Source: Mesorhizobium sp. ZC-5
Lineage (GTDB): Bacteria; Pseudomonadota; Alphaproteobacteria; Rhizobiales; Rhizobiaceae
Reading direction: 5' to 3'
DNA: 64,000 bases
Assembly (NCBI RefSeq): GCF_025753855.1
Contig: NZ_JAOWPT010000001.1
Coordinates: 62,001 to 126,000, forward strand
Position numbers and translations under genes: made by a program. This document shows positions 1 to 64,000 of the stretch, piece by piece (positions within the stretch are counted from its first letter, which is position 1; each line of letters starts with the position of its first letter). The notes beneath the pieces are model-generated. The model did no database searches and was not told the DNA's origin. It saw only the letters and a list, made by a program, of their open reading frames with translations.

Positions 1-737
1 TCGGGCGAGGCCAGCGACAACAGATGCGCAGCCTCGGCATTTGCCACCACGACACGGCCGTCCGGACCCAGCATGACCAGACCATGGGACATGGTGTTCA
101 GCGCCCGATCGAAACGCTGGGCGATTTGGCGCGCCTGCTTGTGACCGACCACAGCCGAAAAAAGCACCTGGCGGACGTTGTCCGCACTGGCCTTGATGAT
201 GAACATGAACGGGAAAATCAACAGGCCGAGAACGACATACGGAATGTCCCCGTGCAGGATCAGCGCCACCGCGATTGGCGCGACAAAAGTGACGGCGAAA
301 ACCATCACCATCCGTGGTGATCCGTAGTTTCGACCGACCACAGTGACGATGGAGCCGAGCGTGACCGCGACCGCGCCGATTTCCGCGTAGCCATCGGAAT
401 AAATGTAGATCGCTACGAAGCAGAAGAACCCGAGCGCCAGGCCTTGAACGCTCCCCTTGATGATGTATTCGCGTTCCCATCGTCTGGCCGATTCGGCATC
501 GTCTATGACGCCGCTCCGGCGAAACTTGAGCATTCCGGCATAGCGCCAGATTCCGACGCCAAGCAGAATAGCCGCCAGCCACCCGAATACGGGCTCGCCG
601 TTCCTCCAGAATACCATCAACGCGATGACAGCGTGGCACATGGCGCCAATGAGCACCATGTGGACGTTGTCGAACAACGACCGGACAAACTGAATATAGA
701 CGTCGACGGGAATGCTGTCGGTTCTTGATTTGCCCAT
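1..737 (-). CDS. Membrane sensor protein, PAS-containing, probable GGDEF/EAL type (partial, 3' end outside window)
   Basis: No stop codon is reached before the window edge, so only about 245 N-terminal residues are visible. They contain about six hydrophobic segments (for example VHMVLIGAMCHAVIALMVF near residue 20) followed, after about residue 210, by the start of a PAS-like domain with the sequence RALNTMSHGLVMLGPDGRV. This arrangement, membrane segments then a linker ending ADNVRQVL, then PAS, is what I know from rhizobial diguanylate cyclase/phosphodiesterase proteins, whose GGDEF and EAL domains would lie beyond the edge. The start is the ATG nearest the first membrane segment; there is no strong ribosome site. 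The catalytic part is not seen, so a sensor histidine kinase remains possible. Confidence 0.65.
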   Translation of the reverse strand, partial: MGKSRTDSIPVDVYIQFVRSLFDNVHMVLIGAMCHAVIALMVFWRNGEPVFGWLAAILLGVGIWRYAGMLKFRRSGVIDDAESARRWEREYIIKGSVQGLALGFFCFVAIYIYSDGYAEIGAVAVTLGSIVTVVGRNYGSPRMVMVFAVTFVAPIAVALILHGDIPYVVLGLLIFPFMFIIKASADNVRQVLFSAVVGHKQARQIAQRFDRALNTMSHGLVMLGPDGRVVVANAEAAHLLSLASP

Positions 738-819
738 TACCAGGCCCAAAAATGAGCCTAAGCTTTGCCACATTCCAATTAATAAAGGTTTTAGCCGGGG
801 AGTTCGGAGCGGCGACGCG

Positions 820-3800
820 CTACTCCGCTGCCTGCAGCGTCGGCAGGGCCGCGGCAGCCTTGAACCGTTCGAGCAGCCGTTCGCGCTCTCCGGCGGCCTT
901 CTCAGCATTTGCCTGCTTTACGTGACCGTAGCCGCGGATCAGCGCGGGAACGGAAGCCAGCGCCGCGGCGGATTCTGTCTTCCCGGGGGCGAGCGCACCA
1001 GCGATCAGGTCGAGGTCGCCTTCGTAATCGGCAAGCAGTTGGCGTTCCAGGCGGCGCTCGGCGGAATAGCCGAATACGTCGAGCGGCGAACCGCGCAGAC
1101 CTTTCAACCCCGCCAGCACCCGGAAACCCGTCATCATCCATGGTCCGAAACTGGATTTGCGCGGTTTTCCGTCCGAGCCCCGACGGCCGAGTACCGGCGG
1201 TGCCAGATGGAATTCGAGCCTGTCGTAATCCTGGAATTGCGCTGCCAACTGCTTCTGGAAGGACCCGTCGGTGTAGAGCCGCGCCACCTCGTACTCGTCC
1301 TTGATCGCCATCAGCTTGAACAGGTTGCGGGCGGCCGCCTCGGTCACCACGGTCGATCCCGGCACGGCCTTGTCCTCAGCCGCCCTTATCGCCGCGATCC
1401 GGTCGCGATAACGCCCAGCGTACGTTGCGTTCTGGTAGGCTGTGAGAAACTCGACGCGGCGCGCAATCATTTCATCCAGCGTCTGCGCAAGTCCAGCCTC
1501 AGTTGGCTCGCTCGACCGGTTCACAAGCCCGCGCACGAATTCCGGTTCGTAAGCAGCCCGCCGGCCCCAGCGGAAGGCTGAGATGTTCATCGCCACGGCC
1601 TGCCCATTTAGCTCGATCGCCTTTTCGATCGCTTCGCTGGAAAGCGGCAGGCCGCCGTGCTGGAAACCGAAGCCCAGCATGAACATGTTGGCGCCGAGCG
1701 AATTGCCGAACAGCGCGGTCGCGGTGCGGGTGGCATCGAAGAAATGCGCGTTCTGTTCACCTGCAGCCGCCCGGATCGCCTTCTTCAAGCGCTCGGTCGG
1801 CAGCGAGAAATCGGTCGAACGAGCAAAATCGCCGGGCATGATCTCGGCGGTATTGGTGACGAAGATCGTCTGGCCCTCGCGCACCGCCGCCAGCACCTTC
1901 TTGGCGCCGGATACAACGAGATCGCAGCCCAGGATCAGGTCCGCCTTGCCGGCCGACACGCGGATCGCGTGGATCTCCTCGGGCGTTCTGGCGATGCGCA
2001 CATGGCTGAACACCGCGCCGCCCTTCTGCGCGAGACCGGCCATGTCTATCATCCCGCAGCCCTTGCCCTCGAGATGCGCCGCCATGCCGAGGATGGCGCC
2101 GATGGTGACCACGCCGGTGCCGCCCACGCCGTCGATGATTGAAGCCCAGCCACGATCCAGCGGAAACAGCTTCGGCTCCGGCACGCCGTCGAGCGGATCG
2201 GTCTTGCCGGCAATGCCTTCAGCCTTGCGGATCTTGGCGCCGTGCACCGTCACGAAAGACGGACAGAACCCGTTGACGCAGGAAAAATCCTTGTTGCAGC
2301 TCGACTGGTCGATCTTGCGCTTGCGGCCGAACTCGGTTTCCACCGGCTGGATCGAAACGCAGTTCGACTGCACGCCGCAATCCCCGCAACCTTCGCAGAC
2401 CAGTTCGTTGATGATCACCCGCTTGTCCGGGTCGGGGAAGGTGCCGCGCTTGCGGCGGCGGCGCTTTTCCGCCGCGCAGGTCTGGTCGTAGAGCAGCACC
2501 GAAACGCCCTTCACCTCGCGCAGTTGCCGCTGCACCAGATCGAGATCGTCGCGGTGATGAAAGCTGGTGCGCGGCGGAAACTCGAATTTTCCGTCATATT
2601 TGCCTGGCTCGTCGGTGACCACGGCGATCCTCTCGACGCCTTCCGCGCGCACCTGCCGGGCGATCATGTCGACGGTGAGGTTGCCTTCATGCGGCTGGCC
2701 GCCGGTCATCGCCACCGCATCGTTGTAGAGGATCTTGTAGGTCATGTTGGCGTTGGCGGCGAGTGCCGCCCTTAGCGCCAGCGCACCTGAATGATTGTAA
2801 GTGCCGTCGCCGAGGTTCTGGAAGAAATGTTCACGCTTCGAGAACGGCGCCTGGCCGAGCCACTGCGCACCCTCACCACCCATGGCGGTGAAGCCGACGG
2901 TCGACCGGTCCATCCACAACGCCATGAAATGGCAGCCGATACCGGCCCCCGCGATCGAACCTTCCGGCACCTTGGTCGACGAATTGTGCGGGCAGCCAGA
3001 ACAGAAATAGGGTGTGCGGTTCGCCACGTCCTTGGTGTCGGCCAGCATCGCCTGATACTGCCGCAATTGCCGGACCCGCGCCCCAATCTCTTCCGAAGGC
3101 CCGATGACCTTGAGAATGCGTTCGCCGATCGCTATCGCGATGTCGTTGGGATCGAGAGCACCCTTTGCAGGGAACAGCCAGTCGCCGCGCTCGTCGCGCT
3201 TGCCGAGCACCAGCGGTTGCGCCGCCGTGCCGTACAGGTTCTCGCGAACCTGCACTTCGAGCAGCGAACGCTTTTCCTCGACGACCAGGATCATTTCGAG
3301 CCCTTGCGCGAACTCGGCGATGTGCTCGAAATCGAGCGGCCATGGACAGGCGACCTTGAAAAGGCGCAGGCCAATTCGATTGGCCTGCGCCTCGTCGATG
3401 CCGATATCGTCAAGCGCCTGCCGCACATCGAGGTAGCTCTTGCCGACCGTCATAATGCCGATTTTCGGCTTGCGGCCGCCGGAATAGACGATCTTGTTCA
3501 GCCGGTTGGCGCGGATGAATGCGGAGGCAGCCGTGCGCTTGTATTCATGCAGGCGCGCCTCCTGACCGAGCTGGTCGATCTCGTGGCGGATGTTGAGGCC
3601 GCCCGGCGGCATGTCGAATTCGGGAAGAACGATGCCCAGCCGCTCAAGCGACACGTCGACCGAAGCGGTCGATTCGATATTGTCCTTGACGCATTTGATC
3701 GCCGCCCAGGTGCCTGCGAAGCGCGACAGCGCATAGCCGTAAAGGCCGTAATCGATCAGTTCCTGTACGCCCGCCGGGTTGAGGATGGGGATCATCGTAT

Positions 3801-4293
3801 CGACGAACAGAAATTCGGTCGCGTGCGCAACGGTCGAGGATTCCGCGATGTGGTCGTCGCCCATGAGTGCAAGCGCGCCACCATGTTTGGACGAGCCGGC
3901 AAGGTTGGCGTGGCGGAAAACATCGCCCGAGCGGTCGACGCCGGGACCCTTGCCATACCAGAGTGTGAAGACGCCGTCGTACTTGCTTTCGCCCAGAAGC
4001 TCGGTCTGCTGAGAGCCCCAGCAGGCGGTCAACGCCAGCTCTTCGTTCAACCCGGGCTGGAAAACGATGTCTGACTGAGCGAGCTTGTCCTTTGCCTTCC
4101 ATAGCTGAAGATCGAGGCCGCCGAGCGGCGAGCCGCGATATCCTGAAACGAAGCCGGCAGTGTTCAGGCCCATGCGCCGGTCGCGTTCGCGTTGCATCAG
4201 CAGCATGCGGATGATGGCCTGCGAACCGGAAAGGAAGATGCGTTCCTTCGCCAGGTCGAACTTGTCGTCAAGCGCAACCTCGTGCAGCGTCAT
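820..4293 (-). CDS. Indolepyruvate ferredoxin oxidoreductase, fused alpha/gamma subunits
   Basis: A 1157-residue protein in which the two subunits of archaeal IorAB are joined. The N-terminal half holds the pyrimidine-binding and thiamine-diphosphate domains, with CSGCPHN near residue 433 and the TPP loop GDGTYNHSG soon after. A cysteine-rich ferredoxin-like segment follows near residues 630-660 (CEGCGDCG, then CNKDFSCVNGFC). The C-terminal third is the gamma domain starting around GVGGTGVVT. The family oxidatively decarboxylates aryl-pyruvates such as indole-3-pyruvate to the acyl-CoA and passes electrons to ferredoxin; in aerobic proteobacteria it takes part in aromatic amino acid breakdown. 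It stands alone, 243 bases from the next gene start, with no ferredoxin or aminotransferase beside it. The family is clear; the exact keto acid is not. Confidence 0.93.
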   Translation of the reverse strand: MTLHEVALDDKFDLAKERIFLSGSQAIIRMLLMQRERDRRMGLNTAGFVSGYRGSPLGGLDLQLWKAKDKLAQSDIVFQPGLNEELALTACWGSQQTELLGESKYDGVFTLWYGKGPGVDRSGDVFRHANLAGSSKHGGALALMGDDHIAESSTVAHATEFLFVDTMIPILNPAGVQELIDYGLYGYALSRFAGTWAAIKCVKDNIESTASVDVSLERLGIVLPEFDMPPGGLNIRHEIDQLGQEARLHEYKRTAASAFIRANRLNKIVYSGGRKPKIGIMTVGKSYLDVRQALDDIGIDEAQANRIGLRLFKVACPWPLDFEHIAEFAQGLEMILVVEEKRSLLEVQVRENLYGTAAQPLVLGKRDERGDWLFPAKGALDPNDIAIAIGERILKVIGPSEEIGARVRQLRQYQAMLADTKDVANRTPYFCSGCPHNSSTKVPEGSIAGAGIGCHFMALWMDRSTVGFTAMGGEGAQWLGQAPFSKREHFFQNLGDGTYNHSGALALRAALAANANMTYKILYNDAVAMTGGQPHEGNLTVDMIARQVRAEGVERIAVVTDEPGKYDGKFEFPPRTSFHHRDDLDLVQRQLREVKGVSVLLYDQTCAAEKRRRRKRGTFPDPDKRVIINELVCEGCGDCGVQSNCVSIQPVETEFGRKRKIDQSSCNKDFSCVNGFCPSFVTVHGAKIRKAEGIAGKTDPLDGVPEPKLFPLDRGWASIIDGVGGTGVVTIGAILGMAAHLEGKGCGMIDMAGLAQKGGAVFSHVRIARTPEEIHAIRVSAGKADLILGCDLVVSGAKKVLAAVREGQTIFVTNTAEIMPGDFARSTDFSLPTERLKKAIRAAAGEQNAHFFDATRTATALFGNSLGANMFMLGFGFQHGGLPLSSEAIEKAIELNGQAVAMNISAFRWGRRAAYEPEFVRGLVNRSSEPTEAGLAQTLDEMIARRVEFLTAYQNATYAGRYRDRIAAIRAAEDKAVPGSTVVTEAAARNLFKLMAIKDEYEVARLYTDGSFQKQLAAQFQDYDRLEFHLAPPVLGRRGSDGKPRKSSFGPWMMTGFRVLAGLKGLRGSPLDVFGYSAERRLERQLLADYEGDLDLIAGALAPGKTESAAALASVPALIRGYGHVKQANAEKAAGERERLLERFKAAAALPTLQAAE

Positions 4294-4536
4294 TAGGCAC
4301 TTCCTCCTGCGAAAGCCGCGCCGATTCGGATACGGCCAACGTGGGTAAATCGGGCGTCAGTCTTTCCGTCCCGGCGCATCCCGTCAAACAAAATCGGCAA
4401 GCCAGATCAAAGAGCAACGGCAGGCCGACGAACGAGGAGTGTCGCGAACGATTGTGGCGTCAGACGCGCTGATCGTGAAAAATAATTACGCTGGGTGAAC
4501 CAGAGGCTTTTCGCCGCTCTTGCGAAGCGAGCCCGC

Positions 4537-5070
4537 CTATACGCCACCCGGGCAATCGGCCTCGTTGGTGACGTCGAGCTTGCCGTCCGGCCTGCCGGCC
4601 AGTTCAGGGTTTGGCGTATAGAGCGGGCCGACGACGAGTGGCCTGTCCGGTAGTAATGACTGGTCCTCCGACGACATCATCGTCGTCTTGATGGTTTGCA
4701 TCACCGAACCGTCCGGGCCTTCGATGGCGATCGACACGGCATAGGGCCTGTCCTTGACGACGCAACGCAATGGCGGACTTTCGATCGTCGTCTTGTCGGT
4801 CTTCGGCCAGATCTTCCTGCGCACCACGATCGGATCGCCCCCGGACGGATCCTCGAAGGTGGCAACCGCGGTCTCGCCCTCACCGACCGGTTTCAGCGGC
4901 TTCAGATTGACCAGATAAGTGGCGGTCGCCACCCGGTAGTTGAAAACAAAGAGTTTTCCGGAAATCTCGAAATATTCTCCCTCGCCGCCGCTGTCGCGGC
5001 AGCCGCCGGCTGCTAGCAGCCAGGCGACGAAAACTGCGGCGGCTAGACGCGACATTCGCGGCTCAGACAT
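4537..5070 (-). CDS. Small putative lipoprotein
   Basis: 177 residues with a short hydrophobic N-terminus ending LLAAGGC, so Cys24 could be the lipidated residue of a relaxed lipobox. The mature part is soluble and beta-rich in appearance, without a motif I recognise. I chose the ATG that overlaps the end of the upstream CGNR gene by 8 bases, because the longer open frame is only the other frame of that gene; a second ATG five codons later (MSRLAAAV) would also leave a complete signal peptide. The overlap suggests translational coupling with the regulator. Function unknown. Confidence 0.7.
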   Translation of the reverse strand: MSEPRMSRLAAAVFVAWLLAAGGCRDSGGEGEYFEISGKLFVFNYRVATATYLVNLKPLKPVGEGETAVATFEDPSGGDPIVVRRKIWPKTDKTTIESPPLRCVVKDRPYAVSIAIEGPDGSVMQTIKTTMMSSEDQSLLPDRPLVVGPLYTPNPELAGRPDGKLDVTNEADCPGGV

Positions 5071-5644
5071 GGGGTTGATCCTCTTCCGCCTTGCGGCGTC
5101 TATAGTGACGTTTCGCCTTCTGCCTGTTCCCGCATACCGCCATGTCGCACCAGAGGCGGCTCCCGTTGCGGCTCTTGTCCAGAAACAGCCAGTTGCAATT
5201 GGGACAGTTCCTGATCCGCCGGTAACTGTGCTCCGCGAGCAGCGACAGCGCCGATTTGGCAAGCGCGGCTTCGAAACGGATAGCCGGATCGCCACCGGCT
5301 TCGCTATTGCCTTCGAGCCCGTCGGCACAGGCGCGCAGGAACCGCGGCAGCAAGGCCTGATGCAGTTCACCGTTTCTCACAGTGGCGCGAAACAGCGCAT
5401 CCGTCGCCTCGCGAATGGCCAGCACCGTGCCGTGAATGGCGACGGGATCGCACACGGAGAGTTCCCGATGGGCCAGTTCGGCCGCACGAAAACCCCGTGC
5501 TGCCGCGGCAAAGCGTGGAATTTCCGCCGGATCGTCGAAACGGTCGAACGAGCGCGATGCATCGCCGCGATGCACGACGGTGTTCGTCGCATCGAGCGCC
5601 AACGTGCCACCGGAAAAGCGGTGGCGTGTCCAGGAAACAGCCAT
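5063..5644 (-). CDS. CGNR zinc-finger transcriptional regulator (ABATE domain)
   Basis: 193 residues. The N-terminal two thirds match the ABATE/DUF1470 stress-sensing domain in layout; the C-terminus carries the zinc-binding signature CPNCNWLF, then WCDMAVCGNR, followed by a basic tail KAKRHYRRRK. Proteins of this family are presumed DNA-binding regulators. It begins 93 bases from the divergent permease gene, and the 9-bp inverted repeat in between is a likely operator. The last bases overlap the start of the lipoprotein gene, so the two are probably cotranscribed. The ligand is unknown. Confidence 0.88.
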   Translation of the reverse strand: MAVSWTRHRFSGGTLALDATNTVVHRGDASRSFDRFDDPAEIPRFAAAARGFRAAELAHRELSVCDPVAIHGTVLAIREATDALFRATVRNGELHQALLPRFLRACADGLEGNSEAGGDPAIRFEAALAKSALSLLAEHSYRRIRNCPNCNWLFLDKSRNGSRLWCDMAVCGNRQKAKRHYRRRKAEEDQPHV

Positions 5645-5650
5645 TCGGTA

Positions 5651-5686
5651 AATCTAACTGGTGAATTGCATTTGACAAGTTAGATT
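5651..5686. promoter_or_regulatory. Inverted repeat, probable operator of the CGNR regulator
   Basis: Perfect 9-bp arms AATCTAACT and AGTTAGATT are separated by 18 bases. The element lies only 6 bases upstream of the CGNR start codon. A TTGACA hexamer sits against the right arm (5672-5677), reading toward the permease, so binding could shut both promoters. The symmetry is seen directly; the identity of the binding protein is inferred from position. Confidence 0.55.
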
Positions 5687-5736
5687 CACAGCGGCACGGT
5701 CGTTGCCACACCGCGATTTTGCGCATGCGGAGGCTC

Positions 5737-6642
5737 ATGCTCTATTTCTTCCAGCAGGTTCTGAATGGCGTCCATTCGAGCGCGATCTACGCGCTGCTGG
5801 CCTTCGGCTATGCCCTGAGCAACAGCGTCATCCGCCGCACCAACCTTGCTTATGGCGCTGTTTTCGCCTTCTCCGGCCAGGTGATGATCCTGGTCGCGGT
5901 GTTCGGCTGGTACGTTTTGTGGCTGACGTTGCCCGCGACCGTCGCCCTCGGCATTGCCGCGGGTTTCGCCTACGCGGCCCTTGTCAGCAACATCCTGTCG
6001 CGCTCGGTCTTTGCACCGCTTGCCGAGAGTTCGCCCAACACCATCGTGGCCGCGACTTTGGGCGTTTCGCTGGTATTGATGGAACTGGCACGCATCGCCG
6101 CCGAAACCCGCGATTTCTGGCTACCACCGATGCTTGCCACGCCGGTGGTTTTCGCTTCCGCCGACGGTTTCCGCGTTACCTTGACGGTTATCCAGCTTCT
6201 CAACTGCCTGGTCGCCGTGCTGGCGATTCTCGGCCTCACAAGGCTTCTTTCGCGATCCAGTTTCGGCCGCAACCTGCGCGCGGTTTCCGACGATCCGGCG
6301 GCAGCGCGCATGTGCGGCGTCGATGTGCAGCGCGTTTTCCACCTGTCAGTAATTTTCGGCGGACTGGTCGCCGCGCTGGCCGGAATCCTGGCCGGGCTCT
6401 ATTACGGCAATATCAGCTTCGGCACCGGGCTGATCTTCGGGCTGAAGATCCTCTTTGTGACCGCCGTCGGCGGCTACAACTCGCCGCCGCGTGCCGCGCT
6501 TGGAGCGGCGGCGTTTGGCATGACGGAAGCCGTCTGGTCGGGATACTTCCCGTTCGAGTGGCGCGACGCGGCTGTCTTCCTCGCTCTGGTCACCCTGCTC
6601 GTCATACAGCCACCCGACAGGGAAGAACGTCCGGTTCCCTGA
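5737..6642 (+). CDS. LivH-like branched-chain amino acid ABC permease, orphan
   Basis: 301 residues, strongly hydrophobic, about eight membrane segments. The opening MLYFFQQVLNGVHSSAIYAL and the internal LGRNLRAVSDDPAAA-like loop (here FGRNLRAVSDDPAAA) are typical of LivH permeases, where that loop touches the ATPase. I took the ATG after GGAGG (5729-5733), although the spacing of 3 bases is short; ATG 5725 and TTG 5719 are alternatives. No LivM, ATPase or binding protein is next to it, so it must borrow partners encoded elsewhere. Its only visible neighbour in regulation is the divergent CGNR gene. Confidence 0.85.
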   Translation: MLYFFQQVLNGVHSSAIYALLAFGYALSNSVIRRTNLAYGAVFAFSGQVMILVAVFGWYVLWLTLPATVALGIAAGFAYAALVSNILSRSVFAPLAESSPNTIVAATLGVSLVLMELARIAAETRDFWLPPMLATPVVFASADGFRVTLTVIQLLNCLVAVLAILGLTRLLSRSSFGRNLRAVSDDPAAARMCGVDVQRVFHLSVIFGGLVAALAGILAGLYYGNISFGTGLIFGLKILFVTAVGGYNSPPRAALGAAAFGMTEAVWSGYFPFEWRDAAVFLALVTLLVIQPPDREERPVP

Positions 6643-6827
6643 CTTCACCGCAACGCGACACGGGGGGCGCGTCGAAACCGATTGATCCACCGTCGGCAAC
6701 CGGTATAAGCCACAGCCCTCTGCGCGTGCGCTGTTGACGATCGTTCGCCGTGTCGACATATGGTTGGCGACACCGCATGCGGAACGGGAACGCCGCGCGC
6801 ATAAAAAGAAAACATCGGGAGGACCGG

Positions 6828-7412
6828 ATGGCAGAGCTGCTCGCTCTATCCAGGGCTATTGATCGCTTCAACGAATTTGTCGGCAAGTGGGTCGGATGGC
6901 TGATTCTAGTCTCGATCCTTGTCAGCGCAGGCAATGCCGTCATTCGCAAGGCATTCAACATGTCGTCGAATGCCTGGCTGGAGCTGCAATGGTATCTGTT
7001 CGGCGCCGCCTTCCTGCTCGCGGCCGCATATACCCTGAAGCAGAACGAGCACATCCGCATCGACATCGTCTACGGCATGTTCTCGCGCCGTGTGCAGCAT
7101 TGGATCGATCTTTTGGGGCACGTCTTTTTCCTGATGCCCTTCGTGCTCCTGATGATCTTCTACTTCGTTCCCTATGTGAGCCTCTCCTTCCACTCCGGCG
7201 AAGTTTCCACCAATGCCGGCGGCCTCATCATCTGGCCGGCCAAGTCATTGCTCCTGATCGGCTTCCTGCTGCTCGGCGTGCAAGGCGTTTCTGAGATCAT
7301 CAAGAAGATCGCCATCATGAGCGGCCACATGGACGATCCCAATCCGTTCATATCGGCGCACGAACAGGCCGAACTCGACGCCAAGGCGCTCGTGGAGGAG
7401 ATCAAGTCATGA
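6828..7412 (+). CDS. TRAP transporter small permease (DctQ type)
   Basis: 194 residues with four hydrophobic segments, the usual DctQ fold, including the conserved ELQWYLFGAAFLLAAAYTL region and EHIRID after the second segment. The start is ATG 6828 behind a good GGGAGGA site; the open frame extends upstream but that part is not membrane-like. The last four bases (ATGA) overlap the start of the large permease. Together with it and a periplasmic binding protein it imports an organic acid using the sodium gradient. Confidence 0.95.
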   Translation: MAELLALSRAIDRFNEFVGKWVGWLILVSILVSAGNAVIRKAFNMSSNAWLELQWYLFGAAFLLAAAYTLKQNEHIRIDIVYGMFSRRVQHWIDLLGHVFFLMPFVLLMIFYFVPYVSLSFHSGEVSTNAGGLIIWPAKSLLLIGFLLLGVQGVSEIIKKIAIMSGHMDDPNPFISAHEQAELDAKALVEEIKS

Positions 7413-9217
7413 TCGAATTCATCGCCCAGAACATGGCGCCGATCATGTTCTTTTCGCTCATCATCTTCATGCTGCTCGGTTACCCCGTCGCCTTCTCACT
7501 GGCGGCGAACGGCCTCTTGTTCTTCTTCATCGGCGTCGAGCTCGCCCCTTATTCGAACGGCACCATCAATCTTTCGTGGCCGCTGCTCTATGCCCTGCCG
7601 GAGCGCTTCTGGGGCGTGATGTCGAACGACACATTGCTCGCCATTCCCTTCTTCACGTTCATGGGCATCGTGCTCGAACGATCGGGCATGGCCGAAGACC
7701 TGCTCGACACCATCGGCCAGTTGTTCGGCCCGATCCGCGGCGGTCTGGCTTACGCCGTCATCTTCGTTGGTGCGCTGCTTGCCGCGACCACCGGCGTCGT
7801 TGCCGCTTCGGTCATCGCCATGGGACTGATCTCGCTGCCGATCATGCTGCGCTACGGTTACGACCGGCGTGTCGCTTCCGGCGTCATCGCGGCATCGGGA
7901 ACGCTGGCGCAGATTATCCCGCCGTCTCTGGTGCTGATCGTGCTGGCCGACCAGCTCGGCCGCTCGGTCGGCGACATGTATGCGGGCGCGATCATTCCCG
8001 GCCTCGTGCTGACCGGGCTGTACATGTCCTACATCCTTCTCATGTCGTTCTGGAATCGCGATTCGATGCCGGCGCTTCCGCTGGAAGCGCGCACGCTCGG
8101 TCACGGCGTCCTGTCGCTCATCGTGGCGCTGCTGGTGACCGTGGTCATCGCCTATGCCGCGCATGTCTATCTGTCGCCGACGCAAGGCGCCAACGCCGAC
8201 ATTCTCGGTGCCACCGTCGGCGTCATCGTCATCTACATCTTCGCGCTCGCCGACCGGGCCCTCAATTTCAATCTGATGTCGCGGCTCGCCCAGCAGGTGA
8301 TCATCGTGCTGATCCCGCCCCTGGCGCTTATCTTCCTGGTGCTCGGCACAATCTTCCTCGGCATCGCCACGCCGACCGAAGGCGGCGCCATGGGTGCCGT
8401 CGGCGCCCTTGTCATGGCGGCCGTCAAGGGCCGCCTTTCGCTGGATGTCGTCAAGCAGGCGCTCGCGTCAACGACCCGGCTGTCATCCTTCGTGCTGTTC
8501 ATCCTGATCGGTGCGCGTGTCTTCTCGCTTACCTTCTACGGCGTTAACGGGCATCTCTGGGTCGAGCATCTGCTGGTTTCGATGCCAGGCGGCGAGGTCG
8601 GCTTCCTGATCGTCGTCAACATCATCGTCTTCCTGCTCGCCTTCTTCCTCGACTTTTTCGAGCTGGCATTCATCATCGTGCCGCTTCTGGCGCCGGCAGC
8701 CGACAAGCTCGGCATCGACCTGATCTGGTTCGGCGTGCTTCTAGGCATCAACATGCAGACCAGCTTCATGCATCCGCCGTTCGGCTTCGCGCTGTTCTAT
8801 CTGCGTTCGGTCGCGGCCCGTGTGCCGTATCTCGACAGGATCACGAAGAAGAAGATCGAGCCGATCACCACCGGCCAGATCTATTGGGGGGCGGTGCCGT
8901 TCGTCTGCATCCAGATCATCATGGTCGGCCTCACCATCGCCTTCCCGCAGATGGTCATGCACTACAAGGGCACCGTGGTCGATCCCTCCACCATCGAGAT
9001 CGTCGTGCCGCCATTTGGCGGCGGCGGACAACCCGGAATGGAGGGGCTCGGCCTGCCGCCATTCGGGTCACCGCCGGCCGATGGCGCGGCCACACCCCCG
9101 GCTCAACCGACGCCGCCAGCCAACGACCTGTCGCAGCCGCCGAGTTTCGGCGCCCCGCCGGCGCCTGCCGAACAGCCGCCGGCAACCGACCTTTCGAAAC
9201 CGCCGAGCTTCAATTGA
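7409..9217 (+). CDS. TRAP transporter large permease (DctM type) with proline-rich C-terminal tail
   Basis: 602 residues with a long series of membrane segments over roughly residues 1-530, as in DctM subunits that drive sodium-coupled uptake. The last 65 or so residues are a soluble tail rich in Pro, Gly and Ala that repeats a DLSxPPSF unit twice (DLSQPPSF and DLSKPPSF). Start overlaps dctQ by ATGA. Its likely binding proteins are the two TakP-like genes that face it from the other strand. The membrane part is a confident call; the tail's role is unknown. Confidence 0.94.
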   Translation: MIEFIAQNMAPIMFFSLIIFMLLGYPVAFSLAANGLLFFFIGVELAPYSNGTINLSWPLLYALPERFWGVMSNDTLLAIPFFTFMGIVLERSGMAEDLLDTIGQLFGPIRGGLAYAVIFVGALLAATTGVVAASVIAMGLISLPIMLRYGYDRRVASGVIAASGTLAQIIPPSLVLIVLADQLGRSVGDMYAGAIIPGLVLTGLYMSYILLMSFWNRDSMPALPLEARTLGHGVLSLIVALLVTVVIAYAAHVYLSPTQGANADILGATVGVIVIYIFALADRALNFNLMSRLAQQVIIVLIPPLALIFLVLGTIFLGIATPTEGGAMGAVGALVMAAVKGRLSLDVVKQALASTTRLSSFVLFILIGARVFSLTFYGVNGHLWVEHLLVSMPGGEVGFLIVVNIIVFLLAFFLDFFELAFIIVPLLAPAADKLGIDLIWFGVLLGINMQTSFMHPPFGFALFYLRSVAARVPYLDRITKKKIEPITTGQIYWGAVPFVCIQIIMVGLTIAFPQMVMHYKGTVVDPSTIEIVVPPFGGGGQPGMEGLGLPPFGSPPADGAATPPAQPTPPANDLSQPPSFGAPPAPAEQPPATDLSKPPSFN

Positions 9218-9235
9218 ATTGACGGACATCCGCAC

Positions 9236-9277
9236 TGAAAGAAAACCCCGGAAGCACGCTTCCGGGGTTTTCTTTCA
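9236..9277. terminator. Bidirectional terminator between TRAP permease and binding-protein genes
   Basis: A perfect inverted repeat with 19-bp arms, TGAAAGAAAACCCCGGAAG and its complement, around the tetraloop CACG. The A-rich outer half on one side and T-rich outer half on the other give a GC stem followed by a U-rich run in both directions, which suits the convergent genes on each side. Confidence 0.9.
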
Positions 9278-9293
9278 AGCCACCGTCGGACGA

Positions 9294-12163
<2,870 letters not shown>

Positions 12164-12937
12164 ATGCACCAGCCGCTCGTCGCCGTTTCGACCGATGTCC
12201 GCCAGTTCGAAAACTACACCTGGCACGCTGCTCCGCAGCAGTATCTCGAGGCAGCACTCGCCACAGCCGGGGTGTTCCCGTTGCTGGTCCCCTCTTTCGG
12301 GGATCGTCTCGACCTCGACCAGTTGCTGGCCTCGGTCGACGGCGTCATGGTGACCGGTTCCAAATCCAACGTGCACCCTTCGCTTTATGGCGGCGATGCC
12401 AGCGAAGCCAATGGCCCGTACGATCCGGAGCGCGACGCCACCACATTGCCGCTGATCCGTAAGGCGATCGACTACGGCGTGCCGTTGCTGGCCATCTGCC
12501 GTGGTATCCAGGAGTTGAACGTGGCGCTGGGCGGTTCGCTCGCCACGGAAATCCAGGAGCGCGAAGGATCGCTCGATCACCGCGCTCCCCCCAGCGACAA
12601 GCAGGATGAACGATTTGCCATTCGCCAGACAGTCGCGATCAAGCCAGGCAGTTGCCTCGCCGGTGTGTTCGGGGCTGGCGAGATCAAGGTGAACTCGGTT
12701 CACCGGCAGGCCGTCGACCGGCTCGGCGCCCGCCTTCAGGTCGAGGCCGTCGCCGAAGACGGCACCGTGGAGGCTGTTTCCGTCAGGGACAGCCGCGCCT
12801 TTGCGGTCGGTGTGCAATGGCACCCGGAGTACTGGGCGAAGTCCGATGATGCATCGGCCAAGGTTTTCCGCGCATTCGGCGATGCGGCGCGTGCGCACGC
12901 GATGGCAAGGACGGGCGCCAGAACCGCCGCCGAATAG
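12164..12937 (+). CDS. Gamma-glutamyl-gamma-aminobutyrate hydrolase family protein (class I amidotransferase, PuuD-like)
   Basis: 257 residues, the normal length of the family. The class I glutamine-amidotransferase triad is visible: nucleophile Cys112 in AICRGIQELNV, then His220 and Glu222 in QWHPEY. Relatives cleave gamma-glutamyl amides, such as gamma-Glu-GABA in putrescine breakdown. No other putrescine gene is adjacent, though a PuuA-like ligase lies about 9 kb downstream. The name PuuD here is unrelated to the urate hydroxylase of the same name. Confidence 0.88.
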   Translation: MHQPLVAVSTDVRQFENYTWHAAPQQYLEAALATAGVFPLLVPSFGDRLDLDQLLASVDGVMVTGSKSNVHPSLYGGDASEANGPYDPERDATTLPLIRKAIDYGVPLLAICRGIQELNVALGGSLATEIQEREGSLDHRAPPSDKQDERFAIRQTVAIKPGSCLAGVFGAGEIKVNSVHRQAVDRLGARLQVEAVAEDGTVEAVSVRDSRAFAVGVQWHPEYWAKSDDASAKVFRAFGDAARAHAMARTGARTAAE

Positions 12938-12949
12938 ACTGCAGGCCGG

Positions 12950-13357
12950 TCAGTCGTCCGTGGCGAGCGAGATCAGGACCGATGCCGGCCGGAAGGACTC
13001 GTAGGCTATTCCATCCGCTTCGGCGAAGGTGACCAGTTCATCGGTGCCGTCGCGGCTGAAAACGACAATGCCGTCGTCGCGTTCCTGCCAGAACCGCACC
13101 TTGGAGAGCCCCGGCAGCAACCGCTCGCAATCCGGATCGGCTCGGACCGCGTAGGTTCCAGCGCCGGCTTCGGCTCCGCGCGAAAGGCGGCAGGCACGAT
13201 CGTTCGCCGACCGGAGCCGGTAGCTCTCCGTGTCCACACTGGCTTTCGCCGCCGGCGCGATCATTGAGGCAACACCCGTTTCGGGCGGTTTTCCCTTCGC
13301 CACGACGGCCACGCCGAACGCAAGACCAACGGCAACAACTGCCGGAAAAAGATTCAT
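12950..13357 (-). CDS. Small exported protein, possible AprI/Inh-type protease inhibitor domain
   Basis: 135 residues from an ATG with a strong GAGGGGG site. The N-terminus MNLFPAVVAVGLAFGVAVV is a signal peptide or anchor. The rest has a spaced pair of cysteines (near ACRLSRG and DCERLL), RFWQERDDGIVVFSRDG and a closing YESFRPASVLISL, a pattern that resembles the lipocalin-like AprI/Inh/Omp19 inhibitors. The match is by eye and moderate. It is convergent with the PuuD-like gene, 12 bases away. Confidence 0.6.
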   Translation of the reverse strand: MNLFPAVVAVGLAFGVAVVAKGKPPETGVASMIAPAAKASVDTESYRLRSANDRACRLSRGAEAGAGTYAVRADPDCERLLPGLSKVRFWQERDDGIVVFSRDGTDELVTFAEADGIAYESFRPASVLISLATDD

Positions 13358-13464
13358 GTTTGCCCCCTCAGGCCGAAGAATGCCGCAGGGGGACGATGCC
13401 GCCACAGGCCTTAAGGGCGCATTAACGACAAAAGGCAAATTTTCGCAGCAATCTCAACGATCGG

Positions 13465-14445
13465 CTAACGCTGTTTCGCCGCGACATGGGCGGTTTCCGG
13501 AACCGGCGTCAGCGGGCGCCCTGAGCCGAACCACGACACGAGATTGTCGGCGACAAGGTCGGCCATGGCTTCGCGCGTATGAACCGAGGCCGAACCGACA
13601 TGCGGCAGAAGGCTGGTGTTGGGAGCATCGAGCAATGCCTGCGGCACGTTCGGCTCATTGGCGAATACGTCGAGCCCGGCCGCCCGGATCGTTCCATCGG
13701 CCAGTGCTTTGGCAAGTGCTGCCTCATCCACCGTGCTGCCGCGCCCGATATTAACGAAAACACCGTTCGGGCCCAGCGCTTCGAGCACCTTCGCGTTCAC
13801 CGCCTTCTCCGTGGCGGCACCGCCAGGCGCGACCGAGATCAGCGTGTCGACCGCTTCCGCCAAGCCAAGCAAAGTCGGGTGATACTCGTAGCCGACACTC
13901 TCGACCCGGCTGCGGTTGTGATAGGCCACCGGCAGTCCGAACGCCTCCAGCCGGCGGGCAATGGCAAGACCGATGCGGCCCATGCCGAAAATACCGGCCC
14001 GGCGCCCGCGCAACGTCGTCCCGGTCAGCGGATATGCCCCATCGCGGACCCAGCGCCCTTCCCGCAGCCAGCTTTCCGCCCTGGGCAATTCGCGCACTGT
14101 GTTCAGAAGCAGCCCGAGAGCGGTGTCGGCCACCTCTTCGGTCAGCACGTCCGGTGTATTGGTGACCATGACGCCCTTCTTGCCGGCATGCTTTGCGTCC
14201 ACTGCATCATAGCCGACACCGAAGTTGGCGATGATCTCGAGTTTCGGCAGGGCGTCGATGAAGGCAGCGTTTATCGCCGTCATTGCGGCGATGCCGCGCA
14301 CGCTGCCCGCCATGTCATCGGTGACGAATTTCGGATCGGCACGGTCGACGCGAACCATGCGGAAAGCCCCGTCCACGCGCTTGGCCGCATGTTCATGCAG
14401 CTTTCCCGGTACAAGGATGGTCACGGCGCTGTTGTCGCTGGTCAT
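13465..14445 (-). CDS. D-isomer-specific 2-hydroxyacid dehydrogenase (glyoxylate/hydroxypyruvate reductase type)
   Basis: 326 residues. NAD(P)-binding motif GMGRIG in the middle, the catalytic Arg in NIGRGSTVDE, and the catalytic His in LLPHVGSAS are all present, as is the conserved NFGVGYDAVD. The family reduces small 2-oxo acids such as glyoxylate and hydroxypyruvate to the D-hydroxy acid. It is a single gene. It may be relevant that the window also encodes a glyoxylate-producing ureide pathway and glycerate kinase, but these are more than 11 kb away. Confidence 0.9.
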   Translation of the reverse strand: MTSDNSAVTILVPGKLHEHAAKRVDGAFRMVRVDRADPKFVTDDMAGSVRGIAAMTAINAAFIDALPKLEIIANFGVGYDAVDAKHAGKKGVMVTNTPDVLTEEVADTALGLLLNTVRELPRAESWLREGRWVRDGAYPLTGTTLRGRRAGIFGMGRIGLAIARRLEAFGLPVAYHNRSRVESVGYEYHPTLLGLAEAVDTLISVAPGGAATEKAVNAKVLEALGPNGVFVNIGRGSTVDEAALAKALADGTIRAAGLDVFANEPNVPQALLDAPNTSLLPHVGSASVHTREAMADLVADNLVSWFGSGRPLTPVPETAHVAAKQR

Positions 14446-14656
14446 GATGATGAAACTTTCCGGACGTTTCGAGATAGAGGGGCCTGAGACGGCCGGATAG
14501 CGGTATCGTGAAGACCACCGCTCGCCTTCCCGTCATTGACGGAAAAATCCGGCCGCCGGATCGGAGAGAGATCGCCAGGATCACCCACCCAATCACTGCG
14601 GGGAATTCTAGCAACTGACGGCGCGGTTGCAAATCTCAACTGTCCGACAATCGTGC

Positions 14657-15679
14657 TTAGCCGCGCTCCACCGGCTTGCCTGTCGACTGGCGTACATGCA
14701 GTTCCGGCTTGATGAGTTCCTGGCTGGCGCGCACCGTGGCACCGTTGAGCCGGTCGAGCAGCACGCGCGCCGCGCGGCGCCCGACTTCACGCTGTCCGTT
14801 CCAGACGGTGGTCAGCGCCGGCGTGGCAATCGCCGCTTCCTCGAGGTCGTCATAGCCGGTCACCGAGACATCGACGCCTGGAACAAGCCCGGCGCGCGCG
14901 ATGCCGTTCATCAGCCCGATCGCCACCAGATCGTTCCAGCAGACGGCAGCGGTCGGTTTGTCCTTCAGCGCCAGAAACTGTCCAGAGGATTCGAAACCGG
15001 CCTGCTTGGTGCGCGGGCCGGGAATGCGCCAGTGCGGCTTGACCTCCAGTCCGGCGGCTTCCATCGCCACGACATAGCCCTGGTAGCGGTCGCGGCCGGT
15101 CGACGTCTGGTCGGTGCCGCCGATCATCGCGATTCGGCGATGGCCGAGCGAGATGAGGTGATTGGTGGCGAGCCCCATCCCGTAGGAATCATCGCCGCGA
15201 AATACCGGGACGTCGGCGCCCTCGACCGAGCGCGCGATAAGCACCGCCGGCAACCCGTTCTCTTCCGCCATCTTGATGTCTTCCGGCGGCGTGCCGATCG
15301 CCGGCGACATGATCACGCCGTCGGCGCCAAGCTGCAGCAGCGTGTCGATGAAGGTTCGCTGCTTTTCCAGTTGATCGTAGTGGTTGGAAAGGATGAAGGT
15401 CTGCCGGCTGCGGTCGAGTTCGGTCTCGATCGACCGCAATATCTCGGCAAAGAACGGGTTCATGATGTCGTGGACCACGACGCCGACGATCCCGGACCGC
15501 GATGTCCTCAGGCTGGCGGCACGGCGATTGTAGATATAGCCGATGGTGCGGGCATGATCCTTGATGCGGTCGCGTGTGGCGTCGGCGACCAGCGGGCTGT
15601 CGCGCAGGGCCAGCGAAACCGTCGCCGTTGAGACGCCCAGCGCGTCCGCAATGGTGGAAAGCTTGATCTTCTGTGCCAG
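14657..15679 (-). CDS. LacI-family transcriptional regulator, apparent CTG start
   Basis: 340 residues, a normal LacI length: a helix-turn-helix at residues 5-25 (KLSTIADALGVSTATVSLAL), hinge, then a periplasmic-binding-like sensor domain. Between the upstream in-frame TAA and residue 68 there is no ATG, GTG or TTG in this frame. The only well-placed start is CTG at 15679, six bases after GGAGGG, giving MAQKIKLSTIAD, which is what LacI N-termini look like. A start at the internal GTG (15478) would delete the whole DNA-binding domain. The regulated sugar is unknown; the neighbouring EamA gene is 68 bases upstream on the same strand. Confidence 0.85.
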   Translation of the reverse strand: MAQKIKLSTIADALGVSTATVSLALRDSPLVADATRDRIKDHARTIGYIYNRRAASLRTSRSGIVGVVVHDIMNPFFAEILRSIETELDRSRQTFILSNHYDQLEKQRTFIDTLLQLGADGVIMSPAIGTPPEDIKMAEENGLPAVLIARSVEGADVPVFRGDDSYGMGLATNHLISLGHRRIAMIGGTDQTSTGRDRYQGYVVAMEAAGLEVKPHWRIPGPRTKQAGFESSGQFLALKDKPTAAVCWNDLVAIGLMNGIARAGLVPGVDVSVTGYDDLEEAAIATPALTTVWNGQREVGRRAARVLLDRLNGATVRASQELIKPELHVRQSTGKPVERG

Positions 15680-15703
15680 TGTGCACCCTCCAACGACAGC
15701 CGA

Positions 15704-15718
15704 TTTAAACTGTTTAAA
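15704..15718. promoter_or_regulatory. LacI-type operator palindrome
   Basis: TTTAAAC-T-GTTTAAA is a perfect 15-base palindrome, and the flanks GCCGA and ATCGGC extend it with a one-base offset. Its centre lies 32 bases upstream of the LacI start codon, between that gene and the EamA gene, so it probably serves autoregulation. LacI-family operators are palindromes of this size. Confidence 0.6.
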
Positions 15719-15747
15719 ATCGGCTTATGCCACCGGCGCACCAGAAA

Positions 15748-16689
15748 TCAAAGCTTTTTTGCCAGCTCCTCGTCCTCGGCATTCGGCGCCGAACGGCTCT
15801 TCAGCCGCAGCCGGTGCTCGCGGTGGACGATATAGAGGCCGCTCGCCACGATGATGGCTGCTCCGCCAAGCGTATAGCGGTCTGGAAGCTGGTCGAAGAT
15901 CACGTAGCCGAAGAAGATCATCCAGACCATCTGGAGGTAAGGGTAAGGCGCCAGCGCGGAGGTCGTCGCCTGCTGGTAGGCCTTGATCAGCAGCCAGTGG
16001 CCGAACCCGCCATAGAAGCCCAGCGACAGCAGGATGATCCACTGCCACGGGGATTCGGGCATCGACGCCGTTGCCGGAACCACCGGCAGCATCAGGATCA
16101 CCGGCGCCAGCGCCGAATAGAAGATCAGGCTTTCCGGTGTCTCCCGCGCGCCCATCGAGCGTGTCATGATCACATAGAAAGAGTAGCTGAGCATCGAGCA
16201 AAGCGCATAGACGTGGCCGATTTCGAAGCTGGCCACGCCGGGCCGCGTGATCACCAGCACTCCGACGAACCCGGCGGCGATTGCCAGCCAGCGCCGCCAA
16301 CCCGCCCATTCACCAAGCAGCGGCCCAGCCAGGGCGGTGATCACCATCGGCGAGAAGAAGAAGATCGACATCGTCTGCGCCAGCTGCAGCGTATCGAGGG
16401 CGAAGAAGTTGAAAAGCGTCGATCCGAACAGGAAGCCGGCGCGCAGGATCTGCAGCGGCAGGCTCTCGGCCCGCAGCATCCTCATATCCGTCCACGGACG
16501 GAACAGCACGACGAAGAGCGCGACATGCACGGCAAACCGCATCCAGGAGACGAATGGAGCCGCCATGCCGCCAAGCACCAGATATTTGGCGGTTGCGTCG
16601 AGAAAAGAGAACAAAAGCCCGGCGCCAAGCACCAGCAGGATTGCCGAAACAGGCGTTGCGGTGTCTGGAGAACTGTTTTGGGCGCTCAC
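15748..16689 (-). CDS. EamA/DMT-family transporter
   Basis: 313 residues with ten hydrophobic segments in two similar halves (two EamA domains), typical of drug/metabolite exporters. The second half includes the conserved PYPYLQMVWMIFFGYVIFDQLPD region. Starts at GTG; no good ribosome site is visible. The C-terminal tail is short and charged. The substrate cannot be told from sequence. Its transcript may run on into the LacI gene. Confidence 0.88.
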   Translation of the reverse strand: MSAQNSSPDTATPVSAILLVLGAGLLFSFLDATAKYLVLGGMAAPFVSWMRFAVHVALFVVLFRPWTDMRMLRAESLPLQILRAGFLFGSTLFNFFALDTLQLAQTMSIFFFSPMVITALAGPLLGEWAGWRRWLAIAAGFVGVLVITRPGVASFEIGHVYALCSMLSYSFYVIMTRSMGARETPESLIFYSALAPVILMLPVVPATASMPESPWQWIILLSLGFYGGFGHWLLIKAYQQATTSALAPYPYLQMVWMIFFGYVIFDQLPDRYTLGGAAIIVASGLYIVHREHRLRLKSRSAPNAEDEELAKKL

Positions 16690-16778
16690 GAATACGAGGT
16701 CCGTATGCCGGCTGCGGTCTGTCGCTTCTTGGCGGCTCCGGACCGAAGCCGCAAGCCAGAAAGCACTGGGCCAGCCGG

Positions 16779-17249
16779 CTATTCTTCCGCTTCGACCTCT
16801 TCGTCGATCTCAAAAGCCTGGCCGTTGGAGAGATTGGCCTCTACCCGCGAGAGCAATTTGGACAGCGCTTTCTGGTCTTTCTTGTCGAGGCCCTTCAGCG
16901 CCTGTTTCTCAGTCTTGCGTACCGATTTCTCGATCGACTTGATGGCTTCAAGACCCTTTTCGGTGAGGAAGATATGCGCCTGCCGTGCGTCGGATTCGGA
17001 AGCCCGTTTGTCGAGAAAACCCTGCACCTGCAAGCGGTTGATCGTCTTGGTGATGGTCGGCGGCCTGACCCCGAGACGCCCCGCAAGCTGGCCCGGCGTC
17101 TGCCCGTCCTCATGATCGAGCGCCAGCATGATCTGGTCCTGCCCTGCATAGAATCCGTGATTGAGGAGCCGCGCCGCAAGCGCCGTCCTGGAAAGCCGCG
17201 CAGCCGACTGCAGCCGGCTCATCGTTGCACCCTTGTCTGCCTTGGCCAT
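16779..17249 (-). CDS. MarR-family transcriptional regulator
   Basis: 156 residues starting at an ATG behind GGAGGAGG. The winged-helix core is clear: TPGQLAGRLGVRPPTITKTINRLQ as recognition helices and DARQAHIFLTEKG as the wing. The C-terminal end is acidic (DEEVEAEE). MarR proteins are dimeric repressors released by small ligands. It is divergent from the COG0523 gene and upstream, on the same strand, of the EamA exporter (89 bases away), either of which could be its target. Confidence 0.92.
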   Translation of the reverse strand: MAKADKGATMSRLQSAARLSRTALAARLLNHGFYAGQDQIMLALDHEDGQTPGQLAGRLGVRPPTITKTINRLQVQGFLDKRASESDARQAHIFLTEKGLEAIKSIEKSVRKTEKQALKGLDKKDQKALSKLLSRVEANLSNGQAFEIDEEVEAEE

Positions 17250-17557
17250 CGATACCCTCCTCCGACGAACCGGCGACTGCCGAACCTTAGCCGCCCCAGC
17301 CGGTTTGGCAATCGCAATTGCTGTTTGGCCGGCTCGCATAAAGGTTTGCCGGCAATCGACGGTGTTCACCGGCTAGCTAATGCCAGAGATGCATTTCAAT
17401 TAGATGACAAACAAAACCGAGACGACTTAGAGGCGAGCTGAAGTCCCTTACACGCGCCCCACTGGCCCAAGATTCGTGCGGTTTTCGCGCGTGCAAAAGC
17501 CATGCCGGCATCCTATATGAAGCCATCACCAAGACTTCCGACCTTGAAGGTGCATCG
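17250..17557. other. Divergent intergenic region, MarR / COG0523 genes
   Basis: 308 bases without a gene. It must contain both promoters. I looked for a Zur-type TGTTATA dyad, expected for zinc-related COG0523 genes, and did not find a convincing one. A small palindrome GCAATTGC and nearby GGCAAT/TTGGCC elements lie on the MarR side. The COG0523 gene has a GAAGG ribosome site seven bases from its ATG. Confidence 0.5.
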
Positions 17558-18613
17558 ATGAGCGAAGCGCAGACCCAGATTCCCGTGACCGTTCTGACCG
17601 GCTATCTCGGCTCCGGCAAGACCACGCTGTTGAACCGGATCCTCTCGGAAAACCATGGCAAGCGTTACGCCGTCATCGTCAACGAATTCGGCGAAATCGG
17701 CATCGACAACGACCTGATCGTGGAATCCGACGAAGAAATCTACGAAATGAACAATGGCTGCGTTTGCTGCACGGTGCGCGGCGACCTGATTCGTGTCGTC
17801 GAAGGCCTGATGCGCCGGCCAGGCCGTTTCGACGCGATCGTCGTCGAGACCACCGGCCTTGCCGACCCGGTGCCGGTCGCACAGACCTTCTTCATGGACG
17901 ACGATGTGCGCTCCAAGACCAAGCTCGACGCGGTGGTGGCGCTGGTCGATGCCAAACATCTGCCGCTGCGCCTCAAGGACAGCCGCGAGGCCGAGGACCA
18001 GATCGCTTTCGCCGACGTCGTGGTGCTGAACAAGACCGACCTCGTCGACGACGAGGAGTTGCGCAGCGTCGAGGCGACGATCCGTGCCATCAACCCGGCG
18101 GCAAAGATCCACCGGACCGAGCGGGCCGGCGTGGCGCTCGACCAGGTGCTCGACCGCGGCGCCTTCGACCTCTCCCGCGCCCTGGAGAACGATCCGCATT
18201 TCCTCGAGGCTCACGACCACGACCATGACCATGACCATGAATGTGGTCCGGACTGCGACCACGATCATCATCATGATCATCACCATCACGACCACGGCGT
18301 TTCGCCGATCCACGACGTGACGGTGCAATCGGTGTCGCTTCGCGGCGGTGAGATGGACTCGAAGAAATTCTTCCCCTGGATCGAAAAGATCACCCAGGCC
18401 GAAGGGCCGAACATCCTGCGCCTCAAAGGCATCATCGCCTTCAAGGACGACCCGGACCGCTACGTCATCCAGGGTGTCCACATGATCATCGAGGGCGACC
18501 ACCAGCGCGCCTGGAAGGACGGCGAAAATCACGACAGCCGTCTCGTCTTCATCGGCCGCGAGCTCGATGCGGAAAAGCTGAAGCGCACCTTCGAAGCCTG
18601 CCAGGCGGCCTGA
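17558..18613 (+). CDS. COG0523 (CobW-type) metal-chaperone GTPase with histidine-rich loop
   Basis: 351 residues. Walker A is GYLGSGKTT (residues 15-23), the metal site signature GCVCC is at 67-71, and the guanine motif NKTDL follows. Residues about 218-246 form a metal-binding stretch with over a dozen His and Asp (repeated HDHD and HHDH with one CGPDC). The C-terminal CobW_C domain ends at the stop. Such proteins deliver zinc or other divalent metals, and many are induced under zinc starvation. The WD40 gene begins 7 bases later, so they form one operon. Confidence 0.94.
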   Translation: MSEAQTQIPVTVLTGYLGSGKTTLLNRILSENHGKRYAVIVNEFGEIGIDNDLIVESDEEIYEMNNGCVCCTVRGDLIRVVEGLMRRPGRFDAIVVETTGLADPVPVAQTFFMDDDVRSKTKLDAVVALVDAKHLPLRLKDSREAEDQIAFADVVVLNKTDLVDDEELRSVEATIRAINPAAKIHRTERAGVALDQVLDRGAFDLSRALENDPHFLEAHDHDHDHDHECGPDCDHDHHHDHHHHDHGVSPIHDVTVQSVSLRGGEMDSKKFFPWIEKITQAEGPNILRLKGIIAFKDDPDRYVIQGVHMIIEGDHQRAWKDGENHDSRLVFIGRELDAEKLKRTFEACQAA

Positions 18614-18620
18614 CCAAAGC

Positions 18621-19595
18621 ATGCCCACAGTCGCTCCTCTCGATCTCGACGGACATTGCGTCGCAGCAACCTTCGTCGCCGATGTCCCGCATTTCGCGCT
18701 GGCCGACGGCCACGTCCACCGGCTCGACCACGGCCACAAATCGGAGAAGGTTCACGACGGACTGCTCGCCGCCACGACTGATCTGGCTTCTTCCCGCCTC
18801 GTCACCGGCGGCGAGGACGGCAAGGTCTGCTCGACCAAGGCGGACGGGACCAGCGAGACGCTCGCCGAACTTGGCCGCAAGTGGATCACCTCGGTCGCCT
18901 GCGGCCCCCAAGGCGCCATCGCCTACGCCTCCGGGCGCAACGCCTATGTGCGTTTCGCCGACGGCAAGGTGAAGGAATTCGTCCATCCGCGCTCCGTCGA
19001 AGGCATCGCTTTCTCGCCCAAGGGCATGCGCATCGGCGTCGCCCGTTACAATGGCGCGACGCTGCATTTTCCCGCCGCCGACGGCAAGCCGACCGAACTC
19101 GAATGGGCGGGCGCCCACACCGGCATCACATTCTCGCCGGATGGCAATTTCCTGGTCACCACCATGCAGGAAAACGCCTTGCACGGCTGGAAGCTGGTCG
19201 ACGGCAAGCACATGCGCATGTCAGGCTATCCGGCCAAGGTGAAATCCATGTCGTGGAGCGCCAAGGGCAAGTGGCTGGCGAGTTCCGGCGCGCCGGCGGC
19301 CATCGTCTGGCCGTTCCAGAGCAAGGACGGTCCGATGGGCAAGGCGCCGCTCGAACTCGGCACCCGCGGCAACATGATGGTCAGCGCGGTCGCCTGCCAT
19401 TCCGCCGACGACATCGCCGCGATCGGTTACGCAGACGGTATGGTTCTGGCTGCCCGCTTCGCCGACCAGAAGGAGGTGCTGTTGCGCCGTCCCGGCAAGG
19501 GCGCCATCACCTCGATGGCCTGGGACAAGGAAGGCCGCCGCGTCGTCTTCGGCTCGGAAAGCGGCGATTGCGGCGTCATCGACATCGCTGGCTAG
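18621..19595 (+). CDS. WD40-repeat protein, COG0523 partner
   Basis: 324 residues composed of degenerate WD40 blades, recognisable from units such as VEGIAFSPKGMRIGVARYNG and HTGITFSPDGNFLVTT. No signal peptide, so cytosolic. The 7-base gap after the COG0523 gene implies co-expression. WD40 proteins are scaffolds, so a role as docking partner for the metal chaperone is a reasonable inference but not shown. The first 45 residues are rich in His and Asp (HVHRLDHGH), which might bind metal. Confidence 0.85.
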   Translation: MPTVAPLDLDGHCVAATFVADVPHFALADGHVHRLDHGHKSEKVHDGLLAATTDLASSRLVTGGEDGKVCSTKADGTSETLAELGRKWITSVACGPQGAIAYASGRNAYVRFADGKVKEFVHPRSVEGIAFSPKGMRIGVARYNGATLHFPAADGKPTELEWAGAHTGITFSPDGNFLVTTMQENALHGWKLVDGKHMRMSGYPAKVKSMSWSAKGKWLASSGAPAAIVWPFQSKDGPMGKAPLELGTRGNMMVSAVACHSADDIAAIGYADGMVLAARFADQKEVLLRRPGKGAITSMAWDKEGRRVVFGSESGDCGVIDIAG

Positions 19596-19623
19596 TAACC
19601 GCCAGCCGGCGATCCGCCAAATC

Positions 19624-20070
19624 TCATTCGACGCCGCAGGAAATTTTGCCGGTATGGGTGACCGTGCTGCCCTGCCCGTTGTTGGCGCCGCCGTCGTGCG
19701 CTGTGTAGGTGTACGTGCCGTCATAGGCGATGTCGTCGCCGGCCGCCTTTGTCAGGATGGCGATTTCGACTGATCCGAAGATCTCGGTATCGCGCTCCCG
19801 ATAGAGCACCATGTTGAGGTCGTCGCCGTAAGACCAGTACTGCGGAAGGTTGGCGCCGTCGAACGCGATCTTGCGCAGGTCCTCCCCGATCGTGGCATCC
19901 TCGATTTCGGCCGATGCACGGAAATTGAAGACCGGGGAACCCATTCCACGGGTCACCCCGCTCTGGATATTGATCTTCACCGGTCCGCCGACATTGTCGC
20001 ACCAGAGCCCGCCTGATGCGTGCGCCGGCGCGGCAGAAGCCAAAGCGGCGGCAAGAATGATGATGCGCAT
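19624..20070 (-). CDS. Small secreted protein of unknown function
   Basis: 148 residues from an ATG behind AAGGGGG. A classic signal peptide MRIIILAAALASAAPAHA ends in an AxA site. The mature protein has two cysteines (near GLWCDN and at KISCGVE) that may form a disulphide, and a Tyr/Thr-rich stretch DGTYTYTAHDGG. I recognise no family. It is convergent with the WD40 gene, with 28 bases between. Confidence 0.75.
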   Translation of the reverse strand: MRIIILAAALASAAPAHASGGLWCDNVGGPVKINIQSGVTRGMGSPVFNFRASAEIEDATIGEDLRKIAFDGANLPQYWSYGDDLNMVLYRERDTEIFGSVEIAILTKAAGDDIAYDGTYTYTAHDGGANNGQGSTVTHTGKISCGVE

Positions 20071-20208
20071 TTGACCCCCTTTGCGCGTGGACGCGCCATA
20101 AACAGCGCGGCTAGTGTGAGGAGTCAACAGGCTGCGGAGCGGGTCGCGCGAGCGCCGAGTTGCCTTGCGGGCCGCCGATTGGCTAGACAGGTCACAAAGG
20201 GGGCAATC

Positions 20209-21582
20209 GTGAACGAAGCATCGTCGATCCAGGGTGGCGTTCCGCTCGCGCTCATAACCGCGCTGCGGGAACGGGAAGCCGCGACATTCCGCAGGGCGCG
20301 GCCGAAGTCAGCGGAGGCGGTCGGCAAGGGCATCGCCGGTTTCCTCGGCGGCGTGCCCATGCACTGGATGCACGATTGGCCGATGCCTTTCCCCATCCTC
20401 GTCGACCGGGCGAAGGGCGCGACGATCACCGATATCGACGGCAATCGGCTCGACGATTTCTGTCTCGGCGACACCGGCTCGATGTTTGGTCATTCACCGG
20501 CGCCGGTGGCTCGCGCGATCCGCAGGCAGGCGTCGCGCGGGCTGACCTACATGTTGCCCAGCGAGGACGCGCTGGCGGTCGGCCGATTGCTCGCGGAAAG
20601 GTTCGGCCTGCCGCACTGGCAGATCGCCACCACCGCGACCGACGCCAACCGGTTTGCCTTGCGGGTTGCCCGCGCCGTCACCGGCCGCGAGAAGGTCCTC
20701 GTCTTCAACGGCTGCTATCACGGCTCGGTCGACGAAACGATGGTGCGGCTGATCGACGGCAAGCCGGTCAACCGCCCCGGCCTCGCCGGCGAATTCCGCG
20801 ATCTTACCCATGGCACCAAAATCGTCGAGTTCAACGATCTCGATGCGCTGGATGCCGCCCTTTCCGACAAGTCCGTCGCCTGCGTCATCAGCGAGCCGGT
20901 GCTGACCAATTCCTGCATGGTGCTGCCGGATCCCGGCTTCCACGCCGGCCTGCACGACATCACCCGCCGCCACGGCACGCTGCTTCTCATCGACGAGACG
21001 CACACGATCTCGACCGCTCCCGGCGGCTACACAAGCCGCCATCGCCTCGAGCCCGACCTGTTCGTGCTCGGCAAGCCGATCGCCGGCGGCGTTCCGGCCA
21101 GCGTCTGGGGCATGACCGACGAACTTGCTGCCCAATGGTCGGAGTACGATCGCACAAGGGAACCCGGTTTTTCCGGCATGGGCACGACGCTGTCGGCCAA
21201 CCCGCTGCAATTCGCGGCGATGCGCGCGACGCTCGAAGCAGTGATGACCGAAAAGAATTATGCCCGCATGGAGCGGCTCGCGGGTCGCCTGGAGAAAGGC
21301 CTAAACGCCGCGATAACCCGACATGCCTTGCCCTGGCATGTCGCCCGCGTCGGCGCGCGGGTCGAATTCATCTGCGCGCCAGGCCCGCTCCGCAACGGCG
21401 CCGAGGCGGAAGCCGCCCACGCTCCGTCTCTCGAAGCAGCCTTCCATGTCGCGCTGGTCAACCGCGGCGTCCTCATCGCGCCCTTCCACAACATGATGCT
21501 CGTGTCGCCGGCAACGACGAGAACCCAGGTGGACCACCTCATTGTGGCCTTCGGCGATATTGCGGCAAAGCTTGCGGCATGA
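20209..21582 (+). CDS. Class III aminotransferase, glutamate-1-semialdehyde aminomutase-like
   Basis: 457 residues from GTG 20209, which has AAAGGGGG upstream; the longer frame runs through the promoter region. The PLP lysine is in LGKPIAGG near residue 289, with the preceding LIDETHT aspartate-type motif, and FNGCYHGSVDE upstream. The closest known pattern is GSAM-like omega-aminotransferases; the haem-pathway hemL itself is usually 425-430 residues and stands elsewhere. The downstream ligase gene overlaps or nearly abuts, so both probably act on the same amine or amino acid. Confidence 0.88.
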   Translation: MNEASSIQGGVPLALITALREREAATFRRARPKSAEAVGKGIAGFLGGVPMHWMHDWPMPFPILVDRAKGATITDIDGNRLDDFCLGDTGSMFGHSPAPVARAIRRQASRGLTYMLPSEDALAVGRLLAERFGLPHWQIATTATDANRFALRVARAVTGREKVLVFNGCYHGSVDETMVRLIDGKPVNRPGLAGEFRDLTHGTKIVEFNDLDALDAALSDKSVACVISEPVLTNSCMVLPDPGFHAGLHDITRRHGTLLLIDETHTISTAPGGYTSRHRLEPDLFVLGKPIAGGVPASVWGMTDELAAQWSEYDRTREPGFSGMGTTLSANPLQFAAMRATLEAVMTEKNYARMERLAGRLEKGLNAAITRHALPWHVARVGARVEFICAPGPLRNGAEAEAAHAPSLEAAFHVALVNRGVLIAPFHNMMLVSPATTRTQVDHLIVAFGDIAAKLAA

Positions 21583-21614
21583 GAGAAGCGCCGCATCCTA
21601 TCAAGAGTAGCATC

Positions 21615-23000
21615 ATGACCTCCCCCTCGGGCTCGACCATCGACGAAGCAAAGGCATTTCTGGACTCCCATCCGGACATCGAGGCTTTCGACATCCTGCT
21701 CACCGACACCAACGGGGTCGGCCGCGGGAAAATCATTCGCCGCCATGAATTGCTGTCGATCTACGAGGGCGGCCGCCATATGCCGATCTCGATCCTCGGC
21801 CTCGATATCACCGGCGAGGACGTCCACGAGACAGGCCTGATCTGGGATTCCGGCGACGGCGACCTGCGCGCATGGCCGATACCCGGCACGCTGAAGCCGC
21901 TTTACGGCACCAGCCCGGCGCGCGGCCAGGTGCTGCTATCCATGTACCATCTCGACGGCCAGCCGATGACTTCGGATCCGCGCCATGCCCTGGCGCGCCA
22001 GGTCGAAGCGCTGTCGGCCAAGGGCCTGCATCCGGCGGGTGCTTTCGAACTCGAGTTTTTCCTGCTCAAGAACGAGCGCGACAGCGAAGGCCGCGTGCAG
22101 CCCGCGAGCGCCGTGCTCGACGGCCGGACAAGCGGCAAGACCGAAGTGTATTCGGTCGACCATCTGCATGGCATGGAGCCGCTGTTTTCCGACATCTATG
22201 CCGGCGCCAAGGCACAAGGCATCCCGGTGGAGACGTTGATCTCCGAATACGCACCCGGCCAGTACGAACTCACCCTGAATTACCGCAAGGACGTGCTGCA
22301 GGCCGCCGACGATCTCATCCTGTTGAAGCGCCTTGTTCGTATGCAGGCCCGGCGGCACGGCGTGACGGCCTGCTTCATGGCCAAGCCAATCGAAAAATAC
22401 GCCGGCTCCGGTATGCACTTCCACGTTTCGATGCAGGATGCGTCAGGCAGGAACATCTTTGCCGAAGAAACTGTCGGCACCTGGAACGGAGCGATCCTCA
22501 ATGCCATCGGGGGGCTGGCCGCGACCATGCCGGAAACGATGCTGGTCTTTGCCCCACATGCCAATTCCTGGCGCCGCTTCGTAGCCCAGTCCTATGCGCC
22601 GCTCGCCCCGGCCTGGGGCGTCAACAACCGCTCGGTCGCGTTGCGCATCCCGGCCGGCGACGTCAAGAACCGCCGCATCGAGCATCGCCCGTCCGGTGTC
22701 GACGCCAATCCGTATCTGGTTGCCGCGACCGTGCTGGCCGCCATCGCCAAGGGTCTCGACGAAAAGCTCGATCCGGGCGCGGAGACCACCGGCAACGGCT
22801 ACGAGACCGCACCGAAGCTCGCCGACGCGCCTGCCGACTGGCGCTCAGCCATCGAGGCGGCCAAGGCCTCGTCGTTCCTCAAGCAGGCACTGGGAGAGGA
22901 CCTGCACCGCACGTTCACCGAGATCAAGCAGGCGGAATATGTGCGTGTCGCGCGCACGGTGAGCGAACTGGATTACCACCTCTATCTGCACGAGGTTTGA
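21615..23000 (+). CDS. Glutamine synthetase family ligase (PuuA/GlnT-like)
   Basis: 461 residues. The C-terminal catalytic domain shows AGSGMHFHVSM, the ATP-binding NRSVALRIP region, and EHRPSGVDANPYL, all hallmarks of the family. Members that are not ammonia-assimilating GlnA join glutamate to amines such as putrescine. I chose ATG 21615; an earlier in-frame ATG at 21579 overlaps the aminotransferase stop as ATGA, but neither has a strong ribosome site. Pairing with an aminotransferase suggests gamma-glutamylation of an amine that is then transaminated, or the reverse order; this is an inference. Confidence 0.9.
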   Translation: MTSPSGSTIDEAKAFLDSHPDIEAFDILLTDTNGVGRGKIIRRHELLSIYEGGRHMPISILGLDITGEDVHETGLIWDSGDGDLRAWPIPGTLKPLYGTSPARGQVLLSMYHLDGQPMTSDPRHALARQVEALSAKGLHPAGAFELEFFLLKNERDSEGRVQPASAVLDGRTSGKTEVYSVDHLHGMEPLFSDIYAGAKAQGIPVETLISEYAPGQYELTLNYRKDVLQAADDLILLKRLVRMQARRHGVTACFMAKPIEKYAGSGMHFHVSMQDASGRNIFAEETVGTWNGAILNAIGGLAATMPETMLVFAPHANSWRRFVAQSYAPLAPAWGVNNRSVALRIPAGDVKNRRIEHRPSGVDANPYLVAATVLAAIAKGLDEKLDPGAETTGNGYETAPKLADAPADWRSAIEAAKASSFLKQALGEDLHRTFTEIKQAEYVRVARTVSELDYHLYLHEV

Positions 23001-23055
23001 CGAAAGCCCGCTGAACGGCCGGCTGTGTCAAATTTGATAGCCATCGCCTTATAGA

Positions 23056-23070
23056 GAACATATCATGAAC
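23056..23070. promoter_or_regulatory. SOS box (LexA-binding site)
   Basis: GAAC-ATATCAT-GAAC is an exact copy of the alphaproteobacterial LexA consensus (GAAC-N7-GAAC, the complement of GTTC-N7-GTTC). It ends two bases before the start codon of the radical SAM gene and overlaps the likely promoter, with TTGATA at 23034-23039 as a -35 candidate. LexA binding here would silence the repair cassette until DNA damage. Confidence 0.8.
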
Positions 23071-23072
23071 AT

Positions 23073-24359
23073 ATGACACTCTCGACTCGCGAAAAACTGG
23101 CGATTCTTTCCGACGCCGCCAAATACGATGCTTCCTGCGCCTCATCCGGCGCCGCCAAACGTGATTCCTTGAAGAGTGGCGGCATCGGCTCGACCGAAGG
23201 CTCCGGCATCTGCCATTCGTACGCGCCCGATGGCCGCTGCATTTCGCTCCTGAAGATCCTGCTGACCAATTTCTGCATCTACGACTGCAGCTACTGCATC
23301 AACCGCTCTTCCTCGAACGTCCGCCGCGCCCGCTTCACCATCGACGAGGTGGTCCAGCTGACGCTGGACTTCTACCGCCGCAACTACATCGAAGGTCTTT
23401 TCCTCTCCTCCGGCGTCGTTCGTTCGCCGGATGAAACCATGACCGAGATGGTCGAGATCGCCCGCCGGCTCAGGATTGATGAAAAGTTCGGCGGCTACAT
23501 TCATCTGAAAACGATCCCCGAATGCGCGCAGGAACTGATCGAAAAGGCCGGGCTCTATGCCGACCGCCTGTCGATAAATGTCGAACTGCCGACCGATGAA
23601 GGCGTGAAGAGGCTGGCGCCGGAAAAGAAGCCCGAAACGATCCGGCTCTCGATGGCGAAACTCCGCTCGAAGATCGAGGAAAAGTCGGAACCCACGCTGA
23701 AGACGAAACGGCGCGAGCATTTCGCACCGGGCGGCCAGTCTACACAGATGATCGTCGGCGCCGACGCGACCCCGGACGCCGGCATTCTCGCCACCAGCGC
23801 CCGGCTCTATGGGAGCTACCATCTCCGCCGCGTTTATTATTCCGCCTTCAGTCCGATTCCGGATTCATCGTCGGCACTGCCGCTCAGGAAACCGCCGCTG
23901 ATGCGCGAACATCGGCTCTATCAGGCCGACTGGCTGATGCGCTTCTACGGCTTCGCGCAGCCGGAAATCCTGGCCGGAACGCCGGATGGCATGCTCGATC
24001 TTGACATCGACCCTAAGCTCGCCTGGGCACTGCGCAACCGCGGACAATTCCCGCTCGACGTCAACCGCGCGCCGCGGGAGGCGCTGTTGCGCGTGCCGGG
24101 CCTGGGCACCCGCGCGGTGACGCGCATCCTCGAAACCAGACGTTTTCGTCGCTTGCGGCTGGAAGATGTCGGGCGCCTCTCTGCCTCGATTTCCAAGGTA
24201 CGGCCATTCATTGTGGCGGAAGGCTGGTCGCCCGGCCACCTCACCGACCAGCACGGCCTGCGGCAGCGCCTTGCCCGCCTCCGAGGCAGCTTTCGCTGTT
24301 CTGATCATGCCGGCACAACAGCTCAACCTCGCCCACCACACCATTCTGCTTTCCGGTGA
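23073..24359 (+). CDS. Putative DNA modification/repair radical SAM protein (TIGR03916 family)
   Basis: 428 residues. The radical SAM cluster motif CIYDCSYC holds Cys68, Cys72 and Cys75. The N-terminus KLAILSDAAKYDASCASSG and the GYIHLKTIP and LSINVELP strands fit the TIGR03916 family. Near residue 340 a helix-hairpin-helix (RVPGLGTRAVTRIL) gives non-specific DNA contact. These proteins occur beside UdgX/TIGR03915 proteins, as here, and are believed to act on damaged DNA, but no reaction is established to my knowledge. No ribosome site is seen and the SOS box ends two bases upstream, so the mRNA may be nearly leaderless. It overlaps the next gene by 53 bases. Confidence 0.9.
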   Translation: MTLSTREKLAILSDAAKYDASCASSGAAKRDSLKSGGIGSTEGSGICHSYAPDGRCISLLKILLTNFCIYDCSYCINRSSSNVRRARFTIDEVVQLTLDFYRRNYIEGLFLSSGVVRSPDETMTEMVEIARRLRIDEKFGGYIHLKTIPECAQELIEKAGLYADRLSINVELPTDEGVKRLAPEKKPETIRLSMAKLRSKIEEKSEPTLKTKRREHFAPGGQSTQMIVGADATPDAGILATSARLYGSYHLRRVYYSAFSPIPDSSSALPLRKPPLMREHRLYQADWLMRFYGFAQPEILAGTPDGMLDLDIDPKLAWALRNRGQFPLDVNRAPREALLRVPGLGTRAVTRILETRRFRRLRLEDVGRLSASISKVRPFIVAEGWSPGHLTDQHGLRQRLARLRGSFRCSDHAGTTAQPRPPHHSAFR

Positions 24360-25815
24360 AACCGACTTCGAAGGCTGGCGCGATGCGGCCCGGCGCCTGG
24401 CGTTGTCTGGAATCGAGCCGGTGGACGTGAATTGGACTATTCGACCGGAGGCCGAGCGGCAGCCAGATCCCCCTCCTCCCTGTGGGGAGGAGTCAGGGAT
24501 GGGAGAACAAACTCGCCAGCCCCCCGGAAGCACGACCCTCCGTGTTCCACGCGATTTCATCGCGGCGGCCGAAACCGCCATCCTTCACTCCAATCCCGAG
24601 CGTTTCGCTTTTCTCTACCGGCTGCTGTGGCGGCTTCGTTCGGAACCGCATCTGCTGAAGATCGCCTCCGACCCCGACATCCGACGCCTCGAAGCGATGG
24701 GAAAATCGGTACGCCGCGACATCCACAAGATGCGCGCCTTCGTCCGCTTCCGGCAGATCGGCGACAGCCCGGACGAGCGTTACGTCGCCTGGTTCGAGCC
24801 GGACCACTACATCGTCGAGCGCAACGCACCGTTTTTCGTGCGCCGGTTCACCGGCATGCGCTGGGCGATCCTGACGCCCCATGCCTGCGCCGACTGGGAC
24901 GGCGAGCGTCTTGCCATTGGCCCCGGCGCCCGTAAGGACGACGCCCCGCTGGAAGATACTTCCGAGGCTCTGTGGCGCACCTATTACTGGAATATCTTCA
25001 ACCCGGCGCGGCTGAAGGTGAAGGCGATGCAGGCCGAAATGCCGAAGAAATACTGGCGGAACCTTCCGGAGGCTTCGCTCATTCCTGACCTGATCGCAGG
25101 CGCGGACGAGGCCGCCAAGGAGATGATTGCCAGGATGCCCAGCACGCCGGCGCCGCACCACGCCAAGATGCAGGCGAAACATTGGCCGGTGCCCAAGACG
25201 CCTCGTCAAGACGAAGACGGCGCAGACGCCAGATCGATCGCACAGGCCCGCAAGGCGGCCGAGCATTGCAGGCGCTGCCCCTTGTGGCGCGAGGCGACGC
25301 AGACCGTGTTTGGCGAGGGACCGGAAAGCGCGCGCATCGTCTTCGTCGGCGAGCAGCCGGGCGACCAGGAGGATATCGCCGGCAAGCCTTTCGTCGGCCC
25401 GGCGGGCAAGGTGTTCGACGACATTCTCGAGGAAGCCGACCTCGACCGAGCCATCACCTACGTCACCAACGCGGTGAAACACTTCAAGTTCGAGCCGCGC
25501 GGCAAGCGCCGCATCCACTCCAAGCCCAACGCCGGCGAAGTTCAGGCTTGCCGCTGGTGGCTCGACAAGGAGCTGTCGCTGATAAAGCCGGACCTTGTCG
25601 TCGCACTCGGCGCGACGGCGGCGCAGTCACTGCTCGGCAAGCCGGTTGCCATTACCAGGATGCGCGGCGAGGTCATCGAGCGGGACGATGGCTTACGCAT
25701 CTTCCTCACCATCCACCCCTCCTTCATCCTGCGCATCCGCGAACCGGAAGAGAAACAGGCCGAACGGGAGCGGTTTCTGAAAGACATCAAGGCGGTGAAA
25801 GCGCTGATGGCGTGA
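24307..25815 (+). CDS. udgX: Fusion of TIGR03915 putative DNA repair domain and UdgX uracil-DNA-binding protein
   Basis: 502 residues. Residues 1 to about 290 match the TIGR03915/DUF4130 domain (FRRFTGMRW-like VRRFTGMRWAI and MPKKYWRNLPE). The rest is a family 4-like uracil-DNA glycosylase with CRRCPL, GEQPGDQED near residue 348, and HPSFILR near residue 470. KRRIHSKP at residues 400-407 is the UdgX signature: the His (His404 here) forms a covalent bond with the abasic site after uracil removal. The cysteines that hold the Fe-S cluster are in the CRRCPLW region. A palindromic repeat adds a stretch near residue 57. Start ATG lies inside the end of the radical SAM gene, which indicates coupling. 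Confidence 0.92.
   Translation: MPAQQLNLAHHTILLSGETDFEGWRDAARRLALSGIEPVDVNWTIRPEAERQPDPPPPCGEESGMGEQTRQPPGSTTLRVPRDFIAAAETAILHSNPERFAFLYRLLWRLRSEPHLLKIASDPDIRRLEAMGKSVRRDIHKMRAFVRFRQIGDSPDERYVAWFEPDHYIVERNAPFFVRRFTGMRWAILTPHACADWDGERLAIGPGARKDDAPLEDTSEALWRTYYWNIFNPARLKVKAMQAEMPKKYWRNLPEASLIPDLIAGADEAAKEMIARMPSTPAPHHAKMQAKHWPVPKTPRQDEDGADARSIAQARKAAEHCRRCPLWREATQTVFGEGPESARIVFVGEQPGDQEDIAGKPFVGPAGKVFDDILEEADLDRAITYVTNAVKHFKFEPRGKRRIHSKPNAGEVQACRWWLDKELSLIKPDLVVALGATAAQSLLGKPVAITRMRGEVIERDDGLRIFLTIHPSFILRIREPEEKQAERERFLKDIKAVKALMA
24473..24492. repeat. Palindromic repeat inside the udgX coding sequence
   Basis: CTCCTCCC and GGGAGGAG, arms of 8 bp around TGTG, resemble the GC-rich palindromes found between genes in this window. 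Read in frame it gives a Pro-Pro-Pro-Pro-Cys-Gly-Glu-Glu segment that looks foreign to the domain around it. Confidence 0.5.
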
Positions 25816-25843
25816 CGTCGCGATCCTTCCCCGTAGAGAGGGA

Positions 25844-27106
25844 TCAACGGATAAGGATCGCCCTGAGATCGTTGACGTTGGTTCCGGTCGGCCCTGACAC
25901 AAAAAGATCATCGACCGCATTGAAAGCCGTCCAGGCATTGTTGCCGGCGAGCATTGCCTTGGCATCGATGCCTTTTTCCCGCATGCGCGCCACCGTCTTT
26001 CCGCTAGCGAAGGCGCCGGCATTGTCTTCCGAACCGTCGATGCCGTCGGTGTCGGCTGCCAGCGCATCGATACCCTGGATACCGTCGATACCGATTGCGA
26101 AGGCCAGCAGGAATTCGCTGTTACGGCCACCCTTGCCTTTGGCGCGCAAGGTCACCGTCGTCTCGCCGCCCGAAAGGATCAATACCGGCTTTCTGAAAGG
26201 CCGGTTGCGCGTCGCCACCTCGCGGGCGATCGACGCATGGACCGAACCGACCTCCCGCGCCTCGCCTTCGATGGAATCGGAGAGGATGACGGTCTCGATC
26301 CCTTGCCTTCTCGCCTCCCGCGCTGCCGCTTCCAGCGAAACAGCGGCGGAAGCGATCACATGGACTTCGTTGCCGGCAAAGCGCTTGTCATTGGGCCTGG
26401 GCGCATCGGCAGCCGGCGAATGAAGATGTTTCATCACCGCATCCGGCAAGGCCATCCGGTAGGTCTCGACGATTTTCAGCACGTCCTGGCGGGTGCTTTC
26501 GTCCGGTACGGTCGGTCCTGAAGCCACCAGCGCCGGGTTGTCGCCGGGAATATCCGACACCACCAGCGAGACGACTTTCGCCGGATAGGCCGCCGCGGCA
26601 AGCCGCCCGCCCTTGATCGTCGATACATGCTTGCGCACCGCGTTCATCGCCGCGATCGGCGCGCCGGAGGCCAGCAGCGCCTGGTTGACGGCGATTTCGT
26701 CGGCCAGCGTCAGATCGCCAGCCGGTGACGGCAGCAGCGCCGAGCCGCCACCGGAGATAAGCGCGATCACCAGGTCGTCCGCGGTCAGGCCGCGCACCGT
26801 TTCCAGCAACCGTTTCGCGGCGGCCAACCCAGCTTTGTCAGGCACAGGATGTGCGGCCTCGATCACCGCGATGCGTTCGCATCGGGCGCCATAACCGTAT
26901 CGCGTCACCACGACGCCCTCGAGCGGCGCGTCCCATGCCTTTTCAAATGCCGCCGCCATCTGCGCCGAGCCCTTGCCGGCTCCGATCACGATCGTGCGGC
27001 CCTTCGGTCTTGCCGGCAGATGACTGCGGATCGTCAGTTCAGGATCCGCCGCAGCGACGGCGGCGTTGAAGATGGAAGTCAGGAAAGATTTGGGATCGAG
27101 CGTCAC
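25844..27106 (-). CDS. Glycerate 2-kinase (MOFRL family)
   Basis: 420 residues, the usual size. N-terminal DUF4147 domain with VIGAGKGSAQMA and ALISGGGSALLPSP, then the C-terminal MOFRL domain with LILSGGETTVTL, GRNSEFLLAFA and DTDGIDGSEDNAGA. It phosphorylates glycerate to 2-phosphoglycerate, the last step in feeding glyoxylate or tartrate carbon into glycolysis. It sits at the edge of the purine-degradation genes, whose end product is glyoxylate, so a role in using that carbon is plausible. The gene ends 28 bases from the convergent udgX gene. Confidence 0.93.
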   Translation of the reverse strand: MTLDPKSFLTSIFNAAVAAADPELTIRSHLPARPKGRTIVIGAGKGSAQMAAAFEKAWDAPLEGVVVTRYGYGARCERIAVIEAAHPVPDKAGLAAAKRLLETVRGLTADDLVIALISGGGSALLPSPAGDLTLADEIAVNQALLASGAPIAAMNAVRKHVSTIKGGRLAAAAYPAKVVSLVVSDIPGDNPALVASGPTVPDESTRQDVLKIVETYRMALPDAVMKHLHSPAADAPRPNDKRFAGNEVHVIASAAVSLEAAAREARRQGIETVILSDSIEGEAREVGSVHASIAREVATRNRPFRKPVLILSGGETTVTLRAKGKGGRNSEFLLAFAIGIDGIQGIDALAADTDGIDGSEDNAGAFASGKTVARMREKGIDAKAMLAGNNAWTAFNAVDDLFVSGPTGTNVNDLRAILIR

Positions 27107-27114
27107 GACTGCTG

Positions 27115-27165
27115 ATCTCCCCCCTTGTGGGGGAGATGTCCGGCAGGACAGAGGGGGGCAACGTA
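27115..27165. repeat. Intergenic palindromic repeat (rhizobial REP/RIME type)
   Basis: ATCTCCCCC and GGGGGAGAT form 9-bp arms around CTTGT, followed by a GTCCGGCAGGAC palindrome and a run of G. This composite hairpin lies between the UPF0303 gene and glycerate kinase and could end transcription of the former. It is of the same style as the repeats found inside xdhC and the acyl-CoA synthetase. Confidence 0.65.
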
Positions 27166-27183
27166 GAACGCCATCGTTTCCCT

Positions 27184-27696
27184 CTAGCCCCGTGCCGCCG
27201 GGTCATCCGGCAATGCCAGCTTCTTGCCATCCAGCCCGAGATGCGCCGCAAGCACCGCGACGATGATCTCATGATCCTGCCGCTGCGGCAGTCCGGAAAC
27301 GGCAATGACGCCGACGGCACCGATGCCCTTCACCTTCACTGGAAAACCGCCGCCGGCCAGCACGAACTCCGATGGCGCCAACCCATGGCCGGGCGGAAAG
27401 GTCTTGTCCTCCCGGTTCTGCTCCAGCCCCATGCGATAGGTGCTTTTGTGGAACATCTTCACCACATTGCGCTTGCGGCGCGCCCAGTCGGTGTTGGATC
27501 CGCTCGAACCGGGCAGCGCCGCATAAAACAGCGGCCGGTCCCAGAACTGGATATCGACGACGATCGGCAGTTTTTCAGCCAGCGCTCGCTCGCGCAGCGC
27601 TGAGCCGATGGCAAAGGCCTGCGCTTCGTCGAAATGGTCGAATACCAGAGCCGTTTCCTGCTCGATGATTTTGGCGATGTCGTCGGCGGTGCTCAT
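27184..27696 (-). CDS. UPF0303 / HbpS-like haem-binding-domain protein
   Basis: 170 residues matching the UPF0303 family: WDRPLFYAALPGSSGSNTDWARRK in the N-terminal half, FVLAGGGFPVKVKG in the middle and QRQDHEIIVAVLA at the end. The fold is the GlcG/HbpS domain (often annotated heme-degrading domain), with no experimentally settled role. It lies 66 bases downstream of guanine deaminase on the same strand and may belong to that operon; in other bacteria such proteins often accompany catabolic clusters. Confidence 0.85.
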   Translation of the reverse strand: MSTADDIAKIIEQETALVFDHFDEAQAFAIGSALRERALAEKLPIVVDIQFWDRPLFYAALPGSSGSNTDWARRKRNVVKMFHKSTYRMGLEQNREDKTFPPGHGLAPSEFVLAGGGFPVKVKGIGAVGVIAVSGLPQRQDHEIIVAVLAAHLGLDGKKLALPDDPAARG

Positions 27697-27762
27697 CTCT
27701 CATTCCCTGCGTGATGGAGGACGCTGCTTCGCACAAAGCCGGCACGATGCCAACGGGCGGCT

Positions 27763-29088
27763 TCAGGTCCCGGCTGTCGCAGCCATCGCGCTCTTCGCCG
27801 GCTTGCCGGCGACATAGACTTCCTTCACCGCGCGGTCGTCGCCCAGCGTCTGCAGCAGGAACAGTTCCTCCGCCAGTGTCTTCGCCGTCTCCATCCGGAG
27901 CCGCATGGCGGGCGTCGCGGAGGAATCCAGCACCACGACATCCGCATCCGTAGCCACATCGAGCGTTCCCACCTTGTCAGCGATCGACAATGCCTCGGCA
28001 TTGCCCCGCGTCAGCTGCCAGAAGGACTGGAAAGGATTCAGCTTCTCGCCGTTGAGCGCGATCACCTTGTACCCTTCGTCCATCGTCCGCAGCATCGAGT
28101 AGTTGGTGCCGCCGCCGACATCGGTCGCCGCCGCGATACGCAATGACTTCTGACGTGTCCGGTAACGCTGGTAGTCGAACAGGCCGGAGCCGAGGAACAG
28201 GTTAGAGGTCGGGCAGAACACGGCAACCGAGCCGCTGTCCGACAGCGCATCGGCCTCGCGTTCGGAAAGGTGGATGCAGTGGCCAAGCAGCGCCTTTCTG
28301 CCGAGCAACCCGTAATGCTCGTAGACATCCGTATAGTCGCGAGCCCACGGATGAAGTTCCTGCGTGAATGCGATCTCCCTGTCGTTTTCCGAAAGGTGCG
28401 TCTGCATGTGCAGGTCGGGAAATTCCCGCATCAGCGCGCCGGCCATTTCCATCTGCTCCGGCGACGAGGTGATGGCGAAACGCGGCGTCACCGCATAGAG
28501 CTGCCGGCCCTTGCCGTGCCATTCCGCAATCAGCGCCTTGGTGTCGTCATAACCCGATTGCGGCGTGTCCAGCACGCCTTCCGGGGCGTTGCGGTCCATC
28601 ATCACCTTGCCGGCGATGTTCAGCATGTTGCGGTCATGCGATTCGGCGAAGAAAGCTTCGGCAGATTCCTTGTGCACCGAGCAGTAGGCGGCCACCGTCG
28701 TGGTGCCGTGCCGCACCGTCTCGTCGAGGAACAGCCGGGCGATCCGGCGGCCGTGCTGGGTGTTGGCAAATTTCGTTTCTTCCGGAAACGTATAGGTATT
28801 CAACCAGTCGAGCAGCTCCGCGCCATAGGACGCGATCACCTGCATCTGCGGAAAATGCACATGCGCGTCGATGAAACCCGGCAGCAGCAGATGCGGCCGG
28901 TGATCGATCTTCTTCGCATCGTCGCCAGCTTGCCTTGCAACGTCGGAATAGCCACCAGCAGCGACAATCCTGCCGTCGCGGATCAGCAGCCCGCCATCCT
29001 CCTCGTAAGCATAGGCGGCATGGTCGTCGATGCTGTCCGGCCAGCGCAGGAAGGTCAAGGTCCGGCCGCGAAGCAGCGTGTCGGTCAT
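27763..29088 (-). CDS. guaD: Guanine deaminase
   Basis: 441 residues of the amidohydrolase superfamily. Metal ligands are visible: LPGFIDAHVHFPQ near residue 70 (H-x-H), then THLSEND, GHCIHLSE and ATDVGGGTNYSM with the final Asp. It converts guanine to xanthine and ammonia, supplying xanthine dehydrogenase. I start it at the ATG of MTDTLLRG; the 14 extra upstream codons are not conserved in type. The gene begins 10 bases after the urate hydroxylase gene, so the two are one transcript. Confidence 0.95.
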   Translation of the reverse strand: MTDTLLRGRTLTFLRWPDSIDDHAAYAYEEDGGLLIRDGRIVAAGGYSDVARQAGDDAKKIDHRPHLLLPGFIDAHVHFPQMQVIASYGAELLDWLNTYTFPEETKFANTQHGRRIARLFLDETVRHGTTTVAAYCSVHKESAEAFFAESHDRNMLNIAGKVMMDRNAPEGVLDTPQSGYDDTKALIAEWHGKGRQLYAVTPRFAITSSPEQMEMAGALMREFPDLHMQTHLSENDREIAFTQELHPWARDYTDVYEHYGLLGRKALLGHCIHLSEREADALSDSGSVAVFCPTSNLFLGSGLFDYQRYRTRQKSLRIAAATDVGGGTNYSMLRTMDEGYKVIALNGEKLNPFQSFWQLTRGNAEALSIADKVGTLDVATDADVVVLDSSATPAMRLRMETAKTLAEELFLLQTLGDDRAVKEVYVAGKPAKSAMAATAGT

Positions 29089-29098
29089 GATGTTCTGC

Positions 29099-30316
29099 CT
29101 ATTTCCGCGCTTCTTCGAACCAGGTGGCAAGCAACTGCCGCTCTTCCGGCGTCACCCCGGTCACGTTGCCGGGCGGCATGGCATGGCTGCGGCCGGCCTG
29201 CAGGTAGATCTCGCGCGCATGTTCGGCGATCGCCGCGTCGGTCTCCAGCATGACGCCCTTCGGCGCGTGATAGATGCCCTCCCAGCCCGGCTCCTGCGCA
29301 TGGCACATGGCACAGCGCCCGAGCACCGTATCGCGCACCTTCGGAAAATGCGTCGATGCGATCAAAGCCTGGTTTGCCGAGGATTCCTTGACCTCGCCGG
29401 TCAGGATCTTCGGCACCGTCGACAGCCACATGATGATGATGAACAGGATGCCGGCAGCAAGCCAGGTCCAGGTCGGGCTGCCTTTGCGCGCATGCATGGT
29501 GTTGAAATAGTGCCGGATCAAAACGCCGATGATGAACACCAGCGACGCGATCACCCAGTTGAACTGCGTGCCGAACGCCAGCGGATAGTGGTTCGACAGC
29601 ATCAGGAACAGCACCGGCAGCGTCAGGTAGTTGTTGTGCAGCGAGCGCGTCTTGGCGATCTTGCCGTATTTCGGGTCGGGCTTGCGGCCGGCGATCAGGT
29701 CGGCGACGACGATCTTCTGATTGGGAATGATGACAAGGAACACATTCGCCGACATGATGGTGGCGGTGAAGGCGCCGAGATGCAGGAAGGCGGCGCGACC
29801 GGTGAAAAGCTGCGTATAGCCCCAGGCCATGAACACCACGACCGCATAGAGCACCAACATCAGCAGCGTATCGTTGTTGCCGAGCGGCGATTTGCACAGA
29901 AGATCGTAGACCAGCCAGCCAAAACCGAGCGATGCCAGCGAGATCAGGATCGCCACCGGCGCCGACACGTCGAGCACGTTCGGATCGATGAGATAGAGGT
30001 CGGCGCCGGCGTAGTAGACGATCGCGAGCAGCGCGAAGCCGCTCAGCCAGGTCGCGTAGGATTCCCATTTGAACCAGGTCAGGTGTTCCGGCATCTCGGC
30101 CGGCGCCACCAGATATTTCTGGATGTGGTAGAAGCCGCCGCCATGCACCTGCCATTCCTCGCCATGCGCACCGGCCGGCAGGCCGGGCCGCTGGCGCAGG
30201 CCAAGATCAAGCGCGACGAAATAGAAGGACGAGCCGATCCAGGCGATGCCGGTGACGACGTGCAGCCAGCGCACGCCGAAGCTCAGCCAGTCCCAGAATA
30301 TCGCGAAATCGTTCAT
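29099..30316 (-). CDS. puuD: Urate hydroxylase PuuD, membrane protein with cytochrome c domain
   Basis: 405 residues: about eight membrane segments in the first 320 residues, then a periplasmic cytochrome c domain with the haem site CAMCH near residue 335 and an axial-ligand region SHAMPPGN. This is the arrangement of the PuuD urate oxidase found in Agrobacterium and relatives, which passes electrons from urate to a respiratory cytochrome rather than to oxygen. It makes 5-hydroxyisourate, the substrate of the uraH product encoded 7 kb away. Upstream, a repeat-rich region separates it from the divergent LysR gene. Confidence 0.95.
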   Translation of the reverse strand: MNDFAIFWDWLSFGVRWLHVVTGIAWIGSSFYFVALDLGLRQRPGLPAGAHGEEWQVHGGGFYHIQKYLVAPAEMPEHLTWFKWESYATWLSGFALLAIVYYAGADLYLIDPNVLDVSAPVAILISLASLGFGWLVYDLLCKSPLGNNDTLLMLVLYAVVVFMAWGYTQLFTGRAAFLHLGAFTATIMSANVFLVIIPNQKIVVADLIAGRKPDPKYGKIAKTRSLHNNYLTLPVLFLMLSNHYPLAFGTQFNWVIASLVFIIGVLIRHYFNTMHARKGSPTWTWLAAGILFIIIMWLSTVPKILTGEVKESSANQALIASTHFPKVRDTVLGRCAMCHAQEPGWEGIYHAPKGVMLETDAAIAEHAREIYLQAGRSHAMPPGNVTGVTPEERQLLATWFEEARK

Positions 30317-30425
30317 ATTCCCCTGCCCTGTTCCGGGCCCTCAACTCGGTTTTTGATTGTTGCGGTTTCAAGCCTTCACGGAAAGAGGAGACGTACACGA
30401 TGACTTTCAAAAAAAAATGGAAAAT

Positions 30426-30529
30426 AATCGGCAATCCGGCAATCGGCGGTTGAGTATCAAACCGTCGCAAGCACCCGCCGAAGGATTATTATGATGCCAA
30501 GCGACTGCCGATTGCCGACTGCCGACTGC
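30426..30529. repeat. Inverted and tandem repeats between puuD and lysR
   Basis: AATCGGC occurs at 30426 and 30441 with AATCCGGC between them. On the other side, CGACTGC is repeated four times head to tail at 30502-30529, one copy reading CGATTGC. GGCAATCGGC (30438-30447) and GCCGATTGCC (30507-30516) are exact complements, so the two groups form a large dyad about 80 bases across in the divergent promoter region. It could bind the LysR protein or be a simple repeat family member. Confidence 0.55.
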
Positions 30530-30551
30530 CGCGCGAGGGACACGCGCTAGC

Positions 30552-31472
30552 ATGGCCTATCTGGACAACATCGCCGTCTTCGTCCGCGTCGTCGAACTTG
30601 GCAACCTTTCGGCCGCCGGCCGTGACATGCGCATTTCGCCGGCCGTCGCGTCCAACCGCATCAAGGAACTCGAAAAACACCTCGGCGTCCGCCTCTTCAA
30701 CCGCACCACCCGCCAGTTGATGCCGACGGAGCAAGGCACCGTCTTCTACACCGGCGCCAAGCAGGTGCTGGAAGCGATCGTCGAGGCCGAAGCCGCCGTC
30801 AGCGCACTGTCTGGCCAACCGCGCGGCTCCATCCGCGTCACCGCGCCGCTCGGTCTCGGCCGCCGGCTCATCGCATCGGGTATTCCGGATTTCCACGACA
30901 AATATCCCGACATCGAGGTCCGCCTGCGGCTTTCCGACCACAACGTCGACATCATGAAGGAAGGCATCGACGTCGCTTTCCGGCTCGGGCTGCTCGAGGA
31001 TTCCAGCCTGCGCATGCGCGGCATCATGGAATGTGAGCGCGTGCTCGTGGCTGCGCCGAAATATCTGGACGCGCGCGGCGAGCCGACCGATCCCAGCGAA
31101 CTGATCTCCAGGAAACACGATTGCCTGATGCTGCGCTTTCCCGGCTCCAAGGAATATTTCTGGACGCTGAACACGCCTGCCGGTCCGATGAAGTTCGAAG
31201 TGCACGGCCCGTTCGACAGCGACGATGGCGACGTGATCACCGGCTGGGCGCTGGCAGGCCGCGGCATCATCAACAAGCCACGCTTCGAGGTCGAGCCCTT
31301 CATCCGCGACCAGCGGTTGAAAGTCATCCTAACCGGCACGCCGCCGACGCCGGTGCAGTTCGCCGCCGTCTATCCGCACAAGAAATTCCAGGATCCGAAA
31401 GTCCGCCTGCTGCTCGATTTCATGGCCGAGCGCTGCCAGCGGCTGATCAAGGATCTGCTGGCGGGACGCTGA
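30552..31472 (+). CDS. LysR-family transcriptional regulator
   Basis: 306 residues. An N-terminal winged helix-turn-helix (FVRVVELGNLSAAGRDMRIS, then VASNRIKELEKHLGVRLFNRTTR) precedes the two-lobed co-inducer domain, with the usual RVTAPLGLGRRL start. It is divergent from puuD, which is the classic position of a LysR gene relative to its target. The ligand is unknown; a purine intermediate is a fair guess from context. Start ATG follows a GAGGGAC stretch of weak ribosome-site quality. Confidence 0.9.
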   Translation: MAYLDNIAVFVRVVELGNLSAAGRDMRISPAVASNRIKELEKHLGVRLFNRTTRQLMPTEQGTVFYTGAKQVLEAIVEAEAAVSALSGQPRGSIRVTAPLGLGRRLIASGIPDFHDKYPDIEVRLRLSDHNVDIMKEGIDVAFRLGLLEDSSLRMRGIMECERVLVAAPKYLDARGEPTDPSELISRKHDCLMLRFPGSKEYFWTLNTPAGPMKFEVHGPFDSDDGDVITGWALAGRGIINKPRFEVEPFIRDQRLKVILTGTPPTPVQFAAVYPHKKFQDPKVRLLLDFMAERCQRLIKDLLAGR

Positions 31473-31589
31473 ACCAAGAAAAGACACCCGCAGCGTTATC
31501 GCTTGCAGCGCCGGCGTCATGAAGCCAATGTAATTTCGCCCCCCGGAGCAGCTATCCCCGGTCAGGTGCAGACATGACAGGAGGCCACG

Positions 31590-32075
31590 ATGAGCATCAC
31601 CACGAAGAACGATCTGAAATCGAACACCAAGACGACATCCATCGCCCTGCTCAATGCGCGGCTGGTCGACGCCATCGACCTCGCGCTGATCACCAAGCAG
31701 GCACATTGGAACGTCAAGGGACCGCAGTTCATCGCCATTCACGAGATGCTGGACGGCTTCCGCACCGAACTGGATGGTCATGTCGACACCATCGCCGAGC
31801 GCGCGGTGCAGCTCGGCGGCACCGCCTTCGGCACATCGCAGGACGTGTCCAGGGCGAGCACGATCAAGGCCTATCCGACCGACATCCACAAGACCAAGGA
31901 CCATCTGGCAGGGCTGATCGACCGCTATGCGGCGGCGGCCAAGGCGGCACGCGCTGCCATCGACGAAGCCGACGAGGCGGGCGACGCCGACACAGCCGAC
32001 ATCTTCACCGGCTATTCACGCGCGCTGGACAAGTCGCTGTGGTTCCTGGAAGCGCACACGCAGGAAAAGGAATAG
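31590..32075 (+). CDS. dps: Dps-like ferritin, DNA protection during starvation
   Basis: 161 residues. The ferroxidase residues are in KQAHWNVKGPQFIAIHEMLD (His and Asp) and DGFRTELDGHVDTIAERAVQLGG (Glu), the Dps signature. It forms hollow dodecamers that bind DNA, oxidise ferrous iron with peroxide and store it. AGGAGG precedes the ATG. It is convergent with xdhC, separated by only five bases, and seems functionally separate from the purine genes around it. Confidence 0.94.
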   Translation: MSITTKNDLKSNTKTTSIALLNARLVDAIDLALITKQAHWNVKGPQFIAIHEMLDGFRTELDGHVDTIAERAVQLGGTAFGTSQDVSRASTIKAYPTDIHKTKDHLAGLIDRYAAAAKAARAAIDEADEAGDADTADIFTGYSRALDKSLWFLEAHTQEKE

Positions 32076-32080
32076 TCAGC

Positions 32081-33070
32081 TTACCGGCGCGCCGTGACGA
32101 GATCCGCCGCGCCCTTTTTGGCATTCGAGGCGTAAAGGGCAAGCGCGGTCATGATCTCCGCCGATGCAAGCGCGGCGATGACGGCCGGCCGCTTGTCCTT
32201 CACCTGATCGCCGCCTATCGGCGAGACGAGACGGGAAAATTCCGCTTCGCTGCCGCCGGCGTTCTTGACGAACCAGGTCTTGAACGTCGCCTTCTTTGTC
32301 TTTGAGCCGATCATGCCGACATAGGCGGCGTCGTTGCGTTTCAGCGCTTCGGCCACGATCAGGAAGTCGAGGGCGTGGTCGTGCGTCAGCACCACGATTG
32401 CTGTTCCGGCGGGCGCCTCGCGTATCATTTCTTCGGGCATCGGCGTCAGCTTCTTCTCAACCGCCTCTGGCATGCCTTCGAGTTCTTCCGACCGCGTTTC
32501 TATGACCACGACATGCACCGGCAGCAGCGCCATCGCCATCGCGAGCGCCTTGCCGACATGGCCGCCGCCAAACAGGTAGACATGAGGGAATTGCGCTTCG
32601 CTCTCTTCCGCGGCCCGCACAAGCTCCGCCGCCAGCGTGGCGTCCACCATGCGGATCAACACCTCCACGCGCCCACCGCAGCATTGGCCGATCTCCGGCC
32701 CGAGCGGCACGTCGAGCGTGGCCTGCGTATCCCTCCCCCTTGAGGGGAGGGTGGCCGCGAAGCGGCCGGGTGGGGTCGCTGCGGCAGCGCGCGGCGTGCT
32801 GACGGTTCCTTCTGAAGGTACCCCCTCTGGCTGCTTCGCAGCCATCTCCCCCTCAAGGGGGGAGAAAGTCGCCAGCATCTGCCTGGCCTTGTCGATTGCC
32901 ATGTATTCGAGCTGGCCGCCTCCGATCGTGCCGAATGTTGCCAACGGCGAGACCAGCATGAGGGCGCCCTTCTCGCGCGGCGTCGAGCCTTTGGTGCCCG
33001 CAACCTCGACCAGCGCCGTCGCAGCATTAGCAGCGAGAAAGTCCCTGAGGTTTTGCACGTCCGACATCAT
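32081..33070 (-). CDS. xdhC: Xanthine dehydrogenase accessory protein XdhC, with internal repeat-derived insert
   Basis: 329 residues. The N-terminal XdhC domain (ALVEVAGTKGSTPREKGALMLV) and the C-terminal NAD-binding-like domain (HVYLFGGGHVGKALAMAMA, then VLTHDHALDFLI) are both clear. XdhC binds molybdenum cofactor, aids its sulphuration and inserts it into xanthine dehydrogenase. Residues about 69-114 do not belong to the family: they begin after KARQMLATFS and end before TQATLDVPLGP, and are encoded by a palindromic repeat element that keeps the frame. Two ATG codons stand in a row at the start; either may be used. Last gene of the uraH-xdhABC operon. Confidence 0.9.
   Translation of the reverse strand: MMSDVQNLRDFLAANAATALVEVAGTKGSTPREKGALMLVSPLATFGTIGGGQLEYMAIDKARQMLATFSPLEGEMAAKQPEGVPSEGTVSTPRAAAATPPGRFAATLPSRGRDTQATLDVPLGPEIGQCCGGRVEVLIRMVDATLAAELVRAAEESEAQFPHVYLFGGGHVGKALAMAMALLPVHVVVIETRSEELEGMPEAVEKKLTPMPEEMIREAPAGTAIVVLTHDHALDFLIVAEALKRNDAAYVGMIGSKTKKATFKTWFVKNAGGSEAEFSRLVSPIGGDQVKDKRPAVIAALASAEIMTALALYASNAKKGAADLVTARR
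32728..32866. repeat. Composite palindromic repeat inserted in frame in xdhC
   Basis: Two hairpins bound the element: CCCTCCCC with GGGGAGGG (32731-32751) and a TCTCCCCCT hairpin with AGGGGGGAGA (32845-32865). Smaller ones lie inside (GGCCGCGAAGCGGCC and CTGCTTCGCAG). Such mosaics are normally intergenic in rhizobia. Here it supplies about 46 codons without a stop. Confidence 0.75.
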
Positions 33071-33127
33071 CGTATTCCCAAGTGGGAAATATAGGCTTTT
33101 TCAGCCTCTGTTGCACCTTTGGCGGTC

Positions 33128-35488
33128 TCAGGCCTTCGCTTCCGCCTTCAGCCGCTCCACCGCCATCAGCACCCGCTCGGGCGTCGCCGGCGCATCGAGG
33201 CGCGGGCAGATCTTGTGGTCGGCCACGCTCGCCACGGCATCCGAAAGCGCGTGCAGCACCGACATTCCAAGCGGGAACGGCGGCTCGCCCACGGCCTTGG
33301 ACCGGTGCACCGTCGGCTCGTATGCTTCCGGCCAATTTGCCAGCGTGACGTTGAAGATCTTCGGCCGATCCGAGGCGAGCGGGATCTTGTAGGTCGACGG
33401 GGCATGCGTGCGCAGCCGGCCCTTGTCGTCCCACCACAGCTCCTCGGTGGTCAGCCAGCCCATGCCCTGGATAAAGCCGCCTTCCACCTGGCCGAGGTCG
33501 ATGGCGCGGTTCAGCGAACGGCCGGTCTCGTGCAGGATATCGGTGCGCTCGACCATGTATTCGCCGGTCAGCGTATCGATCGAAACCTCCGAGCACGCCG
33601 CCCCATAGGCGAAATAATAGAACGGGCGGCCCTCGCCCTTGTCCCGGTTCCAGTGGATTTTCGGCGTCTTGTAAAAACCCGCCGCCGAAAGCTGGATACG
33701 CGCCATATACGCTTGCTTGACCAGGTCGGCGAAGGCGATCTCCTGGTTGCCGACGCGTACCCGGTTGGGCAGGAAAACCACCTGATCGTGCGGCACCTGG
33801 TATTTTTCGGCGGCGAAATCGGTCAGCCGCTCCTTGATCTGGCGGGCCCCGTTCTGCGCCGCCATGCCGTTGAGGTCGGTGCCGGAGGACGCCGCCGTCG
33901 CCGAGGTATTCGGAACTTTTCCGGTCGTGGTCGCGGTGATCTTCACCTGGTCGAGATCGATCTGGAATTCTTCCGCAACGACCTGGGCAACCTTGGTGTT
34001 GAGGCCCTGCCCCATCTCGGTGCCGCCATGGTTCAGATGGACCGAACCGTCGGTATAGACATGCACCAGCGCGCCGGCCTGGTTGTAATGCGTGGCCGTG
34101 AACGAGATGCCGAATTTCACCGGCGTCAGCGCCATCCCGCGCTTGACGACGGAACTGTTGGCATTGAAGGCGTCGATGGTGCGCCGCCGCCGCGCATAGT
34201 CGCTGCTTTCCTCCAGTTCCGCGATGATGCGGTGGATGATGTTGTCTTCCACCGTCTGGTGGTACGGCGTGACGTTGCGGCCCCCCCTCTTGTCATCGCT
34301 CGCCCCGTAGAAATTCAGCTTGCGGATTTCCAGCGGGTCCTTGCCGACGGCAAACGCCACTTCGTCGATGACGCGCTCAGCGCCGACCATGCCTTGCGGG
34401 CCGCCGAAACCGCGAAAAGCCGTATTCGAAACCGTATTAGTGTAGAGCGGCGCCGATTTCGCCAGCACGGCGGGATAAAAATAGGTGTTGTCGCAGTGGA
34501 ACAGCGCGCGGTCGGTGACCGGGCCGGAAAGGTCCGCCGAAAAACCGCAGCGGGCCGCGAACATGAAGTCGACACCGAGGATATTGCCTTCACCGTCGAA
34601 ACCCACCTCGTAGTCGATCAGGAAGTCGTGCCGCTTGCCGGTGGCGATCATGTCGTCGTCGCGGTCGGGCCTGATCTTCACCGCGCGGCGATGTTTTTTA
34701 GCCGCGATAGCCGCCAGCGCGGCAAACTGGTTGCCCTGTGTTTCCTTGCCGCCGAAGCCGCCGCCCATGCGGCGTATCTCCACCGTCACCGCATGGCTCG
34801 GCACACCGAGCGCGTGGCCGACCATATGCTGCACTTCGCTCGGATGCTGCGTCGAGCAGTAGACGGTGACGTCCTGGTCCTCGCCGGGAATAGCCATGGC
34901 GATATGGCCTTCGAGGTAGAAATGTTCCTGCCCGCCTACCCGCATCTGGCCCTTGATACGGCGCGGCGCCCTGGCGATCGCAGCAGCCGCATCGCCGCGC
35001 TTCAGCGTCAGCGGCGGCGTGACCAGCTTCGAGCTGACCGGATCGAGTTCGCCGATGTCGATGATCGCTGGCAGTTCGGTATAGGTGACTTTCGCCAGCC
35101 GCGTCGCGCGCCGCGCGGCTTCGCGCGTTTCGCCGATGACGCAGAAGATCGGCTGGCCGAAGAACTGCACCTTGCCATCGGCCAGCACCGGCTCGTCATG
35201 GCGTCCGGTCGGCGAAATGTCGTTCTCGCCCGGCACATCGCCGGCGAGCAGCACGTCGACCACGCCGGGCGCACTGCGAACCGCCGACACGTCGAGGTCG
35301 CGGATGGTTCCATGCGCCACCGTCGACAGGCCGAGGCAGCCATGCAGAGTGCCGGCCGGCTCGGGCATATCGTCGATATACATCGCCTCGCCGGTGACAT
35401 GCTTGTGCGCTGAATCGTGGCGCTGGTCGGTGGCGACGCCGCCTTTGATCTTCGCGGCCTGGAGGTTGGGGGTGGCGTGCTTGTTCAT
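33128..35488 (-). CDS. xdhB: Xanthine dehydrogenase, molybdenum-binding subunit
   Basis: 786 residues. Typical molybdenum-hydroxylase features: GVDVLLAGDVPG-type start of the a/b hammerhead (here GVVDVLLAGDVPGEND), the GGGFGGKETQ cofactor loop, RGFGGPQGM and a C-terminal VEGGFIQGMGWL. It holds the molybdopterin where hypoxanthine and xanthine are hydroxylated to urate. The start is the ATG after GGAGG; 62 further upstream codons are the other frame of xdhA. Ten bases separate it from xdhA and 57 from xdhC. Confidence 0.95.
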   Translation of the reverse strand: MNKHATPNLQAAKIKGGVATDQRHDSAHKHVTGEAMYIDDMPEPAGTLHGCLGLSTVAHGTIRDLDVSAVRSAPGVVDVLLAGDVPGENDISPTGRHDEPVLADGKVQFFGQPIFCVIGETREAARRATRLAKVTYTELPAIIDIGELDPVSSKLVTPPLTLKRGDAAAAIARAPRRIKGQMRVGGQEHFYLEGHIAMAIPGEDQDVTVYCSTQHPSEVQHMVGHALGVPSHAVTVEIRRMGGGFGGKETQGNQFAALAAIAAKKHRRAVKIRPDRDDDMIATGKRHDFLIDYEVGFDGEGNILGVDFMFAARCGFSADLSGPVTDRALFHCDNTYFYPAVLAKSAPLYTNTVSNTAFRGFGGPQGMVGAERVIDEVAFAVGKDPLEIRKLNFYGASDDKRGGRNVTPYHQTVEDNIIHRIIAELEESSDYARRRRTIDAFNANSSVVKRGMALTPVKFGISFTATHYNQAGALVHVYTDGSVHLNHGGTEMGQGLNTKVAQVVAEEFQIDLDQVKITATTTGKVPNTSATAASSGTDLNGMAAQNGARQIKERLTDFAAEKYQVPHDQVVFLPNRVRVGNQEIAFADLVKQAYMARIQLSAAGFYKTPKIHWNRDKGEGRPFYYFAYGAACSEVSIDTLTGEYMVERTDILHETGRSLNRAIDLGQVEGGFIQGMGWLTTEELWWDDKGRLRTHAPSTYKIPLASDRPKIFNVTLANWPEAYEPTVHRSKAVGEPPFPLGMSVLHALSDAVASVADHKICPRLDAPATPERVLMAVERLKAEAKA

Positions 35489-35498
35489 CCGAACCTCC

Positions 35499-36980
35499 TC
35501 ACGCCGCCACCGCCCGCGAAACCTGTATCGGCGCCTTGCCGGCCTGGGTCTCGGCGAAGAACCTGAGCAGCAGGTTGCGCGCGGCCAGCGCCCGGTATTC
35601 GGCCGAGGCCCGCATGTCGGTAAGTGGCGTGAAATCGGTGGCATAGGCGCCCAGCGCTGCCTCGACCGTCTCAACCGTCCACGGCTTGCCGGTCAGCGCC
35701 TTTTCCACCGCCGCCGCCCGCTTCGGCGTCGCCGCCATGCCGCCATAGGCGATGCGGATCTTTTCCACCGTGCCGTCTTTGGCAAGCGTCAAATGAAATG
35801 CGCCGAGCGCCGCGGTAATGTCCTCGTCGCGCCGCTTGGTGATCTTATAGACCGCGAACTTTGTGCCCTTCGCCGGCAGCGGCACATGTACGGCTTCGAC
35901 GAACTCGCCCGGCTGCCGGTCCTGCTTGCCATACGCGATGAAGAACTTTTCCAGCGGCATCGTCCGCCGCTTCTTGCCCTTGCGCAATGTCAGCGTGGCG
36001 CCGAGCGCGATCAGCGGCGGCGGCATGTCGCCGATCGGCGAACCGTTGGCGATGTTGCCGCCGATCGTGCCCATGTTGCGCACCTGCTCGCCACCGATGC
36101 GGTCGATCAGCGGTCCAAGCGCCGGGATGCGTTTCGACAACAGCGCGAACGCGTCGGTGTAGGTGGCGCCTGCGCCGATGCTGATCGCGCCGTCCTGTTC
36201 CGAAATGTCCTGCAACCCGTCGAGGTTGCCGATGAACACTGCCGGCGAGATGTCCCGCATGTGCTTGGTCACCCAGAGCCCGACATCGGTCGAACCGGCA
36301 ACGATGGTGGCTTTTGGTTCCGCCTGAAGGATCGCCGCAAGGTCGTCGACGTTTGCGGGAATGGCGAGTCGGACACTGCCGACGCCGATCTCGACGCGCG
36401 CGCCGTCGCGCAATTCCTGCAGCTTCGCGGTCACCTTGGACCGTTCCGCCGCCAGCGGATCCTTCGCCGCCTTGCCGTAGCTGGAGATGGCGCGCGCCGC
36501 GCGCACGATCGCCTCGTAGCCGGTGCAGCGGCAGAGATTGCCTTGCAGCGCCTTCTCGATTGCCACGTCGGATGGTTCCGGCGACTTCATCCAAAGCGCA
36601 TAGAGCGACATCACGAAACCCGGCGTGCAGAACCCGCATTGCGAACCGTGGAAGTCGACCATGGCCTGCTGCACCGGGTGTAGCTTCCCGGCTCCGCCGC
36701 GCAGATGCTCGACGGTGACCACATGACAGCCGTCGAGCGAGCCCATGAAACGGATGCAGGCGTTGACGCTTTCATAGACGAGCTTGCCGCCGGAGAGCCG
36801 GCCGACCAGCACCGTGCAGGCGCCGCAGTCGCCCTCTGCGCAGCCTTCCTTGGATCCGCGCAGCGAACGGCGGAGCCTGAGATAGTCAAGCAGCGTCTCA
36901 TCTGGCGTGACGTCATTCAGCGCCACCGTTTCCCCGTTGAGCAGGAAACGGATTTCGTCGCGGATCTTGATCGCAGCCAT
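35499..36980 (-). CDS. xdhA: Xanthine dehydrogenase, FAD and iron-sulphur subunit
   Basis: 493 residues. The first [2Fe-2S] cluster is bound by CAEGDCGACTV near residue 45 and the second by CGFCTPGF and NLCRCTGY between about 110 and 155. The FAD domain follows with ATIVAGSTDVGLWV and IGGNIANGSPIGD, then a CO dehydrogenase flavoprotein C-terminal domain. It passes electrons from the molybdenum subunit to NAD. It begins three bases downstream of uraH, showing a uraH-xdhA-xdhB-xdhC operon. Confidence 0.95.
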   Translation of the reverse strand: MAAIKIRDEIRFLLNGETVALNDVTPDETLLDYLRLRRSLRGSKEGCAEGDCGACTVLVGRLSGGKLVYESVNACIRFMGSLDGCHVVTVEHLRGGAGKLHPVQQAMVDFHGSQCGFCTPGFVMSLYALWMKSPEPSDVAIEKALQGNLCRCTGYEAIVRAARAISSYGKAAKDPLAAERSKVTAKLQELRDGARVEIGVGSVRLAIPANVDDLAAILQAEPKATIVAGSTDVGLWVTKHMRDISPAVFIGNLDGLQDISEQDGAISIGAGATYTDAFALLSKRIPALGPLIDRIGGEQVRNMGTIGGNIANGSPIGDMPPPLIALGATLTLRKGKKRRTMPLEKFFIAYGKQDRQPGEFVEAVHVPLPAKGTKFAVYKITKRRDEDITAALGAFHLTLAKDGTVEKIRIAYGGMAATPKRAAAVEKALTGKPWTVETVEAALGAYATDFTPLTDMRASAEYRALAARNLLLRFFAETQAGKAPIQVSRAVAA

Positions 36981-36983
36981 CGC

Positions 36984-37349
36984 TCAGCTTCCCCGATAGG
37001 TCGAGTAGCCGTAGGGCGAGACGAGCAGCGGCACATGATAATGCGTCCGCTCGGCCATGCCGAAACGGATGGGTATGATATCAAGAAAGGCCGGTTTCGG
37101 CAGCTTCGTTCCTTGCGCCCGCAGGTAATCGCCGGCCTGGAACACGAGTTCATAATCGCCGATCACGAATTCGTCGCCCTGCAGCAGCGGCTGGTCGCAA
37201 CGCCCGTCGGCATTGGTCCATACGGTCTTAAGATGCTTGCGGACATCGCCCTCGATGCGGAAAAGCGCGATCGACAGCCCGGCCGCCGGCTTTCCGGAAG
37301 CCGTGTCCAGGACATGGGTCGTCAGGCGCCCGCCATCAGTCTTCGACAT
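36984..37349 (-). CDS. uraH: 5-hydroxyisourate hydrolase
   Basis: 121 residues, the standard transthyretin-like length. The signatures are at both ends: [14 protein letters not shown] at residues 9-22 and the C-terminal [19 protein letters not shown] with the catalytic Y-R-G-S tetrapeptide. It opens 5-hydroxyisourate, made by PuuD, to OHCU. The start has a GGGAGG site. First gene of the operon that continues with xdhABC. Confidence 0.97.
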
Positions 37350-37534
37350 TCTGCCTCCCTGCATCCGAACGCGAACAGTCAATTGTGCGCCAATTAAATG
37401 CCATGCATAAGTCCCGGTGAAGCAGACGGCCACAAAAAGACTTTCAAAAATTTTCGGGGGAATGTTGGGCGACCCCTTCCGATAATCTTTGCAGTGCAGT
37501 CCGGTGTTTGCCGGTTTTGAGGGATGGAGCATCG
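37350..37534. promoter_or_regulatory. Divergent promoter region, uraH-xdhABC / puuE operons
   Basis: 185 bases between two operons of the same pathway, so a shared regulator is likely. A small dyad AATTG-TGCGC-CAATT lies at 37381-37395. An A-rich stretch (CAAAAATTTTCGGGG) follows nearer to puuE. I cannot match these to a named factor. Confidence 0.45.
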
Positions 37535-38968
37535 ATGCGATACCAACGCGACATGCGCGGCTACGGGGCCAGCCCTCCCGATCCGAAATGGCCGGGCGGC
37601 GCCAATGTCTGCGTGCAGTTCGTCGTCAATTACGAGGAAGGTGGGGAAAACTGCGTCCTCCATGGCGATGCCGCTTCCGAAGCCTTCCTGTCCGAGATCG
37701 TCGGCGCCGCTCCCTGGCAGGGGCTGCGTCACTGGAACATGGAATCGATCTACGAATATGGCGCCCGCGCCGGCTTCTGGCGGCTCCACCGCATGTTCAC
37801 GCAAGCGCAGGTGCCGGTCACCGTCTACGGCGTCGCCACCGCGCTTGCCCGATCGCCCGACCAGGTGACGGCCATGCAGGAAGCCGGCTGGGAGATCGCC
37901 TCGCACGGCCTCAAATGGATCGACTACCGCGACTACAAGATCGAGGACGAGCGCCGCCATGTCGAGGAGGCGATCCGCCTCCATACCGAGGTTACCGGCG
38001 AACGGCCGACCGGCTGGTATACCGGCCGCACCTCGGTCAACACCGTCCGCCTCGTCGCCGAGGAAGGCGGTTTCGCCTATGTGTCCGACACCTACGACGA
38101 CGACCTGCCCTACTGGCTCGACCATGATGGCCACGGCAACGCGATCCCGCCGCAACTCATCATTCCTTATACGCTCGATGCCAACGACATGCGTTTCGCG
38201 ACGCCGCAAGGTTTCAATTCCGGCGACCAGTTCTTCGCCTATCTGAAGGATGCCTTCGACACGCTCTATGCGGAGGGCAAGTCCGGGCGGCCGCGGATGA
38301 TGAGCATCGGCCTGCATTGCCGGCTGATCGGCCGGCCGGGCCGCGCCGCGGCGCTGCAGCGTTTCATCGACTACGTGAAAGGCCACGACAAAGTTTGGCT
38401 CGCCCGCCGCATCGACATTGCCGACCACTGGCGTGAGCAGCACCCATACGACGCCCATGCGCTGCGTCCGTCCCGCATGGACGAGAAGGAATTCGTCCAG
38501 CAGTTCGGCGGCATTTTCGAACATTCGCCCTGGATTGCCGAGCGTGCCTTCAAACTGGAGCTCGGTCCTGCGCACGACACCGCCGGCGGCGTTCACAACG
38601 CGCTTTGCCGCGTTTTCCGTTCCGCCAGCGAGAAGGAGCGCCTTGGCGTGCTCACCGCCCATCCCGATCTCGCCGGCAAGCTGGCGCAGGCCAGGCGGTT
38701 GACCGACGAGTCGACGAAGGAACAGGCGTCCGCCGGCCTCGACGCGCTTACCGACAAGGAGCGCGAACTCTTTTCCAAGCTCAACGCGGCCTATGTCACC
38801 ACCTTCGGCTTCCCGTTCATCATCGCGGTGAAAGGCAAGACCAAGGACGAGATCCTCGCCGCCTTCGAAAGCCGCATTGGCAACGATCGTAGGACCGAAT
38901 TCGACACCGCATGCCGGCAGGTCGAGCGCATTGCGCTTCTCCGCCTCAAAGACCTTTTGCCCCTCTAA
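37535..38968 (+). CDS. Bifunctional allantoinase (PuuE) / OHCU decarboxylase (UraD)
   Basis: 477 residues. Residues 1 to about 300 are a polysaccharide-deacetylase-type allantoinase: [19 protein letters not shown] at the start, then [14 protein letters not shown] and [11 protein letters not shown]. From about 310 on is the UraD fold with [16 protein letters not shown], then [23 protein letters not shown], including the catalytic His-rich and SPW parts. One polypeptide thus carries OHCU decarboxylation to S-allantoin and hydrolysis of allantoin to allantoate, two successive steps. Starts at the ATG preceded by GGAG; an upstream in-frame frame extension is not conserved in style. Confidence 0.93.
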
Positions 38969-38983
38969 AGCGAGTTACCGGGA

Positions 38984-39817
38984 ATGCCAGGCCGCACCTA
39001 CTACGCGCCCCAAGGAGGCCTGCCTCCACAGACGCAACTGCTGACCGATCGCGCGGTGTTCACCGAAGCCTATGCTGTCATCCCGAAAGGCGTGATGAGC
39101 GACATCGTCACGTCCTATCTCCCCTTCTGGGACAAGACGCGGCTCTGGATGCTGTCGCGGCCGCTCTCCGGCTTCGCCGAGACGTTTTCGCAATACATCA
39201 TAGAGGTGGCTCCGGGTGGCGGCAGCGACCGCCCGGAGCCTGACAGCGGCGCCGAAGGCGTGCTTTTCATCGTCGAGGGCGAACTCACCGTCACGCTTGC
39301 CGGCAAGGCCCACACCATGCGGCCGGGCGGCTTCGCCTTCGTTCCGCCGGCAAGCCAATGGAGCGTGCGCAACAACGGCGGCGCTCCGGTGCGCTTCCAT
39401 TGGGTCCGCAAGGCCTACGAATTCGTCGACGGCATCGAGCCGCCGGAAGCTTTCTTCACCAACGAGAACGAGATCGAACCGTCGCCCATGCCGGATACGG
39501 GTGGCGTCTGGGCGACGACGCGCTTCGTCGATCCCATCGACATCCGCCACGATATGCATGTCACGATCGTCACGCTCGAACCGGGCGGGGTCATTCCATT
39601 CGCCGAGACGCATGTGATGGAGCACGGGCTCTACGTACTGGAGGGCAAGGCCGTCTATCGGCTGAACCAGGACTGGGTCGAGGTCGAGGCCGGCGACTAC
39701 ATGTGGCTGCGCGCCTTCTGCCCGCAGGCCTGCTATGCCGGCGGTCCCGGAAAATTCCGCTACCTGCTCTACAAGGACGTCAACCGGCACGCGAAGCTGG
39801 GCGGCTTCGGACGGTGA
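38984..39817 (+). CDS. allE: (S)-ureidoglycine aminohydrolase
   Basis: 277 residues with two cupin domains, the bicupin of YlbA/AllE. The second cupin carries the metal site (HDMHVTIVTLEPGGVIPFAETHVMEHG: Glu, His and His ligands), and the first is the inactive-looking half with ALEGELTV-type motif (VEGELTVTLAGK). The enzyme releases ammonia from ureidoglycine to give S-ureidoglycolate. It follows the fused allantoinase by 15 bases and precedes ureidoglycolate lyase by 4, one operon. Confidence 0.94.
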   Translation: MPGRTYYAPQGGLPPQTQLLTDRAVFTEAYAVIPKGVMSDIVTSYLPFWDKTRLWMLSRPLSGFAETFSQYIIEVAPGGGSDRPEPDSGAEGVLFIVEGELTVTLAGKAHTMRPGGFAFVPPASQWSVRNNGGAPVRFHWVRKAYEFVDGIEPPEAFFTNENEIEPSPMPDTGGVWATTRFVDPIDIRHDMHVTIVTLEPGGVIPFAETHVMEHGLYVLEGKAVYRLNQDWVEVEAGDYMWLRAFCPQACYAGGPGKFRYLLYKDVNRHAKLGGFGR

Positions 39818-39821
39818 TGCG

Positions 39822-40325
39822 ATGAGCCGCGTCATCACCGCCCAACCGCTGACGCGTGAAAGCTTCGCCGCGTTCGGCGACGTGATCGATTTCGAGACCG
39901 ACGGCCACTACCCCATCAACAATGGCCGCTGCGAACGCTATCACGCGCTTGCAAAACCGGAAGCGGGCGGACCGAACGGCCATGTCATCATCAACCTGTT
40001 CCGCGGTACGCCCTATGCCTTTCCGTTGCAGCTCTCGATGGTCGAGCGCCATCCGTTCGGCAGCCAGGCCTTCATCCCGCTGTCGCCGCGCCCATTCCTG
40101 GTCGTTGTCGCGCACGACACGCCGGACGGCCCAGGCACGCCGCACGCCTTTCTCACCAATCCCGGCCAGGGCGTGAACTATCCGCGCAATCTCTGGCATG
40201 GCGTGCTGACGCCGATCGGTGAACCGCAGGACTTTCTGGTTGTCGACCGCGGCGGCGACGGCTCGAACCTGGAAGAGTTTTATTTCTCGCACCCGTACGA
40301 AATCCAGCTGCCGGAAGCTCCTTGA
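39822..40325 (+). CDS. allA: Ureidoglycolate lyase
   Basis: 167 residues, typical AllA length. Conserved features are LTRESFAAFGDVID at the N-terminus, the RCERYHALA and HPFGSQAFIPL strands, and NYPRNLWHGVL near the end. It splits ureidoglycolate to glyoxylate and urea, the last ureide step. Overlaps tightly with neighbours, so it is part of the puuE operon. Confidence 0.95.
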   Translation: MSRVITAQPLTRESFAAFGDVIDFETDGHYPINNGRCERYHALAKPEAGGPNGHVIINLFRGTPYAFPLQLSMVERHPFGSQAFIPLSPRPFLVVVAHDTPDGPGTPHAFLTNPGQGVNYPRNLWHGVLTPIGEPQDFLVVDRGGDGSNLEEFYFSHPYEIQLPEAP

Positions 40326-40327
40326 AT

Positions 40328-40921
40328 ATGCCCGATACCTCGCTGATCGACCGTTTGTTCGACGTCATCGAGCACGACATCGTTCCCAAGACGGAGGAAG
40401 GTGTTGCCCACGGCAACAAGCTGTTTGGTGCCGCCATCCTCAGGAAGGACGATCGTTCGCTGGTTCTGGCCGAGACCAACAACGAGACGGAGAATCCGCT
40501 CTGGCACGGCGAGGTCCACTGCCTGAAGCGCTTCTACGAAATGCCGAAGGCCGACCGGCCGGATACGAAGGACTGCATCTTCGTCGCCACCCACGAGCCC
40601 TGCTCGCTCTGCCTGTCGGCGATCACCTGGACCGGCTTCGACAATTTTTACTACCTGTTCAGCCACGAGGATTCGCGTGATTCCTTCGCCATCCCGCATG
40701 ACCTGAAAATTCTGAAGGAGGTCTTCACCCTCGATCCCGGTGGCTACAATTCGGAAAACGCCTACTGGAAAAGCTATTCGCTCAGAAAGCTGGTCCGCGC
40801 GCTGCCCGCCGCCGATCGCGAACGCCTGGAAGCACGCGCAGCGGCGATCGCCGCGCGCTATGACCAACTGTCGTCGGAATATCAGGACAGCAAGGCCGAC
40901 AACGACATCCCGCTGAATTGA
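40328..40921 (+). CDS. Cytidine/guanine-deaminase-superfamily nucleoside deaminase
   Basis: 197 residues. The zinc site is plain: His60 and Glu62 in HGEVHC and the pair Cys92/Cys95 in PCSLC. The fold is that of CDA-superfamily deaminases, which act on cytosine, guanine or nucleotides. Sitting last in the ureide operon it may act on a purine base, but the sequence does not fix the substrate. Start is ATG 40328; a TTG two codons earlier overlaps the allA stop. Confidence 0.85.
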   Translation: MPDTSLIDRLFDVIEHDIVPKTEEGVAHGNKLFGAAILRKDDRSLVLAETNNETENPLWHGEVHCLKRFYEMPKADRPDTKDCIFVATHEPCSLCLSAITWTGFDNFYYLFSHEDSRDSFAIPHDLKILKEVFTLDPGGYNSENAYWKSYSLRKLVRALPAADRERLEARAAAIAARYDQLSSEYQDSKADNDIPLN

Positions 40922-40931
40922 ACCGGGGGGG

Positions 40932-41213
40932 TCATCGCGATTTCGCCCTTTCGTATATTTCGGAACGGTCGCGCTTCCCGACCGCAATCACCAGGACAAC
41001 CAGTTCGCCGTCGATCACTTCGTAGACAAGCCGATAGCCGATGCTGCGCAACTTTATCTTGTAACGGTTCTTCGAATCCCGGAGCTTTGCAGAAGGAACA
41101 TGCGGGTTTTCGCACCGCTCCTTCAGTTTCTTGCGGAACTGCTCGCGCGTATTGGCGTCGAGTTTTTTCCATTCTCTGAGTGCTGAGGTGAGAAATTCCA
41201 CCTCATATTTCAT
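40932..41213 (-). CDS. RelE/ParE-superfamily toxin
   Basis: 93 residues. The pattern YEVEFLTSALREWKKLDANTREQFRKKL followed by LRDSKNRYKIKLRSIGYRLVYEV and VAVGKRDRSEIYERA is characteristic of RelE, an mRNA interferase that cuts in the ribosome. It ends 10 bases from the convergent deaminase gene and overlaps the antitoxin gene by 11 bases. Confidence 0.92.
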   Translation of the reverse strand: MKYEVEFLTSALREWKKLDANTREQFRKKLKERCENPHVPSAKLRDSKNRYKIKLRSIGYRLVYEVIDGELVVLVIAVGKRDRSEIYERAKSR

Positions 41214-41451
41214 CCAGATCGACCCTTATCCGCTGCTCGCCTTGGCGGGCGTCGGCGATCGCATTGAGTTCGATATCTTCGAGGCGATCCATCATGGCTT
41301 CGAAGGCCTTGGCGGGCACACAGTAGAAAGCCGGTTCGTTGCGGTTCAGGATTGCAACAGGAAATCCCTCACCAGCGGCAACCGTCCCCATCGGGTTTTT
41401 TTTCAGTTCGGATACGCTGGCTGTAGTTTCCGCAAGAATCGTGTGAGGCAT
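41203..41451 (-). CDS. Phd/YefM-type antitoxin
   Basis: 82 residues with the DNA-binding start ILAETTASVSELKKNP and the conserved VAILNRNEPAFYCVPAKAFEAMMD, then an acidic tail. It should neutralise the RelE toxin and repress the shared promoter just upstream, where a short AGTACT palindrome lies about 20 bases from the start codon. The ribosome site AAAGGAGA is good. Standard antitoxin-then-toxin order. Confidence 0.92.
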   Translation of the reverse strand: MPHTILAETTASVSELKKNPMGTVAAGEGFPVAILNRNEPAFYCVPAKAFEAMMDRLEDIELNAIADARQGEQRIRVDLDEI

Positions 41452-41604
41452 CGCCGCTCTCCTTTTACAGTACTCTAAATAGCACCTTTAAGAGGTCATT
41501 TCAATCTTCCCTGAAAAGCCAAGTCCCGTCAGCGACATCGGCCGTCGACCTTCCAACTTGAAACCGGCGCCATCGTGTGGCTCATTGCGATGAGAGAAGC
41601 CCGC

Positions 41605-43614
41605 ATGAAAATCATCACCGAATTCCCGCGCAAAGTGGTCGAGTTTCCAGATATGGGCATCGTCATGCCCGATGGGTGCCGGCTGTCGGCGCGGGTATGG
41701 ATGCCGGAGGATGCCGGGGAGAATCCAGTCCCGGCCATTCTCGAACATCTGCCCTACCGCAAGCGCGACGGCACCACCGCGCGGGACAGCCTGACCCATC
41801 CGTACTTTGCTGGCCACGGCTATGCCTGCATCCGCGTCGACATGCGCGGCAACGGCGATTCCGAAGGCATCATGGAGGATGAATACACCGAACAGGAGCT
41901 TCAGGACGCCTGCAGCGTCATTGCCTGGGCGGCGATCCAGCCCTGGTGCTCCGGTACGGTCGGCATGATGGGCATCTCCTGGGGCGGTTTCAACGCGCTG
42001 CAGGTTGCAGCCAAGCAGCCGGAAGCGCTGAAGGCGATCATTACGCTCTGCTCCACCGATGACCGCTATGCCGACGACATCCACTACAAGGGCGGCCTCC
42101 TGCTCAACGAGAACGTGGGCTGGGGTGCCACCATGCTGTCCTACTCGTCGCGCCCTCCAGACCCTGCGATAGCCGGCGCCAACAAGTGGCGCGACATGTG
42201 GTTCGAACGGCTCGAGCAAGAGCCCTTCCTGCCTGCTGTCTGGCTGAAGCACCAGCGTCGCGGGCCTTATTGGAAGCACGGTTCGGTTTGCGAGGACTTT
42301 TCGGCGATCAAGGCGGCGACGCTCGCGGTCGGCGGGTGGGGCGACGCCTACAAGAACGCGGTTGCCCGCCTCGTCGACAACATCCAGGCGCCCGCAAAAG
42401 GCATCATCGGCCCGTGGATCCACAAATATCCGCATTTTGCCGTACCGAACCCGGCCATCGGTTTCCTGCAGGAAGCCCTGCGCTGGTGGGATCGCTGGCT
42501 GAAGAACATCGATACCGGCGTCGACGGCGAACCGGCCATGCGTGTCTATGTCATGGATTCGGTGCCGCCGCGGGACTGGTACGAGCAACGTCCCGGTCGC
42601 TGGATCGCGACGGAAGGGTGGGCATCGCCGGACATTTCTTCAACGCGAATGCACTTCGGTGCCGGCGGTCTGCTATCGGACAAACCCGCATCGCTGCCGC
42701 CACTGAAAATCTCCTCGCCGCAGGATTGCGGCATGGCGGGCGGCGAATATTGCGCCATCTGGCTCGGTCCGGAACTGCCCGGCGACCAGCGCGACGACGA
42801 TGCCAGATCGCAATGTTTCGAGACCGAACCGCTGGCGGATGCGCTTGAGATCGTCGGGTCGCCGATTATTCGGCTGACACTTGCCGCCGACCGCCCGCGC
42901 GCCATGGTCGCAGTCAGGCTTTGCGACGTCCAGCCGGACGGCGCCTCGACCCGCATCACTTACGGCGTGCTCAATCTCTGTCACCGCAATGGCCATGAAT
43001 TTCCGGAAGACGTGGTGCCGGGCGGGGCCATGGGCATCGCCCTGAAGCTCGACGACATCGCCTATCGCCTTGCGCCGGGCAACCGTTTGCGGGTGGCGAT
43101 CTCGTCGACCTACTGGCCGCTGGTCTGGCCGTCGCCCGAAGCGGTCGCGCTCACCTTGTCCGACGGCAGCCTCGACCTCCCCGTCCGTACGCCCGGCATC
43201 GCGGACACCGTATCGTTTGCCGATCCGGAAGGCGCTGCGCCCTGGCGCGTGGAAACGCTTCGCAAAAGCTCCAACAGCCGCAAGATCGACCGCAACCCGG
43301 CTACCGGTTCGGTGACTTTGAGCATCGTCGACGACTTCGGCGAGGTGCGCGACAGCGACCATGGCCTGGTCAATGGCGGCATCGCGCGTGAGATCTGGAC
43401 CATCGACCCCGCCGATCCCCTTTCGGCGGAGGGCGAGACGCACTGGACGCAGACCTTGTCGCGAAATGAATGGTCTGTCCGCACGGAAACCTTCACAAAG
43501 ATGCGATCCGACGCCCTGAATTTCCATTTGACCGGCCGGATTGTCGCATATGAGGGCGAAACGCTCGTCCTTGAGCGCAATTTTGAGGAAATCGTCCCGC
43601 GCGATCACATTTGA
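41605..43614 (+). CDS. CocE/NonD-family hydrolase
   Basis: 669 residues: an X-Pro dipeptidyl-peptidase-like alpha/beta hydrolase (S15) with nucleophile Ser125 in GISWGG, RVDMRGNGDSEG before it, and a C-terminal jelly-roll domain (VRLCDVQPDGASTRI). Family members cleave esters or amide bonds of acyl compounds. I started at ATG 41605, behind GAGAGAAG; the 30 bases upstream in the same frame lack a site. It is 151 bases before a peptide-type ABC importer, so it may degrade the imported substrate. Confidence 0.88.
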   Translation: MKIITEFPRKVVEFPDMGIVMPDGCRLSARVWMPEDAGENPVPAILEHLPYRKRDGTTARDSLTHPYFAGHGYACIRVDMRGNGDSEGIMEDEYTEQELQDACSVIAWAAIQPWCSGTVGMMGISWGGFNALQVAAKQPEALKAIITLCSTDDRYADDIHYKGGLLLNENVGWGATMLSYSSRPPDPAIAGANKWRDMWFERLEQEPFLPAVWLKHQRRGPYWKHGSVCEDFSAIKAATLAVGGWGDAYKNAVARLVDNIQAPAKGIIGPWIHKYPHFAVPNPAIGFLQEALRWWDRWLKNIDTGVDGEPAMRVYVMDSVPPRDWYEQRPGRWIATEGWASPDISSTRMHFGAGGLLSDKPASLPPLKISSPQDCGMAGGEYCAIWLGPELPGDQRDDDARSQCFETEPLADALEIVGSPIIRLTLAADRPRAMVAVRLCDVQPDGASTRITYGVLNLCHRNGHEFPEDVVPGGAMGIALKLDDIAYRLAPGNRLRVAISSTYWPLVWPSPEAVALTLSDGSLDLPVRTPGIADTVSFADPEGAAPWRVETLRKSSNSRKIDRNPATGSVTLSIVDDFGEVRDSDHGLVNGGIAREIWTIDPADPLSAEGETHWTQTLSRNEWSVRTETFTKMRSDALNFHLTGRIVAYEGETLVLERNFEEIVPRDHI

Positions 43615-43661
43615 CCGCGTTGCGATTGGTCCAATTGCGGCATGCAAATTACGCCACGCAA

Positions 43662-43683
43662 TGTCGCATTCGGCCTTGCGACA
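43662..43683. promoter_or_regulatory. Inverted repeat upstream of the dpp-like operon
   Basis: TGTCGCA and TGCGACA, 7-bp arms with an 8-base spacer, lie 80-100 bases before the binding-protein gene. A perfect palindrome ATTGGTCCAAT sits about 30 bases before it (43625-43635). Both could be operators or, for the CocE gene, part of a weak terminator without a T-run. Position and symmetry are the only evidence. Confidence 0.35.
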
Positions 43684-43765
43684 TGGTTTACGTTGCGTTC
43701 AATATTCTCCCAACAACAAGCCATAAAATGACCACGGTCGGCACCAACGGAGTGAGGAACATCGC

Positions 43766-45355
43766 ATGTCGCAAGAACTGGAATTCCTGAGCCATCACGT
43801 CGCCGCCGGCAAGCTCAGCCGGCGTGATTTTCTGGGCCGCGCTGCCGCTCTCGGCATCACCGCGACCTTCGCCAATTCGCTCCTGTCAGGCGCGGCGCGC
43901 GCCGCCGGACCAGTCAAGGGCGGCATCATGAAGGCCGGCCTGGTGGGCGGCGAATCCACCAACAGCCTCGACCCGGCGCTGTTCATGACGCAGGTGCCAT
44001 TCGCCTTCGGCAAGATGTGGGGCGAGATGATCGTCGAGCTGTCGCCTGAAGGCGCGCTGGAATACCGCATCGCCGAGGAGATCGGCTCGTCCGACGACGC
44101 CAAGGTGTGGACGCTGAAGATCCGCGACGGCATCGAGTTTCACAACGGCAAGACGGTCAGCGCCGCAGACGTCGCGGCAACGCTGGAACGCCATTCGGAC
44201 GAAGGCTCCAAGTCCGGCGCGCTCGGCTACATGAAAGGCATCGAGACGATCAAGGTCGACGGCAAGAATGTCGTCCTGACCCTCAAGGAGCCGAATGCTG
44301 ACCTGCCTTACCTGCTTTCCGACTATCACCTGATCGTCCAGCCGAATGGCGGCAAGGACGGCGCCGATGCCGGCATCTCGGCCGGCCCCTACAAGGTTTC
44401 CGTCAACGAGCCGGGCGTCCGCCACGGCGGCGAACGCTTCGCCAACTACTGGCAGGCCGACAAGATGGGCCATGCCGATCAGGTCGAGATCATCGTCATC
44501 AACGACGCGACCGCCCGCACATCGGCGCTGCAGGGCGGCCAGGTCCAGATGATCAACCGCGTCGAGCCGAAGATCGTCGACCTCATCAAGCGCGTTCCGG
44601 GCGTCACCATCCGCAACCATGCCGGCCCGGGCCACTACGTCTTCATCATGCATTGCAACACAGCACCCTTCGACAACAACGATTTGCGCATGGCGTTGAA
44701 ACTAGCGATGGATCGCGAGGAGATGCTCGACAAGGTGCTGCGCGGCTACGGCTCGATCGGCAACGACTTCCCGATCAATGCGTCCTATCCGCTGTTTTCG
44801 GACGACATCGAGCAACGCAAGTTCGATCCTGATCAGGCCAAGTCGCTGTACAAGAAATCCGGACATGATGGCCCCGTCCTGCTACGCACTTCCGACGTTG
44901 CCTTCCCGGGTGCCGTCGACGCCGCCCAGCTCTACCAGCAGAGCTGCGCCAAGGCCGGCATCCAGATCGAGATCAAGCGCGAACCGGGCGACGGCTACTG
45001 GTCGGAAGTCTGGAACAAGCAGCCCTTCTCGACCTCCTATTGGGGCGGCCGCTCGACCCAGGACCAGATGTACTCCACCGCCTATCTGTCGACGGCGGAC
45101 TGGAACGACACCCGCTTCATGCGTCCGGACTTCGACAAGATGCTGCTGGCGGCGCGTGCCGAACTCGACAACGACAAGCGCAAGGCGATGTACCGCGACA
45201 TGGCCGTGATCGTCCGCGACGAAGGCGGCCTCATCCTGCCGATGTTCAACCAGTTCATCGACGCGACCGGCGCCAAGGTTGGCGGCTGGGTTGACGATCC
45301 GCACCAGGAACTGATGAACGGCTACGCCCTGGCGAAATGCTGGCTCGAAGCCTGA
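43766..45355 (+). CDS. ABC transporter substrate-binding protein, peptide type
   Basis: 529 residues, family SBP_bac_5. A twin-arginine signal LSRRDFLGRAAALGITAT ends near residue 45. The mature protein contains the conserved YRIAEEIGSSDDAKVWTLKIRDGIEFHNG. It captures oligopeptides or other organic ligands in the periplasm. Next come two permeases and an ATPase in the same direction with gaps of 13, 9 and minus 8 bases, so this is the first gene of the operon. Confidence 0.93.
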   Translation: MSQELEFLSHHVAAGKLSRRDFLGRAAALGITATFANSLLSGAARAAGPVKGGIMKAGLVGGESTNSLDPALFMTQVPFAFGKMWGEMIVELSPEGALEYRIAEEIGSSDDAKVWTLKIRDGIEFHNGKTVSAADVAATLERHSDEGSKSGALGYMKGIETIKVDGKNVVLTLKEPNADLPYLLSDYHLIVQPNGGKDGADAGISAGPYKVSVNEPGVRHGGERFANYWQADKMGHADQVEIIVINDATARTSALQGGQVQMINRVEPKIVDLIKRVPGVTIRNHAGPGHYVFIMHCNTAPFDNNDLRMALKLAMDREEMLDKVLRGYGSIGNDFPINASYPLFSDDIEQRKFDPDQAKSLYKKSGHDGPVLLRTSDVAFPGAVDAAQLYQQSCAKAGIQIEIKREPGDGYWSEVWNKQPFSTSYWGGRSTQDQMYSTAYLSTADWNDTRFMRPDFDKMLLAARAELDNDKRKAMYRDMAVIVRDEGGLILPMFNQFIDATGAKVGGWVDDPHQELMNGYALAKCWLEA

Positions 45356-45368
45356 TCCCGGCGCGCCC

Positions 45369-46325
45369 ATGTCGCCTGTCCTGAAGCTCATTGCCCAGCG
45401 CATCGCGCTGGGCATCCTCCTGCTTTTCGCGGTCTCGGTGCTGATCTTTGCCGGCACCCAGATTCTTCCGGGCGATGTCGCCCAGGCGATCCTTGGACAA
45501 TCGGCAACGCCGGAGTCGCTCGCCAACCTGCGCGAGGAACTCGGCCTGAACGACCCCGCCTGGCTGCGCTACATGCACTGGCTCGGCGGCATTCTCCAAG
45601 GCGACCTCGGCACGGCGATGTCGAGCGGCCAGGATATTGCCACATCGATCGGCTCGCGGCTGTGGAACACGCTGTTCCTCGCCTTTTGGGCGGCGATCGT
45701 TTCCATCCCGCTGGCGATCATACTCGGCCTGCTCGCCGTTCGTTACCGCAACGGCTGGGTCGACAAGCTGATTTCCGGCCTCGCGCTTGCCTCCACCTCC
45801 TTCCCGGAGTTTTTCATCGGCTACGTGCTTGTCTATTTCTTTGCCGTGAAATGGCAGATCTTCCCGGGTATCTCGACGGTCTATGACGGCATGCCGTTCG
45901 GCGAGCGCATGATGGCGATTGCCCTGCCGGCCACCGCGCTCACGCTTGTCGTGCTTGCCCACATGATGCGCATGACGCGCGCGGCGATCCTCAACGTCAT
46001 GCAATCGGCCTATGTCGAGACGGCGGAGCTGAAGGGCCTCTCGGCCTTCAACGTCATCCGTAGGCATGCGTTCCCGAACGCCATTGCGCCGATCATCAAC
46101 GTCGTCATGCTCAACCTCGCCTATCTGATCGTCGGCGTCGTCGTGGTGGAGGTGATCTTCGTCTATCCCGGCATGGGCCAGTATCTTGTCGACCACGTCA
46201 CCAAGCGCGACGTCCCGGTGGTGCAGGCGGTCGGCCTCATCTTCGCCGCGGTCTACATCTCGCTTAACATTGTTGCGGATATCGGTGCGATCGTCGCCAA
46301 TCCGCGTCTCAGACATCCGAAATAG
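45369..46325 (+). CDS. ABC transporter permease, DppB type
   Basis: 318 residues, six membrane segments. The N-terminus LIAQRIALGILLLFAVSVLIFAG and the EAA-type cytoplasmic loop (AYVETAELKGLSAFNVIRRHAFPNA) are those of DppB permeases. It pairs with the next gene to form the channel. Confidence 0.94.
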   Translation: MSPVLKLIAQRIALGILLLFAVSVLIFAGTQILPGDVAQAILGQSATPESLANLREELGLNDPAWLRYMHWLGGILQGDLGTAMSSGQDIATSIGSRLWNTLFLAFWAAIVSIPLAIILGLLAVRYRNGWVDKLISGLALASTSFPEFFIGYVLVYFFAVKWQIFPGISTVYDGMPFGERMMAIALPATALTLVVLAHMMRMTRAAILNVMQSAYVETAELKGLSAFNVIRRHAFPNAIAPIINVVMLNLAYLIVGVVVVEVIFVYPGMGQYLVDHVTKRDVPVVQAVGLIFAAVYISLNIVADIGAIVANPRLRHPK

Positions 46326-46334
46326 GGCGGCGTC

Positions 46335-47165
46335 ATGCTCGATATCAGACGCATCCCCATCCCCGCGCTGATCGGCCTTCTGCTGACGGTCCTCTTCGTC
46401 CTCGCGGCGGTCTTCGCCCCCTGGATCGCACCATACGGCAATGGCGAGATTGTCGGCGACGTCTGGGCGCCGATGTCGGCGGCCCATCTTCTGGGCACCG
46501 ACAATCTCGGCCGCGATCTGCTGTCGCGCATGATCTACGGCGCGCGCATCACGCTCTTCATCGCGGTTCTTGCCACCGCGCTTTCCTTCTCGCTCGGTTC
46601 CATACTCGGCTTTTCGGCCGCGGTCTTCGGCGGCTGGTTCGACACGCTCCTGTCGCGCCTCGTCGACCTTCTGATGTCCATCCCGACACTGATCATGGCT
46701 CTGGTCGTGCTCTCCGTGCTGCCGACCAATCTGGTGACGCTGATCCTCGTCATGGGCATACTGGATTCGACCCGCGTCTACCGCCTGTCGCGCGCCGTCG
46801 CCGTCGACATCAACGTCATGGACTATGTCGAGGCAGCCAAGTTGCGCGGCGAAGGCAGCGCGTGGATCATCTTTCGCGAGATTCTTCCCAACGCGCTCTC
46901 GCCGCTGATTTCCGAACTCGGCCTGCGCTTCATCTATGCCGTTCTTTTCCTGTCGACGCTGTCCTTCCTGGGATTGGGCGTGCAGCCGCCGGACGCCGAC
47001 TGGGGCGGCATGGTCAAGGAAAACAAGGACGGCATCGTGTTCGGCATTCCGGCGGCACTGATCCCGGCCGCCGCGATCGCCGCATTGGCCATTTCGGTCA
47101 ACCTGGTCGCCGACTGGATTCTCAATCGGACCACCGATCTCAAGGGAGGCCGCGGCAATGGCTAA
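46335..47165 (+). CDS. ABC transporter permease, DppC type
   Basis: 276 residues with six membrane segments, LLGTDNLGRDLLSRMIYGAR near residue 55, and the EAA-type loop VEAAKLRGEGSAWIIFREILPNALS. The ending GLGVQPPDADWGGMVKE is the usual DppC C-terminal region. It overlaps the ATPase gene by 8 bases. Confidence 0.94.
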   Translation: MLDIRRIPIPALIGLLLTVLFVLAAVFAPWIAPYGNGEIVGDVWAPMSAAHLLGTDNLGRDLLSRMIYGARITLFIAVLATALSFSLGSILGFSAAVFGGWFDTLLSRLVDLLMSIPTLIMALVVLSVLPTNLVTLILVMGILDSTRVYRLSRAVAVDINVMDYVEAAKLRGEGSAWIIFREILPNALSPLISELGLRFIYAVLFLSTLSFLGLGVQPPDADWGGMVKENKDGIVFGIPAALIPAAAIAALAISVNLVADWILNRTTDLKGGRGNG

Positions 47166-48831
47166 GGCTCCATCCAGGCGCCGCTCCACCGGCGAAGGCG
47201 GCACGCTGCTCGACATCAGGAACCTCAAGATCGAGGCGACCGTCTATCCACCCGGCGAGGCGCCGCGCAAGGTCACCATCGTCGACAATGTTTCCCTGAC
47301 CTTGCAGCGCGGCAAGGTGCTCGGCCTGATCGGCGAATCCGGCGCAGGCAAGTCGACGATCGGCCTCTCGTCCATGGGTTTTGGCCGCGGCGGCGTCAGG
47401 ATCACCGGCGGCGAGGTCATTCTCAACGGCCGCGACATCATGAAGGGCAGCATCGCCGATTTCCGCAAATTGCGCGGCAACGAGGTCTGCTACGTCGCGC
47501 AGTCGGCCGCAGCGGCCTTCAATCCTGCGCAGCGGCTGATGGACCAGGTCGTCGAGGCGGCCCTCGAACATGGCAATGCCAAACGCGCCGACGCCGAAAA
47601 GCGCGCGGTGGCGCTGTTCAAGAAACTTGGTCTCCCCGATCCCGAAAACATCGGCAAGCGGTTTCCGCACCAGGTTTCCGGAGGCCAGTTGCAGCGCGTC
47701 ATGACCGCAATGGCGCTCTGCTCGGAGCCTGACCTGATTGTCTTCGACGAGCCGACCACCGCGCTCGATGTCACCACGCAGATCGACGTGCTTGCCGCCA
47801 TCAAGGATGCCATCCGCGACACCGGCGTCGCCGCGCTCTACATCACTCACGACCTCGCCGTGGTGGCGCAGGTCGCTGACGAGATCATGGTGCTGCGCCA
47901 CGGCAAGCTGGTCGAATGGGGCGACACCCGCCAGATCATCCAGGAGCCCCGCCAGGAATACACCAACGCCCTGGTGTCGGTTCACCATATCGCGCATCAG
48001 GAAAAGAAACCCGGCAAGGATCCGGTCCTGTCGGTGAAGAACGTGACCGCAGCCTACGGCGGCGGCGTCATCAAGGTTCTGAAGAACGTTTCGGTCGACA
48101 TCCATGCCGGCCAGACGCTCGCCGTCGTCGGCGAGTCCGGGTCGGGGAAATCGACCCTGGCGCGCGCCATCACCGGCCTCCTGCCGCCCGAGCAAGGCAC
48201 CATCAGCTTTGCCGGCAAGCCGCTTCCCGGCCGCCTCGCCGACCGCAACAAGGACGAGTTGCGGCAGTTGCAGATGATCTACCAGATGGCCGACGTGGCG
48301 ATGAATCCGCGCCAGACCGTCGGCACCATCATCGGCAGGCCGCTGGAGTTCTATTTCGGCCTGCGTGGAAAACAGCGCGACGTGCGCGTCGCCGAACTGC
48401 TCGACAAGATCGAGATGGGCAAGGGTTTCATCGACCGCTATCCGGCCGAGCTTTCCGGCGGCCAGAAGCAGCGCGTCTGCATCGCCCGCGCGCTGGCCGC
48501 CAAGCCGAAGCTGATCATCTGCGACGAGGTAACCTCGGCACTCGATCCGCTGGTCGCCAACGGCATCCTGAAGTTGCTGCTCGAACTGCAGGCCGAGGAA
48601 AGCGTTGCCTACCTTTTCATCACCCACGACCTCGCAACCGTGAAATCGATCGCCGACTCCATAGCCGTGATGTATCGCGGTGAAGTGGTGCGTTACGGGC
48701 CGAAGAGCGACGTGCTCAAGCCGCCCTTCGACGCCTACACCGAACTCTTGCTGTCATCGGTGCCGGAGATGGAGATCGGCTGGCTGGAAAAGGCGATCAA
48801 GACCCGACGCATGGAGAGCGCCGGGAATTAG
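47158..48831 (+). CDS. ABC transporter ATPase, fused DppD-DppF type
   Basis: 557 residues containing two ATPase domains. Walker A motifs are GESGAGKST (first half) and GESGSGKST (second half); signature motifs are VSGGQLQRV and LSGGQKQRV; Walker B motifs are LIVFDEPTT and LIICDEVTS. Separate DppD and DppF are thus joined in one chain, which saves a gene in this operon. The start is ATG 47158 with GGAGG, inside the end of the previous gene. Confidence 0.95.
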   Translation: MAKAPSRRRSTGEGGTLLDIRNLKIEATVYPPGEAPRKVTIVDNVSLTLQRGKVLGLIGESGAGKSTIGLSSMGFGRGGVRITGGEVILNGRDIMKGSIADFRKLRGNEVCYVAQSAAAAFNPAQRLMDQVVEAALEHGNAKRADAEKRAVALFKKLGLPDPENIGKRFPHQVSGGQLQRVMTAMALCSEPDLIVFDEPTTALDVTTQIDVLAAIKDAIRDTGVAALYITHDLAVVAQVADEIMVLRHGKLVEWGDTRQIIQEPRQEYTNALVSVHHIAHQEKKPGKDPVLSVKNVTAAYGGGVIKVLKNVSVDIHAGQTLAVVGESGSGKSTLARAITGLLPPEQGTISFAGKPLPGRLADRNKDELRQLQMIYQMADVAMNPRQTVGTIIGRPLEFYFGLRGKQRDVRVAELLDKIEMGKGFIDRYPAELSGGQKQRVCIARALAAKPKLIICDEVTSALDPLVANGILKLLLELQAEESVAYLFITHDLATVKSIADSIAVMYRGEVVRYGPKSDVLKPPFDAYTELLLSSVPEMEIGWLEKAIKTRRMESAGN

Positions 48832-48878
48832 CTTTCTTCTCCCTGGATCGGCTTGCGGCCTGCGTTACTGCATCGGCC

Positions 48879-48971
48879 CGAAAATCGGCTCCGATTTTCG
48901 GAAAGCACGATGCATGGATTCAAAGTGTTAGAGCGTCCTTTGCGCGTCCAAACGGACGCGCGGCGCTCTAA
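48879..48971. repeat. Rhizobial palindromic repeat, probable convergent terminator
   Basis: Two hairpins: CGAAAATCGG/CCGATTTTCG (48879-48900), and a longer one with outer arms TTAGAGCG/CGCTCTAA (48928-48971) and inner arms GCGCGTCC/GGACGCGC. I recognise the combination, including GAAAGCACGATGCA between the hairpins, as a sequence repeated in many Mesorhizobium-type genomes. The right end forms the stop codon of the GH16 gene. It likely ends transcription from both sides. Confidence 0.75.
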
Positions 48972-50425
48972 AGCCACCAATCGTCAGTACCGGCCGATGG
49001 CGCCGGGATCTCCGTCTGACCCGCGTCTGCCAACGTGCCCGCATCGTTCAATTCATAGGCACGGATATAGTCGATCTGCATTTCCGCCGGCGTAGCCAGC
49101 CCGTCGGAGGGCGTTCCGGCAGCACCCCCGACGGCCAGATTGACCAGCATGTACATCGGATCGTGCATGTCGTCCGGCGTGTCGGCGCGAAACACCTCGA
49201 CACCGTCGAAATACCAGACGAGTTCGTCTTCCGTCCAAAGCAGGCCGTAGGTGTGGAAACCCTCGGTATCGGGCACATTCACCGCCGACCCGACCGTCGT
49301 CTGGCTGCCGGTCTCGTTCGAATGTGCCGCGACATGCACGGTGTTCGGATCCTGCCCGCGCATCTCCACGACATCGAGTTCAGGCGGCCAGGAGCCATCC
49401 TCCGGCAGCAGCCAGAAAGCCGGCCAGACGCCGTGATTGTCAGGCATGTCGGCGCGGATCTCGAAATAGCCGTAGGTCTGGGAAAAGGTTTCGTCGGTGG
49501 TCAGCAGGCCTGATGTGTATTCGTAGCCGTTGATATGGGGCTGGATCGCATTCGAAGCCCGCGCGGCGGTGACGGTCAGCACGCCATCGTCGATGCTGAA
49601 CGGATTGACGGAACTTGTCGGCGCGTATCCATGGTCGATGTACCACTGCTTTTCGCCATTCCGGGTAAGCGAACTGCCATTCTCTCCCCCCCACCAGAAA
49701 TTGGTATCCCAGGTGCCGCTGCTGCCTTCCCGAAGGCTGAGCGTGTCGAACTCATCCGAAAAGGACAGCGTGAGGTTCGACCTGTCGAGGCTGAGTTTGA
49801 ACTGGCTGGCCGCGAACTGGTCGACATTCGTGTTTGCAAACACCAGCACCTCGTCATTTCCGAGGTCGAGCCGCACGTCGGCGCCGGACTGCACCATGCT
49901 GGCCTGGACCTCCTCGAACGAACTGAACCCGTAGCCGTTCAGCCGAACAGTGTCGTGGCTCTCGAAATCCAGGATCAGGTCGCTCCCGGTGCCGGCCGCG
50001 AAGATGAAGACATCGGCACCGGCGCCCCCCTTCAGCACGTCGTCGCCAAGGCTGCCGTCGATCGTCTGCTTGCCCGAACCGCCGCTGATGATGTTGTTGC
50101 CGGCGTTGCCGATGGCATAGCGCCCGTTGCCGGTCACCGTAAGGTTCTCGATGTTGTCCGCCAGCGTGGTGCTCATCCAGGTCTCGACGGTATCGACACC
50201 CTCGCCCGCCTTTTCCGACGCCCGGTTGATGCTGGAATAAAGGTGGTAGATATCGTCGCCGAGCCCACCCTGCATGGTGACGTTCACGCCGCTGTCGCCC
50301 CACATGGAGTCGTTCTTGGCGCTGCCGTAGAGCTGCGGGCCGGAGCCTGTTGCCGAGAAGTGATTGACCGAAGAAGCGCTGTAGGGGAGAGGAACGCCTT
50401 TGGCGTTGATCACGGTAGCCATCAT
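48968..50425 (-). CDS. Secreted glycoside hydrolase family 16 glycanase with RTX calcium-binding repeats
   Basis: 485 residues. The N-terminal quarter holds RTX-type nonapeptide units (GGLGDDIYHL near residue 53, NAGNNIISGGSG near 107, GSLGDDVLKGGAGAD near 124), so it probably leaves the cell by a type I exporter. The catalytic GH16 domain covers roughly residues 220-465, with the nucleophile and acid/base glutamates in ELDVVEMRG near residue 347. Related rhizobial enzymes such as ExsH and PlyA cut the bacterium's own exopolysaccharide. No exporter is adjacent. Its stop codon lies in the repeat element. The RTX repeats precede the catalytic domain here, as in some PlyA types. Confidence 0.9.
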   Translation of the reverse strand: MMATVINAKGVPLPYSASSVNHFSATGSGPQLYGSAKNDSMWGDSGVNVTMQGGLGDDIYHLYSSINRASEKAGEGVDTVETWMSTTLADNIENLTVTGNGRYAIGNAGNNIISGGSGKQTIDGSLGDDVLKGGAGADVFIFAAGTGSDLILDFESHDTVRLNGYGFSSFEEVQASMVQSGADVRLDLGNDEVLVFANTNVDQFAASQFKLSLDRSNLTLSFSDEFDTLSLREGSSGTWDTNFWWGGENGSSLTRNGEKQWYIDHGYAPTSSVNPFSIDDGVLTVTAARASNAIQPHINGYEYTSGLLTTDETFSQTYGYFEIRADMPDNHGVWPAFWLLPEDGSWPPELDVVEMRGQDPNTVHVAAHSNETGSQTTVGSAVNVPDTEGFHTYGLLWTEDELVWYFDGVEVFRADTPDDMHDPMYMLVNLAVGGAAGTPSDGLATPAEMQIDYIRAYELNDAGTLADAGQTEIPAPSAGTDDWWL

Positions 50426-51124
50426 GGCCTCCTGTTACGTCTCGCCCACCTGGGGTTAGGCGTAACATCCGATCCCGCTTCTGGCGACCGGCAGTCGTTA
50501 ACGTTGTGCTACACGAGGTTAACAAAGAGTGCATTGCAACAGGAGATTGCTGCGGCGCGAAGAGACCGCAGCTGACTTCGGGTGGACGAATCTCCGAGCG
50601 ATGGCGAGTGTGTCTTTCGACGTGGACAAAAATATTCAGATTCACGCGATTTTCGCCTCAGCCAAAGATTCTTCGCAGCAATTTCAATGACTTGTACGAT
50701 TTCTGCAAAATTCGTCTGTCCACACCCTTCGCCGCCTCCCGCATAATGACCGTGTTGTTCTCTGTGGGGGTCTGGGTGGCCACCGGGTTGACCAGGGAGA
50801 ACAGCGGCGTCGGGACTGGCCTCGCTCCGGGTGCGAGGCTGGGGCACAGTGCTCCAAGGTTCCGGCCCTCGACGTACGGTGAGCCTACGGCCTTCGGGCA
50901 CAGGGCGAGCCGGGCGGGGCAGCAACGCCGGCGGTGCGCGCCTTTCGGGCATCGTTAGACTAAAAACAGCGCTGTCGGTCCGTCCGGCAGGCGCGCACCG
51001 CCTCCCCCACACCTTTTACACGGGAGGCACGACAGCCTCCCAATGGCCAGGGCGGATTTCCGCAGCGTGGCAACGGAGAAGTGCGGCTATCCCTCCCTTC
51101 GTGAGGGATAGCCTTTACTGACAA
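50426..51124. other. Gene-free, GC-rich region with stable inverted repeats; possible structured RNA
   Basis: About 700 bases with no convincing gene; open frames here are low in coding character. The left part holds the GH16 promoter. From about 50760 to 51040 it is dense in helices: GCCTCGC/GCGAGGC (50819-50842 area), a 14-bp perfect pair GGCGGTGCGCGCCT (50930-50943) with AGGCGCGCACCGCC (50989-51002), and GGGAGGC/GCCTCCC (51022-51041). I compared it by memory with RNase P, 6S, SRP and tmRNA and found no match. A non-coding RNA is possible but not shown. Confidence 0.4.
51086..51112. repeat. Palindromic repeat just beyond the esterase gene
   Basis: GCTATCCCTC and GAGGGATAGC, 10-bp arms around CCTTCGT. 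It is 12 bases past the stop of the esterase gene on the minus strand. No T-run follows on that strand, so it may be a REP-type element that stabilises the transcript end rather than a true terminator. Confidence 0.6.
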
Positions 51125-52066
51125 TCAATACGGCCAGGCACCCTTGCCCAGCGCGCTCACCGCGTCGACGATGCGCGAAAAGCTCTCACGAGCGCGGCCA
51201 ATCATGTGCCGGCCCCGCAGATAGCTGTGCACCAGCCCCGGCTCCTCGATCCACCATGCCTTGCCGCCGGCGGCAACGACGCGCGACATGTACGCCTCGC
51301 CGTCGGACGACAGCGGATCGCACTCGGCGGTGACGATGACGGTCGGCGGCAGCCTGGAAAAGTCGGTGTCCGCCAGAGGCGCCAGTGCGACGTCACCGGG
51401 AACCTCGTGTCCGCCGGTCCGGATCTTCTTGTAGTAATCGAGATCGCGCACAGTCAGCATCGGCGCTTCGGCATGCGTCAGATACGAGCCTTGCGACTGG
51501 TCGCCGCCAAGTCCGGGATAGATCAGCACCTGGCCGATCGGCCGCCGTCGGTGCGTGCGCGTCGCATGGCTGACTGCGGCGGCGAGATTGCCGCCGGCCG
51601 AATCGCCGCACAGCAGGATCGGCCTTGTATAGGCGCCTGCGGCCCATTCGAAGGCGCTCATCGCATCGTCGAACGCGGCGGGATGCCTGTGCTCCGGCGC
51701 CAGTCGATAGTCGACCGACACCACTTCATAGCCGCTGGGTTGGCAGAGCTCGGCGCAGACATCGTCATGGCTGTCCAGTCCGCCGAGGATGAAACCGCCG
51801 CCATGGATATAAAGCACCATGGCCGACGCTTCCGGCGCCGGAGTGCGGTAGATGCGGATGGGGATCGCATGCGTCGGCGTGCTTATCGCCGAATCTTCGG
51901 CACTGACGCCGTCCGGATAGCCGGCATGGAACTCGCGGCACATGCGGTCGTAGATGCGGCGCTGCTCTGCGATCGTGTAGTCGATCGTGTCGGGCGGATA
52001 GTAGCTGTTGGTCTTTTCGATGAAAGCCCAGGTCTCGGCGTCGATCAGTTTTTTGTAATCGGTCAT
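51125..52066 (-). CDS. Alpha/beta hydrolase, HSL-type esterase
   Basis: 313 residues from the ATG overlapping the hydratase stop (ATGA). Oxyanion motif HGGGF, nucleophile in GDSAGG, then Asp in CDPLSSDGEAY and His in GLVHSYLRG complete the catalytic triad. Such hydrolases cleave short acyl esters or thioesters. It is the last gene of the betaine-type operon, where a thioesterase is expected in the pathway, so it could be that activity; this is a guess from position. Confidence 0.85.
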   Translation of the reverse strand: MTDYKKLIDAETWAFIEKTNSYYPPDTIDYTIAEQRRIYDRMCREFHAGYPDGVSAEDSAISTPTHAIPIRIYRTPAPEASAMVLYIHGGGFILGGLDSHDDVCAELCQPSGYEVVSVDYRLAPEHRHPAAFDDAMSAFEWAAGAYTRPILLCGDSAGGNLAAAVSHATRTHRRRPIGQVLIYPGLGGDQSQGSYLTHAEAPMLTVRDLDYYKKIRTGGHEVPGDVALAPLADTDFSRLPPTVIVTAECDPLSSDGEAYMSRVVAAGGKAWWIEEPGLVHSYLRGRHMIGRARESFSRIVDAVSALGKGAWPY

Positions 52067-52845
52067 TTGCCCTTCCAGACGGGATCGCGTTTTTCTGCAA
52101 ACGCGCGAAAGCCCTCCTGGTTGTCGTCGGAAGCATACAATTCGTCGACGGTGCGGAACTTGCGCTTGGTGATCCAGTTCATTGCATCCTGGAATTCCAT
52201 CGCCTCGGCGTGCCGCGCCACCTCCTTGATGGCGGCGAAGACCAGCGGCGGCCCACCGGCCAGCAGCCTTGCGATTTCCCAAACCCGGTCTTCCAGCTTT
52301 TCCTTGGGCAGCACCTCGTTGACCAGGCCCCAGCGATGCGCCTCGGCCACGTCCATCCAGCGTCCGGTCAGCAGAAGGTCCATGGCGACATGATAGGGGA
52401 TGCGTTTCGGCAATTTCACCGTCGCCGCGTCGGCCAGCGTGCCAGCCTTGATCTCCGGCAGCGCGAAGCTCGAATGGTCGGAAGCGTAGATCAGGTCGCA
52501 GGAAAGCGCCAGCTCGAAGCCGCCGCCGACCGCCATGCCGTTGACGCAAGCGATCACCGGCTTGTTCATGTCGCGCAGTTCCTGCAGGCCGGCAAAGCCG
52601 CCGACCCCGTAGTCGCCGTCGACGGCGTCGCCGCCTGCCGCGGCCTTCAGGTCCCAACCGGCGCAGAAGAATTTGTCTCCCGCCGTCTTCACGATGGCGA
52701 CCCGCAGTTCCGGATCGTCGCGGAACGCCTGGAACGTTTCGCCCATCAGCCGCGACGTCTTCAGGTCGATCGCGTTTGCCTTCGGCCGGTCGAGCGTGAC
52801 CTCGAGGATCGCGCCGTCGCGGCGGGTGGTGATGATGTCAGACAT
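52063..52845 (-). CDS. Enoyl-CoA hydratase, crotonobetainyl-CoA hydratase (CaiD)-like
   Basis: 260 residues, crotonase family. The oxyanion loops are NGMAVGGGFELALSCDLI and KTAGDKFFCAGWDLKAA. The LPEIKAGTLADAATVKLPKRIP segment resembles CaiD, which adds water to crotonobetainyl-CoA to make L-carnitinyl-CoA. The start overlaps the end of the acyl-CoA synthetase gene by 8 bases. Assignment to carnitine is mainly from its neighbours. Confidence 0.85.
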   Translation of the reverse strand: MSDIITTRRDGAILEVTLDRPKANAIDLKTSRLMGETFQAFRDDPELRVAIVKTAGDKFFCAGWDLKAAAGGDAVDGDYGVGGFAGLQELRDMNKPVIACVNGMAVGGGFELALSCDLIYASDHSSFALPEIKAGTLADAATVKLPKRIPYHVAMDLLLTGRWMDVAEAHRWGLVNEVLPKEKLEDRVWEIARLLAGGPPLVFAAIKEVARHAEAMEFQDAMNWITKRKFRTVDELYASDDNQEGFRAFAEKRDPVWKGK

Positions 52846-55060
52846 GGTTCCTCCTTGGCGAGACGTCGAAGCCAGCGCCCTTCTCCCCGTTCACGGGGAG
52901 AAGGGAAGACTCCACCAGCAGCGCGTCCGCAATCCACGCGCCCTTGCCCTCACCGCAGACGATGAGCGGGTTGATGTCGAGTTCCTCGATCCGCTCAGCA
53001 TTGCGAATCCCGAAATCGGCAATGCCGAGAATGGCATCCACCGCAGCATCGAGATCGGCCTTGGCGCGGCCGCGATAGCCGTCGAGCAGCGGGAACAGTT
53101 TCAGGCCACGCAACGCGTTCTCGACATCCTGGCGTGTCGCCGGCAAGAGCAACGTGGCGCTGTCCTTCAACAGCTCGACCAGCACGCCACCCGTACCGAT
53201 GGTCATCACCGGTCCGAACAGCGGATCGGCGGTAATGCCGACGATCAGCTCGGCAATGCCGTCCTGAACCATGCGCTCGACATAAAGCCCGCTGCCCAGA
53301 ACGGCGAGGTCGGCTGCTGCCGCCCTCACCGCATCGGCGTCGAGCAGATTGAGCCGCACCGCGCCATGCTCGCTCTTATGTGCAACGCCGAGCGCCTTCA
53401 GCGCGACGGGAAAGCCCAGCGCCACGGCGGCGCTCACCGCCTCATCAGTGGTCGAGACGGATCGACCGCCCGGAACAGGCAGGCCGGATGCCGCCAGGAG
53501 AGCCTTGGCGGCGGCTTCGGAAGGCTGGCTCCATTCCTCGCCCCCATGAAATGGGGGAGAGGTGGCGAGGCCCGCAGGGCCGAGACGGAGAGGGGGCAAC
53601 TTCCTTGCGCCGCTCATCCCCCTCTCCGCCTCGCTTCGCTCGGCACCTCTCCCCCCCATGGGGGGCGAGGAAGGTTGCTTCCACATCTCCCCGATGAACG
53701 CCGCAGCCTCCGCCGCATCCATGGCTTCAACAATACCGTGCAACGGAACGATACCGCGTTTGAACAGCTCCGCCGCGTGCTCTTCCGGCAGGTTTTCCAG
53801 CATCGAGCTGACGATCGCACCGCGTGCGCCGTTGGTTTTCAGCGCGGCCTCGAAAGCTCGCACCGTCGGCCACCAGTCGGCATCCGAGCAACGGTCGGCG
53901 CGCGGAAAATCCAGCACCAACATATTGAGATCGAACCCGCCCGAAACCATCGCCGTAAACGTCTCGGTCATCGCCGGTTCGTTGTTCCAGATGAAGGTAT
54001 GGTAGTCGAGCGGATTGGCCACCGCGACGAGCGGGCCGAGCGTCGATTTTACCCGCGCGCGGTGCGTTTCGCCGAGCGACGGGAAACGAACTCCACGCCC
54101 TTCCGCGCTGTCGGCTATCACCGAAGCCTCGCCGCCGGAGCAACTCATCGACGACAGGCTGCGGCCGGCAAGCGGCCCTCCGGCATGAAGCAGCTTCAGC
54201 GTCTCGAGAAACGACGGGATCGAATTCACCCGTGCGATGCCGAGTCGCTTCAGGAAGGCATCGGAAGCAGCGTCGGAGCCGGCGAGCGAAGCCGTATGCG
54301 AGATCGTCGCCGCGCGCGCCTGTTCGGAGCGGCCGACCTTCATCGCGACGATCGGCTTCTTCAGTTCGCGTGCGCGCGCCGCCAGCCGCTCGAATCCGGC
54401 GGCACTGTCGAAGCCTTCGATGTGCAACCCGAGGCACGAGACGCGCTCGTCCTCGATCAAGCCGAGCGCCATTTCCGACAGGCCGGTCTGCGCCTGGTTG
54501 CCGGCCGTCATCAGGAAAGCGAGCGGCAGGCCGCGCTTCTGCATGGTCAGGTTGCAGGCGATATTCGACGACTGCGTGATGATCGCGGCACCCCGTGTAC
54601 CCGGTGCAAGCCGCTGGCCGCCGTGCTGGTCGGGCCACAGAAGCGCGCCGTCGGCATAGTTGATCAGGCCGTAACAATTCGGCCCGATGATCGGCATGTC
54701 GCCGGCCGCCTCGATCAGTTCGCGCTGCAGCCGCTCGCCGTCCTCGTCATAGTCGCCGGTCTCCAGGAACCCCGAGGCGAAGCAGGTGGCCGCCCCGGCG
54801 CCGCGTTCGCGCAGCGCGCGCACCATCTCGATCGTCAGGTTGCGATTGACGCCGATGAAGGTTGCGTCCGGCGCTCCCGGCAGTTCCGCGACGGTCTTGT
54901 AGGCCTTGACGCCTTCGATGGTGTCCTTGGTCGGATGGACCGGCCAGATGTCGCCGGCAAAGCCCATCTTCAGCGACTGCTTGACGACACTGGTGCCGAA
55001 TGCGCCACCGCCGATGACGGCGATGGATTTCGGACGCAGAAGGCGCTCGAGGCGGTTCAT
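52838..55060 (-). CDS. ADP-forming acyl-CoA synthetase (acetate-CoA ligase family), two repeat-derived inserts
   Basis: 740 residues. The N-terminal CoA-binding domain (RPKSIAVIGGGAFG) and two succinyl-CoA-ligase-like domains are followed by an ATP-grasp domain (GFPVALKALGVAHKSEHGAVRL, and RIEELDINPLIV near the end). It joins CoA to an acid using ATP. Context suggests gamma-butyrobetaine or a similar acid as substrate. Residues about 464-508, between GEMWKQ and SEAAAKALLAA, come from a palindromic repeat, and the last 20 or so residues contain another (LLPVNGEKGAGFD). Both lie at domain boundaries or ends, which would be tolerated. Confidence 0.88.
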   Translation of the reverse strand: MNRLERLLRPKSIAVIGGGAFGTSVVKQSLKMGFAGDIWPVHPTKDTIEGVKAYKTVAELPGAPDATFIGVNRNLTIEMVRALRERGAGAATCFASGFLETGDYDEDGERLQRELIEAAGDMPIIGPNCYGLINYADGALLWPDQHGGQRLAPGTRGAAIITQSSNIACNLTMQKRGLPLAFLMTAGNQAQTGLSEMALGLIEDERVSCLGLHIEGFDSAAGFERLAARARELKKPIVAMKVGRSEQARAATISHTASLAGSDAASDAFLKRLGIARVNSIPSFLETLKLLHAGGPLAGRSLSSMSCSGGEASVIADSAEGRGVRFPSLGETHRARVKSTLGPLVAVANPLDYHTFIWNNEPAMTETFTAMVSGGFDLNMLVLDFPRADRCSDADWWPTVRAFEAALKTNGARGAIVSSMLENLPEEHAAELFKRGIVPLHGIVEAMDAAEAAAFIGEMWKQPSSPPMGGRGAERSEAERGMSGARKLPPLRLGPAGLATSPPFHGGEEWSQPSEAAAKALLAASGLPVPGGRSVSTTDEAVSAAVALGFPVALKALGVAHKSEHGAVRLNLLDADAVRAAAADLAVLGSGLYVERMVQDGIAELIVGITADPLFGPVMTIGTGGVLVELLKDSATLLLPATRQDVENALRGLKLFPLLDGYRGRAKADLDAAVDAILGIADFGIRNAERIEELDINPLIVCGEGKGAWIADALLVESSLLPVNGEKGAGFDVSPRRNHV
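52878..52905. repeat. Palindromic repeat encoding the C-terminus of the acyl-CoA synthetase
   Basis: CCCTTCTCCCCG and CGGGGAGAAGGG, 12-bp perfect arms around TTCA. It is in frame and contributes a Leu-Leu-Pro-Val-Asn-Gly-Glu-Lys stretch before the stop codon. Confidence 0.75.
53534..53673. repeat. Composite palindromic repeat inserted in frame in the acyl-CoA synthetase
   Basis: The outer parts 53536-53562 and 53646-53670 are near-perfect complements of each other and each is itself a hairpin of C and G runs around ATG. The 80 bases between are GC-rich (GAGGCCCGCAGGGCC and similar). About 46 codons are read through without a stop. Confidence 0.75.
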
Positions 55061-55063
55061 GGA

Positions 55064-56227
55064 TCAGGCTCCGAACGGCCGTAACAGCGCTCTGCTGATG
55101 ATGTGGCGCTGGATTTCCGACGTTCCTTCCCAGATGCGCTCGACCCGCGCATCGCGCCAGATGCGCTCTAGTGGCAGGTCGTCCATCAGCCCCATGCCGC
55201 CATGGATCTGGATCGCCTCGTCGGCGACGAAAGCCAGCATTTCGGTGGCCTTGAGCTTGGCCATCGCCATGTCCTGGTCGGTGACCGTGCCCTGGTCGTA
55301 TTTCCAGCCGGCCTCGAGGATCATCAGCTCGGCCGCCTTCAATTCGGTCGCCATGTCGGCGAGCTTGAAGGACACGCCCTGGAACTTGCCGATCTGCTGG
55401 CCGAACTGCTGGCGCTGCGCGGCGTATTCGATGGCATGGCCGAGCGCCCGGTCAGCGCGACCGAGGCAGGTCGCGCCGACCTGCAGGCGCGTCGCGCCGA
55501 GCCAGGAATTGGCCACCTCGAAACCCTTGTGCACCTCGCCGAGCACCTGTTCCTTCGGCAGCCGGCAATCGTCGAACTCAAGGATCGAATTGGTGTAGCC
55601 GCGATGCGAGACATTGCGGTAGCCGTCGCGGACGCTGAACCCCTTGGTACCCTTGTCGACGAAGAAGGCGGTGATCTTCTTGCGTTTGCCGCGTGGCGAA
55701 TCCTCCTCGCCCGATGCCATGAAACAGATGGCGAAATCGGCAATGTCGGCATGGCTGATGAAATGTTTGGTGCCGTTCAGCACCCAGTCGGAGCCGTCCT
55801 GCACGGCGGTCGCCTTCATGCCGCGCAGGTCGGACCCGGCGCCAGGCTCGGTCATCGCAAGGCAGTCGGATTTTTCGCCGCGGATGCAAGGGAACAGATA
55901 TTTCTCGCGCTGCGCGTCGGTGCCGGCAAGCAGGATGTTCGAGGGTCTCGCCACACAGGTCCAGTGCAGCGCATAGTTGGCGCGCCCGAGCTCCTTTTCG
56001 TAGAGCAGCCAGGTCAGCGTATCGAGGCCGGCGCCGCCGACGTCGGCAGGCATGTTCGCCGCATAGAGGCCTGCAGCGATTGCCTTGGCCTTGATCTCCT
56101 CGATCAGCTCACGGCGCAGATGGCCGCTGCGCTCGACCTCAGCCTCGTGCGGATAAAGCTCATTTTCGACAAAGGCCCGCGTCGTATCGACGATCAGCTG
56201 CTGTTCTTCGGAAAGGCCGAAATGCAT
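55064..56227 (-). CDS. Acyl-CoA dehydrogenase
   Basis: 387 residues, normal family length. FAD-binding AMTEPGAGSDLRGMKATA and the C-terminal catalytic-region QIHGGMGLMDDLPLERIWRDARVERIWEGTSEIQRH are complete, as is GLDTLTWLLYEKELG at the N-terminal side. In this operon it probably oxidises gamma-butyrobetainyl-CoA to crotonobetainyl-CoA, feeding the CaiD-like hydratase. Three bases separate it from each neighbour. Confidence 0.92.
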   Translation of the reverse strand: MHFGLSEEQQLIVDTTRAFVENELYPHEAEVERSGHLRRELIEEIKAKAIAAGLYAANMPADVGGAGLDTLTWLLYEKELGRANYALHWTCVARPSNILLAGTDAQREKYLFPCIRGEKSDCLAMTEPGAGSDLRGMKATAVQDGSDWVLNGTKHFISHADIADFAICFMASGEEDSPRGKRKKITAFFVDKGTKGFSVRDGYRNVSHRGYTNSILEFDDCRLPKEQVLGEVHKGFEVANSWLGATRLQVGATCLGRADRALGHAIEYAAQRQQFGQQIGKFQGVSFKLADMATELKAAELMILEAGWKYDQGTVTDQDMAMAKLKATEMLAFVADEAIQIHGGMGLMDDLPLERIWRDARVERIWEGTSEIQRHIISRALLRPFGA

Positions 56228-56230
56228 GAC

Positions 56231-57337
56231 TCAGCCCTTCTTTTTCCCGCCGGACTTCTTCTTCGATTTCTCGCTTTTGTCCTTCTTCACCGGCTTGGCC
56301 GCCTTCGCTTTTGCCGCGGCTTTCGAAACCGGCTTTTTCGAAGCGAGCCTGGCGAGCTGTTTCGTATAGTCGTTGTGCAGCGCGCCGGCGCCCCAGCCCT
56401 TGCCCTTGTTCTGCTTCGACAGCGCTTCCATGATAGCGACCAGATTGTCGTCGCGGATCTTTTCCAGCTCGCGGATCGACAGGCCGTGCGCCTGTTCGTC
56501 CGATTGCGTGGCGATCAGGTCGACCAGCTCGTCGTTGAACTCCGGCACGTCCATGAGCTTGGTCCACGGCCACTTCAGGCAGGGTCCGAACTGCGCCATG
56601 AAGTGGCGCATGCCCGCCTCGCCGCCGGCAACGCGGTAGACCTGGAACATGCCCATCTGCGCCCAGCGCAGGCCAAAGGAATAGCGCATGATGTCGTCGA
56701 GTTCCTCGACCGTGCAGATGCCGTCCTTGACCAGCCACAATGCCTCGCGCCACGCCGCTTCCAGCAGGCGGTCGCCGACGAACGCCTCGATCTCCTTGCG
56801 GATCACCACCGGCTTCATGCCGATCGAGGCATAGATTTCCTTGGCGACCTCGATCGCTTCCGGAAAGGTCTGCTCGCCGCCGACGACCTCTACCAGCGGC
56901 AGCAGATAGACCGGATTGAACGGATGGCCGACCACCAGCCGTTCCGGATGCTTCTTCATCGCCACCTGCATGTCGGTCGGCTTGATGCCTGAGGTGGAGG
57001 AGCCGACGATCGCGCTGGCCGGCGCGTGAAGGTCGATCTCGGCCAGCACCTTGTGCTTCAGGTCGAGGCGTTCCGGCACGCTTTCCTGGATGAAATCGGC
57101 GTCAGCCACCGCTTCCGCGATGGTTTTCGCGTAGGTGACCTTGCCTTCCTTCGGCAGGCCACCCGGCAGCATTTTTTTGTAGGCGCGCCGCGCGCCCTTC
57201 ATCACTTCGCCGACCTTGCGAGCGGCTTCCGGGTCCGGATCGAAGATCGAAACGTCGATGCCGTTGAGGACGAGACGTGCAACCCAGCCGGCGCCGATCA
57301 CCCCACCGCCGATAGCGGCCGCTTTTTCGATTGTCAT
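56231..57337 (-). CDS. L-carnitine 3-dehydrogenase, with lysine-rich tail
   Basis: 368 residues. The 3-hydroxyacyl-CoA dehydrogenase fold is seen in AAAIGGGVIGAGWVARL (NAD site), SSTSGIKPTDMQ and VVGHPFNPVYLLPLVEVVGGE. Carnitine dehydrogenases use this fold to oxidise L-carnitine to 3-dehydrocarnitine. The last 36 or so residues are almost only Lys, Ala, Ser and Gly (KAAAKAKAAKPVKKDK, then KKKSGGKKKG), like a histone H1 tail. In related rhizobia I recall a fused thioesterase domain in this place; it is absent here. Confidence 0.9.
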   Translation of the reverse strand: MTIEKAAAIGGGVIGAGWVARLVLNGIDVSIFDPDPEAARKVGEVMKGARRAYKKMLPGGLPKEGKVTYAKTIAEAVADADFIQESVPERLDLKHKVLAEIDLHAPASAIVGSSTSGIKPTDMQVAMKKHPERLVVGHPFNPVYLLPLVEVVGGEQTFPEAIEVAKEIYASIGMKPVVIRKEIEAFVGDRLLEAAWREALWLVKDGICTVEELDDIMRYSFGLRWAQMGMFQVYRVAGGEAGMRHFMAQFGPCLKWPWTKLMDVPEFNDELVDLIATQSDEQAHGLSIRELEKIRDDNLVAIMEALSKQNKGKGWGAGALHNDYTKQLARLASKKPVSKAAAKAKAAKPVKKDKSEKSKKKSGGKKKG

Positions 57338-57352
57338 GGTCAGGCTCCGTCG

Positions 57353-58279
57353 TCAGGCCGCTTTGGCGCTTAGCGGCGCACGCTTGGTCAAATTAAGCTT
57401 CTTGCGCACCTCTTCGGGGCCGAGCACCCGCGAACCCATATTCTCGATGATCGAGACCGCACGACCCACCAGCTGCGCATTTGTCGCGAGTTCGCCTTTG
57501 TCGAGCCAGAGATTGTCTTCCAGCCCGACCCGGACATTGCCGCCCGCCAGCACCGCCGCCGCGACATAGGGCATCTCGTTGCGGCCAAGCGCGAAGGCCG
57601 ACCAGGTCCAGTCCGAGGGCACGTTATTGACCATCGCCATGAAGGTATTGAGGTCGTCCGGCGCACCCCACGGTACGCCCATGCAGAGTTGCACCAGCGC
57701 ATCGGCCTTCAGCACGCCCTCGCTCACCAACTGCTTTGCGAACCACAAATGCCCGGTATCGAACGCCTCGATCTCGGGTTTGACGCCGAGTTCCGTCATC
57801 ATGCCGCCCATGGCCCGCAGCATGCCCGGCGTATTGGTCATCACATAGTCGGCTTCGGCAAAATTCATGGTGCCGCAATCGAGCGTGCAGATTTCCGGCA
57901 GGCACTGGCGCACATGCTCCATGCGGTTGGTCGCGCCGCCCATGTCGGTGCCGGCCTCGTTCAGCGGCAAGGGATTTTCCGGCGAGCCGAACACCATGTC
58001 GCCTCCCATGCCGGCCGTCAGGTTCAGCACCACGTCAACGCCGGCATCGCGGATGCGCTCCGTGACCTCGCGATACAGATGCACATCGCGGCGCGGCTTG
58101 CCGGTCTCGGGATCGCGCACATGGCAGTGGACGATCGCCGCGCCGGCCTTCGCTGCGTCGATCGCCGAATCGGCGATTTGCTTCGGCGAGCGCGGGACAT
58201 GCGGGCTGCGGTCCTGGGATCCGCCGGAACCGGTCACCGCGCAGGTGATGAAGACCTCACGGTTCATTGCAAGCGGCAT
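57353..58279 (-). CDS. 3-dehydrocarnitine cleavage enzyme (BKACE family)
   Basis: 308 residues of the beta-keto-acid cleavage family. The zinc ligands are in AIVHCHVRDPETG (two His) and a catalytic Glu is in VGLEDNLWL. Members cleave a beta-keto acid with acetyl-CoA; for 3-dehydrocarnitine the products are betainyl-CoA and acetoacetate. The start has GGAGGAG. An ATG five codons in could also serve. Being first in the operon, it is next to the divergent CdhR-like regulator. Confidence 0.92.
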   Translation of the reverse strand: MPLAMNREVFITCAVTGSGGSQDRSPHVPRSPKQIADSAIDAAKAGAAIVHCHVRDPETGKPRRDVHLYREVTERIRDAGVDVVLNLTAGMGGDMVFGSPENPLPLNEAGTDMGGATNRMEHVRQCLPEICTLDCGTMNFAEADYVMTNTPGMLRAMGGMMTELGVKPEIEAFDTGHLWFAKQLVSEGVLKADALVQLCMGVPWGAPDDLNTFMAMVNNVPSDWTWSAFALGRNEMPYVAAAVLAGGNVRVGLEDNLWLDKGELATNAQLVGRAVSIIENMGSRVLGPEEVRKKLNLTKRAPLSAKAA

Positions 58280-58322
58280 GGAAAGCTCCTCCAGACTTGT
58301 TTTCTTTGAACCATGCCCGACT

Positions 58323-58342
58323 TGGCAAAAACTGATTTGCCA
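58323..58342. promoter_or_regulatory. Inverted repeat, probable operator for the CdhR-like regulator
   Basis: TGGCAAA-AACTGA-TTTGCCA is a perfect 7-bp dyad within the 80 bases between the divergent regulator and the betaine-type operon. AraC/GlxA regulators often use such spaced half-sites, though usually as direct repeats; the assignment follows from position. Confidence 0.5.
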
Positions 58343-58359
58343 TTTACGAACTCAATTTG

Positions 58360-59349
58360 ATGAAAAACGAAAAGCATACAATCTTTCAACCGGAGCGGAC
58401 GCCGCTCAAGGTGACGCTGCTCATCTTGTCGGGCTCGTCGCTGATGTGCGTGGCGTCGGCCGTCGACCCGTTGCGCGCCGCCAACCGCGTGGCCGGCGAG
58501 ACGATGTTCGACTGGAAGATCGTTACCGTCGACGGCCAGCCTGCGGTGACCACGAGCGGCCTGCCCATTGCGGCAAGCGGCCCGTTCGAGACGGGCGAAA
58601 AGACCGATGTGCTGGTCCTCGTCGGCGGTTTCGGCACCCGCGATCAGGTTTCGCATGGGCTGGTTTCCGGCGTGCGCCGGGTCGCCAGGGCGGCACGCGC
58701 CTGCGGCGGCGTCGAGGCAGGCACCTGGCTGCTCGGCCGGGCCGGATTACTGGAAGGCCGCACCGCCACCACCCACTGGGAAGACATGGAGGATTTCGCG
58801 GCCGCTTTTCCAGGCGCCGACGTGCGGCCGGACCGCTATGTCATCGACGGCCCGGTGTTCACGGCCGGCGGCGCCTCACCGACCTTCGACCTGATGCTGC
58901 ACCTTATCCGCACACGTCTCGGCATGGCGGTGGCGCTCGATGTGGCAAGCGTCTTCATCTACGACCAGGCCAAGGCGGCGACAGACGCACAGCCTCTGGT
59001 GTCGCTCGGCCGCCTCGATGGCTATGACCCGCGGCTTGCCCAGGCGATCCGGATGATGGAGGCGCATGTCGACGAGCCGCTGACCATCGCCGCCATCGCC
59101 AGGCGCATCGGTGTGACGGCACGCGCGATGGAGATGGTTTTCAGAAAGTCGATCGGCGAAACGCCAGGCGCCTACTATCTTCGGCTGCGTCTCAACGCGG
59201 CACGTCGTCTGGTTCTCGACACACGTGTCGCTATGGCCGACATCGCCGCCCGCACCGGCTTCTCATCGGCGGCAGCCTTTTCACGCGCGTTTTCGAAGGC
59301 TTTCGGCGAGGCGCCGGTCAGGCTGCGGCGCCGATTGATTGCTCAGTGA
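58360..59349 (+). CDS. GlxA-family transcriptional regulator, CdhR-like
   Basis: 329 residues: an N-terminal DJ-1/class I amidotransferase-like domain (VTLLILSGSSLMCVASAVDPLRAANR, then VEAGTWLLGRAGLL) and a C-terminal AraC pair of helix-turn-helix motifs (EPLTIAAIARRIGVTARAME and VAMADIAARTGFSSAAAFSRAF). CdhR of Pseudomonas has this architecture and controls carnitine catabolism; the divergent enzyme set agrees. The starting ATG has no clear ribosome site. Confidence 0.92.
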   Translation: MKNEKHTIFQPERTPLKVTLLILSGSSLMCVASAVDPLRAANRVAGETMFDWKIVTVDGQPAVTTSGLPIAASGPFETGEKTDVLVLVGGFGTRDQVSHGLVSGVRRVARAARACGGVEAGTWLLGRAGLLEGRTATTHWEDMEDFAAAFPGADVRPDRYVIDGPVFTAGGASPTFDLMLHLIRTRLGMAVALDVASVFIYDQAKAATDAQPLVSLGRLDGYDPRLAQAIRMMEAHVDEPLTIAAIARRIGVTARAMEMVFRKSIGETPGAYYLRLRLNAARRLVLDTRVAMADIAARTGFSSAAAFSRAFSKAFGEAPVRLRRRLIAQ

Positions 59350-59364
59350 GGGTTCTCGACAAGC

Positions 59365-59790
59365 TTATTCCGGATCGCGATCAAATTGATCTGCGGATGC
59401 GATCGGGGCAAGCCACTTTTCTCGGCGGGTGATCCATCCTTCACGACTGGGACGAAGATCGCTCGGCCCGTCGTCGAGCGACCCGAGCATGATTTCCACC
59501 TGGCCTTTGCTAAGATGGAAGAGACGGGAGCCGCAGATCGGGCAGAAACTCCGGCCTCGGTACTCTCGGGCTTCGCCCTGCAGGGCGAATGCGGATTCGG
59601 GCCAATCCGCATAGTAGACAAACGCCGCTCCGGTGGCCTTTCTGCATTCCATGCAGTGGCAAGTGCCGATTTTCAGAGGCTCGCCGGTCACCTCGAAACG
59701 AACGGCACCGCAACTGCAGCCCCCATAGCGAACCCGCATGCCTTCCTGGTTGAATCTGGGTCCAGGCTTCAAGACAGGATAGTCGCTCAC
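59365..59790 (-). CDS. GFA-family (CENP-V/GFA) zinc protein
   Basis: 141 residues starting at GTG. Cysteine pairs that bind zinc are CSCG, CHCMEC and CPICGSRLF, the pattern of glutathione-dependent formaldehyde-activating enzyme relatives. No enzyme activity can be assigned to single members from sequence. It is convergent with the CdhR-like gene. Confidence 0.92.
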   Translation of the reverse strand: MSDYPVLKPGPRFNQEGMRVRYGGCSCGAVRFEVTGEPLKIGTCHCMECRKATGAAFVYYADWPESAFALQGEAREYRGRSFCPICGSRLFHLSKGQVEIMLGSLDDGPSDLRPSREGWITRREKWLAPIASADQFDRDPE

Positions 59791-59983
59791 CTCGTCCTCT
59801 TTGGTTGTCGCTGCTTGGCAGAACGTAGGGCGGAACGCCTATGGCGCAATCCCTGCGTTCCGAAGCGCCTTTATCTCAAGTCGGGGCTCAGCGCAGCATG
59901 CCGGCGGGCGCTGGACACGCGCATCGTGATGGCCGACGCGAACGCCGCCTTTCCGAGGTGTTCTTTGGCGCGGCGCGGCTGGA

Positions 59984-60193
59984 TCAGGCAGCTTCGCGTC
60001 GATCGTCCTCACTGATCAGCGAGCGCATCCGGTTCGCAAGCTCCACCTGGAGGCGGTTGGCCACCGCCCGGTCGACAGCATCTGTTTCCGGGGTCGCATT
60101 CTCGGGCAGTGAGAGCAGGAGATCGACGATCGAATCCGCACCAGGCGCCGGTGCCGACGCCCCGATCCTGCGTTCGTTTTCGTGATTTGCCAT
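59984..60193 (-). CDS. Small hypothetical protein
   Basis: 69 residues from an ATG with GGAGGG 6 bases before it. It is acidic and helical in appearance (DSIVDLLLSLPENATPETDA, then VANRLQVELANRMRSL), with no membrane segment. I recognise no family. Good ribosome site and clean frame are the main support; the frame also continues upstream to 60265. Confidence 0.55.
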   Translation of the reverse strand: MANHENERRIGASAPAPGADSIVDLLLSLPENATPETDAVDRAVANRLQVELANRMRSLISEDDRREAA

Positions 60194-60333
60194 GATCGGC
60201 CCTCCTCTCCTCATGTCGAGGGCGAGAAGTCGCCGCTTGAGGCGGCGCATTGAGGGCCGGATCAAGGCAATTGGGCGGCGGCCACATGAAGTTTTTCTAA
60301 CACCATGACAGCCGCCGAATATCCGACCACCCG

Positions 60334-61644
60334 CTAGACGTAGCGGTTGACCACGTTCTCCAGAAACTCCTGCCGGCCGGACTTCGGCTGCGGCTCGATC
60401 TTCTTCTTCACCACGCGCTCGGCGATTTCCTCGAGCGTGCGCTTGCCGGACAGCATCGCCTTGCCTTCGGCTGATTTCCAGCCGGCGTAGCGTTCTTCCA
60501 ACGGACCCGACAGCGCCTTGTCCTCGATCATCCGCGCCGCCGCCTTCAGGCCGCGGGCACAGCAGTCCATGCCGCCGATATGGGCGATCAGCAGATCCTG
60601 CGGGTCGAGCGACTGGCGGCGAAGCTTGGCGTCGAAATTGGTGCCGCCTGTCTTGAAGCCTCCAGCCTGCAGCACCTGGTAGTAGGCCAGCGCCATTTCC
60701 GGCACGTTATTGGGGAACTGATCGGTATCCCAGCCCGACTGGTAGTCGTTGCGGTTCATGTCGATCGAGCCGAAAATGCCGAGCGCATTGGCCAGCGCCA
60801 GTTCGTGCTCGAAGGAGTGTCCGGCGAGGATGGCATGGCCCTGCTCGATATTGACCTTGACCTCGTTCTCCAGCCCGAATTTCTTCAGGAAGCCGTAGAC
60901 CGTCGCCACGTCGTAATCATACTGGTGCTTGGTCGGTTCCTGCGGCTTCGGCTCGATCAGGATGGTGCCCTTGAAGCCGATCCTGTGCTTGTAGTCGACG
61001 ACCAGCGACAGGAAGCGGCCGGCCTGCTCCTGTTCGCGTTTCAGGTCGGTGTTGAGCAGCGTCTCGTAACCTTCGCGGCCGCCCCACAGCACATAGTTCT
61101 CGCCCTTCAGCCGCTTGGTGACGTCAATGCATTTCTTCACGGTCGCGGCGGCGTAGGCGAACACATCCGGATCGGGATTGGTCGCCGCGCCGGACATGAA
61201 ACGGCGATGCGAGAACAGGTTGGCCGTGCCCCACAGCAGCTTGATGCCGGTTTTCTTCTGCTTGTCGGCGAAATAGTCGGCGATCTCATCGAGACGGGCA
61301 GCGCTTTCGGCAAAGGTCGACGCCTCTGGCCGTACGTCTGCATCATGGAAGCAGTAGTATGGAGCGCCGAGCAGCGAGAACATCTCGAAGGCGACGTCGG
61401 CCTTGAGTTTCGCGTTTTCCATCGTATCGCCGAACCACGGACGCTCGAACGTCTGGCCGCCGAACGGATCCCCGCCCGGCCAGGCGAAGGAATGCCAATA
61501 GGCGACGGCGAAGCGCAGATGATCCTCCAGCCGCTTGCCTGCAACGACTTCGTCTGGATTGTAGAAGCGGTAAGCGAGCGGATTGGTGCTCTCCGGACCC
61601 TCGTATTTGATTTTCTTGATATCGCCGAAGAAACCGGTGTTCAC
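60334..61644 (-). CDS. xylA: Xylose isomerase
   Basis: 436 residues, class II length. Catalytic and metal residues are in [11 protein letters not shown] (the active-site His and Asp), [16 protein letters not shown] and [19 protein letters not shown], and [10 protein letters not shown]. It converts D-xylose to D-xylulose. The xylB stop overlaps its start by four bases, so the pair is one operon in the order xylB-xylA. No xylose transporter is in the window. Confidence 0.98.
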
Positions 61645-63095
61645 GATGAAACTCCTCTGATGGCAGGGTAGAGCGCACTGTAGCGCTGATAAGCTTCGGC
61701 AAACGCGCCGGAAAGCTTTGGGTCGGGATCGATGGTCTCGGCGGTTTCCGGTGGCGCACAGATTGCGAACGGGTCGGCTCGCTCCGCCGCGACAAGGCCA
61801 AGCCGCGCGGCGCCGAAGGCCGCGCCGAAATCACCGTCGGCCGGGATGTCGACCGGAATGCCGAGCGCGGTCGCGATTGCTTTCAGCCAATAGCGTGAGC
61901 GCGAACCGCCGCCGATGGCGGTTACCCGCGTCAGTTCCGTGCCGGCGGCGTGCAAGGCTTCAAGGCTATCGCGGAATGCGAAAGCAACGCCTTCGAGCAC
62001 GGCCTGAGTCAGCACCGCACGGCTGGACTCATGGGCGAGCCCGGTGAAAGAACCGCGGATCACCGCGTCATTGTGTGGGGTCCGCTCACCGGAGAGATAG
62101 GGCAGAAAGGTGACACCGGTGGGTGCCTTGAGGTCGTCGCCGAGTTCCGCGGTGAGTTCCCCGGCTTTCCTGCCGGTGATCTCCGAAAGCCAGTTGAGCG
62201 AATCCGTCGCGGACAGGATGACACCCATCTGGTGCCACGCCTGCGGCAGCGCATGGCAGAATGTGTGGACCGCGCTCTCCGGATTGGGAAGATAGGAGCC
62301 GTTGGCAGCAAACAGCACGCCGGAGGTGCCGAGCGACACGAAGGCGGCACCGGCCTTGACGGTGCCCATGCCGCAGGCCGATGCAGCGTTGTCCCCTGCC
62401 CCGCCCGCGACAACGACGCCGGATCCCATGCCCCATGCCCCGGCGAGCTCAGTGCGGAGGGTCCCGCCGGCTTCCGTTCCTTCCACCAAGGACGGCATGT
62501 GACGTTCGTCGAGGTCTGTCGCGGCGAGCAGTTCGGGCGACCATTTGCGCTGGGCAACATCCAGCCAGGACGTGCCAGCCGAATCCGACATTTCGGAAAT
62601 GTGCTCGCCGGTCAGCCAAAGGCGCAGGAAATCCTTCGGCAAAAGCACCTTCGCCACCTTGGCGAAAATATCGGGCTCGTTGTTTTTCACCCATGCGAGT
62701 TTCGGCGCGGTGAAACCCGGAAAGACGATATTGCCGGTGATTTTTCGGAACCGCGGATCGGCATCGAGCTTTGCCGCTTCCATGTGGCTGCGCGTGTCGT
62801 TCCACAGGATGCAGGGGCGTAGGACACGATCGGCATCGTCCAGCAACGTCGCCCCGTGCATCTGGCCGGACAGCCCGATGCCGCGCACGGCGGCGAGTTC
62901 ATTCGGGAGCGCGGCCCTGAGCGCGGCGACCGCATCCTCGGCGGCGCGAATCCAGTCAGCCGGATCCTGCTCCGACCAGCCGGGATGCGGACGCGAGACA
63001 TCCAGTGCACCGTTGGCCGAGCCGACAATGCGCTGCGCCGCATCGATCAGCAGCGCTTTCACCCCGGACGTCCCGAGGTCGAGGCCTAGATACAT
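61641..63095 (-). CDS. xylB: Xylulokinase
   Basis: 484 residues, FGGY family. [16 protein letters not shown] at the N-terminus is the phosphate loop, [13 protein letters not shown] and [13 protein letters not shown] the substrate and adenosine sites, with [18 protein letters not shown] near the end. It phosphorylates D-xylulose to xylulose 5-phosphate for the pentose phosphate pathway. Upstream of the start there is an inverted repeat that could be the operator of a sugar regulator. Confidence 0.97.
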
Positions 63096-63480
63096 TGCGT
63101 TCCTCCCGGCGCCGACTGGCGGCGAACATTCGACCAGTCAGCCAAACAGTCGTCGCGAAATTAAGATCTGCGGCGCGACATCTCCTCTGAATAGGAGATT
63201 CACAGGAAAATGTCCGCCTGCGCAAGCGGGTGGAGCAGATTTTTTTCGTGCCTCGCAATAAATATGTATGGCGAACCTTGGATTTGGTGGCGGGCCAGAG
63301 GCGGGCTGACTGGGCCTTGAAATCAGATTTTCAGAATCCGGGAAAAGGCAACCAGATTTCGTCAAAGCCTTTCATTTTGGAACCAGATTGCCGAACGCCG
63401 GGCGAATACGAACCGCGCCTGCATTATCATTCTCTATAAATTCACTAGAGTTATCGTCACCCTTAACCGGAGGCAGACAG
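63096..63480. other. Divergent promoter region, xylBA / sulfate-binding protein gene
   Basis: 385 bases without a gene. Near xylB there is ATCTCCT-CTGAAT-AGGAGAT (63180-63199), 7-bp arms, which may be an operator. Nearer to the other gene CAGATT occurs three times on the same strand at 63324, 63353 and 63384, 29 and 31 bases apart, about three helical turns each. TATAAATT near 63434 is a plausible -10 region for the sulfate-binding gene, which has a GGAGG site about 10 bases upstream of its ATG. Confidence 0.45.
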
Positions 63481-64000
63481 ATGACAAACCATCTTTCCCG
63501 ACACCTTCTTGCCGGCCTCCTCGCCGGCGCAGTGCAGTTCAGCGTTCTCGGCTTGGCATTCGCCGACACCACGATTCTCAACGTTTCTTATGATCCGACC
63601 CGCGAGCTCTACAAGGAATTCAACGCAGCGTTCGCAGCGAAATGGAAGGCCGACACCGGCGAGACGCTGACGATCCAGACCTCGCATGGCGGCTCCGGCA
63701 AGCAGGCGCGCGCAGTGATCGACGGGCTCGACGCCGATGTCGTCACGCTGGCGCTCGAAAGCGACATCAATGCCATCGTCGAGAACTCCAAGAAGATAAA
63801 TCCCGACTGGCGGACAAAGCTCCCGAACAACTCCTCGCCCTACACCTCGACCATCATCTTCCTCGTCCGCAAGGGCAATCCGAAAGGCATCAACGACTGG
63901 GGCGACCTGGTCAAGGACGGCGTGCAGATCATCACGCCGAACCCGAAGACGTCGGGCGGCGCCCGCTGGAACTATCTCGCGGCCTGGGCCTGGGCAAATG
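63481..64000 (+). CDS. Sulfate ABC transporter substrate-binding protein (partial, 5' part)
   Basis: 173 residues are visible before the window edge, about half the usual 340. A signal peptide ends near LGLAFA, and the mature protein opens with [19 protein letters not shown], followed by [16 protein letters not shown] and [12 protein letters not shown], all diagnostic of sulfate/thiosulfate-binding proteins (Sbp/CysP). The permeases and ATPase are expected just beyond the edge. Confidence 0.95.

Follow-up and report, generated by a model that had tools for sequence, protein, structure and literature searches.

The overlapping genes at positions 23073 to 25815 of the window (the 64,000-nucleotide stretch of DNA analyzed here, which derives from a 6.34 Mb genome) are best explained as a LexA-repressed DNA damage operon. 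In this interpretation, which we hold at a probability of about 55%, a radical SAM (rSAM) protein and a DUF4130 domain form the core repair pair. The UdgX domain would be an independent extension that is co-induced with this pair and shares no chemical intermediate with it. The operon itself is real, is under selection, and is known in kind, as a representative of the TIGR03916–TIGR03915/TIGR03914 family.

The sequence-only reading of this DNA described an rSAM gene followed by a TIGR03915–UdgX fusion gene with a 53-base overlap, preceded by a perfect GAAC-N7-GAAC site ending 2 bases before the start codon. This arrangement was recovered in full (Table 1): All three profiles score over their cut-offs, the overlap comprises positions 24307–24359, and the exact box stands where it had been placed. 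A glutamine synthetase-like ORF, identified by eye, is located upstream of the box, and the order at the locus is this ORF, GAACATATCATGAAC, 2 bases, and the ATG at 23073. The DUF4130 part also matches Pfam DUF4130 (133.9 bits; cut-off 27). The nearest relative in the named locus set described below is Mesorhizobium sp. SOD10, with 86% identity of the rSAM protein, although the closest records may have been omitted from that set.

Table 1. Features of the operon, in window coordinates
Feature	Position	Strand	Evidence or remark
LexA (SOS) box GAAC-N7-GAAC, GAACATATCATGAAC	23056..23070	+	2 bp 5′ of start codon; 28/28 order-level cassettes
TIGR03916 radical SAM protein, 428 aa	23073..24359	+	559.6 bits (cut-off 343.5); AlphaFold2 model
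C22, C47, C56 and H48, putative metal site or second cluster	23136..23240	+	Invariant in both alignments; metal predicted
CX3CX2C iron-sulfur cluster motif (C68, C72, C75)	23274..23297	+	Invariant in 19-row and 61-row alignments
Helix-hairpin-helix-like segment, residues 323–380	24039..24212	+	phmmer versus 2duy, E 0.0084
DUF4130–UdgX fusion, 502 aa	24307..25815	+	53 bp overlap with rSAM gene
TIGR03915/DUF4130 part, residues 18–256	24358..25074	+	211.1 bits (cut-off 112.25); model mean pLDDT 87.5
In-frame insert, variable DUF4130 loop, palindromic repeat at 24471–24490	24463..24537	+	Ends approximate
TIGR03914/UdgX part, residues 258–497	25078..25797	+	321.6 bits (cut-off 189.95); UdgX structures are best PDB matches
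UdgX motif A, GEQPG	25348..25362	+	Aligned to solved UdgX
UdgX R-loop KRRIH, residues 400–404 of second protein	25504..25518	+	Aligned with KRRIH of 6ajo

Taken alone, the box is weak evidence, and the claim of SOS control is carried by its position and conservation. Exact GAAC-N7-GAAC sequences occur four times in the 64-kb window versus 2.09 expected, and 14 of 100 shuffled windows hold at least four. The whole genome has 186 exact matches versus 127 for a reversed control pattern. Because a pattern this common is unconvincing by itself, orthologous loci were examined. An order-level sample of 150 genomes, including the window's own, contains 28 with a protein over the TIGR03916 cut-off. An exact box is present within −400 to +30 of the rSAM profile start in all 28 of these cassettes, the window's included. 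It lies within 60 bases in 25 of them, and in the other three (L036, L038, and L040) it has the other orientation and is located ∼100 bases upstream. Alternative spacers of N3–6 and N8–13 each occur in none or one of the 28 cassettes, and the 105,682 bases of order-level loci outside −400 to +30 contain no exact box. In the window's genome, an exact box, GAACACAACTGGAAC, precedes lexA; recA has a box with one mismatch and no exact one. Forward boxes stand in 124 distinct contexts, and in 56 of them the first in-frame start codon comes exactly 2 bases later, as in the window; this spacing suggests that the transcript could be leaderless.

In a phylum sample of 349 genomes, 70 were over the TIGR03916 cut-off, and 60 of these were fetched for analysis (eight of the rest were already in the order-level set, and G418 and G467 were left out). 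All 39 alphaproteobacterial loci of this sample have an exact GAAC/GTTC box within −150 to +30. Among the loci from other proteobacterial classes, 18 of 21 carry CTG[TG]-N8-[AC]CAG, 14 of them in the strict form CTGT-N8-ACAG, which we take to be the E. coli-type SOS operator. The remaining three comprise two with TCTCA-N5-TGAGA and one without any box. None of 360 control windows within rSAM genes matches any of the operator patterns. In the named set, a separate collection of 80 loci, 77 were assigned to Alphaproteobacteria by title (the titles of L236 and L247 are uninformative), and 75 of these 77 presumed alphaproteobacterial loci have the exact box; one of the other three loci has a CTG-type site, one a TCTCA-type site, and one neither. 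These counts are to be read with the caution that the order, phylum, and named sets may overlap and that related genomes are not independent. The letters of the operator change with the clade and its position stays, just as LexA control predicts. The SOS control proposed in the sequence-only reading, together with its expectation of the same gene order and box in relatives, is thus well supported by the operators conserved in 28 of 28 order-level and 39 of 39 alphaproteobacterial phylum-sample cassettes. With such an operator at the head of two overlapping genes, cleavage of LexA should release both.

A palindrome of the GTCTCA-N5-TGAGAC type is positioned just 5′ of the rSAM gene at L150, L151, and L261, where no GAAC or CTGT box is found; the L150 copy is one base off. 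The genomes of these loci contain eight exact sites of this type: two at the rSAM gene, three 5′ of a helicase-like ORF (L270–L272; Pfam DEAD was tested for L272), two beside a ribosomal-protein-like ORF (by eye), and one with no ORF near it. Another radical SAM ORF (L274) has a one-mismatch site. Perhaps this palindrome is a third damage operator.

The three protein parts do not travel together uniformly. In the order, TIGR03916 and TIGR03915 are over cut-off in the identical 28 of 150 genomes, and all 28 cassettes have UdgX fused to DUF4130 (in one, a stop occurs early). Genomes over cut-off for TIGR03914 number 36, namely those 28 and eight without an rSAM protein over cut-off. Among the eight, G050 has an rSAM remnant (30.9 bits), and G063 is barely over the TIGR03914 cut-off (191.8 bits), with motif A unreadable in frame. 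In the phylum sample, DUF4130 is present in all 60 fetched loci (∼3 kb downstream in L149 and L153). Of these loci, 42 show the UdgX part and 18 do not, including three (L148, L149, and L153) whose slices end too early to judge. When the 15 genomes with UdgX-less cassettes were searched whole, TIGR03914 was over cut-off in none, and both UdgX-bearing positive controls were over cut-off. Matches to the wider UDG family below cut-off are present in eight of the 15, two at 110–114 bits and six at 23–36 bits. An SOS-type box typical of the clade is found at 14 of the 15 UdgX-less cassettes (in loose form only at L170 and L182–L184), the exception being L125.

The named set includes 73 loci with all three parts, six with rSAM and DUF4130 only, and one with rSAM only; some of these seven incomplete loci are cut off by the end of their contig. 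The presence of UdgX changes at least seven times across a quick tree of 88 rSAM proteins, with 26 of its 85 inner branches open. Bacteroides ihuae, one of 14 control genomes, matched TIGR03916 and TIGR03915 and did not match TIGR03914. In plasmid records from Subdoligranulum (Bacillota) and Phocaeicola (Bacteroidota), a DUF4130-like ORF stands alone behind an rSAM gene (tblastn E 5.5e-6 and 1.9e-4). The UdgX-less cassettes, the repeated changes on the tree, and the rSAM–DUF4130 pairs of other phyla suggest that the conserved core is rSAM plus DUF4130, and that UdgX is an optional C-terminal extension with a history of several gains or losses.

UdgX can also persist without the cassette. At three loci of genus g3, in the window's family (L061, L062, and L063), the rSAM gene and most of DUF4130 are gone, with differing junctions, and the UdgX frame is intact with its KRRIH. 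The site is the same in each case, behind a glutamine-synthetase-like gene. L063 retains an exact box, GAACATACCATGAAC, and the ATATG that follows it; no site within one mismatch is present in the 500 bases 5′ of UdgX in L061 or L062. With other orphans set aside, the UdgX of L062 is closest to that of L185 (92%), and those of L061 and L063 are closest to that of L152 (90–91%); the cassette is complete in both L185 and L152. Because these closest full-cassette relatives differ, at least two independent losses of rSAM–DUF4130 are likely among the three loci. Between L061 and L063, the UdgX genes show a dN of 0.002 and a dS of 0.107, and the orphan protein is still selected, although the losses may lie before or after the split of L061 and L063. 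None of seven UdgX loci outside cassettes (L064–L070) has an exact box, and three (L064, L067, and L070) have one-mismatch patterns; L069 and L070 are second UdgX copies in cassette-bearing genomes. Since boxes occur at UdgX-less cassettes and no exact box occurs at these lone UdgX loci, SOS control goes with rSAM–DUF4130. A decayed cassette, L071, consists of an exact SOS box, an N-terminal rSAM remnant, and a C-terminal UdgX remnant, and a standalone UdgX (L066) is located at another place in its genome.

The rSAM protein has the CX3CX2C motif expected of TIGR03916 (C68, C72, and C75). Neither these cysteines nor C22, C47, C56, or H48 vary in the alignments of 19 and 61 rows. A second cluster or metal site might be held by C22, C47, and C56. 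The AlphaFold2 model (mean pLDDT 82.2) is a HydE/LipA/BioB-like barrel, with pLDDT under 50 at residues 22–31 and 40–55. Among the best 50 rows of each of two fold searches, structure matches are led by HydE, LipA, BioB, HydG, NosL, and ThiH; MiaB is also a neighbor, and no photoproduct lyase is listed. The helix-hairpin-helix motif that had been assigned to this protein was recovered as a weak match to the ComEA-related structure 2duy, so the label is kept here for a tentative segment. For DUF4130, a possible relationship to the DHH/DHHA1 superfamily was examined by comparing its profile with that of RecJ (hhalign), which gave a probability of 0.5%.

UdgX structures lead the PDB matches of the UdgX part (E 2e-55), with GEQPG pairing with GEQPG and KRRIH with KRRIH of 6ajo. 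In the part of PMC10359453 drawn on here, the R-loop His of M. smegmatis UdgX is the residue that bonds to DNA, roles are given to the Gln of motif A and to the Arg and His of the R-loop, and the physiological role of UdgX is described as largely unknown. Equivalents of the cross-linking residues Q53, R107, and H109 are present in all 28 order-level cassettes, one of which (L078) has a stop ahead of motif B. The KRRIH noted from sequence is thus correctly located, and covalent bonding by the window's protein is predicted from its residues. It shares both motifs with the M. smegmatis enzyme and differs from it in its fusion to DUF4130 and its SOS box; solved UdgX chains have ∼205–230 aa.

A CxxC pair and a later Cys (replaced by Tyr) are missing together from the UdgX of 11 of the 28 order-level cassettes (L076, L078, L083, L087, L089, L090, L092, L093, L094, L096, and L098) and are kept in 17. 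The UdgX locus L067 likewise is without the CxxC pair. The lost cysteines are presumably iron-sulfur ligands, and a cluster-free UdgX clade is possible.

We take TIGR03916 to be equivalent to COG4277. A two-gene UDG operon, COG1573–COG4277, with LexA-type motifs has been described in Bacteroidetes, and SOS regulation of such a UDG system has been reported in Verrucomicrobia and Alphaproteobacteria (both in the part of PMC8565304 used here). The operon studied here is similar in that two genes, for a uracil-glycosylase-family protein and a putative COG4277 protein, are SOS controlled, and differs in that its UDG is a DUF4130–UdgX fusion. Because LexA control of the UDG operon is reported there, the SOS cassette of the sequence-only reading was already in print in outline. 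The same part of PMC8565304 attributes the UDG to repair that follows error-prone polymerases, with no mention of DUF4130. It also places SplB-type photolyases (COG1533), which are likewise radical SAM proteins, in SOS regulons as a separate COG. As a representative of the TIGR03914, TIGR03915, and TIGR03916 families, with all three over cut-off in one operon, the gene pair of the window is a normal member with no difference seen. New in this analysis are the switch of operator between clades combined with the constancy of the box, the modularity of the cassette with a separable UdgX, the concerted loss of UdgX cysteines, and the three extra invariant rSAM cysteines.

The favored interpretation can be put as a sequence of events. 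Upon DNA damage, cleavage of LexA would release both overlapping genes. With its helix-hairpin-helix tail anchoring it to DNA and with DUF4130 assisting, the rSAM enzyme would act on a damaged base or cross-link, processing or reverting it by means of a 5′-deoxyadenosyl radical and perhaps of an auxiliary cluster bound by C22/C47/C56. UdgX would independently excise nearby uracil and covalently cap the abasic site, so that fewer strand breaks would arise until recombination resolves the lesion. The two activities would then have a common inducer and a common site of action, and no common chemical intermediate. Against this explanation, the universal presence of UdgX in the cassettes of the order and its fusion to DUF4130 argue for more than co-induction. 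Three of the 21 cassettes from non-alphaproteobacterial classes, which are without an E. coli-type box, also count against it.

Two observations favor the mechanism put forward in the sequence-only reading, by which UdgX covalently captures an abasic or uracil-derived intermediate and the rSAM enzyme reverses or processes the adduct: The parts are fused or adjacent and under shared control in every one of the 28 order-level cassettes, and the cross-linking residues are kept in 28 of 28. Separability of the parts speaks against it. Fifteen genomes have rSAM–DUF4130 and no UdgX over cut-off, eight of 36 UdgX genomes have no rSAM protein over cut-off, rSAM was lost in situ with UdgX intact at L061–L063, and no exact box accompanies the seven UdgX loci outside cassettes. 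We find this mechanism unsupported and give it little chance of being correct. The view that the box matches by chance and that the operon lies outside SOS control could draw on the four bare patterns in 64 kb versus 2.1 expected; given boxes in 28 of 28 and 39 of 39 cassettes, and CTGT-N8-ACAG-type sites in their place in the other proteobacterial classes, it can be practically dismissed.

Other alternatives concern the chemistry. The radical SAM fold would suit a direct reversal of a photoproduct or base cross-link by rSAM–DUF4130, in the manner of spore photoproduct lyase, with UdgX as an unrelated passenger. We consider this unlikely though worth keeping in mind, since HydE, LipA, and their like lead the fold matches, photoproduct lyases are missing from the 50 rows listed per search, and the three extra invariant cysteines suggest chemistry beyond a single cluster. 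Alternatively, the enzyme might modify DNA or nucleotides, for instance by inserting a group via an auxiliary cluster, with UdgX editing a base modification made under stress. The fold neighbors LipA, BioB, and MiaB and the invariance of C22/C47/H48/C56 favor this view; however, the second cluster is itself a prediction, UdgX is not over cut-off in the genomes of 15 cassettes, and the proposal seems quite improbable.

In a bolder reading, the rSAM–DUF4130 pair would be a DNA repair enzyme so far unrecognized, spread across phyla and equipped with two metal clusters; DUF4130 would serve to hold DNA, as a RecJ/Cdc45-like module without catalytic activity. Proteobacteria would repeatedly have acquired UdgX as a suicide cap by which uracils or abasic sites are marked for that enzyme's radical chemistry. 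We regard this as a speculative proposal with the odds well against it. If true, it would supply the physiological role still missing for UdgX, that of an SOS effector. Under the favored interpretation, in which UdgX is a dispensable appendage of the SOS-controlled rSAM–DUF4130 pair in Alphaproteobacteria, genomes that naturally lack one half or the other indicate the strains and single-gene deletions by which the two activities can be told apart, and attention shifts to the conserved, uncharacterized pair of rSAM and DUF4130.

Further variation was seen between or within the parts of several cassettes. A hemerythrin-like ORF is located between rSAM and DUF4130 in L243, L245, L251, L236, and L147 (Pfam Hemerythrin, 64.2 bits for L243; the other four are similar by eye), and perhaps serves in oxygen handling for the radical enzyme. 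In the Fulvimarina record L192, a cytidine-deaminase-family ORF occupies this place. Two Paracoccus fusions (L220 and L252) have GEAPG in place of GEQPG and retain the R-loop His. The palindromic repeat inside the DUF4130 insert of the window, CCCTCCTCCCTGTGGGGAGG, has partial copies at two other places in the genome (87% over ∼38 bases) and a two-mismatch match at window position 32731.
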